A stretch of 64,000 nt of DNA from the NCBI GenBank assembly GCA_950295325.1, contig OX485805.1:43238758-43302757 (forward strand), written 5' to 3'. The position numbers and the translations under genes were made by a program. This document shows positions 1 to 64,000 of the stretch, one piece after another. The stretch comes from Polytrichum commune. Taxonomy: Eukaryota > Streptophyta > Polytrichopsida > Polytrichales > Polytrichaceae. Numbering within the stretch: the first letter of the stretch is position 1; the number at the start of each line of letters is the position of its first letter. The notes under the pieces were generated by a model. It made no database searches. It was not told the origin of the DNA and worked only from the letters and a program-made list of their open reading frames with translations.

Positions 1-1684
1 GTTCACTATTTTGACCTTCTTAACACATGCTTTCCTGACACTCAGAACTCGCATGGAATTAAATTTTACCCCTAAAGGCCAAAGTAAAACTGTCCAATCC
101 AATTCAATAGCCTATTGAAGAAATTATGTACATCTTAATGTAGATATGATCATACCAATGACATCTTTGTAATGTCAGGATTGTATAGCTGACCATATGT
201 CCAAAATCAAAATATTATAATGTAAGTGTTCTCACTAGAACGGTCAACGGTGACTTTTTAGAGAAATTTGCCTCAGGCTTTAGGGCTTAAGGCCGTAAGT
301 CTTCTATGATGTTACCACAAGATATTACATGAATTTTCTTATCAACTAAGTTGCAATTGAGTCTAGACAAGAATCATGGATAGAAGTCGACATTGACTGC
401 AATATGTTACTTCCAAGTTTGTTGATGATAACAATTCTAGAAGTGGACAATACAAGTGCAATTGAAGTGCATTGCCTCCTTCTGATTCATGAAATTGATT
501 TGAAAGTGAGAACCCGAATTCATATGTTTTAGTCTTTAAGAATGCAATGAGCGTAGTCAACAAACCAATATCTTAAAAGTCAAAAGATATAAATCCTCGA
601 AGCGTTGCCAACAATATTGGCAACATGCCATGACATTATTCAAGTAGCATACTAGATTCCCCAACTCTTAGAGGGAGATAACATACCTATGCATCAACGT
701 AACCTCCTTATAATGGGGTCACCCTCTCAATGCACATCCAAAATTTCAGTAGACATCTTGAATCGATTTGAAAGAATCCGCATCATGTTTCATAATGTTG
801 TAATTGAGTGAACAGTAACCATGGTGCTCTTTGCTCTCTGCATTCACAATATGAGTCACAATTTGAGAGACATATGCAACACAATCCAACACATGTGCAT
901 GATGTCTACTTAAAGTGGTTGAGCATGTAGCTACATACTATTTCCATCATGCAAAAAGCAAGTCCCAAGCCTCTAGACCAACTTGGCTTGATGGATTAGC
1001 AATTTAGACCTACTCACTACCTCAAAAGGGATTCACTTCCTAAATGACACAATTCTTCTCACATGACCATGTCATTAAATTGGAGGACTAAACTTCCTAG
1101 CATTCATAACCCTAGTTGAGTTAGGTCATGTACCAATTACACTAAATAGCTGAAGTAATGTCGTCAAAAAATTAAAGTTAAAATAATTAGCGTGGCCATT
1201 ATTATTCTCTAGTTGGGTGAAAATAATGTGGGTGAAGACATTGTCTTGCTGAAGTTGGTCTTCCTTGAGACTTCCAACCAACACCTTATGTGATTAAAAA
1301 CATGACCCCCTGCAATATCCTAGAAAAACAATTAATGTGCCTCACACTAATTTTAATGTAGAAAATGGGCATGGATTAAGAATGAACACAACCTCGTTGC
1401 TTCTTCAAATGTGAATTGGTGTGAGCTCAAGGCAATTCCTACAAGCCACAATAATAGAATTATTTATCATAGCAAATGAGTCAATTTCCTTTAACCAACT
1501 GAAGTACATTATCATTTACAAAATTTTGAACTACCGTATTGTAATGTGTCGAGACATGGATCACCTCAAGTCGGGTAAACATCACATCATCATTCATCCG
1601 CAACTTATTCAATTTTGTCAAACATGATTCCCAAAAGCAATTGTAAGCTCATGCTGACATCGCAACCCAAAATTTTGGTTCACA
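1..1684. other. gene-free AT-rich stretch
   Basis: No reading frame here resembles a known protein, and I see no terminal repeats or tandem structure. It reads as ordinary decayed intergenic DNA. Confidence 0.5.
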
Positions 1685-2205
1685 TATGACTATGACGGCT
1701 TGTAATGCAAACGCACTCTACTTAAGAAGTGTTTTATATTGGATTACAGTTTACTTTATAAAGGATTCTTAGAACCCAACAAATTGAAGTTCTTCAGTGT
1801 AGTATGCCAGGCTTCAACTGAATTGGGCATGTCTCCTCAGTACCAAAAAAATGGCATGGCAAGAAAAATCTAGATATTTTTTTATTACAATAGAGGGAAA
1901 TAGTTCATGTTTAACCTGGGGCCACTTCACACACAAGACTCAAGGCATGTGACCATTGCACTTCAAGCAAATCTCACTGCTGGAAGAGCTGGAGCCGGTC
2001 TACATTCGCTTCACACTACACTTCAAGAACCAACTAAGTAAGTTAATGCAAGATGGATGTAAAGTCTACATGGATTCCTACATGGCATCAAATGGATCAT
2101 GTTTCATGGTCACTTGGATTATTTTCCAAGCCCACCTCTAGAGGTAGGCTTAACAGAAAACCGGGAGACCATGGCATTCCGAAACCTCACAACTGTTGAT
2201 TTATT
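1685..2205 (+). repeat. direct repeat A, copy 1
   Basis: About 0.5 kb that recurs in the same orientation at 2901-3422. Matching stretches include AAGAAGTGTTTTATATTGGA, the wording around GGCATGTCT, and GATGGATGTAAAGTCTACAT. By eye the copies are roughly 85% identical with small indels. No coding content was recognised. They could be the two ends of a decayed element or a tandem segmental duplication. Confidence 0.8.
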
Positions 2206-2211
2206 ATACTA

Positions 2212-2460
2212 TATTTTTGGGAATCTTCCCTCTACTATAGCTTACAGTTCTAAATATAATATCTGTTTTTACTGGAGCTCTACCATCTTTGCACTGTTCT
2301 GGGTTTGAATTACTGCAGGGTTGGGCATCTAGCCCTGGCCCTACCATCATGGAGGTCCCTAAAGATCGACACCTGGACCTTGGACTGAATTTCTGGTGCT
2401 CCTCCCAAATTGTCCGTACCTATGTACTCGGGATTTGCTCCAGAGTCCTTTTTTCTTGTT
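2212..2460 (+). repeat. direct repeat B, copy 1
   Basis: About 250 bp repeated in the same orientation at 4812-5068. Shared landmarks are GGGTTGGGCATCTAGCCCTG and GACTGAATTTCTGGTGCTC. It directly follows repeat A here. A shorter related piece (GTAGCTCTTACTGGCCAAAG) occurs near 2518 and again near 8055, so this is a dispersed repeat family. Confidence 0.8.
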
Positions 2461-2900
2461 GTGGCTGTAAGCAGAACACTAAATATTCTATTACTCCGTA
2501 TTACTTCCCTGTGCTGTAGCTCTTACTGGCCAAAGTATCTAAGCTTATATTTACTCGAGCTGTGCCGTCCTTGCACTGTTCTGGGTTCGAGAGACACCTA
2601 CAGTAATTCAATGTAAAAATCTTTCATTTCTCGCCGAGTCCACATGCATGAGCTGCGGCGCCGGGCAATGATCGACACTCAAACTTTAAATAAGTACCAG
2701 ATTCTTTAGTTTCTTCCTCCAGGATCCACCTTTGCTGACCGGATTATCTATAGTTATTTAGTCGCGATTCGCACCCTTTGTCCTGCCTAATCCGGTTGTG
2801 AAACTTGTGAGTAGATGCTTGGACCTCGGAGCATCGGATAGAAGCTTCCCCGATTCCCCTGTAAGTGGCCCTAGAACCCATTGGAATCATTGGAGCATAA

Positions 2901-3422
2901 ATGACTGCTATGGATTGTGACGCAGACGCACTCTGCCCAAGAAGTGTTTTATATTGGATTACATGTTACTTATAAAGGATTCTTAGAACCCAGAAAATTA
3001 AAGTCATCAGTGTAGTGTGCCAGGCTTCAACCGAATTGGGCATGTCTACTCACCACCAAAAAAATGGCATGGCAGGAAAAATCTAGAATTTTTTTCGTTA
3101 CAATAGAGGTAGATAGTTCATGTTTAACTTGGGGCCACTTCACACACGAGATTCAGGTCCCGTTTCCGTTGCACTTCAAGCAAATCTCACTGGTGGAAAA
3201 GGTGGAGTCGGTGTAAGTTCACTTCATACTACGCTTCAAAGACCCACTGAGTAAGTTGATGCAAGATGGATGTAAAGTCTACATGGATTCCTAGATGGCA
3301 TCAAGTGGATCATGTTTCATGGTAACTTGGACTATTCTCAAAACCACCTCTCGGAGGTAGGCATACACAAAAACAAGTGACCATGGCACTTCGAAACCTC
3401 ACAACTGTAGATTTACTACATT
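2901..3422 (+). repeat. direct repeat A, copy 2
   Basis: Second copy of the repeat at 1685-2205. In this copy the B repeat does not follow directly; it lies about 1.4 kb further on. Either something was inserted between A and B or the two are independent repeats. I recognise nothing in the intervening 3423-4811. Confidence 0.8.
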
Positions 3423-4811
3423 TCATCATGTGTGAGGACCCCGATGAATAGAACTCGTTGAAAAAGCATTCGGTTGAGGAAACAATCACATATGACTTCA
3501 CATTACACTTGAGGGCCCGTGACCACACTACATGATTTTGGGAAGTGTCTCAGGACGGCCTTAGAACACTTCTTTTGGGCTCTCAAAAATTCATGGTCAT
3601 GGCTCTTGGCTCATGTGTGAAGTGGCCCTTAGACACTCACAAGGATAAGCTTGACAGAGTCCAATCAGCATCTTTGAAACCACCAAATCCGAAAATATAT
3701 TTGAACTTGCCTCTCATCAAATTTGATATTCTCCAACTCTAGAATTGATTCAGAATGAAATCTCTCACATGAAAACGGACAACAAATTGGTACAGGACAC
3801 TACAGGATGTGTGGAGCCAACAGACTTGAACCAAGAAATTAATGGAGCCGGAACTCAATGTACACTATTCTGCACTAACTTATCAAAATTTTCACCACAA
3901 CTTGCATCACTTGTCATGTGCTTCCTGTCCAACATCACAAAGTGGTGGTAACTGGTTGATCGTGAGAGTGAGCTATGTTGGACGACGAGAGCCAGCGGCA
4001 AGAGTAGCGAAGGGTGGCTATGGTAGGAAAGGAGGGGGCTATAGGTGAGTTTCTTTCATTGGTGACTATCGTCATGACCAACGCTAGACACCCACCTCTT
4101 TGACCTGGGTCCTACTTGAAACTCCAGTGTGCACTTGTGATGTGCTTCAAAACTAACTCCCCAAATCATTCTACTAGGATGCAAAAGGATTTGAACAAAC
4201 TAATCTAGAGAGAGAAAGTCATGCAGTTTTCGAATTGGAAGGGGTGACGCATACCTATGTAAGAAGCCGGATATGTGTGCATTGAGATCGCTCGCCCTCC
4301 AGATTCCCGCTCGTCATCCTCACGAACCGTCGTCTTTCAACACCCAGCACAGAGATTCCAAAGAACAAACACTCACTTCAAAAGACTCGCCAACCCAATT
4401 CCGTTGCGTGGTCACGGCTGGCAGTGGAGATGTTGTTTCGTATTGTGTATCCGGGGTCTTGGATCTGTATGGAGACATTCAATAGTGAGAATTCTAGCAG
4501 GACGTACAGACACGAGCTGAACGCACCCATATTAACAGACTCAACGGATTGTGAAACAACAACAGATGCTTGACAACCTTCTGTTCGTCAATCGGGCAGA
4601 AAAGAACATGAATTCCTCCCACTTGGAGTGCAGGGAAGCACAAGGAGAGGGAGCTCAGAGAGTAGTAGAATGAGAGACGGCAGCGCAAGAGGAAGGTGGC
4701 TATGGCGGGGAAGAAGAAGCTGGGCGCAGAGTGCATTTCCTTGCCAGGATCATCGCCAGATTTTCATAAGACGCAGTCACCCGCACTTGGTGATACCTCA
4801 GGGCCTGAATT

Positions 4812-5068
4812 CTTGGGAAGATTCTCTCTACTGTGGCTCTTACTGTCCTAAATATTATATCTGTATTTACTCGAGCTCTGCCGTAGTTGCACTGTTCTGC
4901 GTTTGAATTTCTCAAGGGTTGGGCATCTAGCCCTGGCCCTACCGTCATGGATTGCAAAGTCCACGTTCCTAAACACCGACACCCAGATCTTGGACTGAAT
5001 TTCTGGTGCTCTTCCCAAATTGTCTGTACATATCTAAGCTTACTCGGGATTCGGTACAGAGTCCTTTG
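4812..5068 (+). repeat. direct repeat B, copy 2
   Basis: Second copy of the repeat at 2212-2460. It ends six bases before the target duplication of the foldback element at 5083-6565, so that element landed at the edge of this repeat. Confidence 0.8.
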
Positions 5069-5082
5069 GAGTAGTGTTCAAT

Positions 5083-6565
5083 GGGGGACGTTAAATACCC
5101 CCCCACGAACTTTTCGGACTGTCAGATCCGGGCTGGGGCAGCCGCCCGTCCAGAAAATCTGGATTTTCTGGACCCGCCCGAAAACTGCTGCCCGCCCGCC
5201 CGATTTCGAAAAAAACCATTGTCCTTACATTCTTGAAGGCCACTTACTCACAAATCCCATATTGAGTGCACTTCACCTTCAAGGGCCAAAATCCAATATA
5301 TATGTTCACTTCCAAATGAGTAAATAAGCAATTGACTGGGGTTTCATTATCAAAGTGAAACCGTCAATAAAACATGTAATTAACTTGGAAATCAAAAATA
5401 TTACAAAACCCTCACTAGCACTGAGGTTATAATTTTTGTGACTCACAATTTGAAATTGTCTTTGTCATTCTAAAATGACACTTAAATTTAGTGTGCTGAT
5501 TTAGTATGTGTATTTTATAGTATTTTAGGTAATGCCGTCTACTTTCACAAGTATTCATACGCATTCAAATGAATCAAGTGTGATTAAATATAATTAAGTC
5601 TAATTAATCTTCATTAATCCCAAATAAATCAGAAACTATGCTTACAAAATTCAGTAAAGCTAATTGATTATAAAATGTACTTACTGTAATTAATTAATTA
5701 TTGGAATTAATTCCAGTGAGTTAATTCTAATAATTAATTTCTGGAATCAATTCCAGTGATTTAATTATAATAATTAATATCTGGAATTTAATTCCAGTGA
5801 ATTAATTATAATAATTAATATCTGGAATTTAATTCCAGTGAATTAATTATAATAATTAATATCTGGAATTTAATTCCAGAAATTAATTATAATATAATTA
5901 ATATCTGGAATTTAATTCTAGTGAATTAATTCTAATAATTAATTTCTGGAATCAATTCCAGTGAATTAATCCTAATAATTAATTTCTGGAATTAATTATA
6001 ATAACTAATTTCTGGAATTTAATTCCAGTGAACTAGTTCTAATAATTAAGTCCAATGAATTAATTCTAATAATTGATTAATGAATGCGTATGAATACTTG
6101 TGAAAGTAGACGGCATTACCTAAAATATTATAAAATACACATACTAAATCAGCACACTAAATTTAAGTGTCATTTTAGAATGACAAAGACAATTTCAAAT
6201 TGTGAGTCACAAAAATTATAACCTCAGTGCTAGTGAGGGTTTTGTAATATTTTTGATTTCCAAGTTAATTACATGTTTTATTGACGGTTTCACTTTGATA
6301 ATGAAACCCCAATCAATTGCTTATTTACTCATTTGGAAGTGAACATATATATTGGATTTTGGCCCTTGAAGGTGAAGTGCACTCAATATGGGATTTGTGA
6401 GTAAGTGGCCTTCAAGAATGCAAGGACAATGGTTTTTTTCGAAATCGGGCGGGCGGGCAGCAGTTTTCGGGCGGGTCCAAAAAATCCAGATTTTCTGGAC
6501 GGGCGGCTGCCCCAGCCCGGATCTGACAGTCCGAAAAGTTCGTGGGGGGGTATTTAACGTCCCCC
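5083..6565. mobile_element. Mutator-like foldback element (non-autonomous)
   Basis: A 1483-bp element made of two inverted arms of about 485 bp (5083-5566 and 6081-6565) that match almost base for base. The ends read GGGGGACGTTAAATACCCC and its complement. A perfect 9-bp direct duplication, GTGTTCAAT, flanks it at 5074-5082 and 6566-6574. Long terminal inverted repeats with 9-bp target duplications are the hallmark of the Mutator superfamily. No transposase is present; the centre is an AT-rich tandem repeat. Each arm also holds a small palindrome built on CCAGAAAATC. The high similarity of the arms suggests a fairly recent insertion or ongoing gene conversion. Confidence 0.92.
5640..6075. repeat. 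AT-rich tandem repeat core of foldback element
   Basis: A unit of about 40 bp built on the palindrome GGAATTTAATTCC followed by AGTGAATTAATTATAATAAT is repeated around nine or ten times with small changes. It forms the loop between the long inverted arms. Confidence 0.85.
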
Positions 6566-7396
6566 GTGTTCAATATTGAAGTCTTCAACACCTGTCAAAT
6601 GCCATTTTGGTTGTCAAAAAGGTTTATTTTTGGGGGGCACTTCACAAAAATGTGTTATGTAAAGTTTCCACCCTTCACAGTGAAGGCCTCTCCAAAAATT
6701 GCATGTCACAAAATATAATGGCTGCAATTTGCAAATAATAACATAGTTGGACTCCTATCTTGACACTCTACCAGACACTTCCAAATTCTAATAACTCCTG
6801 CAATTTCGACTATGCAACTACAACTCGGCACGGACTGCAACTTCGGCTTGGCAAGCACAACTATATGTGAACGTGGATTTTCCAAACAGAATTGGGTGAA
6901 GAGTGATTGCAGAAGTTGATTGGAACTTGAACATTGGATGCATTGATGTGAGTGTCATAATGCGGTCTTCCGATGGAAAATATGGATTGGCCTAGAATTT
7001 TTGACACTTGGAAATTGACCCAAAACCGGAGGGCATTGCCTTTGGAGTTGGATGATGATTAAGTGCATTATGTAGGGAATCTAAATAATTTTAGTGCATC
7101 ATTTTATTGCATATACTTCTTCAATATAGTGAGACATCATATTATTTTCATATTCAATACAAAACGGCCAATTTTAAAAAAAATTGTGAAGTGTTGCAAA
7201 ATAGTTTTAAAGTTTGAGTGAAGTGTGATTATTTTGAAGCCCTTCACATTGAAATGCATGTGCACACTTCAAACTTGAACTCTGCTTTGGAGTGATCATC
7301 AAGATTTTTGGGGCATAATCGGTTAAGATCCTAGTGTTTGCAAGTCCAACCGGTTACATCATAACATTAAGTAGCAAGCCCGGAATGACCTTCTAA

Positions 7397-7436
7397 AAAG
7401 AGCATCAAACCGGCATGTGCCGGTTTGATGCTCTTT
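7397..7436. repeat. perfect 19-bp hairpin with 2-nt loop
   Basis: Left arm AAAGAGCATCAAACCGGCA (7397-7415), loop TG, right arm the exact complement (7418-7436). No mismatch is seen. It stands alone in AT-rich DNA, with no gene end within several kilobases. Confidence 0.95.
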
Positions 7437-7831
7437 CAGGAGCAAAGGTAGCGTTACTTTTGAGTAGTTTTACTTAGGCTATTTTTAATATATTTGAGTA
7501 TTTACTTTCAATGCTTAGAATTAATTATGTCAGTTTCTAGGATAAAACTAATGCCAAGTGGTGGTAAAAGTTCTAATCAAGGTTAAATTATGATCTAAAC
7601 AAATCTAAATAGCTATAAAGCAATGGGAAAGTTGGTGAGGTCAAAAAGGTAGTTGCACTTTTTGAAAAAATCTCCCAACGCCCGTATTGGAAACCTCTTT
7701 AATACCTTTTTGAAGCTACTATATTTGATTAAACATCCATTCATTCACCCTTGTTTTGCAAGCTTTTTCTTTCGTGTTGAGGTAATATTGCGGGTACTCA
7801 AAGGGTACCCTCCTAACATTGCTACTTAATG

Positions 7832-8045
7832 TTATGTATTGACATCCTTCAGTTTTTCTATATTAATTTGAAGTATATTCCATAAATTCCTCTAAAGTGA
7901 TTGGTAATTCTCTTGAAGACTTGAACTTCAACCGATTATTTCTTAAACTCAATCGGTTTATCTGTAACTAACTGTCAGTTCTCCCTGATCATTGATCCTT
8001 TGTCTGTTGTGGCTGCAAGTTGTACAACATTACTCCTTATTATTT
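7832..8045 (+). repeat. direct repeat pair, first copy
   Basis: This stretch recurs with moderate divergence at about 8145-8320. Both copies contain GTATATTCCATA/GATATATTTTTATA-like wording, then AATTCCTCTAAA, a GATYGGTAATTCTC motif, and paired AACTCAAYCGGTTTATCT segments. The upstream wording around 7305 (ATCGGTTAAGATCCTAGTG) also recurs near 8108. Function unknown. Confidence 0.65.
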
Positions 8046-8144
8046 CCTTGTGTTGTAGCTCTTACTGGCCAAAGACCATTAAACCACTCCCCGGGAAGTT
8101 TTTAGGCATAGTCGGTCAAGATCCTAGTGATTTTAAATCCAAGT

Positions 8145-8320
8145 AGTTACATGTTGACATCTTCCAGTTTTGCTTTATTCATTTGAGATATATTTTTATA
8201 GATTCCTCTAAAATGATCGGTAATTCTCCTGAAGTCTCGAACTTCAACCAATTATTTCTCAAACTCAACCGGTTTATCTTTAACTAACCGCCGGTTTTAC
8301 CCGAGCATTGCATTCGACCA
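8145..8320 (+). repeat. direct repeat pair, second copy
   Basis: Diverged second copy of the repeat at 7832-8045, in the same orientation. Confidence 0.65.
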
Positions 8321-9665
8321 TTCACTTTCCCCAACTTCAAGTCATCCCACCAACATTTGATTAACTAAACAGTCTGGCCTCAAGCCTTGGCATCTAGATT
8401 TAGAGAAACACAAGAATCATATGCCCAACGTTTTGCTTAGCATCATCATCATATCAAAGAATACATTAATCAAATTGATGATATTGCTTTCTTTGTTGCA
8501 TTTTGCAAGATGTCTCAACCACCTTTTGTTGTTCTTGATTAAATGTGAGTTTTTTATTGTATTTATGAGATGTCTCTTTAGTCACAGAAGCTATCTCATA
8601 CACACAAACAAAAACAACAATGAGTTCATACAACTTGATTAAAAATAAATGTATCTTGAGGTTTGGCATGAGTTAGAATACACACCTTGTAAATAAATTG
8701 GGTGAAAGCCTCTAAAAGGAAGGTGTACCAAGTCCCTTTTCCACCTTTATTCAATGATTTGGAATATTAATTAGGGGTAAAAAGATCCTTAAATTCCTCT
8801 AACTTTGTGATTCCAAAAGTTTGAACCACATGAAGTTTATGATACAATTTCGTCTCGACGTGAATAAACTTCGTAGGCCTGAAGAAGATTACAATAAATA
8901 AAATAATAAAATTGATATAAAATTGATAATCACAAAAATAAAATTATGATAAAACAAATTCCAAGACTCATATATATTTACATCATGTATATCATTCAGA
9001 AGAATGACCACCAAACCAACTAGTTCAAGTATTATACAATAGATTGAGTATCGTTATTTTGTCTCTTGTTCATGAAGCCTATCGATATGTCAACGCCATG
9101 TCATAACCCGGTGGTTGTCCTCCCAAACATAGAACATCTTACTACAAAACCTTTCATAAATCTTATTCTTAAGGAGAATTTTAAATGATTTATTGGAAGA
9201 TTGCCAATGTTTTTTCCAAATATTTTTGTTCTTACTGTCCATAGTCTTTTCATCCTTGTCAAATGGGATCCATACAACACCCTATCACCCTTCCTACAAT
9301 TATTAACAAATTAATTTTCTAAAAATTGTAATCAATTTCTAAGGTTGGTCTCAGAATAGGTGATGGTGTCAACCGACAAATTGGGATTGAGAATCTTGAT
9401 TTTGAATAAGGCTTCATGCCAAGACCTCCTGTCAAGGAATTCAAATTTTTATATTTAAAATCTCATATATGAGTCATGGTGTCATCCACATTTAACAAAT
9501 CATGAGGGAGTGAACGACTATCACATTATACATCATCATCAATTGTAAATTATGATAAAAATTCATAATATGACCTTTTAGAATATGAACATCATAATTG
9601 AAGCCAACTAAATAATCATTAGTCTCTAGCAAACATAAATTAAAGATAAGCAAGGTAAGTGGATG

Positions 9666-9668
<3 letters not shown>

Positions 9669-9697
<29 letters not shown>
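9669..9697. repeat. (AT)n microsatellite
   Basis: Uninterrupted AT dinucleotide run. Confidence 0.95.
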
Positions 9698-9700
<3 letters not shown>

Positions 9701-10059
9701 AAAAGATAAAATTCCAACAAAAAAATTTGGATGTGAAACATTCACTTCTAGATTTTCAAGTGTTTCCTAAGGTTTTTTTTTTTCTACTTATTACATATGA
9801 AAATAAAGACACATGGAAGGTGATGAAATCTATTCCCTCCAACTTTCAAACTTATTACCTCAATGATGATAATGTATTTCTATATGTGAGTAAGGGTAAA
9901 GGGAGAGGTGATTAAATCCATCCCCCTAACCTTCAACCTAATTCCTGAACTTTGAAGTTCATTACAACAACCTTGAATTTCAATACCTTAAATTTTCAAT
10001 CACATACCTACCTTGAAGTCCACATCTCATTCACCTTAATCACACATCCTCAAACAAAA

Positions 10060-10470
10060 GGTACGTCAAAAAGGCCAAATCCATCATCGGCCTCAACTTG
10101 GCGGACAACCAATTTGCACAAATCAAGAGTTGTAAAGGACCTGCAGAGGTGTAAAAGACCCTTAACAACATTCACAAGACGAAGAATTTGTCCAACATCC
10201 TCTTCATTTGCCTCAAGTTCTTCACATGCAAGATGCAAGAGGACGACAACTTGTTGGAATACGTCAACAAGGTCAAAGCGCTTGCAAATCAACTCACGTA
10301 TTTGGAGGTACCCGTGCGGGAGGAAAACATTGTTATGAATTTGCTCAAGAGTTTACCGGCCTCGTATGAGTACTTAATCACCATCTTGAAGACAATATTA
10401 ATGATGGAATTGAAAATGGAGTACATACGGCATGTTTGATGCACAAGATGTCACAATGCAAGGAGAAGGA
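10060..10470 (+). pseudogene. Ty1/copia gag fragment (UBN2-like)
   Basis: The + frame reads a copia-type gag core: a segment around SIIGLNLADNQF, then KMQEDDNLLEYVNKVKALANQL, LPASYEYL and HKMSQCKEKEPQGED. This matches the retrotransposon gag/UBN2 family in order and spacing. It is broken: an in-frame TAA at 10152-10154, a stop at 10437-10439, and a frameshift near 10432 before the KEKEPQGED segment. No protease, integrase or reverse transcriptase follows. The fragment ends at an inverted junction with another gag piece on the opposite strand. Confidence 0.75.
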
Positions 10471-10497
10471 GCCCCAAGGCGAAGACGTGGCCATGGT

Positions 10498-10637
10498 GTT
10501 GCATCAACGAATTGGTTGTCCACCAAATTGAGGCCGATGATGGAGATGACCTTCTTAACGCACCTTTGATAATTCTTCAACACTTTGCGATCTGCATTGG
10601 AACGTGGAGTTTCCTTAGATCCGTCTAAATGTCCCAA
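10498..10637 (-). pseudogene. inverted gag N-terminal fragment
   Basis: The minus strand reads SNADRKVLKNYQRC followed by ISIIGLNLVDNQF. The second segment is a diverged copy of the SIIGLNLADNQF block in the + strand gag fragment at 10060-10470. Two gag pieces therefore face each other, pointing to nested insertion or rearrangement of the same element family. Confidence 0.65.
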
Positions 10638-10639
10638 AA

Positions 10640-13600
10640 ATCCATGGATGTCAAATTATAAGGTGGAAACTATTCAACAAAGGAATGTAAATATCCCTCC
10701 CTCTAATTAAATAGGGGATTTTGGCACGTGTATACATAAATCAAATGTAGGTGCACCCCCTATGTTTAAAACACAATTGCATACATACGTGTAGCATTAG
10801 ATTACAACCAGACAACACCAATCACAAAGTTTGTTCAAAGTTTACACATTTAGTCATTCAGCAATGTGTATCATGTTTCAAGTTCAAGTGGTCAAAACCT
10901 CTCAATACACAACATTCAGTTTTTTGTCCTCAAGTCTACACCCACATACTTTTGGTCTAAAGACCTCAAGTGCCATTGGTGATCATCTAGGGTTATTAGT
11001 TACAGATCTTTCCTAAGTTGCTTTTTGGCTAGCAAATATCTAGCCATAACGTCAACACTTACCAATGTGGACTTAGGTCATATGCCACATAGTCAATGTT
11101 CTCACTACTAACTCTAGAACTGGCAGATGGAAGCAATGGTAGGTCAGAGTCATCAAAGGGATAAGATCTTGGATTTCAACCTCCTTTGCTAAGCATTCTA
11201 GAGTTTGTTGGGAGTCAGAGACAAAATCTAGGTCAACCACATGCATGCACTTTATGGATTCAAGGTCGGGTTCAACTAGTGGCAGAACATATACATCCGA
11301 AGAAACTTTATTGAGCCCCTCAAGCTTGTAATTAATCATGCATCTACTCTCAACATCAAAGAATTGAAAAGGCCAATCTACAATATGAATACCTTCAAGT
11401 AGTGATTTGGGTTTGGTATATGTGTCACCCTTTGCACACTCGTAAGGTCCAATAAGTTATGGACTAGCATTGGAATCATCAAGTGAGAACAATTTCAACT
11501 TTAAAGGCATTGCAAACATGGTATGTGACCAACAACCTTACAAGAACTCTAAACCTTGAGTCACTCACACAAACACCTCTTGCTAACATTGCGCCCTTCC
11601 TTTGCGTTGACAATTGAACCCAAAAAATGTGAGGATTTGCAACAAGAATTCAAACCCCAAAAGTCTACCCATAAACTAAGCAAGAAAAAAATTGAAATTA
11701 GGAAAGATGAATCTTGGGATGGACACACCTAAGGAGCGTGACTATTCATGTATGCCTACTCCTAAATCTTGATCAATCTACCATCAACATTGGTCATGTA
11801 CAAAAGAAGGTGAGTTTGCACAGACAAGAAAAAATCTAAGAGTTCCCGCAAACCTTGACTGGGAACTCACAAAGCCAAACAAGATGCCCAAATCCCTCAA
11901 GCCCCCTTCCCGCATCTAACCCAATGGATACATCCATGAGATGTCATCCAATGGTGCTCATCCATAGTGTGGGGCCCTAAAATATATTATTTTAATTTCT
12001 CACCCCACTAAACCTTGTAAACACCCTAATTATCGACCTTGGAGTTCAATATATAACTTGGTCTTTGTTGCATGTACATGTTTTATAATTTGTAGGTTAC
12101 GACCTTAAAGTGGACCATGTATTTGTTCTCATGTAGTTTTCTAAGATACGGAAGTGGACCCCCCCCCCCCCCCCCCCGGGATTCAATATCAACCTTCAAA
12201 TTTGAAGTTTATGGAGAGAACAAAAAACATATTATGGACAAATTATAATCTTTCATATGAGAGAGAGAGAGAGATTATGACTGCAATGAAGAAGTCTATT
12301 ATGCATAATTGTCCAACTAATGAGTTTCACATCAAAATTTGGCATGACATCTATGCATTAAAGACAACACGTTACAAAGAATTCAACTGGAGTGCACAAT
12401 TCTCATTTCACCCTTTAACATCAATAGCAGCCATTCACATGTAGAATATACCACTCATTGTGAGTAATCAATTGATTGCACCATTTACTTTTCACGGCAT
12501 CCACAAAATTAGGGTTGAATGCACGTGTATTGAAGACCACTAATCAAGAAGAAGAAGAAGAAGATCATCCAAAAAATCACTTATCATCGAGTTCTTGTCC
12601 GAAACAAGCCAAAACTAGTAGTGGATTGTGAAGAATGGACTTTTCCACATACATTGTTACCTCACACAAAGGATGAAATTTTTTGTACAAAATGTTGTTG
12701 CTTGCCCATGTCTTACTCTAAAATGTAGGCATCCCATCAGTTTTCCTTGTGTATTTGGGCGCTTATCGTCCATCTTATCTATTTGTAGAAAACCTTGCCT
12801 TGTTGAAGGACTCTTGCATTAATATTACAAAAGCATTGTAATGATTATAGAATTGGATGCTTTAATTGATAACCCGTTACCAAAATACTACATAAAATGC
12901 AAATAGATGAGTCATTGTTGCAATTGACAAATTATTGAGATTCCCAACCACATGAAATAAAGACTTTGATATGAGGACCAAAAACTATTGTTTGCAATAC
13001 AAATGTGGATGTTTTTTTCTCCAAGACTTCTCTACTCCTTGTGAAAATGTACTCATCTAATATTAAAATGCCAATACAAATCACAAAATCCATTAATTTG
13101 AGAGGACAATGAAGGGGTTGTTCGTATACATGTTGAATTTAAGAACATTTCTTTCACAGTAGTCTAGGTATATGATAGCTTGTAGTATGAATGTTATTTT
13201 TTGTTATTATATATTTTCTTGAATCATTGTCAAATAGGTCGTCAAATCATGAACCTCTTAATGTTCAATTATTGGTCTTCATTAGATCTCTTTGTTTTTT
13301 CTAGAAAGTTTTTTATTTGAATCCAAAGAAATCTACAAGTTGTCAAAGTAGTTTTGGGTCCAAGTGCAAGGCAACTTCGGGCACCTCAATGGGTGAGCTA
13401 TTAGGGTATATGTTATGATTGAAATATAAATAATTAGAAATTATTATACTATCTTTGAAATGACTTATGGGTTATATATTGGTGGGTTAAAAATTTTATT
13501 CAAGTAAAAAATAGGTATCCAATCTATCTTTGACTATTGCACATTTCACATTTAGAGCCTCAGACTATTTTTTCCTTACACATAATGGACCTTTGGAGGA

Positions 13601-14400
13601 CCCGTTTCGGATGTAACTTTAAATCATGTAGGGTGAACATAACCTATTGTCTGGGAACTCTCCACAAACATTGTAACTGTAATTTTGAATGAGGAGCATG
13701 ATTGTGAAGGTTCATGGAATAAAGCATGCACATTCTAAGATACCCCCCCCCCCAAACATATCATGTTTTGGCTTTAATTTGCTCACATATATGTAACATG
13801 GTGTTCATATGTGTAATATAAAGATAAATGTATGTGCATGAAATCTATTAAGCATAGTTTCTTTTTCTTCTTCTAGTTGATTCCATGTTGTTATGTTACT
13901 TCATAAAACTTTGAAACCTAAGTTCGATTACCTCTCACCAATTTGTCCTTACCTATTTTCCTTTGCAAGATTGATGAGATTGTGACAATAGATGATCAAA
14001 CCACTTAGGCTTCTTACCGTTTTATAATCTCAATCAATGTGCATTGTGTAGAGAAGGTAGTCTAAGAATGAACTATCGGGGGAATTTTTTTTGACATTAA
14101 CGAAGATTCAAGCAAAATTTGGACTAAAGATTTGCATGCATGTGATGTTCTCCTTCGTGTATAGCTGAAGATTATGTGTGGAAATTTATTGTGTATGGAT
14201 GGGACCACCGACACAATCAATGGAATTTGTATCAAGGCCGCTAAGTTTATAGCTTACAATTATGCATATACAAATCTAATTGCCTACTTCTTGGCAACAT
14301 CTTTTCCACATGAACAATGATACATATAGATTTTTTTATATAACTTGGAGGCATGATTAGGTTGCATGTCAACATGAACCAAACATTCTTCTCTCTTGGG
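10640..14400. other. gene-free stretch
   Basis: I recognise no protein or element ends here. Landmarks are a run of 19 C (12159-12177), a (GA)n tract near 12260, a short (GAA)n tract near 12548, and a run of 11 C (13743-13753). Confidence 0.5.
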
Positions 14401-14448
14401 TGTGATCCCAAACACAATTGTACTTCCTTCAACATAGGTCTTCTCACC

Positions 14449-14450
14449 AG
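14449..14450 (+). other. possible 5' UTR intron acceptor
   Basis: A pyrimidine-rich stretch ending TTCTCACCAG lies 12 bases before the MTP start codon and looks like a 3' splice site. A 5' UTR intron is therefore likely. The donor was not located. Confidence 0.45.
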
Positions 14451-14462
14451 GTGACTTATATC

Positions 14463-16345
14463 ATGGACGATGAGAGTTCCGTTGGGGCCTTGAAATGCAA
14501 CGACAAGTGCAACATTGATGGCGTGGAAGATACCAAACTCGCCGCGCAAGAAACACGAAGCCGTGACACCCGAAAGTTGTCAACGGCGGTGGGGTTTTGC
14601 TTGCTTTTCATGTTCATTGAAATTGCGGGAGGCATTAAAGCAAATAGCCTAGCCATTCTCACTGATGCCGCGCACCTCCTTTCTGACATTGCAGGTTTTG
14701 CCATATCCATTTTCTCCATATGGGCGTCGGGGTGGGAAGCGAACCCTCGCCAAACATTTGGGTACTACCGGGCAGAGATTCTTGGGGCTCTTTTGTCAAT
14801 TCAAATTATATGGCTGGTCACAGGCGTCTTGGTGTATGAAGCCATCGTGCGTTTTATTCACCCTGACACAAATATCAACGGGAAGATCATGTTCATAATT
14901 GCATGCGTTGGACTTGGTATGAACATTATTTTGATGATAACACTCGGCCATCATGGACACAGTCATTCACATGGAGGGCATAGTCATAGTCATGATCACG
15001 GTCACGATCATGAAGTGCATGACCATAGCAAAGTTGGTCACGCTCATAATCATGAACATGAAGACCATCACAAGCACGACAAAGCTCATGGACATCACAA
15101 AGAGAAGCCAAGCATTTGCAAGAGATTGGCAAATATGTTTCGTAAGATCTCAATCCAAATGCCTTTGCAAATGGAGGATATATACTTTGTGTGGATTTCT
15201 AGAATTTATCAAATTTGAGCATAACATCTACTACAAAATAGGTCAAGACTGAAGATTCCTTACACAAATCATGGGTTTTTTGTTTACTTATTTTTTACAA
15301 TTTATTCATGATGTATTAAGGATACTTACATGAAAATTTATATCATGCACACTATGTAGTTCACTTAGTGTGGACCTTTGATTTGGATCCACATTGGATG
15401 GACACATGATCACTTTGATATTATGCAAGGTCGAGGTTTAAACAAAGACACCATATGTGATCGTGTTGTAGTTTCATTCAACATCATGTGCATTCAAAGT
15501 CATGCAATAAATCATACATTGCTTAAGGAATACAACATATCGCTCCTAAACAATTTGCTAACTTTATAATAAACTCGTGGTATATAGGAAAACAAAAAGA
15601 TCATCACGGCGACCATCACCAAAAACCACATGAACATGAACCCCACAAAGCCGGAAACCATGACAACGAAGCTCATGAGACTGTACGCGTGCATATTGAA
15701 CATGAAGATGGGCAATTACAAGAGCCACATCATGATAACGAAGTCCATGAGATACACGTGGGTGACCACAACGTAGAGCAATGTGATGGGCCACACGATG
15801 TCGGTCACGAAGATCACAAACCCTTTTTGGTGCAAACCGACCGGAGGAGGAGTGTGAAAGTAGACGTGAACCTAGCGACGGATCATGAGGCGGAGAAGGC
15901 GGAAGGTAGCATTAATGTCCGTGGGGCGTATTTGCATGCATTAGGGGACTTGATACAAAGCCTAGGTGTGTTGATTGCGGGAGCCGTGATATGGGTTTAC
16001 CCCAACTTGTATGTAATAGATCCGATATGTACTCTTGTTTTCTCGGTAATGGTTTTGGCCACGACTTATAATATGCTTCGTGAAGTTGTGAGCGTGTTGA
16101 TGGAGAGCACTCCGCGGGAGATTGATGCGAGTGCTTTAGAAAAAGGGTTGTTGGCGTTGACGAGTGTGGTTGCCATACATGAGCTCCACATTTGGGCGAT
16201 CACGGTAGGAAGGTCGCTACTTGCTTGTCATATATTAGTTGATCCGGAGGCGGACACTCAAGATGTTCTCCACAAAGTGACTGAATATTGTGAGAAGGTG
16301 TACAAGATTAGCCATGTGACAATACAAGTTGAGCGTGATTTGTGA
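14463..16345 (+). CDS. MTP1-like: MTP1-like vacuolar zinc transporter (CDF family)
   Basis: Exons 14463-15141 and 15588-16345 join in phase (C|GTAAGA donor, TATATAG acceptor) to give 478 residues. Cation diffusion facilitators of the Zn-CDF/MTP group exchange Zn2+ for H+, usually at the vacuolar membrane. Six membrane segments are evident. The zinc-site HxxxD motifs are H71/D75 in TM2 (TDAAHLLSD) and H343/D347 in TM5 (AYLHALGD). The C-terminal cytosolic domain carries [10 protein letters not shown] and [11 protein letters not shown]. Between TM4 and TM5 (residues about 161-333) lies a loop with about 40 histidines, roughly twice the loop length of Arabidopsis MTP1, and the intron falls inside it. 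The start ATG matches the family N-terminus, with a Cys pair (CNDKC) near residue 20. The nearest host gene is the GST 2.8 kb downstream on the same strand; nothing suggests linkage. Family assignment is very secure; the exact exon junction is inferred from phase. Confidence 0.93.
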
Positions 16346-19177
16346 CAAGGAAAGTTTGCATCTAGTAGATCACAAGTGCCATCTGTGTGGACATCTCCCG
16401 GGGGGGGGGGGGGACTCTTCATACCACATACGAACTAACGTGAGTGTAAGAAGAGGTATTGTTTGAGGCATTAGCATACATGGTATACATAAGGGAGAGT
16501 TATTAATTTTCTCTAGAGTGTACATTGAAAAAGGCTTTTAAAAACTTCCAGTATTGGTAGATGTACAAAAAGGGCCTAAGTTTTAGAAAAACTTTTGAGA
16601 ATAAATGTGTCGGATTCATCTAATTCATATGCATCCGTTGTTGTCATATGGCAAAAGTCCTCAATGACTCCCTTGTCCATTATTGTTAGGGTTCACATTG
16701 GGTTCTAGGACAAGCTAGAGGCTCTTGGAATGCTCATGGGCTCCCTTGAGTATTTCTCTCCAGATTGTGCCTAAGTTATTATGCTCTTGTCTCTATTTAT
16801 TTGATGCAATCATTGAGTTACATGCTATGAATGGGAAAAACATAAAATATATCAATCAATCAATCAATGACTTTCTCATTACAAAGTGAACGTGGATTTT
16901 ACATGTAATGAAAGCATAATTAATTCATGATGTATATTTTGTATACGTAGTGGAGGCAATTATCACATTAAATGTAAAAGCTCAATTTAAATACAAGAGT
17001 CCATTTTCTAGCATGCCGTTAGTACGTATACATCTGTTTTTCTTTATATACTTCTTGTATATAAGCAGGGTTTAATTTCATAGTGACCTGCACATGTCAT
17101 TTAGGTTTCCAATGAAGAGTCCACCCCAAGGGGAATATCTTGACCTTGCTCTTTAGAAGTCAAGGCATTGCAATTTTGCTTGGTTTTGACTTTGTTGAGG
17201 ATGAGGAGAATTTCTCTTCATTGATTGTATATAAGAGGGTGATCTTGGTACACTTAGGTGGTGCTTAGGAATATTGGATTTACAGAGAAAACATCCACTT
17301 TTGATTTTATTCCATGTATTATGATGATGAGAACATTGAACTCCAAATGAGGTTGTGATCCAACATTCCATAGAAAAAGCGAAAGTAAACGGATGTATTG
17401 ACTCAAGTCTTTGACAGTCCAAAGTCATTTTTACATACATTGAATGTCAAGCATTTATTATGAAAATTGAACATTTGTAACGACAACTTGATGATAAACA
17501 ACTACTATACATCATTGCTAGAATCGAATTACAAGGTTTTAGCAAGTAGATGGACCCATATGTTTGTGGATAATTGATTCTTGTTGACGTCCAATAGTGC
17601 TATTCAAACTCTTAGATGCTAGCTCTGAAGTCAAATCGGCTCAAGTAAACTTTTTCAATATTTTGAGATAGTTGACTATGTTTTCACCAATGTTGAATTG
17701 CTATCAAGTGTTTTTTAAAACAAACCACTCAAATGTGTGGAATAGACATTCCTACACTCTCTTGATACATATAAGGTACATTATTGTAAAAGTCATTTTT
17801 ATATACATACATGTCAATATAGCATACAAGAACCTTCATACTTAGATAACTCTACTTTAATACCTATTAATTTGGTATATTAGGATGCAATTGACTCAAA
17901 TAATGTTTCAAGTATACAAACATTCTCTCCTTTAGTGACACCCACCAACATGACACCAAATACCCATATTTGATATGTATTGCACTTATCATACTAGTTG
18001 GATAAGTTCTTTGAAGATTGAAACCATTGTTGATATTGGATAGTATATTCAACTACATACCACACAACATTGGTTTTCACCTTAAGGAAGATTGGTGGAG
18101 CCCAGATAAAAGTATAAGATATCTTAAAGTTAGTTTGAATTAGGGTCCAAGTCCAAAAGAAACCCTGAACCGATAGCCAAATTTTGGACCCAAGATAACA
18201 TTGGGCTCCAAGTCCAAAGTATGAAAAAAATGAAGTGGTGCTAATAGAGTTATCCATGAAATCCCTCAAAGGGGGACAAACCCGTGGGTTTGATCCTTCT
18301 ATGAGAAAAACTTTCTATTAAGAGCTCCTTGGCTTGTAATGGATCGAAGCCCGTTTTGAAAGTCATGTGAAACTTTTAGGACCTCCTCTTGCCATCTCAA
18401 AAACTTTGTGAAAAAATCAACATTTAAAATAGGGTATGAGCATGGGACCCATTGTCTTAAATCTTGGATCGGTCTATGCTAGGCTAGCATGGCCTACCCA
18501 TTCTAGTAGGACAAGCTAGAAAGCGAGTTTTAAATAACCCAACATCACTCTTTATTTTGTAATTTAAGCAGTAAAAAAAACTTAGATGGCTTTGTGTTAA
18601 TTCTCATAGACCCATGATTTAATCTGTTTCACTTTACATGTAACTCTAATGTGTCACCATCTTCCCACCAAATCTTGTTTCATTTGAACTAAAAAAAAAG
18701 CACTCCACCTAATTAAACAAACCAAACATGTTCAAACTTGTTTTTAGATCATGTCCAATTACAAGTCCAAAAGCAAGGTCCATTTCATGGGTGTTTTGGA
18801 CCCTAATGTAAAACCAGTCTTGGTCCTAGCCCTTGTTCAGCTGGCATCCCAATTTTGGGATCTTGAAAAGTGTCAAGAGGTGCAAAAAGGAAAAACAGTG
18901 GATGTCATAGCAGAGTCAAGAATTGTGGCAAGCACAAAAGACGTGATGAATCATCACAGTTTGTGAAATAATGCTCACATCGGAGGGGTTGACAAGGAGC
19001 AGCCATGGCGTTGCGGATCTCCTGCAGTCCCCATTTGCTGCATCTTGTCAACTAGGGCACAATCTTTTTGCAAAACAATTAGGGGTATCTGGAATGCGAG
19101 GGCGGTGGTGAGATCAGGGTGTTGCAGGGTTAATTTGCATATCATTAGCCCTAATCCCCTCAATCTTCGCAACACAT
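16346..19177. other. intergenic stretch
   Basis: Space between the MTP stop and the GST start. It contains a run of 14 G at 16400-16413, presumably in or just past the MTP 3' UTR, and a short (ATCA)n tract near 16850. No further gene was recognised. Confidence 0.5.
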
Positions 19178-22100
19178 ATGGCCTCCAACATGACTCTGAT
19201 CACAGATGGTCAGTGTTTCTCTCTCCCCTCTGCATGCATCCCCTCAGGATCAGTCAGTCTGCAATTTGCAAAATGATTTGGTGGGCTTTGCCATCTGTTG
19301 TAGAGGAAGTCATGTGTATGTTGTGAAATTTTTTGGAGTTGCGATGGATAGGTTTCTGGGCATAGAAATGATGGGCATTTTTTAATTCAACCCAGTTAGG
19401 TTGATGTGGTGTCTACCCTACCAATCAGTCAGTTTAATGTGCAAAATGCTGTTAGCCCATGATTTGGTGGGCCTCACAATCAGCTGTGGAGAAAATTATG
19501 TGTATGTTGTGTTTATGGAACTGTTAGTAAGGTTCGGTTTTGGGCTCAGAACCTCATGATGTTGAGATGATGTCCAATTCAGGTCTAAACTGGTGGGCAT
19601 TTGTTGCTTCAATCTGGTTAACTTGATATGTTGTCTACCCTATAATTCAGTCTTCAATTTGCGAAATAATGTAGTCTTATGATTTGGTGGGCTTCGCCAT
19701 CTATTATGGGGGAATTCATGTGTATGTTGTGTTTGGAGTTCCAAAGGATTTGTTTCTGGGCTCGAAACCCATGATGTCCAGTTTAGGTCTGAACTAGTGG
19801 GCATTTGTTACCTCAATCTCATTAGCTTAACATATTTGTGTCAACTTCGTTCCTGGGCAAACAAAGATATCACTCCTGACTTTTTGCACTTCTTGGGGTG
19901 TGGTTGCCACAGGTGCATCGCATTACTGTGAAAAGGTACCTCTTCAACTATTCCAGAGGTGAAGGTTTCATGTTCATAGCAGACCCCACTTCTTCTAATT
20001 TCCTAACCTAAATTCCTTACCTACCTAACCTACCTCTCCAGACCTTAGTGGCAGAGTAATGTGTCAATCAATTGGATGGTTGGTTTTTGAAGGTATATCT
20101 GACTGGATGGTTGATTTTAATTTCTATCTTGTGAAATCAGTTTCGTCTGCAAATTACATTCTACAAGTATGTATAATCTGTAATTGATCGAAGGAGTGGT
20201 AGTTCTGGAAGGGGACAGGCACGATGGGCATTGGAAAGAGCTTCTTTGATTTACACAGAAAACAAGCACGTTGTGCTTATGCACATGATGTTCACCAGGT
20301 TTGTGCCTCTATTATCTTAAAGCTATAAGGTTAGACATGTGTTACTTGGATACTTTTCTCTCTGGACCCACTTCTCGTAGAATATGAAACACATCGCAAT
20401 TAGTGGGAGATGATCAGAAAATCCAAATCATGCCTGTAGCCAGTTGCCTCCTAATTTTCGGAACTCATGAATATCTAATTCATTATCAATGTGAAGATTC
20501 TCCTGCACTCTAAGTGGTCATAAAGGTCCCCCCAATTATGTTGACACTATGAAGCCTAGAGTGGATAGCATATTTTGAGCACATAGTCCAATCTCTTTTG
20601 AATATAGGATGCCTTTTTGGTGTCCACTTTTATATTCACACATAATCACATACAACTCAAATATAGTCGTCCATGTTTACCTTACATGCAACATGAGTGA
20701 CCACGTTTATAAAGCGGTATAGCATCTTAGCATCTACCTAGAGACAATTCATCATAGCACGTGTCTATGCATATTCTTGCCCAAAAATCATGTATGTTTC
20801 GAAATGTTCATCTCACAGAAAACTCTGTATTTCAGTCTGGAATGCCGTTTTTTGTAATGTGCTGGTTGTTATTTATGCAGGGGGTTAGGAGCTGGAACAA
20901 GTTGCCCAAAACTGGTGATGGGTAGGCAGAATGAGAGAGTTGTGCTACAAGAGTCACCTGATATTTTGAGATTTGCTGATAAGAATATACGTAATGAAGA
21001 GGACCGCCTGTACCCTGATGATCCTGAGCTACAAAAACTCGTCCAATCCTGGGGTATGTGGGTAAATGCAATCTGCAACTACCTTGCCTACCTACTGGTG
21101 GAAAGCTCGGACAGTTCAGTGGCATTTCTCTTTTTCCACTTATCTTTTCACTATGTCAATTTGTTGTCATACATTATGTGCCACTCAACACAGTAATTGT
21201 TGCTGTTATGAATATAACTTGCTTTGTTCTGAATGTATCAATGATGTAACGTCTGGTATTTTATTTAAATAAACAGGACTGCAGATTTTTATTTTGAGAT
21301 CTTCTCTGTGATTTTTCTGTTTGATCTGATGTGGGGGTCACACACCTTTGAAACAGGGTTCAGTAGGCTAGGTTGGCCAAGGTAAAAGAATCTTGGCCTT
21401 GTGCCTGAACCTGGGGAGCTTGGATTCAAGGTTGGTCCCTCTCTTTTTGGGGTACAAATGTCTGTTTTTGACTCCAATCAGAAACGGTGAGTTTAAGCTA
21501 TACACAACCTCCTTCTTGGATCCCAGTTGAAAATGGACATATCTACCCAAAGAGAAAGGAATTGACCTTGAAACCAAGATCCCCAAGGTTAGGCACATGT
21601 CAAGGCCAAAATTCTTCCTACCTTGGCCAACCGAACCCATTTCAAGAACAAGATTTTCAAACATATATATATGGATGTTAGTATGCTCCACTTGAATCTG
21701 GAAATCAACTTGTAAATGTGTTGTCATGAGGTAGCATATCACTCATTTCTGGGTTATGGGCATTACTACAGAGTGGAGATTCGATAAGCAGCTGGGCCCC
21801 CATGTGCGGAGATGGGAATATTGCTACCTTCTGTTTGACAAATGTAGTTATGCCTTATTAACACAAGGAGCACCATGGCTTGAACGAATCTTTGCCTGGC
21901 TTTTGATGCCTTTGTTACGCCGAATTGTCCACAGTGCCTTATTCTGTAATAAGCCCGGGGCCAGAGAACGGTCTCTCCAAGTAGTCGCAGGAATCTTCAA
22001 AGAGGTACATTGATATTTGCATCTTTGATCCTTTTTGCAAGTTCCACCTGATCCTTTTACCTACCTGTACGAGGGAGGCTTGGTAATAGAGTTTTCCTAT

Positions 22101-25100
22101 TCACAAACCCAATGAAGATTTTGTTGGGAGTTGATCCTCTATGATTACCTATTGGTTATTTTGTATACAAAATCGATGACTTCTTTCCACTTGTGGTGCA
22201 TGCTCTGAGGTTGTGTTTGAATTTTAATGAAAAGCAACCTATTTCATTTAATCAGAGCCAAACTTTTTTAGCACCTCTTGGTATGCCAGAATGAGTTTGA
22301 ACCGATATAGAATGTTCGTCATTGAAACCTCCACACTACCTCGAAGTATGCACCGAAAACTTATCAAGTGTGGAAGGTGTTCCATGCAAAACAACAAACT
22401 CCCTACCAGAAGTTCTATTGAATTCTATAGGAAAGACTGACAACGTGGCATTGCATTTTGGTCGTTGCTCCTACATCAAAGTTTTAAGGTCATCCTTATG
22501 GCTCCAAGATTTTGCATGCTTTCATATTCTTGATAATATAATTAATTATTGATGAACCAGCGTCACTGATATGGTATTTCATATTTTGAAGTAATCCTCT
22601 TTCACCAAGTTTATCAGACACTTCTTCATAAGCCTCTCATTCTTTTAGTAGTTCTAGATGCATTTTGAGATTCCTGTGGGTGGACCTTGAACAGGTAGAT
22701 GACTTGCTTTCAGATGGTCGACCCTACATATGTGGGCGTAGATTCACGGCTGCAGACATCACATTTGCTGCTCTCGGAGGACCGATGGTTCGTCCTCCAC
22801 AGTATGTTCTTGTATTAAACCCTTGATTTAAGACACGAGAGAAATGATTTGACATGCTGGCAAACACTCGGGCAACCTTATCTTCTTTGTAAGGTAGATG
22901 GGTCTTAAATGGTTACTTTTTCCAACTAGCTCATTTCTCCTAGGTTATAAAACACACGATTAGCACAAGGTGGTTAGCAAATCCAAATCAAGGTCATAGC
23001 CACTTTCTTCACAGATTTTGGAGCTCATATGAATATCTTATTCATTATCAAAGTGATGATTCTTGTGCTCATTAAATGATCATATAGGTCTTCATCAGTT
23101 ATGTTGAATTTTTGAACCTAGAATGGTTGTCATATTTTGAGCACATAGTCCAATCTCTTTTACACACGTCTTTTTGGTATTCATTCTTAGAGCTACACCA
23201 AATCATATGCCATGCAAATGTAGGTGGTTGATAAGTTTCTGAATTAAGCACGTCTACCTTAGTATGTTCTCTTGGAAACATGCTTAGGGCACCTTACACT
23301 ATGGCCAAGGTCATGACCATGAAATTGTGGGGGCCCTTGATACTCATATGAAGGCTATTGAGATTGAATGTTGGGTGGTCACATGCTTTCAAGTGTAGTG
23401 TATAGACATACACAACCAAGTTCTCAACCTCTTCTCAACCGAATGCTAGTTCATTACCATACTAGTCATGTGGGTCCTTCTGCACAATAGGCTATATCAA
23501 ATCAAGGGTTGTGAGATTTTGGAATGTCATGGTCTCTCCATTCTATGATGAACCCACCTTGACTCAACATCTGATAGACATTGAAATAGTATCCATTTCA
23601 AGCCATGTAGGACTCCATGTAGGTTTCCTCATCCATTCAAACTTCCATGGTATCTTAGGCCCTCAAGTTGTAGTTTAAAGTGAAGTGGGACAATCTTGGC
23701 ATGTTCCACGAATGAGAAGTCTTATATTTCTATGGTCATGGGCCCTCAAGCTCTGGTGTGAAGTGCCCCTTAGATGGCCTCTCCTTAGGTATATGAAGAG
23801 GAACCCCAATTCCATGAAATGTCTCTGGTATGCGGGTGTTATTTGGTTACTTTCCTAATCAAACACCTATATTTAATTGGTATGTGGTTCGGTGAGGATC
23901 AAAGAACAAACACCATAAAGACACATGATCAAAGGAGATTGGGCTACATCTTCAAGTTTTATTAACTACTCCACACTCAATAGTGAACACAATTGGAAGG
24001 ACCTATTTATTCCGTTAAGGTATAAACAAAGATGCACTTCTCATAACCATAACTAAATCACAAGAGATTTGATTTTCAGCCCGATTTTTTCTTTATGTAG
24101 ATTTGGCAATGCAGGACAAGTTTCATTATGTAAATCTGTTTGGTAGAAGTTGGAGAACATGAAAAACGAACTGATTAACACCCGCATACCTTCAACTCCA
24201 GAGTGCAAACATATTTGAAGCATTGTGAGAAGGTTAACAGAGAGAGAGAGAGAACCATATATATCAGTGCATATATGCTATAGTGCTGGCAGAAGACATG
24301 CAATTGAAAGTATGATGAATTTGATTCACAGATATGGAGCATGGCTTCCTGCAATCGAGGAATGCCCAGCCGATATGGCTTGCACGATGCACTATTTAAG
24401 AAAAACATCTGCTGGCAAAGTGAGTTCCTTGCTCTCTTCTTTTTTTGTGGGATGTGCAATGGCCAAAAGCAATGAGTGTTAGGGTTAAGTCACATAGACC
24501 CTTGCAACCCATCCACCCATCCAGGAAGAAAAATTGGGTGATGTCGCAGTACAAAATGGGTGACATCTGTTTCTACACAATGCATCTCCATGTGGAGCAA
24601 CCTTTCACTCATTTTTCATACCTAAATTTCTCCTTCCATGTGGTTTAGGTGAGTCCATAGAATAGGCAAGTATTTACAAGTGTCATGTGGAAGGAGGCTA
24701 TTTCTCCCATGGGACCATAGGGTAGGTACACTAAGTAGCCCTATTAATTTTGGTGGAAAATTAGCATGGGCCGCACTAATTTTCTAGTCAAGATGGAATT
24801 AATGTGGGTCCAAGGCCTCTAGTCTTCCCCTAAGTCTTTTTTAACCAACACATATATTAGTTACAAGACAAAAAAAACAGCATGAAGTAATGTGATCCAT
24901 GCTATATTTATTGCTAGAATTAAGCGTGGGTTTGAAAATTTAATATGGCATGCATTAATTTTCATTATGAGAATGAGTGCGGGCTCTAGAAATTTATTGT
25001 GGCCCACGGTATTATGACTATTTAGTGTAGTCATTGTTGAGGGCACCTATCCAAGCTTACCCATTCTTGATTCCCTATGATTATGGAACGAAATGCAAGT

Positions 25101-25697
25101 GGGTCAACCCATTCATTTTTTGAATGGGTACAAGGTGCACATGTCCATGGGACTGTGCCAATAATGGCCAAGTACCATTTCTTTTCTTAAAAAGAATGGG
25201 TGGAAAGTTCCTATGACTTGACACTTAAATAGAGATTATCTCATAAAGGTGGAATTCAAATTCGTTCTTATGATTAACCCGTTTATTAGGATGTTGATAT
25301 GGTTCTTTCTACACATGTTACATATATCGATATGAACATCATATCCCTTTAGCCAACTCACCCAGAGTTGCCCCAGAGACATTACAAATTAACTCTACTG
25401 TTGAATAAATACCTCTACTGCTAAATATTTAGATAGCACTGAGAAAATATTAAAACCAAAAGGGTATGTGTAAGAAATACTGAACATTATATGCTAATTG
25501 GAGATGACGACCAAGAAACTCAACACAAGTCTACATTCTTGTAAGTAGATACAGATAGAAAGCGTGTACTTAGAAAAGTTCTGTCAGTTCCAAAGTTGTT
25601 GATATACAGAGGGCATTATGTGCACATGCAGCATATTTTGAAGATCTATGAGACGCAACGAATTAAGTGTCCTCAAAAGATATCCATCTCGAGATAA
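19178..25697 (+). CDS. soluble glutathione S-transferase-like protein, 8 exons
   Basis: Exons 19178-19208, 19913-19935, 20219-20298, 20881-21053, 21772-22004, 22695-22801, 24332-24419 and 25632-25697 all have GT/AG borders and compatible phases. They sum to 801 nt (266 residues). The N-terminal thioredoxin-fold half reads SHYCEKARWALERA, with a Cys at residue 14 where GSTs place the catalytic Ser/Cys, then LQESPDILRFAD, the glutathione-contacting ES(P/T)xIL motif. The all-helical C-terminal half contains LGPHVRRW, GARERSL, DGRPYICGRRFTAAD and RPPQYGAWLP. This sequence style is closer to bacterial-type GSTs than to plant tau/phi classes; I do not assign a class. No transit peptide is seen, so a cytosolic location is likely. 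The 23-nt second exon is a microexon. Family confidence is high; exon 1 is the least certain part. Confidence 0.85.
19249..19860 (+). repeat. three diverged tandem units in GST intron 1
   Basis: Units of about 170-220 bp start near 19249, 19421 and 19641. Each carries CAGTC-, then GATTTGGTGGGC, then TGTGTATGTTGTG, a GTTTYKGGGCTC block, and AACTGGTGGGCATTT-like wording in the same order. The repeats fill most of the first intron of the GST gene. Confidence 0.75.
20365..20720 (+). repeat. dispersed repeat in GST intron 3
   Basis: This sequence recurs in the same orientation in intron 6 of the same gene (22930-23260). Shared blocks include ATTCATTATCAA and CATATTTTGAGCACATAGTC followed by CAATCTCTTTT. 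It is probably a non-coding mobile element copied into both introns. Confidence 0.75.
22930..23260 (+). repeat. dispersed repeat in GST intron 6
   Basis: Second copy of the element in intron 3 (20365-20720), diverged by perhaps 20-25%. It explains part of the unusual length of this 1.5-kb intron. Confidence 0.75.
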
Positions 25698-27178
25698 CAG
25701 TGGGCAATGAAGATATTGTGCGCCCTTTATCTCTGCAAGTAGGAGTTATTGTGAATTTGGAGATTTCATTTGTATAATATTCGGCAAGTTGATTGGATTT
25801 AAAAGATTATCTTTGTACATAACGCCCTGATTGAAAGACCTCTAGGATGTAGAAAGCATGCCTCTGGAAGAAGTACTGAACTAATGACCACAGTTGAGAG
25901 ATATGCCAGACGAGAAAATTGTACCTGATCAAACTGGTGAAATTCATGCTTCTGCTTGTGTTGAGATAACATCTGATGCAACTGAATGCTTGGTTTGAGC
26001 TTGCATACAAGTCACTCAAAGAATTATTAAGTTTTCCCTAGGACTCGCATAACTTCCATGTGTATTCAGTATTAGCAGGATAGGTTAATTTTGACAATAC
26101 ACACCTTTTGGACTCAAACAGTGCTGCTTATCTGCCATCCTTGCTTGATTGCCTAACTTGCACCTCTCACCTATTTGTCTGTAAAAGATGCTTACTTTGA
26201 CGTCCACCCTAGTATCTTAAAATGGATGATACACATTATGTTTTCTGGCTTCTGGAAAAACGTCCTCATAAACCAGGAATCTAAACTGCTAGTATTACAA
26301 GTTCCAGATTTCAAATCCTTCGTCTTTAATTCAGGCTGTGTACACATTGATGTCATTAGTGTCATAATACCAAAACTCTACATCCTATGATGAACATAAA
26401 CTTCATTATATTATTTCCTTAATCACCATCTAACCTCAGGTTTGCCTGGTTTTACACCAGAGAAGGGGCGAGGTTCCATCACGGAACATAGAGACTCCAG
26501 GTAACAAGACCTGCCACCGGATCATACTAATGGGCTCAGATTTCAGTGTCTCCAGATATTTAAATTCGTATGGATGTTTACATATTTGATAGGTATATAT
26601 ATAATCATATAGAATGCAGTGGAACTCTGCAGTAATTACAAAAGAAGGAAACCAAATATATGCTTACCCTTTACCCCAGGTTTAAAAGAGAGGAAAGAGA
26701 CATTTCTGGACCACCAAACACCAAAAACCACCATTTCATACTCAATTCCGGAGAATTGTGGGCATCCTCTACAGGCTTGCATTGTAGAATATTTTACGTT
26801 AACACGGCACCAAGAGCAATTTTTTCCAATGAATCAAAATTTCCTAGGAAAAAAACTGGACGACCCTCCTAGAAAACGTGTCAACAGCATGTTACACCGT
26901 TGCAAATAGAATAAGAAACTGACCATAGACCATACTCTTCAAAATTACAAATGCCCTTGAGTAAACTACACTGCAAGCCCCTGCTTCCAAATTCACCTCA
27001 CCAGCAAGTAATGTAAGCAGACAAACTGACATTATCAGGCAGTCAAATGGCAGATATGGTGCCTTGCTCACAGCTGGAAGGTGAAGAGAACCCACACTGT
27101 CTCAACCTACTGTAAATTGGAATCCCGGTTTCAACCCTTTGAAGGCTCACCACCACTACACAAGAAAATTGTGATTAA
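25698..27178. other. convergent intergenic region between GST and eIF3e
   Basis: The GST (+) and eIF3e (-) genes converge here. The region should hold both 3' UTRs. I saw no further gene and no clear repeat. Confidence 0.5.
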
Positions 27179-30100
27179 TTACCGTACAGTCGATGCTTGA
27201 ACAGCAGCTGCAGTAACTGCAACACTGTTGGTGAGGGTGTAACTCCGCTGACCTAAGAGCTTTGTCTTCTCAATGATTTGTTCGTATCTGTAAAACCACA
27301 GATATGCAAATCATTCCAAACCTCCCAATTGATAGCTCCCACAGTGCTAAAATGACCTCAAACTCCACTTTATGAAGCAAATACTTCACAAGTCAGTTCA
27401 CAAACACTTCCTTGTAAAAGTTCTACAAAGATTATCCAAAATGATATCTTTGTTTCAAATCAACAACATGCAAAACTTTAAAATTCATACATTTTCTGAA
27501 TGAACTGAATGCAGGAGATAACACAGGAGTAACTCACATATTTGGATGTTGGGTTCCCATAACAACAGTCCCCATCTTTGAATCAATCTTGGCATCTAGT
27601 CGGGCATTGCGGATCAAGTTCACAATCCATCTCTCCGCATCATCATAATTCATGTTCAATTTTTGTGATAGCATGCCAATATCGATGCATTGGTGGATGC
27701 GACAATAAGTCTCAAAAATGAAGAGTCGGGCATTTTCAAGAAATTCATCACGCAGGGGGATTGTGACAAATCCATTCTCCGACAGTTGCTTTCCCAAAAA
27801 GAAATCGCTGACAATCAACTGGAAAAACACCAAGAACATGTTCAATCAACTGATGTAGAGTCAGCTGCAATAAATTAAGTATCACATGCCAATCATCTCC
27901 CAGCCACCTCAAATGCATTACAAGATAAATCTACCAACTATCTGAACCTTATGTGAGACATTCAAATGCTAGATCCAGCTATGAAAATGAACATCTGCAT
28001 CATTTTGGAGGTAGGACATTACACATGCAGGGTTCAAGAAACTCAGACAGATTTTCATTTCAGGGACTCTTCCAGTCACTTGGGTCCAATGCCCTTGCAG
28101 GTAGCTGAGGTAAGGCAACAGAGATCTCCATACTGTCTACTAATAGTGGACCGAACAAAAGACGGCTCTGTTGCATAATGGAAAACCCTAATCTTACCTC
28201 CTCACACTCGCGAAGCTTTTTCTGAGCTCCCTCAAAGTCATAGTTAACATAGAGGCACTCCAAAAACTCAGTGACTGGGTCACTGTAAGTGTACCGCTCT
28301 TGCTGGATGACCTTGATTAGTTCCTTCAGCATATTCCTCCTCCTCTTGTTCACGATACAAGCAGTAGCCAAGTAGCGCAACAAATGATGTGCATTTGTCT
28401 GAATAGCATTCAAATACCTAGAACCACAAGCGATACAACTTCAATGCAATGCTCTGCAATTGCTCACCCAGCACCTTACTTATCAACAGATAATTCGAGC
28501 AAACAATTCACACAATGCTTCCAAAGACTCTTAACACTGTAGCTTCAGCAAATAACGAGACATGGAACTCTGAAACTCAGTCCCACATCTTGAAGAGATG
28601 GTGACAAACACCTTTCTGAAAAAAATAGATCAATAATGCCATTCCGTCCATTGTCATGGTTGAAGAAGATGAAAAGGCTCCAGTGCATCAACCATGTCCT
28701 CTGTTGCAGCTGGTTGAGGGGAGATGCAAAGTTCTGCAGCCACCATATCCATAACTTATCATCTGAACAAAATAAAACAAAAGACATGATACTTGAACTC
28801 ATGACTCAACACTAAAGGTTTTAAAGTGGCTCAACACTTTTTTTCACTACTGCTATATTGAACAGAGTCATGTCAAGTGAAGGTAAAGTACTCTTCAATG
28901 ACTGAGAGTCCTTAGCAAGATGAGTGAGTTACTAAAAATCATATCAAGTGCTGCACTAATTACCTTGGAGTCAATGATCTCCTTTAGGCGGTTGAGTTCC
29001 TCTGTAGCCACATCCCAGTTTTGCATCAAAACCTCAGCAGCCAGCTTGCCCCACAGTGCACTAAAGCTGCGATCGCTGTTGGTGCACAGTGTGCGGTACT
29101 GGTAGAGGTAATCAGAAGCACCTGAGTAGTTACCACACTCAAACTGGAATTTGGCATACTGATAGAGCGCCTCTATTTGTTCTGAGCCAATCTGCAGGCA
29201 CAGGAAATACATCTTAAGGATATACTGCGATCATTTGGCAACAAACCTTGAAACTTGGTAGCAAGGAATTGGAAATTGATAAGAATTTCACCCAGACAAT
29301 CAATTAAGATTTCCAAACTAAGTTACAGACTACTTGCAAGAAACTCCTTGGCAGATTCTCTTCATCAAAATCCATGTGTCACATTGACCTAGCCCATACA
29401 AACCCTAAACAATGCAATAACACAGAATATAATATAGCACTCTCTGTCCCATGCCAGCATAGAAGGGAAGTGTAGGGTCTCGACCCAGAAGGTGTTTAAA
29501 CAAAGGGCTCCGAAATGACAGGATCACATATGCACAATACTACAACAAACCTAAACCCTCTCCACCACAAAAGGGCATCTTGGTCTTGAGGCACGAAGAA
29601 TTACGGCTATGTGAGTCGTTCTGTACCCATAAGACCGGGCCAGGGGCAAGAAAGAGACTGAGAGGGACAGAAGGGGAGGGGGGAGGGGAGGGACCGTAGA
29701 AAAATAACCTGGTATCTATCTTGCAACATTTGCAAGTTGTAGTGCTTATCAGACCGCAGCTCCTGCACAAGAGCGGGGTTCTGCAAGAAGCTGATGAGTG
29801 GCGCGGCAGATTCCTCCAGCACTTTCAGACGGCCCACTACCTCTATCCTCCTCTCCACCATGTCTGAACCAAGAATGCAAAACACGGGACCATAAGCCAA
29901 TTGGCAAGCCCTTAGAAAAAGCCATCTCTCACAGCCATTAGGGTGTCATTAGGGCATCATTAGGGTTTCATACAGAGTATTGAGAATGCGGAAACAACAT
30001 ACCTTGGGGGACGTCTTCCGTGTGGTAGAGGCTCTTATGGATGTCCATGGCGTAGTCGACCATGTTCGTTTTGGCCAGAAGCTCGATCTTAGCCTTGAGG

Positions 30101-30210
30101 ATCTGGTCGTCGGCGTAAATTTGCTTGTCCTGGAGAAACTCCAGGAGCGGGAACACGAGATGGCGGTCCAGGAACGGCGCCACCTTGGCGGTGAGGTCGA
30201 AGTGCGCCAT
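27179..30210 (-). CDS. eIF3e: eukaryotic translation initiation factor 3 subunit e (INT6)
   Basis: Seven exons on the minus strand: 30210-30003, 29863-29709, 29191-28964, 28733-28612, 28417-28198, 27818-27538 and 27287-27179. All splice borders and phases agree and give 1323 nt, 440 residues, matching the plant family length (Arabidopsis about 441). The eIF3e N-terminal domain covers roughly residues 5-135 (MAHFDLT start, [35 protein letters not shown]). The PCI domain lies near residues 220-400 ([45 protein letters not shown]). The tail ends VQASTVR. The protein is a subunit of the eIF3 complex that loads mRNA on the 40S ribosome; PCI family members also occur in the COP9 signalosome and proteasome lid. 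The start was chosen at the conserved MAHFDLT; an in-frame ATG also lies upstream at 30366. Confidence 0.97.
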
Positions 30211-30480
30211 GGCTGCAGATGAGCAGGATGCGATGCAACAACAACAACAACAACACACGGATAGAAACGAACGCGAGGAAGGGAAAATCTGCACAGGTGG
30301 ACTACGCTGCTTCCTCTCGCGGAGGGAGGGAAGAGCAAAGGGCCGTGAAACCCTAGCAGAGTTCACAAAGAAGGGGCGGCACGGTGATCGGTTTCACTCC
30401 GCTTGGGACCCTAATGTGAACCCCCCCCCCCCCCCCAAACCCCAACCCATTAACATATCTTTAGTGTACTTTGATTGACT
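30211..30480 (-). promoter_or_regulatory. eIF3e 5' leader with TTG repeat and C-run
   Basis: On the transcribed strand the leader contains a (TTG)n/(TGT)n tract complementary to 30236-30256 and a pyrimidine-rich stretch. The frame stays open from an upstream ATG at 30366 to the conserved start, coding for a Cys-rich extension. A run of 16 C (+ strand) lies at 30421-30436. The transcription start is unknown. Confidence 0.5.
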
Positions 30481-30932
30481 TTGGCAAATGAACTCTAATT
30501 TGGAACCAACTATGGTAAGGTATGTGGGTGTTATTCGGTTTTGTTTGTTTTTTTTTTCATGATCTATGGATAACATTTCCACAATGAAACTTGTGTTGCA
30601 TTAGTAAACCTATGAAGAAGCATTAACAAAAATCGGATTGAAAATCGGACCTCCCCTTATTCAGTTGTGTTTGTTGATTCCTTGACAAGAATTCATAGCT
30701 CCTCCCCAGTTTTGTTCACTATTGGGTGTGGAGTAGTTAATATGATTTGGAAACATGGTCCAATCTTTTGTATACATGTAAATTTATGATATTTGTTCTT
30801 TAATCTTTACCAACTCACACACCAATCAAATCTAGGTATCCGATTAAGAATAATAAAAGAATATTACCCACATACCTTAAATTGGAAACAACTAGGTTAT
30901 GATGGGCAAAGGGTGTACATAATGATCTCAAC

Positions 30933-30972
<40 letters not shown>

Positions 30973-33900
30973 TCACCTCGAGCATAGACACAAGAAGGAC
31001 CAAGTGTGTTTTTAATATGGGATATGTGGTGATTTGTACAACCCATGAACAGGCATTGAAAGAACAATTGTATGTAATCTAATATATTTACTTCATTTTT
31101 AGCACAACCTATTCATAAGAGGATGTAAAAAATATAATCATATATGATGACAGTGATTAAATCTATGTGGTATTTATTTTGAAGTATGAGTGTTTATATG
31201 AACTCAAATGTCCCAGATATTTTTTTATTCTATACACATGTATGCTCCAATTGGGATTGCGCATATGGTGAATGGGTTGGTTCTAGATAGGGTCACTTAT
31301 AACACTTTTAGCTTATAACATCAATAAAATTTAACCACTTTGTATGACGTTTTGAGGCCCATATAGGGCCTCTTGGATCTTTAAAGGGTCAAGGGGCTTG
31401 TTGTATGGCCCGTGTACATATTTTGTATGAGCCTCAATAAATCTTAAAATCAATATGTTATAGTTTTATGTTTAAATCTTTAATGTGTACACTATCACAT
31501 CTCATCGATAAAGTTCCAATATACTCGATGTGACATTGATGATCAAAATATCAAACATGCAATTGTATCCAAGGGCAGCTAGGATGTGCACTTTCATCCA
31601 ATCTTCAATAACATTTAGCAATTCCATTGATTTGAAAAGTGCACTATCACATCAAGTTAATCCTAGATATGATAAGTTTTTGACATAATTGACTAAAAAT
31701 GAAATGTTTAGCTCAATGACATGCTTTGTGTGCATGGAGAGGCCTAAAATGGACCTCTTAGACACTTAGCGGTTAATTGTGTTGTTCCAGACGTAATGTG
31801 ATTAAGACCTAGTATGCTAACATTTTTGTTGAGACAAGCAACCTAAGCAAAATGACATGGGTATTTAGGATAACCACATACTAGATTACTATAGATTGAA
31901 CCTTGATGCACATGGAACCATTCCAAATTTTTGTTGTTGTAATGATTTATGATTCCTCATATATAGGTGGCTTCATAAAGAGCTTATTAAATCAACAATA
32001 ACATAGGTTTACCTAACATTTTCCAACCTTTTATAAAAGGTATTTTTGTATCTATGTACCCTAGCACAAGTCATTTGGGTGTTTTGCATAAGGGAACCAT
32101 ATTCAATGTCGTTTATGGTATAGAAGGAAAATTCCCATGGGATTGTGCCCAACGTATTCTTAGATCCATCGAGGTTGAATGATGTTATGCATCATCACTA
32201 AATTTGTTGGATATAGAGAAACCAAAAGATTGAAAATAAAATTATATATATATATATATATACATATCACATAAGGTAGTCAATAATTTATTTAAATTTG
32301 GTCATGAAATATTTTGTAATCCAATTTTCCCTATTTTTGTTTGTATCAAGTTTAGCATACCCATAACAAAAAATCACAAGGTAGGCAACATGATTATGCA
32401 AGTCATGTTTTGACCTCAACCCTTTCTTGCAATAGGTGCATTCCAATGAAGTTGGAACTTTCACACCACTCTTGATGGCGAGGGCAATTCAGTCCACTAT
32501 CATCAACATATTTCATGATCAACCATTTGTATGTGGATACCAACTTCATTACAAAGGTATGGGAAGAAACTTTTTTTCATTGCAACAAATTTTAAGGATG
32601 TTCGTCATTCGCAAAGTTGAAGTTCCAAGTTAGAAGAGGTAGTGGAAATGTTTATTTCCAAATTTGGATGACATGATGGATGCGAAAGTTTGGTAAAATA
32701 TGAATAATTGTGCATATTCATATTACATATATGTGAGAGCGTGAGATCGTGAGAACTTGAATATTCAAATTTGGGGTTCACATGCCTATTCTAGAGGTGG
32801 TCAAAGTTCATTGACCCAATGAAGGATGACTTTCACAATGAGCTTCGATACCACTTTTGAAACACTTTTGGTTTGAGGTGTAGCCCACACATGGGTGATC
32901 CTCGCTATGACCAACACCTTAGGCATGAAAAACTACTTCCTCCTTCAAGTCTTAGTGACCTTCTACGAGCTTCAAAAAAACTTCATGGCATTGTTCTCCT
33001 TCAAATTTAGAGCGAAATTGAATGAGATTTGCACCTATCTGTTCTTAAAACATTAAAGAATCTACATCGCGTGGGGAACTGGACGAAGACATGACGTGGC
33101 TTCACAATGACTTCTCTTTTTGAGAGAGAACATGTGGGGCTCTTGGAGACAATAAAGGGTTGATGTGACCCTTGACTAAACCGAAGTTAACTTGGTGTGG
33201 TTTGTTTGACTTTGGCAAATGGACTTTAAGTTGGAACTAAGGATGGTAGGCTTGATTCTTTGTCCCAAAATGATACCTTACATAGTACTAATGCCATTTA
33301 TTGGCACTAATTAAATCAAATATTTAAAAACAAATCTAAAAAATTCCAACATGTAGAGCTCAACTACCTCCGCTTGTTCCTAGGGTTGACCATATCATAG
33401 TGACTTAGAGAGTTGTCCATATTAAGATGGCTAAACTACCTAGTAGAATGTTGACATCATTTAGAAAACCTCAAAAAGTTGGGAACAAGGTGTTAGATCC
33501 AATTAACCATGGACAAGAGCAATTATAGGCAGTAACAACAAAATGATATTGAGGAGGCAGATGGCCAACCGTAACAGAGTGAGAGGATACCGAGGACGGG
33601 AGCGACATGCAACACCGAGGACAGAAACATCCAACACCAAAAAATCAAGTAACCAACAAAGTGAGAGGACACCAAGGACAAAAGTGGCTAGCACCAAGGA
33701 TAGGAGCGGGTAGCTGGAAGACATGGTTAATAGACCACCGACCATGAACTTAAGACATAGAGGAAGTGCAACGGACAAGCAGGGGGCAGTGAGTCCCAAG
33801 GGTGTTGGGGCAGGGCTTGTGAGAGAACCACCAAGGGGGCTAATGGCCGGGTATCTACAACAAGCACGGGCCACATTTCCCCGAGGGTATAACCACATAT

Positions 33901-34666
33901 TATCCAGTCATCAAACATGTAATAAACGTGGATACCACGAGGGTACTAAAGGGGGAGTCATTGAGTTTTGGTTACTAGTAAAACCCTTGTAATTAAAATT
34001 TATAAACCCTATAATTAGTGAGCCAACTAGTGAATATTGAGTAGCGGACCACATCCACTATTAGTAAGACACTTTAGATTGGCGAATTCATTGGGAATTA
34101 GTAAGCCACATAATAAGCCACTTAGAATTAGTACACTTCATGTGATTAAATATCGTTTTGGCCACATAGGTGAGGAAACCGGAGGTGGAAGAGAATAAAA
34201 GCCAAGAAACAATTTTGTGAACTACTCTTTAAACTTCCCCATACCTACATGGTAATAGGTAGATCCTAGGGCATAATCTACCATAATATGAATGAAAAGG
34301 GAAATGAAGGATATATGTTCTCATTTTGAGGATCTTGAAAGAGCATTACTCATATGCTTAAAAGAAATAAAGGACATAGGCATCCAGGAGGATGGCACAT
34401 GTTAAACACCACCTCCCATTATATATAGAGTTATGACTAATATTAGCACACCTTATTCCCAACGATAGGCTACACGAGAGCTAGGTCCTTTGTATATTTA
34501 CCACTATGAATACAAGAGCTTCAAGCTCAAACCTTCTGGTTAGTTATTCAATGTAGAGGCAAAGTAATTGAGAGCATAGACATCATCAAGTTCATTGTGA
34601 TTGAGAGATTTGACGAGTGCTATGAATAGAAACTTACATAAGGTGAGATAGTCGCATGAGTTGGTA
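30481..34666. other. gene-free stretch
   Basis: AT-rich, with a (GA)n microsatellite at about 30936-30968 and an (AT)n tract near 32245. Between about 33560 and 33720 there is a loose repetition of ACCRAGGACARGAGCG-like wording. Long frames across 33503-33898 follow this repeat and do not resemble a protein I know. Confidence 0.5.
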
Positions 34667-34911
34667 CAGTCTAACCTTGATAATATCACACCATCCGTTT
34701 CACCATAAAGTGTGATATAAACAAGGTGTGACATATTTGATAATGTCACATTTTGAAGATTTGTGCATAATGTGATATTATCAAAAAAAAAAGGTAGAAA
34801 ATCAAAATGAAATTACAATGTAAAAAAAATATATAAAAAAATCAAACACAAGACTTCAATGTTTTTGAATGTAAAATATAATTCAAAATTGTGAATAACA
34901 ACATGAGCACA

Positions 34912-36105
34912 TCACAATGTGTCATTGAGATCAGGTAAAGACCTCTCACTAGAGACAAAGAAGCTTCTAATGTCACATTGTTTTAGTGATGTTAAATGTC
35001 CAACACCAATTCTAATGAGTTTGTCATGGATGTTTTCCATTCCTAACAACTCATGAGTGTTGAAAATCTGAGAACCTTGGCTAGCCATAAAATTCAAAAC
35101 ATCTTTAGCATATTTTTGTGCATCGCTTAGCTTCACTACTTTAGACTCATCATCATTGCTATTAACAATCAATGGGTCTTCTTCCATGGAATCAAGTACA
35201 TGTTCGCCATCTTGCACTAATTGCACAAGCTCCTCAGTAGAATATTCCACCTCAAAATCATCTTCACCTTCCATGTTTATGTACTCTAAAGGACTAAGCT
35301 TTTCTATAGGCTTGCCTTCAACATCCAAACCCAAATTCAATGCGGCGATGAGATTGCCCAATTCCAAAGCTGCTTCCTCCATTTTGGACTTCATACGTTC
35401 ATCAGAATTGTTGATATCTGCATTCCACGCTGCAGGCAATATGGCAGACTTTCTCCAACAATTTCTAATGGTTTGATCATCTAATTCATGCCATGCCGCC
35501 ACACACCATAGCATTGCTTGAAATAGATCAACATTCAGTTTCCCCAAATCTTCATTTGAGTTATCAATTTGTTGCAAAGTCCAGGCAACAAGCTTGCGTT
35601 TATAGCACATTTTGAATGCTGCAATCACTCCTTGATCCAAAGGCTGAACAACTGAAGTCACATTTGGTGGAAGAAACAATATAATGATATGGGAGAGTAC
35701 AAAAGCATTAAATCCATCTATAACTTTTTTGACCTCACCATGAATATCATGGCTTCCTGCATTATCCATAATAATGCAAATTTTTCTATCTTGCAATGTC
35801 ATTCTTCGGTTCTCACTCTTCACCCAATGTGTAAAAGCATCACCATTCATCCAGGCTGAATTGTTAGAATAATAGTGTACTATACTATTTGGATCAAACT
35901 TCCGAGGAAAGCATCTGGGACGTGTTGATTTGTGAATGAAAACAAGCTTCAATCGCTCCTTCCCTGAGATATTAGTGCAAAGCCCCAATGTCACACGGTC
36001 CTTCTTCTTTTTATTTCCTTTTGCCTTCCCAATATTCAAAGTCTTGCAAGGAGAGGCTTTATAATACAAACCTGTCTCATCAAAATTGAAGATGTCTTCA
36101 GGATC
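34912..36105 (-). pseudogene. Tigger/pogo-like DDE_1 transposase, N-terminus missing
   Basis: An open frame of 397 codons reads a DDE_1 (pogo/CENP-B-related) catalytic core. The three acidic positions are visible: D in FNFDETGLYY (near 36080), D in CIIMDNAGSH and D in VVQPLDQGVIAAFK. The C-terminal tail is acidic and ends LPDLNDTL. The frame has no ATG at its head; in-frame TAG and TAA stand at 36106-36111. I could not find the usual N-terminal helix-turn-helix in the 600 bases up to the right end. Either an intron hides an upstream exon or the DNA-binding part is deleted. The core itself has no stop, so decay is recent or selection persisted until recently. Confidence 0.85.
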
Positions 36106-36435
36106 TTACTAGATTCTCCTATGCGACTATTGACTATAGAAACAGTGAAGACCGTGCCACATATCTTGAGATTTCTACATTGCAAACTAATTTAGCTTAA
36201 GTCGACACTACTCTGTACCAGCTCAGCTAAACCGTAGAACTTAACATCCTAAATTACTGCACACAAGCTGAAACCCTCAAAGACACATAGGTGAACACAT
36301 GTGACGGAAGGTGGGGTGCATAGAGGCCAAGAAGTCTTGGCAGCGCCGTCAAAGACAACACCTTTGAGTGCCGTGTATACTAGTATAGACAGCACCGTTC
36401 AGGGTTGGTGCACAGAGGCGGCTCATGACCCTTTG

Positions 36436-36548
36436 AATAACATTGCATTTATCACAGGGGTGGCTCATGACCCTTTTGGCTACTACAATATGTCCATCCA
36501 ACCATCACATACAATCCATACATCCAACCATCACATACAATCCATCCA
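36436..36548 (+). repeat. short tandem duplications inside Tigger element
   Basis: GTGGCTCATGACCCTTT-like wording occurs twice (about 36415 and 36461). A unit of about 27 bp containing CATCCAACCATCACATACAA is repeated twice at about 36494-36547. Confidence 0.7.
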
Positions 36549-36722
36549 TATTTGATATTATCACATTTACACTACGGATTTTGGAAAAAAATAGTGACAT
36601 TAACAAGGGTGATAGGGATAATAACGAGGGAGTTTTACACTAAGAAAATCGGTTTCAAACTTTTAGGTGACAGTATCAAGGTGTCCCATTAACAAGGGTG
36701 ACATTATCAAGGTTAGACTGTA

Positions 36723-39155
36723 GTTGAGTGTGATTGAGAATTTATTATAGAACTTACAAGAAGTGAGATAAACTGTAAGTATTGAAAGGCATTTGTGTAA
36801 TGAGAGATCATAGAAGCTCACATGAGGTGAGAATAGTTGCATTACAAAGTTGGTAAGTGGAGTTGGACACTTAAGAGACTCGTGAAAATATAAAGTTTAT
36901 CGATCAAGAGAGAGAGGAAAGATTAGAGACATTAAAGAAATCATTGAGAGGAAGAGAAAATTAAACAAGATCGGAATGAGAATGTATGAGGTTGCATGCA
37001 AGAACATTTGATAATTGAACGCATGTATCTTCCTAAATCAATGTCGCTATGAGTCTAAGAGTTATTAAGTTTCCAATATGAACCAAATCATAATTAATCC
37101 CTTACGTATCTATTTCATTCTAGTAACATTCTTCATATTATAACGATTCTTGAACCTAGGTTATCTAAGATTCATAACTATGATTAATTGCCTAAGGAAA
37201 TTAAATACAACGAGTGGTATGAATATAAAAGGTGTTTTGAATGGGAAATTTATTATGATGAAATCAAGCATATAATAATAATATTGAAAATTTTGTAATT
37301 GGATCTATCCAACTCTTAAAATAGACTATGATTGTTGTAGTTGAACTTTCATAAAATTAATAGATGTACTAAATTTTATGGCTATTTATAACTATAACAA
37401 AGATACAATGAATGTAGTAAAATAGAGTGATGTTATTTATAGCTGAACTAACATACATTAAGAATCTGCACTAAAAAAATTATAATCCAATTATAGCAGC
37501 GACTATAATACAACTATTGTGATTGTGCCAAAAATAGATTGTACCATGTATGGTTGAGGTTCCAAATGTCATTGGTACGAGAAGGATATTACCTATACGA
37601 GGGATTGAGAAATCAAAGAGGAATTATTGAGTTCGAGATAATGACTCAAAGATGCCTCTTCAAGAGTTGATAAGAAAATGGGAGGTTAATAGAGTTGGTA
37701 CCACACATGTGAAGAGAAAAATCTTTTGTACATGGAAAGAGTGTGTCCAACAACAACTTTGTTATTATTAAGTTGCTCTCCACGCATGTTTCAACGGAAA
37801 GAAGTTTTGGACATGAAGACTAACAATTAAGGGACTAGAAAGAAGAGTCGAGCGAGATTTTTTTCTGGAACAAAAGGTTAATTGGTTACTTGGTTACTTG
37901 GCTACTTTGACACTTGGCTATTTGCCACAAGGAGAAAGGTCACTTGGATACATGGTTAACCTAACATTTGACAAAAAGATATTTAGTTACATAGGCCCTT
38001 AATTACTTGCTACTCGGTTACTTGATTACTTGGCTACTAGCGATTTGGAGGAAAAGTAAACTTGTTACTTGAGTACTTGGGTACTAGCAATTTGGAGGAA
38101 AAATAATTGGTTACTTGGTTACTTGGTTACTTGGCTAAACTAGATGCCTAGAGGTCTCAAAGTGTCACACTTGCTAATTGCCAATACTTGTGTTCACCAA
38201 GAATGTGGCACAATTATGCACTTCAATTATAGATAGATAGATAGATGCATGCATGGTATCAAGTATAACATCAATGATGATATCGAAGAATCACACATGT
38301 GGGGGTCAAAATTGTAATACCAATCAAATATTGATATTTGGTGGGTATCTCAAGGTGAGAGAATCTTTGGATACTATTAAATGGGTCGATACCAGTTTAA
38401 CTCATATTGATATTAGGACGATTTGACCTTAGTACAAAGGCTCTTGCATGGTATATAGATCCAAAGGGTATTGAAAATAGAAAGTTCTTCGATACTCATA
38501 CCCTATCAATATCAAAAAAAGTGAACCCCTTGTTATAGATACCCAAATGATGTTTTAAAAAAAATGAAAAGAAAGATAGGATGAAAAGATGCTACCGATC
38601 CAACATTGCTTTGGACCCTATTGTAAACTCACCCCTAACCATATTTGTGACTCATAATGGTCTAAACATTGGTTTGCGACCCGTACTTAAACTTTGTGTA
38701 GGAAATCAAATGTTGTTGCAATAGGTTGCTTGGATTTATTTCATTCAAGATGAACATACAATCACTTAGCCAAATTTACAAAAGGTGGCACGGTGTTGCA
38801 GTACTTCACCCGTGGATCCCAATATGAACCCAACCTTAATCAAACTTAGTGTAAGTTGTTTGACTTTGGCAAATGAATTGTGGAACTAACTTATATCAAT
38901 GTTCTAAGTTTTGTTGTACCAAACAATACCCTTGGCTACATAACATTATTTAAGGCGTGCTTGCATTTCCTTTTGCATTATATAAAGTCCATCTACAATG
39001 GCACAAGCTAAATGGGTATTCCACATACACATTAGGCAAACATGTGCCTCATCCTACACGGTGGCTCCAAATCTAAGACTCAAAGAAAGAAAGAAAGAAA
39101 GAGACGATGCCGATGTTGTCACCAACAGGAATTATGTTATTGCTTCATTTTCAAG
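36723..39155. other. gene-free stretch with simple repeats
   Basis: No coding region was recognised. Simple repeats are an imperfect (GGTTACTT)n array at 37880-38137, an (ATAG)n tract near 38230 and an (AAAG)n tract near 39088. Confidence 0.5.
37880..38137 (+). repeat. imperfect TTACTTGG minisatellite
   Basis: The words GGTTACTT and GGCTACTT recur at 8-bp spacing in clusters, interspersed with a longer unit containing AGCGATTTGGAGGAAAA that appears twice. Confidence 0.8.
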
Positions 39156-39561
39156 CTACACTAAATAGGTAGATTAGTGTTGGAAACACTAATAGTCGAC
39201 GAAAACGCTAAATGTCAATTGTCTTCATAGTGTTAGAACACTAAATGTCAACTCTAACACTATTTGTACCAATTAGTAACTTTGAATATTTACAAAAGCG
39301 CATTTAGTGTTAGATGACATTTTTTGTAGATCTTCAAATGAAGAATTGGAGGTAGAATATGTGAGCCTCATAGACAATGTAATATGCTAGGAATTTGATA
39401 TTACAAAATTTAAACTTAATGGAACTCAACTTTGACAATGCAAAATAAAGACAAAGGAAATTGTAACACTAATTGTATTTTCAAGTGACATTTAGTGTTT
39501 TGGGTAACTATTGGCTGTAACACTAATCTTCATCTAACACTAATCTACCTATTTAGTGTAG
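39156..39561. mobile_element. 406-bp MITE with CACTA-like ends
   Basis: Ends CTACACTAAATAGGTAGATT and its exact complement. The word AACACTAA/TTAGTGTT recurs many times inside, like subterminal motifs of CACTA elements. The ends lie inside a TA dinucleotide on each side, so a TA target duplication is also possible. There is no coding capacity. Confidence 0.8.
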
Positions 39562-39714
39562 TCTAACTCTACATTCAATCTCAAAAGGATATCATGAAAA
39601 TTAGAGGGTCCCTGTCAATTAAATGCCTCCTTTCAAAGGTGAGCATCTTGACCGGACGCAGACAAGCTCCTAGGTTTTCTACATTGTTGGTTGACAATAG
39701 TTGGTTCACCCAGA

Positions 39715-39726
39715 CCCCCCCCCCCC
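39715..39726. repeat. run of 12 C
   Basis: Mononucleotide C tract, one of nine G/C runs of ten or more in the window. Confidence 0.95.
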
Positions 39727-40338
39727 AACTATGCTTGGATGCACTAGATTTCAAGTGCTAGCAAGTTCACCCATCCAAGTACTAGGTATTGCTGCCTTAG
39801 GCAACTTAGCCTTGGAATTCCCATGGGATCCAGGGTTAAGACCTTGGATTTAAGCCACCATCATTGGACTTAAATATCTTAATCATTTACAAGAAATTGA
39901 CTTCAACAAAACTAAAAGAAATTGCATATTATATGATATTTTAAAACATAGAAACTTGGAACTTTTGTGGGCGAAATGTGGTTGTCCCGAATAGTGCCCG
40001 GGGTTCCATGAAATTATTCAGACTTTTGTGGTTATGGTGGAAGGCGATGATGGAAAAAGGTGGAATCTTCAAAGGAAATTTTAAACACCAAAACCCAACT
40101 CCCTTCAATGCAAAACGCGTGCAATTGATTGAGTATTTCTCGAGTTTCTTGAATCCAGTCGAAGTCCTCAGCGGAGGTTGAAATGAACGAACTCCCGACA
40201 GTTCAATCCCACATGAATCAAAACCCTGCATCCTGATGTCAATGAGGCTGTGAAGTGGACAATCCAAGCAGATGTGAACTCTAATTGTAGGCTGAAGATT
40301 ATGAGAGCGTAATTGATGAAAGGTTAACGTAATCTACC

Positions 40339-40610
40339 TTCACAAGGAGCATTTGGGAAATTTCCGCATGGTAAAAGGGATGGTTTTCCCACTATGAACA
40401 TTTTCACTTTGATATAATTCCCTCCTTTTCAGGGGAATTCTTATGTTTTTCCCACACACAAGAGGGAATTGTGCCAAGAGGGAATGTTGTAAATCGCCCT
40501 TGTGATGTAAATCGTCCTTCAAAAGGAGGGAATTATGTCAAAGTGGGAATGGTCATAGTGGGAAACCATCCCTTTTCTCATGCGGGAATTTCCCAAATGC
40601 TCTTTGTGAA
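40339..40610. mobile_element. 272-bp MITE with about 95-bp inverted arms
   Basis: The left end TTCACAAGGAGCATTTGGG and the complement of the right end, TTCACAAAGAGCATTTGGG, continue to match for about 95 bp (GCATG, AAGGGATGG, CCCACTATGA, ACTTTGA, ATAATTCCCTCCTTTT). It has no coding capacity. I could not identify a convincing target duplication, so the superfamily is open. Confidence 0.85.
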
Positions 40611-40769
40611 ATGATACCCACTGTAAGGTGGAAGACTGGAACGAAACACCAAATTTACCCGTGGAATCCGCAACCTGTTGTGAAAAGCAACACACCTCTC
40701 ATTAGATTTGCGAATGCAAGAGCAACCATATTAGGGAGAGATAGAATCCTCCTGCAATGTGGTATGAGG

Positions 40770-41252
40770 GCTGCTTCACACTATGGCCGTTGAAGTCAAG
40801 AGGCCGTGGGATTGAGTGGCCAAACTTTGTTAAGAATCCAAACAAATGGCTGAAAATAACCAATAAAATATAGGAATTGGAGCCTTCGGCTGGGCACTGT
40901 GTGAAACCTCCAAAGGCCAAGCCCAAAGTCCAAACCCAAAGGAGCATCCCACTTTATTCCTTGCTTAAAACAACCCCTCCAATCTAACGGCCAAGATCTT
41001 GTCAATGATTGATTTTTTGATGAAAAAAAACCAACGGCCTCTCAATCATAGTGTGGGTTTCCATTCATGTCTGACTCAAACTTCCTTCGAGAGTCCGTCA
41101 CCTTCTTCAAAAAGTGACCATTTTCAAATGCAACGGTCTTTGAACTTTGGCCTTAGTGTGAAGAGTCAAGAGGCCAAAAACTTTTGGTTTCTTGCAATTT
41201 GATTGGTGGAAATCGACGGCCTCTCGACTTTCGGCCGTAGTGTGAAGCGCCC
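40770..41252. mobile_element. Tourist/Harbinger-like MITE (tentative)
   Basis: The left end reads GGGCTGCTTCACACTATGGCCG and the complement of the right end GGGCGCTTCACACTACGGCCG, continuing through AAGAGGCCGT-like wording. TGA precedes the left end, and TGA also follows the right end after one extra T, which is suggestive of a 3-bp Harbinger duplication. GGCC-rich words related to the ends recur inside. Confidence 0.65.
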
Positions 41253-41539
41253 TTGAATTTTCAGCAAACTTGAATTCCAGCTCAAGATTGAATAAACGAG
41301 CAGCGGCAAGTTGCACCTGATGATCGATTTACATCGCGAGCAGCATAGGCAAGATCATTTGAGTGAGCAAGTGGGAGCAAAGCCCCTATATAATGACCTT
41401 GCAAAGCTAGAAGTGACCGACCTAGGACCATTTCCTAGAGTCTTTGATCTCCATCATGAGAGCTGGTAGATAAACCCACGTGGTAAATATCAAGCATGCG
41501 GGTGTACAAAGATCTTCTCATCTTGAGATACCCATCACA

Positions 41540-41910
41540 GATAGATAGATAGAAACTTCGGTCCCTTTTTAGCAATGGGCCGGCGTGAATAAAGTGTCCG
41601 TTCATAATGTCAATGACCCGATGCCCACCGGACAAGGGGACATTGCGGCAATACTACTCTCCCCTTTCGAGGATGGACACTATAGTGACACATTATACTA
41701 GTTCCTAGCTAGGCACTAGTGCCTTGAAGATATTGGACACGGTATCCCCCCAAAGGGCTTGGACGTACCCATACAACAAAGTCCAAGGACCCCCCACCAT
41801 AGTTGGGTGGACTAAGGTGGTGAGCACCACGCCGACATGGGGAATAGAACCCACAACCTCCTCATTGGGGGCCATGAGCCCTAACCACCAAGCCAAGGCC
41901 CGTGGTGCCC
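41540..41910 (-). mobile_element. tRNA-derived SINE, copy 1
   Basis: Read on the minus strand the element starts GGGCACCACGGGCC. It has an RNA polymerase III A box (TGGCTTGGTGG) and a B box (GGTTCTATTCC) at tRNA-like spacing, and ends in a (TATC)n tail. A 12-bp target duplication, ATACCCA(T/C)CACA, flanks it at 41528-41539 and 41911-41922 with one mismatch. A second copy lies at 53722-54090. SINEs depend on LINE machinery in trans; none is visible here. Confidence 0.88.
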
Positions 41911-42307
41911 ATACCCACCACACATCAATATTCGACTGGTATAACAATTTTGATACTCACAAGTAAGCCCTTCGATACCATTATTCATGTTGATTATTGA
42001 TACCATGCATTCACCTATATACCAAACCAAGATTGGTAGATATGCATAGTGCGGTTGCTAGGCACGTAGGTCCCGAGGTTTCGGCAATGATGACAGGGTG
42101 GCACCCCGCTACGGATGCTAGTGACGTGTAGGGAGAGTCGTGGTTCTCTTTTTGCCATTACTCGTGGTCCATATAGAATACCTCGGGCAATCCGACGTGT
42201 ATTTGAGCATGTTGGTCTATCCTACTCAAGAGTCCTCTTGGTGCAGGGTGGGGTTTACTGCCTATCTTGCGGTGGGTGGGCTCTTGGCTTCTTACTTACC
42301 TAGCTAG

Positions 42308-42470
42308 TTTTTTTTTGTTCCCGTTGAGTAGAGAGAAGATTTCACAAGGGGAATCGAACTGCCAACCACTCCATTCAAAAATGGGTACCTCTCCACTATC
42401 ACATGGTAGTTTAGGGTCATCTTGGACCCTCGTGGTCCAATTCAATAAGGACCACTGTATATAAGAACCA
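42308..42470 (-). mobile_element. second SINE-like family (tentative)
   Basis: The minus strand shows an A-box-like TAGTGGAGAGG and, about 35 bases on, a B box GTTCGATTC. An A-rich tail (complement of the T run at 42308-42316) follows. The body is unrelated to the SINE at 41540-41910. No target duplication was found and the 5' end is uncertain. Confidence 0.5.
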
Positions 42471-42798
42471 AAGGTTGTGACCATGTGATTGTCAGGGGCG
42501 GCTCGTGCTTAACTACATGCAAACACCTCTGACCCACTATTATCTAGAATCTAGTGGGCGAGCAAACCTACATGAGAACTCACCCTTAGTAGGGAAGGTC
42601 TTTATAGAGATGGAACCGGCTACACCAAGGCAATCATAGTGGGATGATGGGGCAGATTGCGGTAATATTTTGTTGATAGTCATAAGTGCCAACCTATGTT
42701 TAGTCGAGAATCTACTTGGATTATATTCATGAACACACACTTTAAATTCATGGGCCCAGTGAATTTAACCAAGAAGGTGAGTAATGTTTTCTTTAGAT

Positions 42799-43050
42799 TC
42801 ACTACATCATTTATAACACAAGTACACTAAATATCATATTTAGTGTCACTTACTATTTTAGAATTATGCAATGCTATATTTGTTTTTATCGCATATCTCG
42901 TTTTTTTACCAACAAATGTGTAAATTGATTGTTTGGACACTATGGAACATTAACAACTTTACTTGGTCAAAAATTGCATCAATGGTAAGAATATATAGCA
43001 TTGTTTAAATCCAAATAGTAAGTGACAATAAGTTTTGTATTCAGTGTAGT
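42799..43050. mobile_element. MITE-like inverted repeat element
   Basis: TGTCACTTACTATTT near 42844 is matched by its complement near 43025, and the outer ends read ACTACA/ACTACACTGAAT. A perfect palindrome, ACACTAAATAT-C-ATATTTAGTGT, sits at 42824-42846 and reuses the CACTAAAT end word of the MITE at 39156-39561. No coding content. Confidence 0.65.
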
Positions 43051-43136
43051 CTCCATAGAGACTGTCATAGACACAAAACACAAAACATAATATGAATTGT
43101 CTCTTTAGTTGAAAGGACCATAGACTTGGTTACTTA

Positions 43137-43790
43137 GCGCCAGTTCACACATGGTCCTAAATCCCAAGTCTTCACTCCAAGTCACTTGAGGTCAATGTGT
43201 GCAGTCTCAAGCCTTGAGGGCATGGAAGTTAGGACTTACCACTTCACATGGAGTCCCAAGTCCTAAGTTCCAAATATGATATGGATGCCTACACACTGGG
43301 GGGGGGGGAGTTGCCCATTACAACCATCCAGTGCAACTTGGCCATTGTGACTCATGGCAATGAAATGCATAAACAATCATTTTGGTTGTCAATTGAAGGT
43401 TTTTGGTTGCAATTTTTGGATAATTAGCAATCACATGCCTCTAGTTGACAACTGAGATGAATTATTTATGCACTATTTTGCCATGAGTTGCAATAGCCAA
43501 GTCACAATGGACAGCTGTGATGGACCAATTTATTTCTAGTGACATGGCACACATTTTTTTGGAGGTGATGCATATGACTTGTGTTGAGGGTTGGGTCGAG
43601 CAAAAAAACTAGACCCAACTCTCAACACAAGCCTTGAGAATTTTTGCATAAAATAATCAAGATCTTACTTTAATAAATATAAAACCATTTTAATAGGTTT
43701 TTTAGGCTCCAAAGTTGGGTCATTGCCTCCATGTTGGGACTTGGTAACATGGATGGGATTTGGGACATGAGGCCCCATGCACACCGGCCC
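43137..43790. mobile_element. Tourist-like element (tentative)
   Basis: Left end GCGCCAGTTCACACATGG and complement of right end GGGCCGGTGTGCATGGGG match imperfectly; CCCAAATCCC-like wording follows each. TTA precedes and TAA follows, close to the Harbinger TWA target but not an exact direct duplication. It contains a nested foldback at about 43316-43527 and a run of 11 G at 43298-43308. Confidence 0.5.
43316..43527. mobile_element. nested foldback MITE
   Basis: The left arm carries CCATTGTGACTCATGGCAAT, GCATAAACAAT and GTTGTCAATTGA. The right arm carries their complements in reverse order with some indels. It lies wholly inside the putative element 43137-43790. Confidence 0.65.
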
Positions 43791-44497
43791 TAACATTACA
43801 ACTAATTAAGCCTTCTTGTTGAGCCATGCTTGTAGACATGAGTGTAGGTAAGGTAGTCGGGTGTTAAAGTAATAGTAACTCATGAATGTCACCTAACCCA
43901 TATAATTTTGGACATGACAAAACCCATGGAAACAATTGGGGAAGACTTAAAAGGTGATTCATATAACATCTAGGTGCCACAAATATGTTTATTAAGAAAA
44001 TCACATTATTATTTCATGTTATTTCATAAATAAATTGATAATTGGGTAATAATTTATAAGGTAAAATCTCACAAACTCTCACAACAATACATACAATTGT
44101 GGCAGTCACTCAACTCACATTATTTACCCGGCAATAGTCTAACAGTGTCGTACACCTCTCCATGAGGAGTGCCCAAAACACCATGGGCACAAGGGGGACC
44201 CCGGAGTGACACCCGGGACTTGTGGCGCCGTTGGTGAGAGGGCCCAAGTGATTCTAGTGTGGGTGAGGGCATGGCCACCGTTGGCGCCAACGGTGGCCTC
44301 AACTGCACATTAGCGGTGACTCCGCCTGGTAACCCCCCCATTGGCCCTCTGCTACCCGAAAAGGGCGTCCCGGCCCCGGCACTTTCCTGCCCCGCCTCTA
44401 CAAGGTGCAGGGCCCATTTTCTCACTGCAAAGCTCAAGGTCTCCGCTTTACTTTGTACGTGCCTCCGCGTTTTGTCTTCTACCTAGGAGTTTCTGTC

Positions 44498-45538
44498 ATG
44501 GCGGGAGGGAGGAAGCAAACTCCCGCAAGGGTGCCGAATGAGGGAGGGCTTGCAAAGCCTAGTGTGAAGGGAAAGAATTTCAACAGGGCAGAGGAGGAAC
44601 AACTCTGCAGATCGGTATTGTACGTGTCGCAGGATCGAATCGTGGGAAACCAGCAAAAAACGGGTGTTTTTTGGGAGCGCATTTTGGAGCACTACGATGA
44701 GCACAGACCGGATGCACCGCGGCCCCAACGTAGTTTGGAAACCAAGTGGGGTCTAATCAAGCACGACGTTTCTAGCTTTTGCGGCGTGTACTCACAGGTG
44801 TTGAGGTTGAACAAATCGGGCACCTCGGTTGCAGATACACTTCGCAGGTCTCGGGAGCTGTACCAGCAGAAGTCGGCCAAAAAACAAGAGTTCGCCTTCG
44901 AGCATTGTTGGATCTTACTAAAGGACCACCTGAAGTGGGCAGATGGGTGGTCGGCACCCAAGGCCACCTCCACGAGCATGCGTCTCCCTGCACAATCTGC
45001 CAGCCCGCCTGCCAACCACGGCGATGGTACCCGGAGCTCAGGAGGATATGGGCAGTCTGAGGGGGATGGCCATGGATCGCAGCGTGCGGCGAACTCCCGT
45101 CCAGGTGGATCGAAGGCAGCCAGGGAGGAGTTGAGGAGTGCGAGTGCGAGAGAGGCTGCCATCTTCGCCCAAGCAGATGCCACAAGGACTATGGTTGCGG
45201 CACAGATGAAGAAGGCGGTGTTGTTGGAGGATCAGAACATGCTGCTACTGATGACAATGCCGGAAGACAAAATTACGACTGCCGAGGCAAGGGAGTACTT
45301 GCGCCTGTGTAGGGGGGATGAACTCAAAAAAATGCGGCGCAAGCTGGCTGCGGAAGAGGACCGCGAGCGCACCGATGCAGCCAGCGTGGACGAAGAGGGC
45401 GGCAGATCCTCGGTGACTAAACGTCGCCGGCAGAGACAGGGAGGTAGCGAGTACGAGGAGGGGAAGGGTTCGCAGCGTGGCTGCGACCGCAGCGACGAAG
45501 AGGCTGCAGCAGGGAGGGTTGCGGTGTGGCAACAGTAG
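44498..45538 (+). CDS. Harbinger accessory DNA-binding protein (Myb/NAM-associated type)
   Basis: A 346-residue frame starting MAGGRKQTPARVP. The N-terminal part (about residues 28-120) has the trihelix/Myb-like pattern NRAEEEQLCRS, VFWERILEHYDEH and SLETKWGLIKHDV. It is followed by AFEHCWILLKDHLKW, the signature preceding the NAM-associated C-terminal region in plant Harbinger accessory proteins. The C-terminal half is charged and probably helical (REELRSASAREAAIFAQ, KKMRRKLAAEEDRER). In this superfamily the accessory protein binds the element ends and helps import the transposase. The frame is open, but sequence after the stop (45540-46043) still has a coding look in other frames, so the C-terminus may be frameshifted. 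Confidence 0.75.
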   Translation: MAGGRKQTPARVPNEGGLAKPSVKGKNFNRAEEEQLCRSVLYVSQDRIVGNQQKTGVFWERILEHYDEHRPDAPRPQRSLETKWGLIKHDVSSFCGVYSQVLRLNKSGTSVADTLRRSRELYQQKSAKKQEFAFEHCWILLKDHLKWADGWSAPKATSTSMRLPAQSASPPANHGDGTRSSGGYGQSEGDGHGSQRAANSRPGGSKAAREELRSASAREAAIFAQADATRTMVAAQMKKAVLLEDQNMLLLMTMPEDKITTAEAREYLRLCRGDELKKMRRKLAAEEDRERTDAASVDEEGGRSSVTKRRRQRQGGSEYEEGKGSQRGCDRSDEEAAAGRVAVWQQ

Positions 45539-46052
45539 GGGGTGGGTCTCAGGGTGCTGAGGAAGACGATGGCGATGGCGATTGCGTCATCTCCCTCGCA
45601 CAGGGCTCCAGGGGCAATTGCACTGGAGGTACGAGTCTGGGTGCGAAGGCAATGCGAGTCTGGGTGCAGCAAACACTGGGAGGCAGTGGGCGGATTTCGA
45701 CGCCACTACCGGGAATGCTAACTAGGCTATGGATGTACTGGACACCGAGCACCGTTTAGGGATGTGGGCACAGACACGGTCTGTGACCCAATCAAATGCT
45801 GGGGTGAATGCAGAATATGGTGGGGGATTCAATCGTAGCTGGTTGGACATGGATCGTGTGGATCCATGCCAGCCCACACAAGCCTCCAATATGGGATCAG
45901 CAATGATGCAGGATGGCAATGTCAATTGGATAGGAACACATAATGGTAGAATGCAAGGCAATCGCGCAGATGTAGACCAGTATGTTGAACCAGGACAAGA
46001 CAATGTGGATGTAGAATTGAGCCTACATGGGCAATTTTATTGACAATACAAA

Positions 46053-47248
46053 TCAGTCATGCATGTTGGCACCTTTCAAAGCCCACAAGTGTTCAATAAG
46101 ATCACCTCTCAAAGCATAATGTGTGTCTGCATTCTCTATCTCCTCTGTATGTGCTGTGAATTTGTCTAATGTCATACCTCTACGCAATGCCACATTGTCC
46201 ACTACTGCGCTACCAAGGACATTCTCCAGTCCAGGCACATCACGCTCATCCTTTAGAATCATGTTGTGAAGTATACAACAAGCAAACATAATGTCAGCTA
46301 TTATATCCAAACTCCATTGCCGGCACGGATTACGGATGATAGAAAACCGGGCTTGCAAGACTCCAAAACACCGCTCGACATCTTTGCGGCATGCCTCCTG
46401 TCTAGAAGCAAAGTGTTTTCTTTTCTCATCGTCGGGTTAGTGAATGCTTTGCACAAAGCAACTCCAAGGTGGATAGATACCATCTGCCAGCAAGTAGTAT
46501 CGGTTGTACTTTTGGCCATTAATCTTAAATGTCATGTCACTTGCCTTCCCCATGAGCATATCATGCACGAGTGGAGATCGATCCAAGACATTCAAGTCAT
46601 TGTTCGAACCCAGGAGACCAAAAAAAATGTGCCATATGTGGAGACTTTGATCTGCCACCGCTTCAAGTATGATGGACCATTTGCCTTCTCTGTCTCCATA
46701 ATCGCCTTGCCAGGCAACCGGACAATTCTTCCAATCGTAATGCATGCAATCCAAGGAGGCAAACATACCGGGAAATCCACGTGCCTTGTTTATTCCCAAC
46801 TGCTGAACGAAATCTGCCCGGGTGGGTTGCCTCAAGTGGTAATCCCCTAACTCTGCACGCACTGCAACACAAAACCGCTTCATGCACTCCATGGCCATGG
46901 ACTCATTGGTCCTACAATAATCATCCATGGCATCTGCGCACACACCCAGTGCAAGCATCCGCAAGGCGGCAATGATTTTTTGTCGTGAAGATAACCCAAT
47001 CAAACCACAAGCATCCCTTTTTGCATAAAATAGCTATTGCGTGTGCACACCCTATCCAAGATTGTCAAAAACAATGACCTCCTCATGCGATAACGACGAC
47101 GGAAAAAAGAGGGACCCCAAACCGGAGCACCAACAAAATAATCCAAGTACATGCGCTCGTCCATGAGCACCCTAGCTCTCTCGATGTTTGCTCTCTTCCC
47201 TTGACCCGAACCACCGGCAACAGCCCGTCGGATCGGAGCCGCATCCAT
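46053..47248 (-). pseudogene. Harbinger transposase (Plant_tran type), frameshifted and with a stop
   Basis: The minus strand encodes a PIF/Harbinger DDE transposase beginning MDAAPIRRAVAGG. Catalytic motifs are visible in order: D in MFASLDCMHYDWKNCP, D in YYLLADGIYP and E in KDVERCFGVLQARF. Two lesions break it: a one-base deletion in the A-run near 47020, where the frame must shift within the FMQK region, and a TAA in the CAC TAA CCC context near 46436. The C-terminal part ends near LWALKGANMHD. The protein cannot be made whole from this copy. An intact relative elsewhere would be needed to mobilise the element. Confidence 0.9.
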
Positions 47249-48447
47249 GATGTCCTACAATTGATCGAGCGCCATCCCCATGTTTGCCTCATCGTCTTCG
47301 TCGTCATCCAGAAAAGCCTGACAGGCCTCCTCCAATCTAGCCATCCAAGCATCCATCTCAACAAGTTCCACAACAACAAGGCTGAAAACATGAAGCTTCA
47401 CCAAAAAAAAAAAAAACCTTGCAGCATGTTGTCAAGGCTGTTGGTCTCTGCAGTCCAGCCAGCAAAGGGACACAGTGAGGTGGAGGGTAATATCCTCGAG
47501 CTACGTGGCGGGCTGGAGCGTGGACACGTGTCCCGTTTGGCGAAGGTGCAGGGCCTCGCACACTTGTGGGTGGGACGACTGCCGGGGCAGTCCCGTTAGC
47601 GCTCACCTGCGGACATTGTAAACACCCCCTTGCCGGCCACGTTGGCGCCGAGGGGTGGGGATGCTCTGAGGGCCCCGGGCGTTGGGAACACCTCCCACCC
47701 ACGGAGACTAGGAGGCACGAGGGTTAGGCCATTAGCTATGTGTAGCTCATGGCGTGGTGATTCCATGATGCTCAAGGACACCTCAATCGGAGGTGTGAGC
47801 TAGGAGTTATGGCCATTTGAGTGGGGCGCTGTCCCAGGACAGCGCCCTGGTACAGCAGTGCCTGGGTGTGATTCCCAGGATTGCCAAGGTTCAGATAGGC
47901 ATAACTTCCTCAATACTTGCCTGAATGGGGAAAGTGAGGAGTCCATCAGCATCTACGTGAAGCGTAGATGAAGATGGAGTGGCCGCTTGTTAGAATCAGA
48001 CATCATACAAGGAAGTTATGATGGTCTGAAGCTGCTGGGGGCTTCTAGGCCCAACAGCTAAGGGAAAATGTCTACTTGGCCCCAACTCTTGGTAGAGAGA
48101 CAAGAGGTCTCTTGACGGTGGGGTAGGGGCCCCGCGTAGAGTCCTAGAGGCTTATATGGGTGAGGTGGTGTGGCCTCGCCCACCCGAGGCGGAACGGCAC
48201 GGCCTCCATGGGCTTTGGCCCATTGTGAGGCCATAGTTGCCTAGTATGGTTCGGGTTGTTGTAGTGTTGCTCCGGCAACCTGATGATCAACATAGTAGGA
48301 GGGTTGGTTCCCTCCTTTGAACTATAAGGTCCGGGGTAGGAAGAGCTAACCATTAGCATGGCGGAATGCGAAGAGTTAGCGCTCGTAACCTTTGCTAGGA
48401 ATGAAAATTGACAAGATGGTCAAGGGGGGCTAGCAAGGGTTGCGACA

Positions 48448-50628
48448 AGCAATGAGTTCATTTTATTTGGACCACGTGCAGTGCACAAGCATAGGCACAA
48501 TCATTGTCAATAATATTGCATGTAGTAATTCATTTGGGATTTATTATTCTTCTTATTCTTATTCTTATATTCTTACCAAAGCCAATGGCACTTTGGTGTA
48601 ATCAATAGTCTCATGTTAATTAATATTTTTAACGTAACTTAAATAGGCAGTGCAGTCATCCTTCCAATATTTTTCAGTTTTCCTTGATTAAATATATATT
48701 AAATTATATGGTCCGACAACATTCTTTTACATGGTCTTGGCCAAATTAACCATTATGTTCAAGAATTGCAACAATAGGCCAAACCACGTGTGCGGGTTAA
48801 TAGTTCATAACATGGTTCGTTACTTTATCCTCTTTCCCTTTTGAATTCAATTTATACTCTTATTCTCTTATTCTTGATCATTTAGATGTTCATCCCACTT
48901 ATTATATCGCAAGACTATTGGCTAACATGTTCAATTTCCATGTCACGATTATTTTCAGGTTTACCACTCTAGCATTTTTGAAGCAAAATCACCTTAGTAT
49001 ATTCCCTAATATCATGGCATTTACTAGAGATCCAACAAACAAATCCAATTGCCTTCTTTGTCTCTTCATAGCCAATGGTCTTAACAATCTTATCCTTTCA
49101 TTTTTTGCCAAGGGTTAGTGGGGTAGAACACGAATGGTTCAAAACCGTGGAGACCGTAGCCTCTTCAACTTCCATATTTAATCACCTTCCACTTCTTCCC
49201 AACTTCATACATGCATTTACCAAGTCATATTACAATGATAATATGCAAATGCCTTAGCCTATCAATGGTAATTCAATCTCCTTCTTTAATCTCTTAATTA
49301 TACTATATGTCATTCTCTCAAATCCCATGAGATACAAAGGAATTATTTGCTTAATTCAATTCTTATGAAATATGGATTCACATACATACACAAACCATGT
49401 CCTTGCTAATACTCTTTTGGCCAAATGTAGTAAGTTTTTGCTCTGGCTCAAAACAACAAAACCCAGGGAACAAAGTCTCCAGGAAGACTGAGATAGTGTC
49501 TATAAGGGTTATTGTCACATTGGATTAAGGACTTTATTAACAACTTAGGACTTTTCCTTCTTCGTTCCTCCATTATTCCACTTATTCCACTTATTCCACA
49601 CTCTTATGATTCTTTTGTGCACCTCCAGTAGTGAGTGATTCCGTCCTATCATAAGGTAATTTTCTATCACTCTATGGTTGTGACTTATATCAGTCGTGAA
49701 GCTCAAAAGCTTGGCAAGTTGGCACTAACTCTTAGGCAGGACTACGCGTCCAACACACGTCTTTTGAGTAGCCTTCTTTGTCTTTATGGGTTATGACTTA
49801 TGCTTGCGATCAATTCAAATTAATTCCAGTTAGTTTTACTTACAGCTATCGGCATTCCTTCAGAGACTGTAACCGTCTCCATCACTCTCCGATCCACCTG
49901 GTTGTCCATCTCATAGAGTATCTATTCCGTCAATATATAAGATATATATATATTTTGAACAAGCTATATCCTTTAGTTAACAAGTTGTTATTACTTAGAA
50001 GGATTTATCTGCAACAAGTTCATCTCACCGGGTAAAGTCTTGCTTCTACCATGCGGGTGTTGTTTTCAGTCTTTTCTCTATTTCAGTCTATAAATTCTCT
50101 CAGACCTAACTGGCGATATTCTATCAGGCTTACCCAGGCGATATCCTATTGTGGGGTAATTACCCTAAGGTGAGGTCAGTCCTCATCCTCGTAATAGGCT
50201 GTAACTTCTCACATTCTCTCAGGTAGGGTCTTGCCTCCCTCAGGCTTCTACGTCTGTAATTCCTCTACTGGCTATTGCCCTTTCGTCTCTCTGTAGACTG
50301 GTGGCCTTGCCATGACCACTCTCTGGTCTTGCCTTTACCCTTCCAGCCTCAGACTATGGCTTTACTCACTCATCAGTCTCTATTCTCCATCCCAGGGTAA
50401 GTGGCTATGCTCTCAAGATTATTGCCTCTTAATCTTCCTTTCACTCACATCTTGACTCCCTCATGCCCTCAAACCTGACTCCATAGCCAACTGCTTGGGA
50501 TTTCGCACTCTTCCTCGTACATCAAACTCTTCTTGCTTATGTGTCCTCTTTCGGCGCTCACAGCCTATTGCCTTTCCAGCGCATCTTGGTGTCTCTACCT
50601 CGGAAAGGCTATTGCCTGAGTATGCTTG
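48448..50628. other. non-coding stretch between LTR copies
   Basis: No protein was recognised. From about 49000 on the + strand is pyrimidine-rich, with recurrent TATTGCC and GGCGATAT words (for example 50108-50152 and 50271). The same words continue beyond LTR copy B to about 52570, indicating one older repetitive unit that the LTR split. Confidence 0.5.
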
Positions 50629-51605
50629 TGTCGCAACCCTTGCTAGGTCCCTTAACAATCTTGCCAATTTTCGTTTCTAGCAAAGGTTACGAGCGCTAAC
50701 CCTTCGCATTCCGCCATGCTAATGGATAGCTCCTCTTACCCCGGACCAATAGTTCATAGGAGGGAACCAACCCTCCTACTTTGCTTTCGGGACTCACCCC
50801 TTAATCGGTAACCCATTTCCCCAATGTGGACTTCCATCCATAGAAGTCCAATCCTAAGTTGATCACCGCGTTGCCGGAGCAACACTACAACAACCCGAAG
50901 CATACTAGGCAACTATGGCCTCACAATAGGCCAAAGCCCATGGAGGCCTTGCCGTTCGGCCTCGGGTGGGTGAGGCCACACCACCTCACCCATATAAGCC
51001 TCTAGGACTTCACGCGGGGCCCCTACCCCACCGTCAACCAACCTCTTGTCTCTCTACCAAGAGTTGGGGCCAAGTGGACATTTTCCCTTAGCCGCTGGGC
51101 CTAGAACCCCCCCAGCAGCTTCAGACCATCATAACTTCCTTGTATGATGTCTGATTCCAGCAACCAACCACTCCATCTTCATCTACGCTTCACGTAGATG
51201 CGGATGGACTCCTCACTTGCCCCATTCGGGCAAGTGGTGAGGAAGTTATGCCTGTTTGAACCTTGGCAGTCCCGGGAATCACTCCCAGGCACTGCTGTAG
51301 CAGGGCGCTGTCCCGGGACAGCGCCCCACTCAAATGGCCATAACTCCTAGCTCACACCTCGGATTGAGGTGTTCTTGAGCATTCTAGAATCACCACGCCA
51401 TGAACTACGCATAGCTCATGGCCTCACCCTCATGCCTCCTAGTCTTTGTGGGTGGGAGGCGTTCCCAACGCCCGGGGCCCTCACCCACACTAGGATCACT
51501 TGGGCCCTCTCACCAACGGCGCCACAAGTCCCGGGTGTCACTCCGGGGTCCCCCTTGTGCCCATGGTGTTTCGGGCACTCCTCATGGAGGGTGCGCGACA
51601 GCTTG
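50624..51605 (-). mobile_element. solo LTR, copy B, with target duplication
   Basis: A 972-bp repeat (50629-51600) in reverse orientation to copies A and C, starting TGTCGCAACCC and ending GTGCGCGACA. It is flanked by a perfect 5-bp duplication GCTTG (50624-50628 and 51601-51605). TG...CA ends with a 5-bp duplication are typical of plant LTR retrotransposons. No internal domain is attached, so this is a solo LTR left by recombination. The repeat is packed with strong hairpins. Confidence 0.9.
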
Positions 51606-53365
51606 CCTTTTCTAAGTATCTCATTCAATCACACGCTTCTCTCCTGTTCTTACAACTTAAGAGCACTCTTGACTATGCTTCCAGACTACTTTGCGCTCTT
51701 AACAGCTTATATGTCTATTTCAATGCTCACGATTATCGCCATTGCACTTCATCACTCCACATACTTTCTTGACATTATCTTCACACTAAAAACTAACTCT
51801 CATCATTCTTACGACCATTGCTCACAACACCTCTTGACTCCAGCCAATTTGCACTGACTCACCCGACCACAAGTATCAGTAAAACTTCATTGCACATACA
51901 ACCAGATTATTGCTCATCACGTTAACACTTCACTTCTATTCAAATGCAATGTTGCCCAAAGACTGTATCACACAGTTCTTCTTTGCCTATTGCTAATACT
52001 CCTTCTCGGAGGAAAACAAATGACACTCAGACTCAATCACTGAGCTCTGATGTCGCTAAAGCCTATTGCCAAACACTAGGAGACTATGCCTGATTTCTAA
52101 CTCTGAAAATAGCCTGCCTACTTTCTGATTCGCCTCCTCCTTGAACTGACGAAGGAGGAGAAGTCGGTTAAGGATTGTAACCGATTCTTGACGGCAATAG
52201 CCTTCCAATGCCGCTACAGATGACGTTCGAAGTCCATTTGCCGGATGAATATCGTCACTTTTCAAAAAATGGCCCACTTCGGGCAGGCGATAGCCAAAAA
52301 TTGGTCTCACACCAATCAAGCATCTTAATGTCCGCAATCTATCTAGTTACAAGATCAAAATTATTTGCATCATGATTATTATTACCATCAATCAATCTCA
52401 GACGGATAAAAACTTTTCAAGCCTAGAATGTTTGATTTTCTCTCAAGTTTTTATCACTTGGATACATGAGCCACAAGCGCTCATAGTCTCTTAATGTAAT
52501 GCATAATTTGCATTGGGTAACTTAGACTTATTGTCTAACAATTACCTTTCTACATCTAGGCAATTGCCTACTTTGGGACCCGAGAACTCACTTCTCTTCA
52601 TCAAGGCTCAAGTTATAAGGAATTCAACACATGCTCTATGACAGCCTCCTCAAAATACAATCAATCAATCCTTCATCAATTCTTAGACCATAATACAAAC
52701 ATGCAGAGATTTCATCAACAACTTGTAAGACTATAGCCTTAATCGGCTTATGACCGTTTCCAACATATCGAAATGTTAATGCTTTAATTACGAAGAATCA
52801 CTCCTTACAAACTTAAGAGAATCAATCACAATCCAATTGCCAAATAAAAAATGATATTCACAACTTGCAAACCAATACAAACAACATGGTTGCACTTTGG
52901 ATTAATTTAAACACCATACAATTGACTGACATCTATGAATCACGCATAGATTGCCAAAGTTGGGAACTATGTTGGGTAGTTGATTCCAACTTCAAAAGGT
53001 AGACAATTTGACATAGTTTTGGTGCCTCAAAAAATATGGGTTGGACACACTCTACTAAGAAAATCTCTCCTACTTATACTTGCAACCAAGCCATATGCTA
53101 AGCTGGATGATGTAGCCCTTCCTATCAGTCTTTGGCCTCTTGGAACCTTTCTCTTCTAAATCTCAAGGTCATAGACATGCAATTCACATGTCTTTTAGCT
53201 TTTCCAATTTTAAAATAATCCTATTTACACTATCCGTATGCCTTAAAATCGACCAAACAAAAAAACACTCCACCACTCTTCAATTTCTTGGCTTCATAGG
53301 TGTCGACAATCTTGAGTGGTGGATGTTTTTTTTATTTCAATTACAAATTTTTATTAATTGGTGTT
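51606..53365. other. non-coding stretch
   Basis: No gene was recognised. It continues the pyrimidine-rich, TATTGCC-bearing sequence seen before LTR copy B up to about 52570, then AT-rich DNA. Confidence 0.45.
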
Positions 53366-53398
53366 GATGACCACATTTGCACACAAAACAACTTGCGC

Positions 53399-53512
53399 AC
53401 GGTTTGGCAAGCACTGACCTCCTCTGCATCGGTTATGACACCGGAAGATGTTTACAATTTGGATGAGACTAGTTTTATTTATTATGCCCAACCAAACAAG
53501 ACACTAGTATAA
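53399..53512 (+). pseudogene. fragment of a pogo/jerky-type transposase
   Basis: The frame reads MTPEDVYNLDETSFIYYAQPNKTL, split here as MTPEDVYNLDET and FIYYAQPNKTL. This is the block around the first catalytic Asp of DDE_1 transposases, and it differs from the copy at 34912-36105, which has DPEDIFNFDETGLYY. The frame closes at 53512 and nothing follows, so this is a relic. Confidence 0.7.
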
Positions 53513-53721
53513 GAAGAAGCTTTAATTCAATCATTCTCACATATCTTCATTATGTATACAAAAGACAATTTACATTAAAATATATCATTTTCTTGAAAAA
53601 ACCTCACTAATACGATATTTGAGACCAAAATGTCTTATTATACATAATACGACACTTTCTTGCGTGACCAAACGTGTCATATTAAAGGGGGAGAACAATG
53701 CCCTATAGTACCAATGGAACA

Positions 53722-54090
53722 GATAGATAGAAACTCCAGTCCCTTTTTAGCAAGGGGCCGGCGTGAATAAAGTGTCCGTTCGTAATGCCAATGACCCGAT
53801 GCCCACTGGACAAGGGGATATTGGGACAATACTACTCTCCCCTTTCGAGGATGGACACTACAGTGACACACTATACTAGTTCCTAGCTAGCCACTAGTGC
53901 CTTGAAGATATCGGACACGGTATCCCCCCAAAGGGCTTTGAGGTACCCATACAACAAAGTCCAAGGACCCCCCACCATAGTTGGGTGGACTAAAGGTGGT
54001 GAGCACCACGCCGGCATGGGGAATGGAACCCACAACCTCCTCATGGAGGTCCATGAGCCCTAACCACCAAGCCAAGGCCCGTGGTGCCTC
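53722..54090 (-). mobile_element. tRNA-derived SINE, copy 2
   Basis: Same element as 41540-41910 with few differences: A box TGGCTTGGTGG, B box GGTTCCATTCC and a (TATC)n tail on the minus strand. Flanks CCAATGGAACA (53711-53721) and CCACTAGAACA (54091-54101) match at 9 of 11 positions and are a likely target duplication. It ends about 170 bp before Harbinger element 2. Confidence 0.87.
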
Positions 54091-54387
54091 CCACTAGAAC
54101 ACTATAGAGCTCATCCCCTTTGAGTGAAACATGGAAGCCTTTTTGGATTCATGTTCATTAAATAACTCAAATACCCAAAAAAAGTACTTATTGCACATGG
54201 TAAACATGCCGATCTTAATGTAGCAAGTCACATGCATAGACAAACTCTAGACATCTAAGGGGGGGGCCGCACCCAGGGGTTCCAGCCCGGAACCGTTGCA
54301 GTAACCGGACTTTAGGCCTAACCGGAGGCCGCATCTGTTGGGTACATACTTGGCCGCTTCTAGGGGTGTCAGAGGTACGCCCATGCC

Positions 54388-56700
54388 ATGTGGCTGCCGG
54401 AAAACAGCGTGAAGCACAAAGAATGCAGGGTTTTCAACCGCTGCTCGCAAGCAACGTTAGGGGCGCCCATGGATGAGGGCGCGTTTTGTTGGACAGAATC
54501 TGTCCAACAATCCTCCGTCGCAGGTGACGGGGTCGTCGTGTTCGCGGGCACAGTGCGCAGGGTTTGCGGGTTGTCGACGAGTTTGCGATGCGCGGGAGCT
54601 TTGCCTCAGGCAACGCCAACCACTCTAGCGGCAAATTCTGTTGCGCGTAGCTTGTCTGTGTTCTGCGCGTGTGCTCAATGTATGTGGCCCAATGTGATCG
54701 TGAAGGTTGGGGATCGTATTGGAGATTGGGCGTGTAAACGGGAGATTGAGCGGGGGGGTTCGTGGGCCGCTGTGTTTAGGGATCTCCATGCCAAATGAAT
54801 CTGGTGAGTGCGCCACGACTGTTCCTGGGGGCCTCAGATGTGCACATGCCTTGCTGTCGGCGTTGAGTCGGTGTTGGTCTGTTGTGAGGGAAGCATACAG
54901 TCCTGAATCTGATGCGTTGTGTTTCGGGACATGTGGTCGTGGTGAATGTGCGCTCCAACTTGCCGTGCTGGATTTGCAGCACCGTTCTCTCCCTTTCTGG
55001 CGGGTTCATTTAGTTTCTTCTGTTGCGCTCCTTCGGCGTTGGTGTTTGGTCTCTATTTTGCGCGCGTGGACTGTTGGTTGGGGTCGCAGCTTCTCTGCCG
55101 TGCAGGGTTCACTGCACATGCATTTCGTTATTTCCGCTCCCAGGTTTGTCCATATATTCCCCTTCTTGCCGTCGTTGTCATTTACTGGGAGTCTGGCCAT
55201 TGCGCTCCCCTTTTCTTGCATGTGGCTTGTGGATATCAGAGCTTGGGGTTTCTGCCAAACTGCCCTCTTGTGCTTCCAACTCCTTCCATGTTTTCTTCTT
55301 CTTCTTGCATGCAACGACTGTGTTTTCTGGGTTTGGCTAGTTTTTCCCTTCGCGTTGCTAATGTCAACCCTTTGGCCTCCCTCTTGTCTGCAAGTTTTCT
55401 TTTGTGTCTGCTGTCAATTTGTGTATTTCTTGGCGGCAATCTCTTGCACTCTGTACGCAAATTCACAAATTCGTTGTTCTTCTTTCTCGGTCAGGTGTTT
55501 GGCTTGTCGTTTCTGTCTGGGGGTTCCGCGTCTTTGAACCTTCGTGCCATGCCTGTCATTGTTATGCAAGGCGATGGGGCATAGACTGCATTGCCATGTT
55601 GCTGGCCGTTGTGCACTGTGTGCGCAGCGCGTAGTCAGGCCCATCCCTATTCCCTTCGTGCTCTCACCGGGGCCCCAACCTCAAAATTGAATTTTCTTTT
55701 GTTTGTTTGTGGATTGCTGCTTTGGGTTCTTGCATTTCAGTGCCGCCGCATGTAACACCATCCATGTCGAGATCCATACTGTGTGCTATGTCCGGTGTTG
55801 TCGTGGATGTGCACCTTCAATGTACACCTCCTTGCGCCTGCATTGGGATGTAAATGCCTCTACTTTGCCGAATCCCTGCCCTCCCGTATGCTGTCCACAA
55901 ACAATGCCATTTCCTTTGATGCCTCCATGTGATGTGCGGTTTGTATCCGTTTTAACTGAGACTCCATGCTCCCACTTTTTATTTGATGTCGTCTGCATCT
56001 GTGTGTGGGCGGTGGTTGTTTATGTGAACCAAACCTTGCTTCTCCATTGCTGCTTCCGAGTGTGCTCTTCATCTTCAATATTGCCATTACTGCGAATTTG
56101 GGTGCAATTCCGTGCGCTAGCTGCCGTTTTCGCGCCTCAGCTGTGGCAAATTTCTTGCGGCGTTTGTGCGTCATGTCAAATCTTCATTTCCTGTGTCATT
56201 CTGGCTGCAGGAATCCATGTTGTCCCTGTCAGTTCCATTTTTTCCATGTGGAAATAAATGCTGAAACTTTGCACTCAGTCGAGTTTTCCAGACCTTCTGG
56301 GCAGGACATGTTGCTCCCTTGGCTCCTGGTTCCCTTTTCATAACTTGTCGGTGTTTTAGAATGCTCTGTGTTTGTTGTGCCATACGAACATAGCACCCCA
56401 GATTCATTTTGTGGCGTTTTTGGGGGGGGGGAAATGCAGTATGCCAGGATATAGTGCATGGGCATTGTGAATATTGTGTTGTTCGGCTGGAGTCTGTGGT
56501 CATACTTAACCCAACCTTAGGCCCACATCCGTGCAGTCCATCATCCCCCTGCCTGCAGCTGTGCATGTGTGCATCCATGCAATATGTGGGATGTGCACCG
56601 TTTGAACATGGTGGTTGTTTTGTTTCCAATCATTGCACCTCGGCTTCTGCATCAGTTCTTAATGATGGTTCTGCATGTGTGCAGAACAGGTTGCTTGAGA
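54388..56700 (+). other. left arm of Harbinger 2: T/G-rich leader or intron
   Basis: Several overlapping frames stay open, but none resembles a protein. The + strand is rich in T, G and C and poor in A, as expected for the sense strand of a long leader or U-rich intron of the Myb-like gene. A TGTGTGCAG acceptor lies just before its ATG (56705). A run of 10 G is at 56422-56431. Confidence 0.45.
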
Positions 56701-56704
56701 AGTG

Positions 56705-58830
56705 ATGGAGGACATCACTGATTTGGGGGATAGCTCACATTGTCCCTCCACCCAATTGCCTATTGGAGCGGATTGCGACTATGGGTCAGGGTTTCTAGAC
56801 AGCCAGTCCCCGATGTCCACAACAGCTGCAGTCGGAAGAGGACCTCGACGTGGAAGGGGCAGAGCATGTGACATACGGGTATCCTCGGGTCCTTCACAAT
56901 CGCAATGTGCACCTCCCCACAAATTGCGCGGGCCTAATTGGACGGAGGCAGAGATGCTTGTCCTCATAGGACAAAAACGTATTGAGTGGGATGGGAGGCA
57001 CAATTGCAGCCAGCCTTCTCTAGCGAAGTTCGTATATGGGACGACCGCTTGGAAGTTGGTGTTGGCGGGGTGCATGGCTGTGGTGGGTTTCCGGCCTAGG
57101 GATGCCGACCAGCTAACAAACAAGTGGGATGGGTTGATCAAGGACTACAAGAAGTTGAAGGATTACATAGAGGGCACGGGTTCCGCGAATTGGTGGGGGA
57201 TGAATAGAGAGGAGAAGAGAGATTTGTGTAAGACTAGAAAATTGCCTCTAGAGTTTAGTGAGTGCATGTACACCGAGATGGAAAACTTTGTTGGAAAAAG
57301 GCAAATTTTTGGCCGTGCAACAGACAGTGTCGCGCACCTCTCCATGAGGAGTGCCCGAAACACCATGGGCACAAGGGGGACCCCGGAGTGACACCCGGGA
57401 CTTGTGGCGCCATTGGTGAGAGGGCCCAAGTGATCCTAGTGTGGGTGAGGGCCCCGGGCGTTGGGAACGCCTCCCACCCACGGAGACTAGGAGGCACAAG
57501 GGTAAGGCCATGAGATATGCGTAGCTCATGGCGTGGTGATTCTAGAATGCTCAAGAACACCTCAATCGGAGGTGTGAGCTAGGAGTTATGGCCATTTGAG
57601 TGGGGCGCTGTCCCGGGACAGCGCCCTGGTACAGCAGTGCCTGGGAGTGATTCCCGGGACTGCCAAGGTTCAAACAGGCATAACTTCCTCACCACTTGCC
57701 CGAATGGGGCAAGTGAGGAGTCCATCCGCATCTACGTGAAGCGTAGATGAGGATGGAGTGGTTGGTTGTTATGATCAGACATCATACAAGGAAGTTATGA
57801 TGGTCTGAAGCTGTGGGGGCTTCTAGGCCCAGCGGCTAAGGGAAAATGTCCACTTGGCCCCAACTCTTGGTAGGGAGACAAGAGGTTGGTTGACGGTGGG
57901 GTAGGGGCCCCGCATAGAGTCCTAGAGGCTTATATGGGTGAGGTGGTGTGGCCTCACCCACCCGAGGCCGAACGGCACGGCCTCCATGGGCATTGGCCCA
58001 TTGTGAGGCCATAGTTGCCTAGTATGGTTCGGGTTGTTGTAGTGTTGCTCCGGCAACACGATGATCAACATAGGATTGGACTTCCATGGATGGAAGTCCA
58101 CATCAAAGAAATGGGTTACCGATTAAGGGGTGAGTCCCGAAAGCAAAGTAGGAGGGTTGGTTCCCCTTCTATGAACTATGTGGTCCGGGGTAAGAGGAGC
58201 TAACCATTAGCATGGCGGTATGCGAAGGGTTAGCGCTCGTAACCTTTGCTAGAAAGGAAAATTGGCAAGATTATTAAGGGACCTAGCAAGGGTTGCGACA
58301 CGTGGTGGACTCCGACCGACTTGCTTCACCGCCAAGACAACATTTTGGTCGTTCTCCCCCATCTCCACGTGCACCTGTTTTGTTGGAGCAGGCAGCCCTG
58401 CCACGAGTGCCACTACCGCACCCGGCTCTCCCATGGTTGGAACACCCGGGGACGACACTCCCGGTTCTACTGGTCGCAAGCGGAAATCAATGGGCACTGA
58501 GAACCTAGTGGACTTTATGAAAGACTTTAATTGCGAGTACCTTGCACGAGCGGAGGCACAAGACAAAGACAAACGGTCATGGAGGACTGAAATGATGGCA
58601 CTCGACACGGCGCGGGAGGCGAGAATTGCACACAAGGACGCCGAGGCTTTCAACATGGACAAAAAACTTTATGAATTGGAGGTGGAGAGGACGAGGAATT
58701 TGGGGAACATGACTAGCGCTTTGCTTATGTTGGCATCCTCAATGGACACTCTTACCAGGTTTTGTGTGCAACCTTCAACTCTTTGTGTTTTGGTTGTCCT
58801 CTATGTCATCCTCTTCGCGGATGTTTACCT
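56705..58830 (+). pseudogene. Harbinger 2 Myb/trihelix accessory gene, split by LTR copy C
   Basis: The 5' part (56705-57327) starts MEDITDLGDSS. Its Myb/trihelix domain (about residues 78-200) shows the three spaced aromatics: NWTEAEMLVLIGQKR, TAWKLVLAGCM and LTNKWDGLIKDYKKL. The coding sequence is cut after IFGRAT by a 973-bp LTR and resumes at 58301. The 3' part contains GTENLVDFMKDFNCEYL, DKDKRSWRTEM and LYELEVERTRNLGNM, the charged helical tail typical of these accessory proteins. The reading frame just after the LTR is uncertain; another frame looks better up to about 58400, so a small indel may be present. The 3' end overlaps the end of the convergent transposase gene. The protein is not functional unless the LTR is spliced out. 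Confidence 0.8.
57328..58300 (+). mobile_element. LTR copy C, inside Harbinger 2
   Basis: A 973-bp copy starting TGTCGCGCACC and ending GGGTTGCGACA, nearly identical to copy B in reverse. Strong hairpins include the perfect 24-bp palindrome at 57603-57626, a stem on CATCTACG/CGTAGATG (57721-57757), CACTTGCCC/GGGCAAGTG, and the perfect TGGACTTCCAT hairpin at 58077-58100. The bases on either side (GACAG and CGTGG) do not match, so no target duplication is seen. It may be a recombinant LTR or have lost a few flanking bases. Confidence 0.88.
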
Positions 58831-60401
58831 ATGTACTCGGAGTTCTGAATACGAACTAGATAGTCCAAAAGATCCTCCCTTGCCATCTTTCCTTCCAATA
58901 GTGCTCTATCTTCGCTCACAAAGCTCATTGGCCTTGGGGGCTGGAAGATATCATCGTCATTCCTGCGAGGCATGTCGTCCACATCCATTGGTGGCAAGTG
59001 GCAATCTTGAAGTATTTGGTCCAATGTGCGGTCTTTGCTTGCAAGCAATATGTTGTGCAACACACAACAAGTGTGCACAAATGTGGGCATGAACTCGAGT
59101 TTCAAAGAGGATTTTCCTCCAATTTCTTTGAACCTCGCTTTTAGTATACCAAAACCTCGTTCCACGCTCATACGGGTTGATGAGTGCTTGCGGTTGAACC
59201 AAACCTCCTCGTTTGTAAGAGGCATCCCCATGGGTCCCATCTTGTATGGTGTTATGCACCAACTCAAGAGAGGGTACCCACGGTCTGCCACTATGTAGGG
59301 CGGAAATGGTAGTGCCGCCGGCCAGGTCATGGGATCGTCATTAAAGCCTCCCATAACTCCTTCCTCCACCTTCCGGTACAGCTCTGTGGACTTGAAGTGC
59401 GCGCTGTCATGTAAGGACCCCGGGGGCCCGGCGTTCACGGATGTGAAATAGCACTTGCTATCCACAACACCTTGGAGCAAGATTGAGAACGATTTGTAGC
59501 GGTTGCGGTGGTCGGCCGCCACTATGCTATTGGGCGGTGCCGCAATATAAATGTGGGTGCCATCGATTGCACCAATACAGTTGGGCATGCATTGTTTAGA
59601 CTGGAAGGCGGTTGTGACCCTTGCCAACCTTCGCCCAACCGGCCAAGCAATGAGGTGGCCGAAATTTTTGCTTATGGCCGAGCACACTTGGCGCAAGATT
59701 CCATGCACGGTAGATTTTCCGAGGGCGGCTTTGTCGGCAACTAGAGGTATTGACACACCATGCATAAGTTTGAACAATGTGACAACCACCTTTTTTTCCA
59801 CACCAATAGGTTGTCTCCAGTGGGTGTCTTGTCCTTGTATGAATGGACGAAGGTCGTGCACAAGCCTGTCAAACGTCACCCTTCGCATTCGCAATATGTC
59901 GTAAAACATGTCCGGAGTGTAGATGTTGAACAAGTACTCCTCGAACCAGCATGTGGAACGTGGCTTTACGTACCACTTTGCATTCAAAACTTGAATGTGC
60001 CAAGCAAGAAGGTCATGTATTTGTTTTTCGTGTGGGTGCTCCATCGCGGACTCGTCGAGTCCAAGCCTTTCAAGTGCATTGTTTGTTGAACCAATGTCAG
60101 TGCCCTCAACCCCTCGTCTTGATTTTTTCCTCTTTGTGAATCGGGCTTTGGTTGCCTCCATTGATGCATTGTACATGTGCACCATAACCACCGCCATGTC
60201 AATGCATGCCATAATAATGGGAACCATGGCGGCAACACTTGTTGCGGTGATTGACCTTTGCCGCGGTGGAAGATGTAGGGGTATGTTGGTTGGTGCACCG
60301 CAAGGAGGCGCGGGGGGATTGCATGGACTCGGAACCGGTGCGGGTGGCGGAGACCACTCACCAGCAATGGCCGCGGCGATAGGAGGGGAAATGCTGCACA
60401 T
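58806..60401 (-). CDS. Harbinger 2 DDE transposase, intact (531 aa)
   Basis: An uninterrupted 531-residue frame. After a proline-rich N-terminus (residues 1-60) comes a helical region with a helix-turn-helix-like segment (TLFKLMHGVSIPLVADKAAL, then GKSTVHGILRQV). The DDE_Tnp_4 nuclease core shows all three catalytic positions: D in CIGAIDGTHIYI, D in PYIVADRGYPLLSW and E in MSVERGFGILKARF, with the HNILL block after it. The length is slightly above the 400-450 usual for the family because of the N-terminal extension. The ATG at 60401 is the first in frame. It converges on the accessory gene, as in element 1. No inactivating lesion was found, so this copy could be a source of transposase if expressed. 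Confidence 0.92.
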   Translation of the reverse strand: MCSISPPIAAAIAGEWSPPPAPVPSPCNPPAPPCGAPTNIPLHLPPRQRSITATSVAAMVPIIMACIDMAVVMVHMYNASMEATKARFTKRKKSRRGVEGTDIGSTNNALERLGLDESAMEHPHEKQIHDLLAWHIQVLNAKWYVKPRSTCWFEEYLFNIYTPDMFYDILRMRRVTFDRLVHDLRPFIQGQDTHWRQPIGVEKKVVVTLFKLMHGVSIPLVADKAALGKSTVHGILRQVCSAISKNFGHLIAWPVGRRLARVTTAFQSKQCMPNCIGAIDGTHIYIAAPPNSIVAADHRNRYKSFSILLQGVVDSKCYFTSVNAGPPGSLHDSAHFKSTELYRKVEEGVMGGFNDDPMTWPAALPFPPYIVADRGYPLLSWCITPYKMGPMGMPLTNEEVWFNRKHSSTRMSVERGFGILKARFKEIGGKSSLKLEFMPTFVHTCCVLHNILLASKDRTLDQILQDCHLPPMDVDDMPRRNDDDIFQPPRPMSFVSEDRALLEGKMAREDLLDYLVRIQNSEYIGKHPRRG

Positions 60402-61728
60402 GGATGTGGAACCAGTTCACCTCGGACAGACGGAGGCGGATCGAGGGTCGGGGAGCACCAAGAAGGACGTTCGGGAGCGGAGCCGAATTGAGTGGCCTCT
60501 CCAACCCTTGGTTGTGCAACCTTCATGCACAAAAAACGGGGTGAAGAGTATCCATTAATGTGTAATGTGGCAATGTGCTTGGCATCGTGCACACAGTAGG
60601 AGTGGTGCCCATGACGATGCATTTTTGTTTGCATTTAGGATTCTAGAAGAAAAGAGGACCAGCAGTGCTTGTGTAGGTATATGTGACTCCCGCACAGAGG
60701 ACACGCTGACTGCCTTTCAGACTGGACACAGAATGCAATTTTCATTTTAAGCAACAATGCGAATTCCTTTTTGAACCTGCATGCATGTGCAAGCGTTTGT
60801 TGTGAGGTTGTTTTAAGTCCAAAAGATATGGCCCTCGACAACGAAGAGCGTTTTGCAGGCAAGGTTAAATGACCTCCACAGTGACTGTAAAGTCCGTTTA
60901 TTCTGTTTTTGTGCAAAATGGACAATGTTGTTGACGATTTTCCCACAAACGTGAAAGCAAAACAAGCCTATATCTGGACCCTGAAGCATTTGAAAGACTG
61001 GCAGCACATGCCGAGGCAGTGCCACAATGATGACCGGAATTAAAATGTTGCGAAACTGCTGAAATTATGGTGCAGACACAAAACCAGATAACACTGATTG
61101 TACATGCAAACAACATAGGAAGCAGCCACCGCAGAAAACAACCATCCCAAAACCAAAGACCACAGATACTGCAAATGGCATTCCAACATCCAATTTCAAG
61201 GCACATGCTCCCCAAATGGTAGCCCCACCATGGATGTCGTCAAGGAACCCATGTGTATGATAGGCATGGTCAATGCAGCTCCAAATGCCAGCAAGAAAAC
61301 CTAACGACAGATGCAACATGGAAGTGGGGAAGCATGCAACAAAAATTGTTGCGAGGCAGCACATGGGAAGGGCGTAGTCCGGGATGTGCACACATGCCGA
61401 TAACAACGGTAAACAAAGGTTCCGAGCAACCTGGATGTGGGAAGCATCCTCACAAGGAAAATGGAATGGAAGCTGCCAATGAAGACTTGCAGAAGGACGA
61501 CTGGAAGGCAGACAAAGGACTGAAAACAATCTGAATGCAAGAGCCCAGAGGGTGATGGCGCAGAAATGCCAATGAAAGAAACGCTGCAGAAAATATTGGC
61601 GAACAATATTTGACATTAATGCAGGTATGCATCTGTGAGTGTGATAACAAGCAGAATGCGGTGTCCCAAGGCATCAAGAACATCCTTGGGATTGAACATG
61701 AAGAAGGAAAATCTGCAACTACATGCAC

Positions 61729-62282
61729 CTGTGGCTGCAGTGCCTCAAATGCGACGTCAAATGCAGCAATCCTGCTCCTAATGGCGTCAAAGGGGTTCTC
61801 TGCTGTAGACAAATGCACTCGGGGGGGCAATACTTGGAGACCAATGTCTTCGTCGCGAAGCATGAGAAGCAAAGAGCGGCCCAACTCGTGGGACTCCAAG
61901 TCGGCCTCGTCGTCGAATCGAAGCATAAGTGCTCGGAGATTGTTGCAGTCCTCTTGCAACTCCCACTTGCAATACATTTCCACAAGGGGCAGAAGTTGCA
62001 TGCAAGTGGCGCGGAGCGCATGATGAGACGGATTGCATGACCACACGTGGCGGCGCCACACAAGCTGCCCTGCATGAACATAAACATTGGGGACACCTCA
62101 GCCACCAACCCAGTACATCCAAGCACAGAAACCAACAACGGAAGGAAAAAAAACAAAGCAAAATAAAACCGGCAGGTGGAGGAAAGCAACTCACCCAATT
62201 TGGAATCCCGAAATTTTGCCTCATGTGGCACTGAATGTGAATAGTACGCGTAGCAGAACAATTTGTACCCTTCCCAGTAATC
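61729..62282 (-). CDS. unidentified exon pair inside Harbinger 2
   Basis: Two exons on the minus strand: 62282-62195 (after GCGTGCAG, before GTGAGT) and 62069-61729 (after TTCATGCAG, before GTGCATG). They join in phase to read DYWEGYKLFCYAYYSHS, HEAKFRDSKLGQLVWRRHVW, then LLPLVEMYCKWELQEDC, ADLESHELGRSLLLMLRDED and FDAIRSRIAAFDVAFEA. The composition is that of a folded helical protein and the splice sites are strong, unlike the open but featureless frames around it. I do not recognise the family. It could be 5' exons of the transposase gene, a third element gene, or a captured host gene piece. The flanking exons were not resolved. Confidence 0.55.
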
Positions 62283-62399
62283 CTGCACGCTACAAAATGG
62301 TTGGCGGAAGCCAAAAACCCAAAACCCAGCACACAACAGGGTCATCAATTTCCCCAAATGTGATCACAATAAAGTTGAACCCACGCCTGTAAACGAAGT

Positions 62400-63460
62400 G
62401 TCGGCATGTAATGGCGACTGCGCTCAACACAGAACCGCAGTGCCGAGCATATCAGAGAAAAAGTCAGCTCACAATGGTTATTGCGCATCAAATCTGTACA
62501 GAGAAACAATGCACATGAGGGGGGGGGGCAGAGAGGGAGGTTGTGCGAGTGCACAGTGCATGTGGACAGCAGCGGATGCACCCGCGACGGGACTCCAGGG
62601 ACGAGGGCAGGGCACAGCGACCACCGAACCCTAAAAACGATGCCACATTGTATGCACATGCACGGTGACGATGGATGGTGGTCCGCACGCAACAAAACAC
62701 ACATGATACCTTTACCGAACACAAAGACCAGAACATGACGCAGAGAAAACACCCTGCACAACGGGAGACAAGGAATTTTGCGGTCCACCACCACGCATGC
62801 AAGCAGTCGTCAAAGAAACGACAACACCTCACCGAAGCATAAATGACAAGCAAGGACCAGGAAAAGAACAACAAACTGGAGAGGGAGGAAGCATAAAATC
62901 CCAAATCCAACTGGTGACGCTCCCAAACCTCCAGGACCGAAGAAGTCCAATGACGATATTTTAAAACCAAGGTGTGCAAGGGCGCGCACAACAACCGCGA
63001 CTTCGAAAGTAGCAACCCACACGCCGCATACAGGTGCATGCTGGCACCCCGCGCCATCGAACGACCGAGTTTGGGAGTGCAAATTCACGATCAGATGTCC
63101 ACATGCTCGCCGCAGTTCCAACACAGAATGGAAACCAAAAACCCACCGAACTTTGTTGCCGCACTTCAACAACCACGAAGGGGGGGGGGGAAATCACCCG
63201 AAATGCAGCCCACGTAGTTCGGTGTCGATTGATGTCTCTTCCTCCATCTGCAGCACCTGTTGTTGCGATGTCGTGCGAGCGTGGGTGGAGAGTCTCAAAC
63301 CTGACAACCGTCGAAGTGTGCAAGGCCGCACCACCCTGGACACATGGGGATGAACAGAACAAAATTTGGATGAGGTGCGTTTGTCTCCGGCACAGACCCG
63401 CCCTCTGTGGCCCACGGCATGGCACTGCCACGAAGGCACAGCTAGCCCCTCCTACCCGGT
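62400..63460 (-). other. right arm of Harbinger 2: leader/intron-like
   Basis: The minus strand here is T/G-rich and A-poor, mirroring the left arm on the + strand, with many open but unconvincing frames. G runs lie at 62519-62528 and 63180-63190. It is probably the promoter-proximal leader and introns of the minus-strand transcript. Confidence 0.4.
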
Positions 63461-63531
63461 TCGGAGGGTCCAGGTAGGCCTTCCACCTTGCCGGTCCCGT
63501 TTCGGCACCCCCTGGTGCGACCGGGCCCTAA

Positions 63532-64000
63532 CTTATACTTCGTTGTTATACTACACGGTGATTATATTCCGATTACATTCTTTGACCTTTTGAAAAGATA
63601 CCTTACGTGGTGGAGTATCGGGACCCGAAACACTCTAGTTTTTATGTCCCATTTGGAAAAAGTGTAATTCAAAGATCACATGCCCCTCTCTCATAATTGT
63701 GCAAGCATCATAAAATTGGGAGTCAAAGAAGAGAGAAGGTGTGGCTCCATGTTGCCACCAACATGATTTCTAATTTTGCTTGAATAATTGTTGAGTACCC
63801 TACAAGATAGCATGTAATGTTTTCAAAGGGGTGCCCTTTCATCGAGTTTGAAGCTTACTAAAAATAAAGAACATGATTTCTTCATCTTGATCATATTTGC
63901 GAGCTCGCATGTGAATCTGCAACGGGTTTATGGAGTAGGGTTATGGGGACAAGTGTTTTTGTATCATGTTAGAGGTGGTCTCCGTTAGTATTAAGGTAGG
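63532..64000. other. AT-rich flank
   Basis: Ordinary AT-rich DNA resumes directly after the TAA duplication. No feature was recognised. Confidence 0.5.

Follow-up and report, generated by a model that had tools for sequence, protein, structure and literature searches.

A PIF-like Harbinger element with long, mirrored leaders

The window analyzed here, a 64,000-nucleotide stretch of Polytrichum commune DNA (contig OX485805.1), contains a PIF-like Harbinger element whose limits were placed by aligning its two ends and inspecting its flanks (Table 1). The inverted ends are imperfect, with mismatches across roughly the first 20 bases of the alignment, and TAA directly flanks both of them, giving the inverted repeats and the 3-bp TAA/TTA target duplication of PIF/Harbinger elements. 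The long minus-strand frame encodes a Harbinger-type DDE transposase, matching Pfam DDE_Tnp_4 (PF13359, E 2.2e-31) and PF04827 (E 4.7e-10), and a splice-aware gene search prefers 60227 as its start. On the other strand lies a Myb/SANT-like ORF1, recognized by PF13837. This combination of DDE_Tnp_4 transposase, Myb/SANT-like ORF1, inverted ends, and TAA duplication is that of plant PIF-like elements.

The ORF1 frame is interrupted by a solo-LTR-like insertion at 57328-58300 (TGTCGC...GCGACA, 973 bp), for which no matching target duplication was seen and which accounts for ~1 kb of the length of the element. Past this insertion, the likely second part of ORF1 has no convincing Pfam family of its own; positions 58490-58759 scored 24.4 in the first of the two codon scores described below, before this region entered training. 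Because its ORF1 is split by the LTR, this copy of the element is probably non-autonomous at present. The window holds further copies of the LTR, one at 50629-51600, which is 95.6% identical and has GCTTG on both sides, and another at 44146-48447 with a Pong-like Harbinger (~44268-47668, 3.4 kb) nested inside, the latter carrying an ORF1 with a NAM-associated domain and a Plant_tran transposase with stop codons, Pfam names that accord with a plant host.

ORF1 and the transposase are convergent, and a long leader lies ahead of each, the left one measuring ~2.4 kb and the right one ~3.1 kb. Read on the strand of its own gene, the left leader has a T minus A of 0.19, and the right leader shows values of 0.20 in inferred intron 1, 0.37 in inferred intron 2, and 0.20 in 61000–61728, with GC between 0.46 and 0.52 across these segments. 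Mirrored T-rich leaders of this kind have the look that would be expected of leader introns transcribed inwards. Two ORFs, a transposase and a Myb-like partner, are described as typical of Harbinger in excerpts of two papers (PMC9179366, PMC4565680), and most PIF-like elements are placed at ~4-6 kb with two ORFs in a portion of the second, which makes this a usual pattern and no strict requirement (PMC4565680); grapevine PIF families span 5-7.2 kb, as excerpted from PMC2528002. The present element departs from that pattern, as it reaches 9.3 kb and holds a candidate third coding unit in its right leader.

Table 1. Features of the PIF-like element and of its candidate third unit, by position in the window
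Feature	Position	Strand	Remarks
PIF-like Harbinger element	54259..63528	.	9,270 bp; from end alignment and flanks
Left leader	54460..56690	+	Rich in T on the strand of ORF1; mirrors the right leader
Myb/SANT-like ORF1, first part	56705..57327	+	Pfam Myb_DNA-bind_4 PF13837, E 1.4e-6
Myb/SANT-like ORF1, likely second part past LTR insertion	58412..58756	+	Frame itself open to 59089
Transposase	58809..60401	-	531-aa open frame; 60401 and 60227 are possible starts
Right leader, including inferred introns	60981..63197	-	Rich in T on the strand of the transposase
Third unit, candidate exon 1	63198..63247	-	MEEETSIDTELRGLHFG; with ATG; phase-2 donor at 63197
Third unit, candidate exon 2	62195..62289	-	VQDYWEGYKLFCYAYYSHSVPHEAKFRDSKL; first exon of the first-pass annotation; start 62289 or 62282
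Third unit, candidate exon 3	61729..62069	-	QLVWRRHVW...AFEALQPQ; second exon of the first-pass annotation; predicted four-helix bundle
Third unit, tentative last exon	60813..60980	-	GPDIGLFCFHV...EGHIFWT; picked by eye; phase 0 with stop

Candidate exons of a third coding unit

Between the transposase start and the right end, the first-pass annotation had placed two exons with strong GT/AG borders and matching phase, naming no strand for them. Both are present, on the minus strand, and correspond to exons 2 and 3 of the candidate unit. Against plant consensus tables, the acceptors are indeed strong, but the donors are only fair: the acceptor of exon 3, before 62069, scores 11.2 (rank 1/108), and that of exon 2 scores 8.8 before 62282 (rank 3/108) or 5.2 before 62289 (rank 20/108), while the donors of exons 2 and 3, at 62194 and 61728, score 5.4 (rank 9/238) and 6.1 (rank 4/238), respectively. 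We confirmed that the two exons meet phase 1 to phase 1, and the joined frame reads ...GYKLFCYAYYSHSVPHEAKFRDSKL^GQLVWRR...LPLVEMYCKWELQEDC...EALQPQ on the minus strand. When 60402–63528 was shuffled 400 times with dinucleotides preserved, 2 of the shuffles contained a linked exon pair as good, for which open stretches of at least 28 and at least 113 codons and an equal donor and acceptor at the middle junction were demanded but no outer sites; the opposite strand contained none. Open length alone would be weak proof, as a frame in the left leader stays open for 277 codons.

A splice-aware gene search to which exon 1 had not been supplied picked 63198–63247 in matching phase 2, and did so again with laxer limits; this exon had already been noticed by eye before the search. 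Its donor scores 5.7 (rank 8/238), and A exceeds T on its coding strand. Across the exons, the T-poor pattern is only a trend, with 261 of 3127 circular shifts equally strong. With start and stop, the resulting gene model scores 8.4 against a shuffle maximum of 7.1, and its internal score is 20.8 against 18.1 (0/150 shuffles in both cases). Two controls are less favorable. On the same two scores, the model found on the antisense strand of the left leader, a strand that is probably non-coding, comes to 7.5 and 16.6. Of 28 pieces of 3.1 kb drawn from other parts of the window, 22 attain 8.4 with start and stop and 21 attain an internal 20.8; this second control is weak, since it applies the base composition of the element, which is wrong for those pieces, and takes in real genes, but it lends the model no help.

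For the 3' end of the unit there are two candidate last exons. The one picked by eye, 60813–60980, would give a third-unit protein of 217 residues; it lies near the end of the T-rich stretch and its acceptor scores 7.9 (rank 7/108), but codon use gives it no support beyond chance, 46% of comparable windows doing equally well. The gene search prefers 60747–60776 under both limit settings.

Element gene or captured host gene

The first-pass annotation had left three readings of these exons standing, a captured host gene, a new element gene, or an unrecognized N-terminal extension of the transposase, and had proposed a protein profile search of the joined exons. Our profile search against Pfam assigned no family to the two-exon, three-exon, or four-exon version of the third-unit protein and recognized no known host domain in it. 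In the PDB, the best sequence match to the two-exon peptide had E 0.03; it spans 48 residues of a poxvirus capping enzyme subunit, and we took it as chance. Viral contigs, queried with both the third protein and the transposase, yielded no relative.

Capture by transduplication would have copied exons and introns of a host gene into the space between the transposase and the right end, where they would now survive as a fragment of a pseudogene or within a chimeric transcript. There is a direct precedent for this in grapevine, where PIF elements of the Pifvine-3 family very frequently have, beyond ORF1 and the transposase, a 5' stretch as long as 3.5 kb; in most cases it matches grapevine sequence, exons and introns included, and in some it is common to several copies (PMC2528002). 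Pack-type PIF elements have also been reported from maize and rice (PMC8903248), and the right leader of the present element, at ~3.1 kb, is similar in size to the extra region of Pifvine-3. Both join element genes to an additional region, one of exons and introns in Pifvine-3 and one of candidate exons and inferred introns here, but matching host sequences were identified for Pifvine-3, whereas the introns here look element-like. A captured unit would make this one more PIF element that keeps its own genes together with host exons, as already documented in grapevine (PMC2528002).

We compared the composition of the candidate introns with that of the element and of an apparent host gene, a cation efflux (zinc transporter) gene recognized by Pfam in two frames at 14406-16342. 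Intron 1 (GC 0.52, T minus A 0.20) resembles the left leader (0.51 and 0.19), in which this composition is mirrored, and differs from the stretch between the two cation-efflux frames (0.32 and 0.03), taken as a host intron with its borders unchecked, and from the element flanks (GC 0.39–0.41). Third-position GC is 0.53–0.63 in exons 1 to 3, 0.55–0.59 in the element genes, and 0.47–0.48 in the host gene; since another frame of exon 3 reaches 0.65, this measure says little on frame. Intron composition and third-position GC mildly favor long residence in the element, with a single host intron compared, and intron composition likewise mildly favors a new element gene over a captured host gene. Drift could bring an old capture to an element-like composition. 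We consider transduplication less likely than not, although it is a strong rival to the element-gene reading. Short words common to both leaders lie ~2 standard deviations above shuffles on both strands, an excess too weak to use.

The neighboring 3.4-kb Harbinger was considered as a test of conservation and set aside, being of the Plant_tran (Pong-like) kind with a transposase identity of 22.7%. It has only ~0.3 kb between its transposase and its end, leaving no room for a third unit.

Codon use and predicted fold of exon 3

The candidate unit might also be a product of chance, in which GC-rich leader DNA poor in stops happens to stay open over a long stretch and to contain fortuitous splice signals. 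Open frames of 150 to 277 codons are numerous in the element, the antisense strand of the left leader yields a gene model near that of the third unit in both scores, and a first, simpler codon score, for which the transposase and the first part of ORF1 served as training set, failed to separate exon 3 from antisense windows. It gave the exon-3 window 8.3; a window antisense to the transposase scored 15.6, and of two windows opposite the left leader one, with a single stop, scored 11.0 and the other 8.1.

Exon 3 is set apart much more clearly by a second codon score, which pairs the synonymous codon choice seen in the transposase and in the two parts of ORF1 with general amino-acid frequencies. 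After the three known-gene segments, which trained this score and are high by construction, the best segment of the element is 61741–61962 on the minus strand, at 21.5 bits; shuffles of the leader reach a maximum of 19.0 bits, and 0 of 300 equaled the exon-3 segment. The whole of exon 3, 114 codons long, scores 4.7 bits, compared with -3.7 or less in 849 overlapping open leader windows of equal length. The signal rises and falls within the proposed exon, the first ~24 codons being poor. We rejected a continuation of exon 3 past 61728 to the stop near 61450, in which a 25-codon window from 61758 scores -5.6 and 61454–61728 scores -23.0; given these poor scores, an end of exon 3 near 61729 is preferred. 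A protein-like stretch just downstream of exon 3 in another frame, 61620–61700 (...FNPKDVLDALGHRILLVITLTDAYLH), was also discarded, as its 1.2 bits lie within the range of stray frames. Outside the element, 6 of the 15 listed segments score above 21.5 bits, and 4 of these 6 overlap frames that Pfam recognizes (the cation efflux gene twice, the pogo-type transposase, and the Pong-like ORF1).

For exon 3 alone, AlphaFold2 predicts four helices, with a mean pLDDT of 68 and a pTM of 0.59, the remaining four of the five models being weaker (60.5 to 43.5). The single control frame, of similar length and antisense to the left leader, gave a mean pLDDT of 67.2 and a pTM of 0.24; as the control is equal in pLDDT and lower in pTM, only packing sets exon 3 apart. 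We describe exon 3 as a predicted four-helix bundle with modest confidence. A Foldseek search of the PDB with the exon 3 model gave no match at E 0.001 or better, and its four-helix matches (best E 0.16) were dismissed as unspecific.

Chance is countered by the second codon score, the linked exons, and the gene-search shuffles (0/300, 2/400, and 0/150, respectively), as well as by the packing of exon 3 relative to the one control frame, and we think it quite unlikely that the unit arose in this way. The initial description of the locus as a spliced coding unit of unknown family is upheld in part: codon use, splice sites, and phase support it, a predicted fold does so weakly, and neither Pfam nor the PDB sequence search supplied a family.

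Relation to the transposase gene

The exons could instead be 5' exons of the transposase gene that encode an N-terminal domain of the transposase, given that they lie directly upstream on the same strand and that the T-rich bias spans most of the right leader. Open in-phase routes to the transposase exist (61728 to 60155, 61975 to 60393, and 61453 to 60393), and fused gene models score 74.6, or 79.1 with lax limits, compared with 73.5 for the transposase alone. However, going straight from 61728 to 60393 breaks the phase, as the donor is of phase 0 and the better acceptor, 60393 (4.4), needs phase 2; the phase-0 acceptor at 60155 is weak (1.4) and sits inside the transposase frame, whose start it drops; the donor at 61975 removes most of exon 3; and the donor at 61453 (3.0) needs the stretch that scores -23.0. 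The gene search reaches the transposase only via an 11-nt exon (74.6) or, with lax limits, via a 30-nt exon and 60155 (79.1), and two separate genes sum to 81.9, or 83.9 with lax limits, above both fused models. With its in-phase routes depending on weak or misplaced sites or on tiny exons, the N-terminal extension is the least supported of the three first-pass readings; we do not favor it and regard it as improbable, keeping it as a rival.

A proposed resident third unit and its counterparts in known elements

The reading we prefer is a third coding unit resident in the long right leader of the PIF-like element, on the transposase strand. Frames, splice signals, phases, codon bias, and composition are what the sequence shows; as we propose it, transcription would begin near the right end and proceed inwards, and that splicing would join 63198-63247, 62195-62289, and 61729-62069 to a short last exon, perhaps 60813-60980, so as to encode a small, mainly helical protein of ~160 to 217 residues. 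The transposase would then come from a different splice choice or from a second start site near 60.4-61.0 kb, a T-neutral stretch, and the third protein may be an accessory factor of the element, made together with the transposase as En/Spm makes two proteins from one precursor. We put this proposal forward tentatively: taken whole, with residence, inward transcription, alternative splicing, and an accessory protein, its chance of being right is in our estimate somewhat short of even.

The proposed likeness to En/Spm (CACTA) concerns tnpA and tnpD, two products of one inward unit that arise by alternative splicing, with a frame inside the large first intron. In the En/Spm report, a single element gives rise by alternative splicing to a 2.5-kb and a 5.8-kb mRNA, and the 5.8-kb species takes in the intron-1 frame (PMC2613891). 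En/Spm belongs to another superfamily, however, and two-product splicing of the present element is a proposal. A second parallel is the ISL2EU group, Harbinger relatives described in part of PMC9179366 as having a second ORF that is not Myb-like. There, the other protein is a YqaJ exonuclease, whereas the element described here retains its Myb-like gene and adds a third unit to which Pfam assigns no family.

An extra spliced gene in a PIF/Harbinger element is plausible, although not proven, and a full-text search of the open part of PubMed Central, by exact words, found no third Harbinger ORF in print. If the proposal holds and there is a third resident protein, the list of components to be supplied for mobilization of such elements would have to be revised, and regulated splicing of the En/Spm kind would be suggested. 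A broader possibility is that a large plant PIF/Harbinger lineage has its own third gene, encoding a new family of helical proteins and alternatively spliced from the transposase unit in a three-protein system; we consider this unlikely on present evidence, though worth stating.

Other features of the window

Two segments outside the element that score above the exon-3 segment, at 9.7–9.9 and 10.2–10.4 kb (within 9667-10427), reach 26.3 and 22.7 bits and are those beyond the four that overlap Pfam-recognized frames. A pogo-type DDE_1 transposase frame occupies 34915-36105 (Pfam, E 1.4e-35), and a fragment near 53400 looks similar to it by eye.
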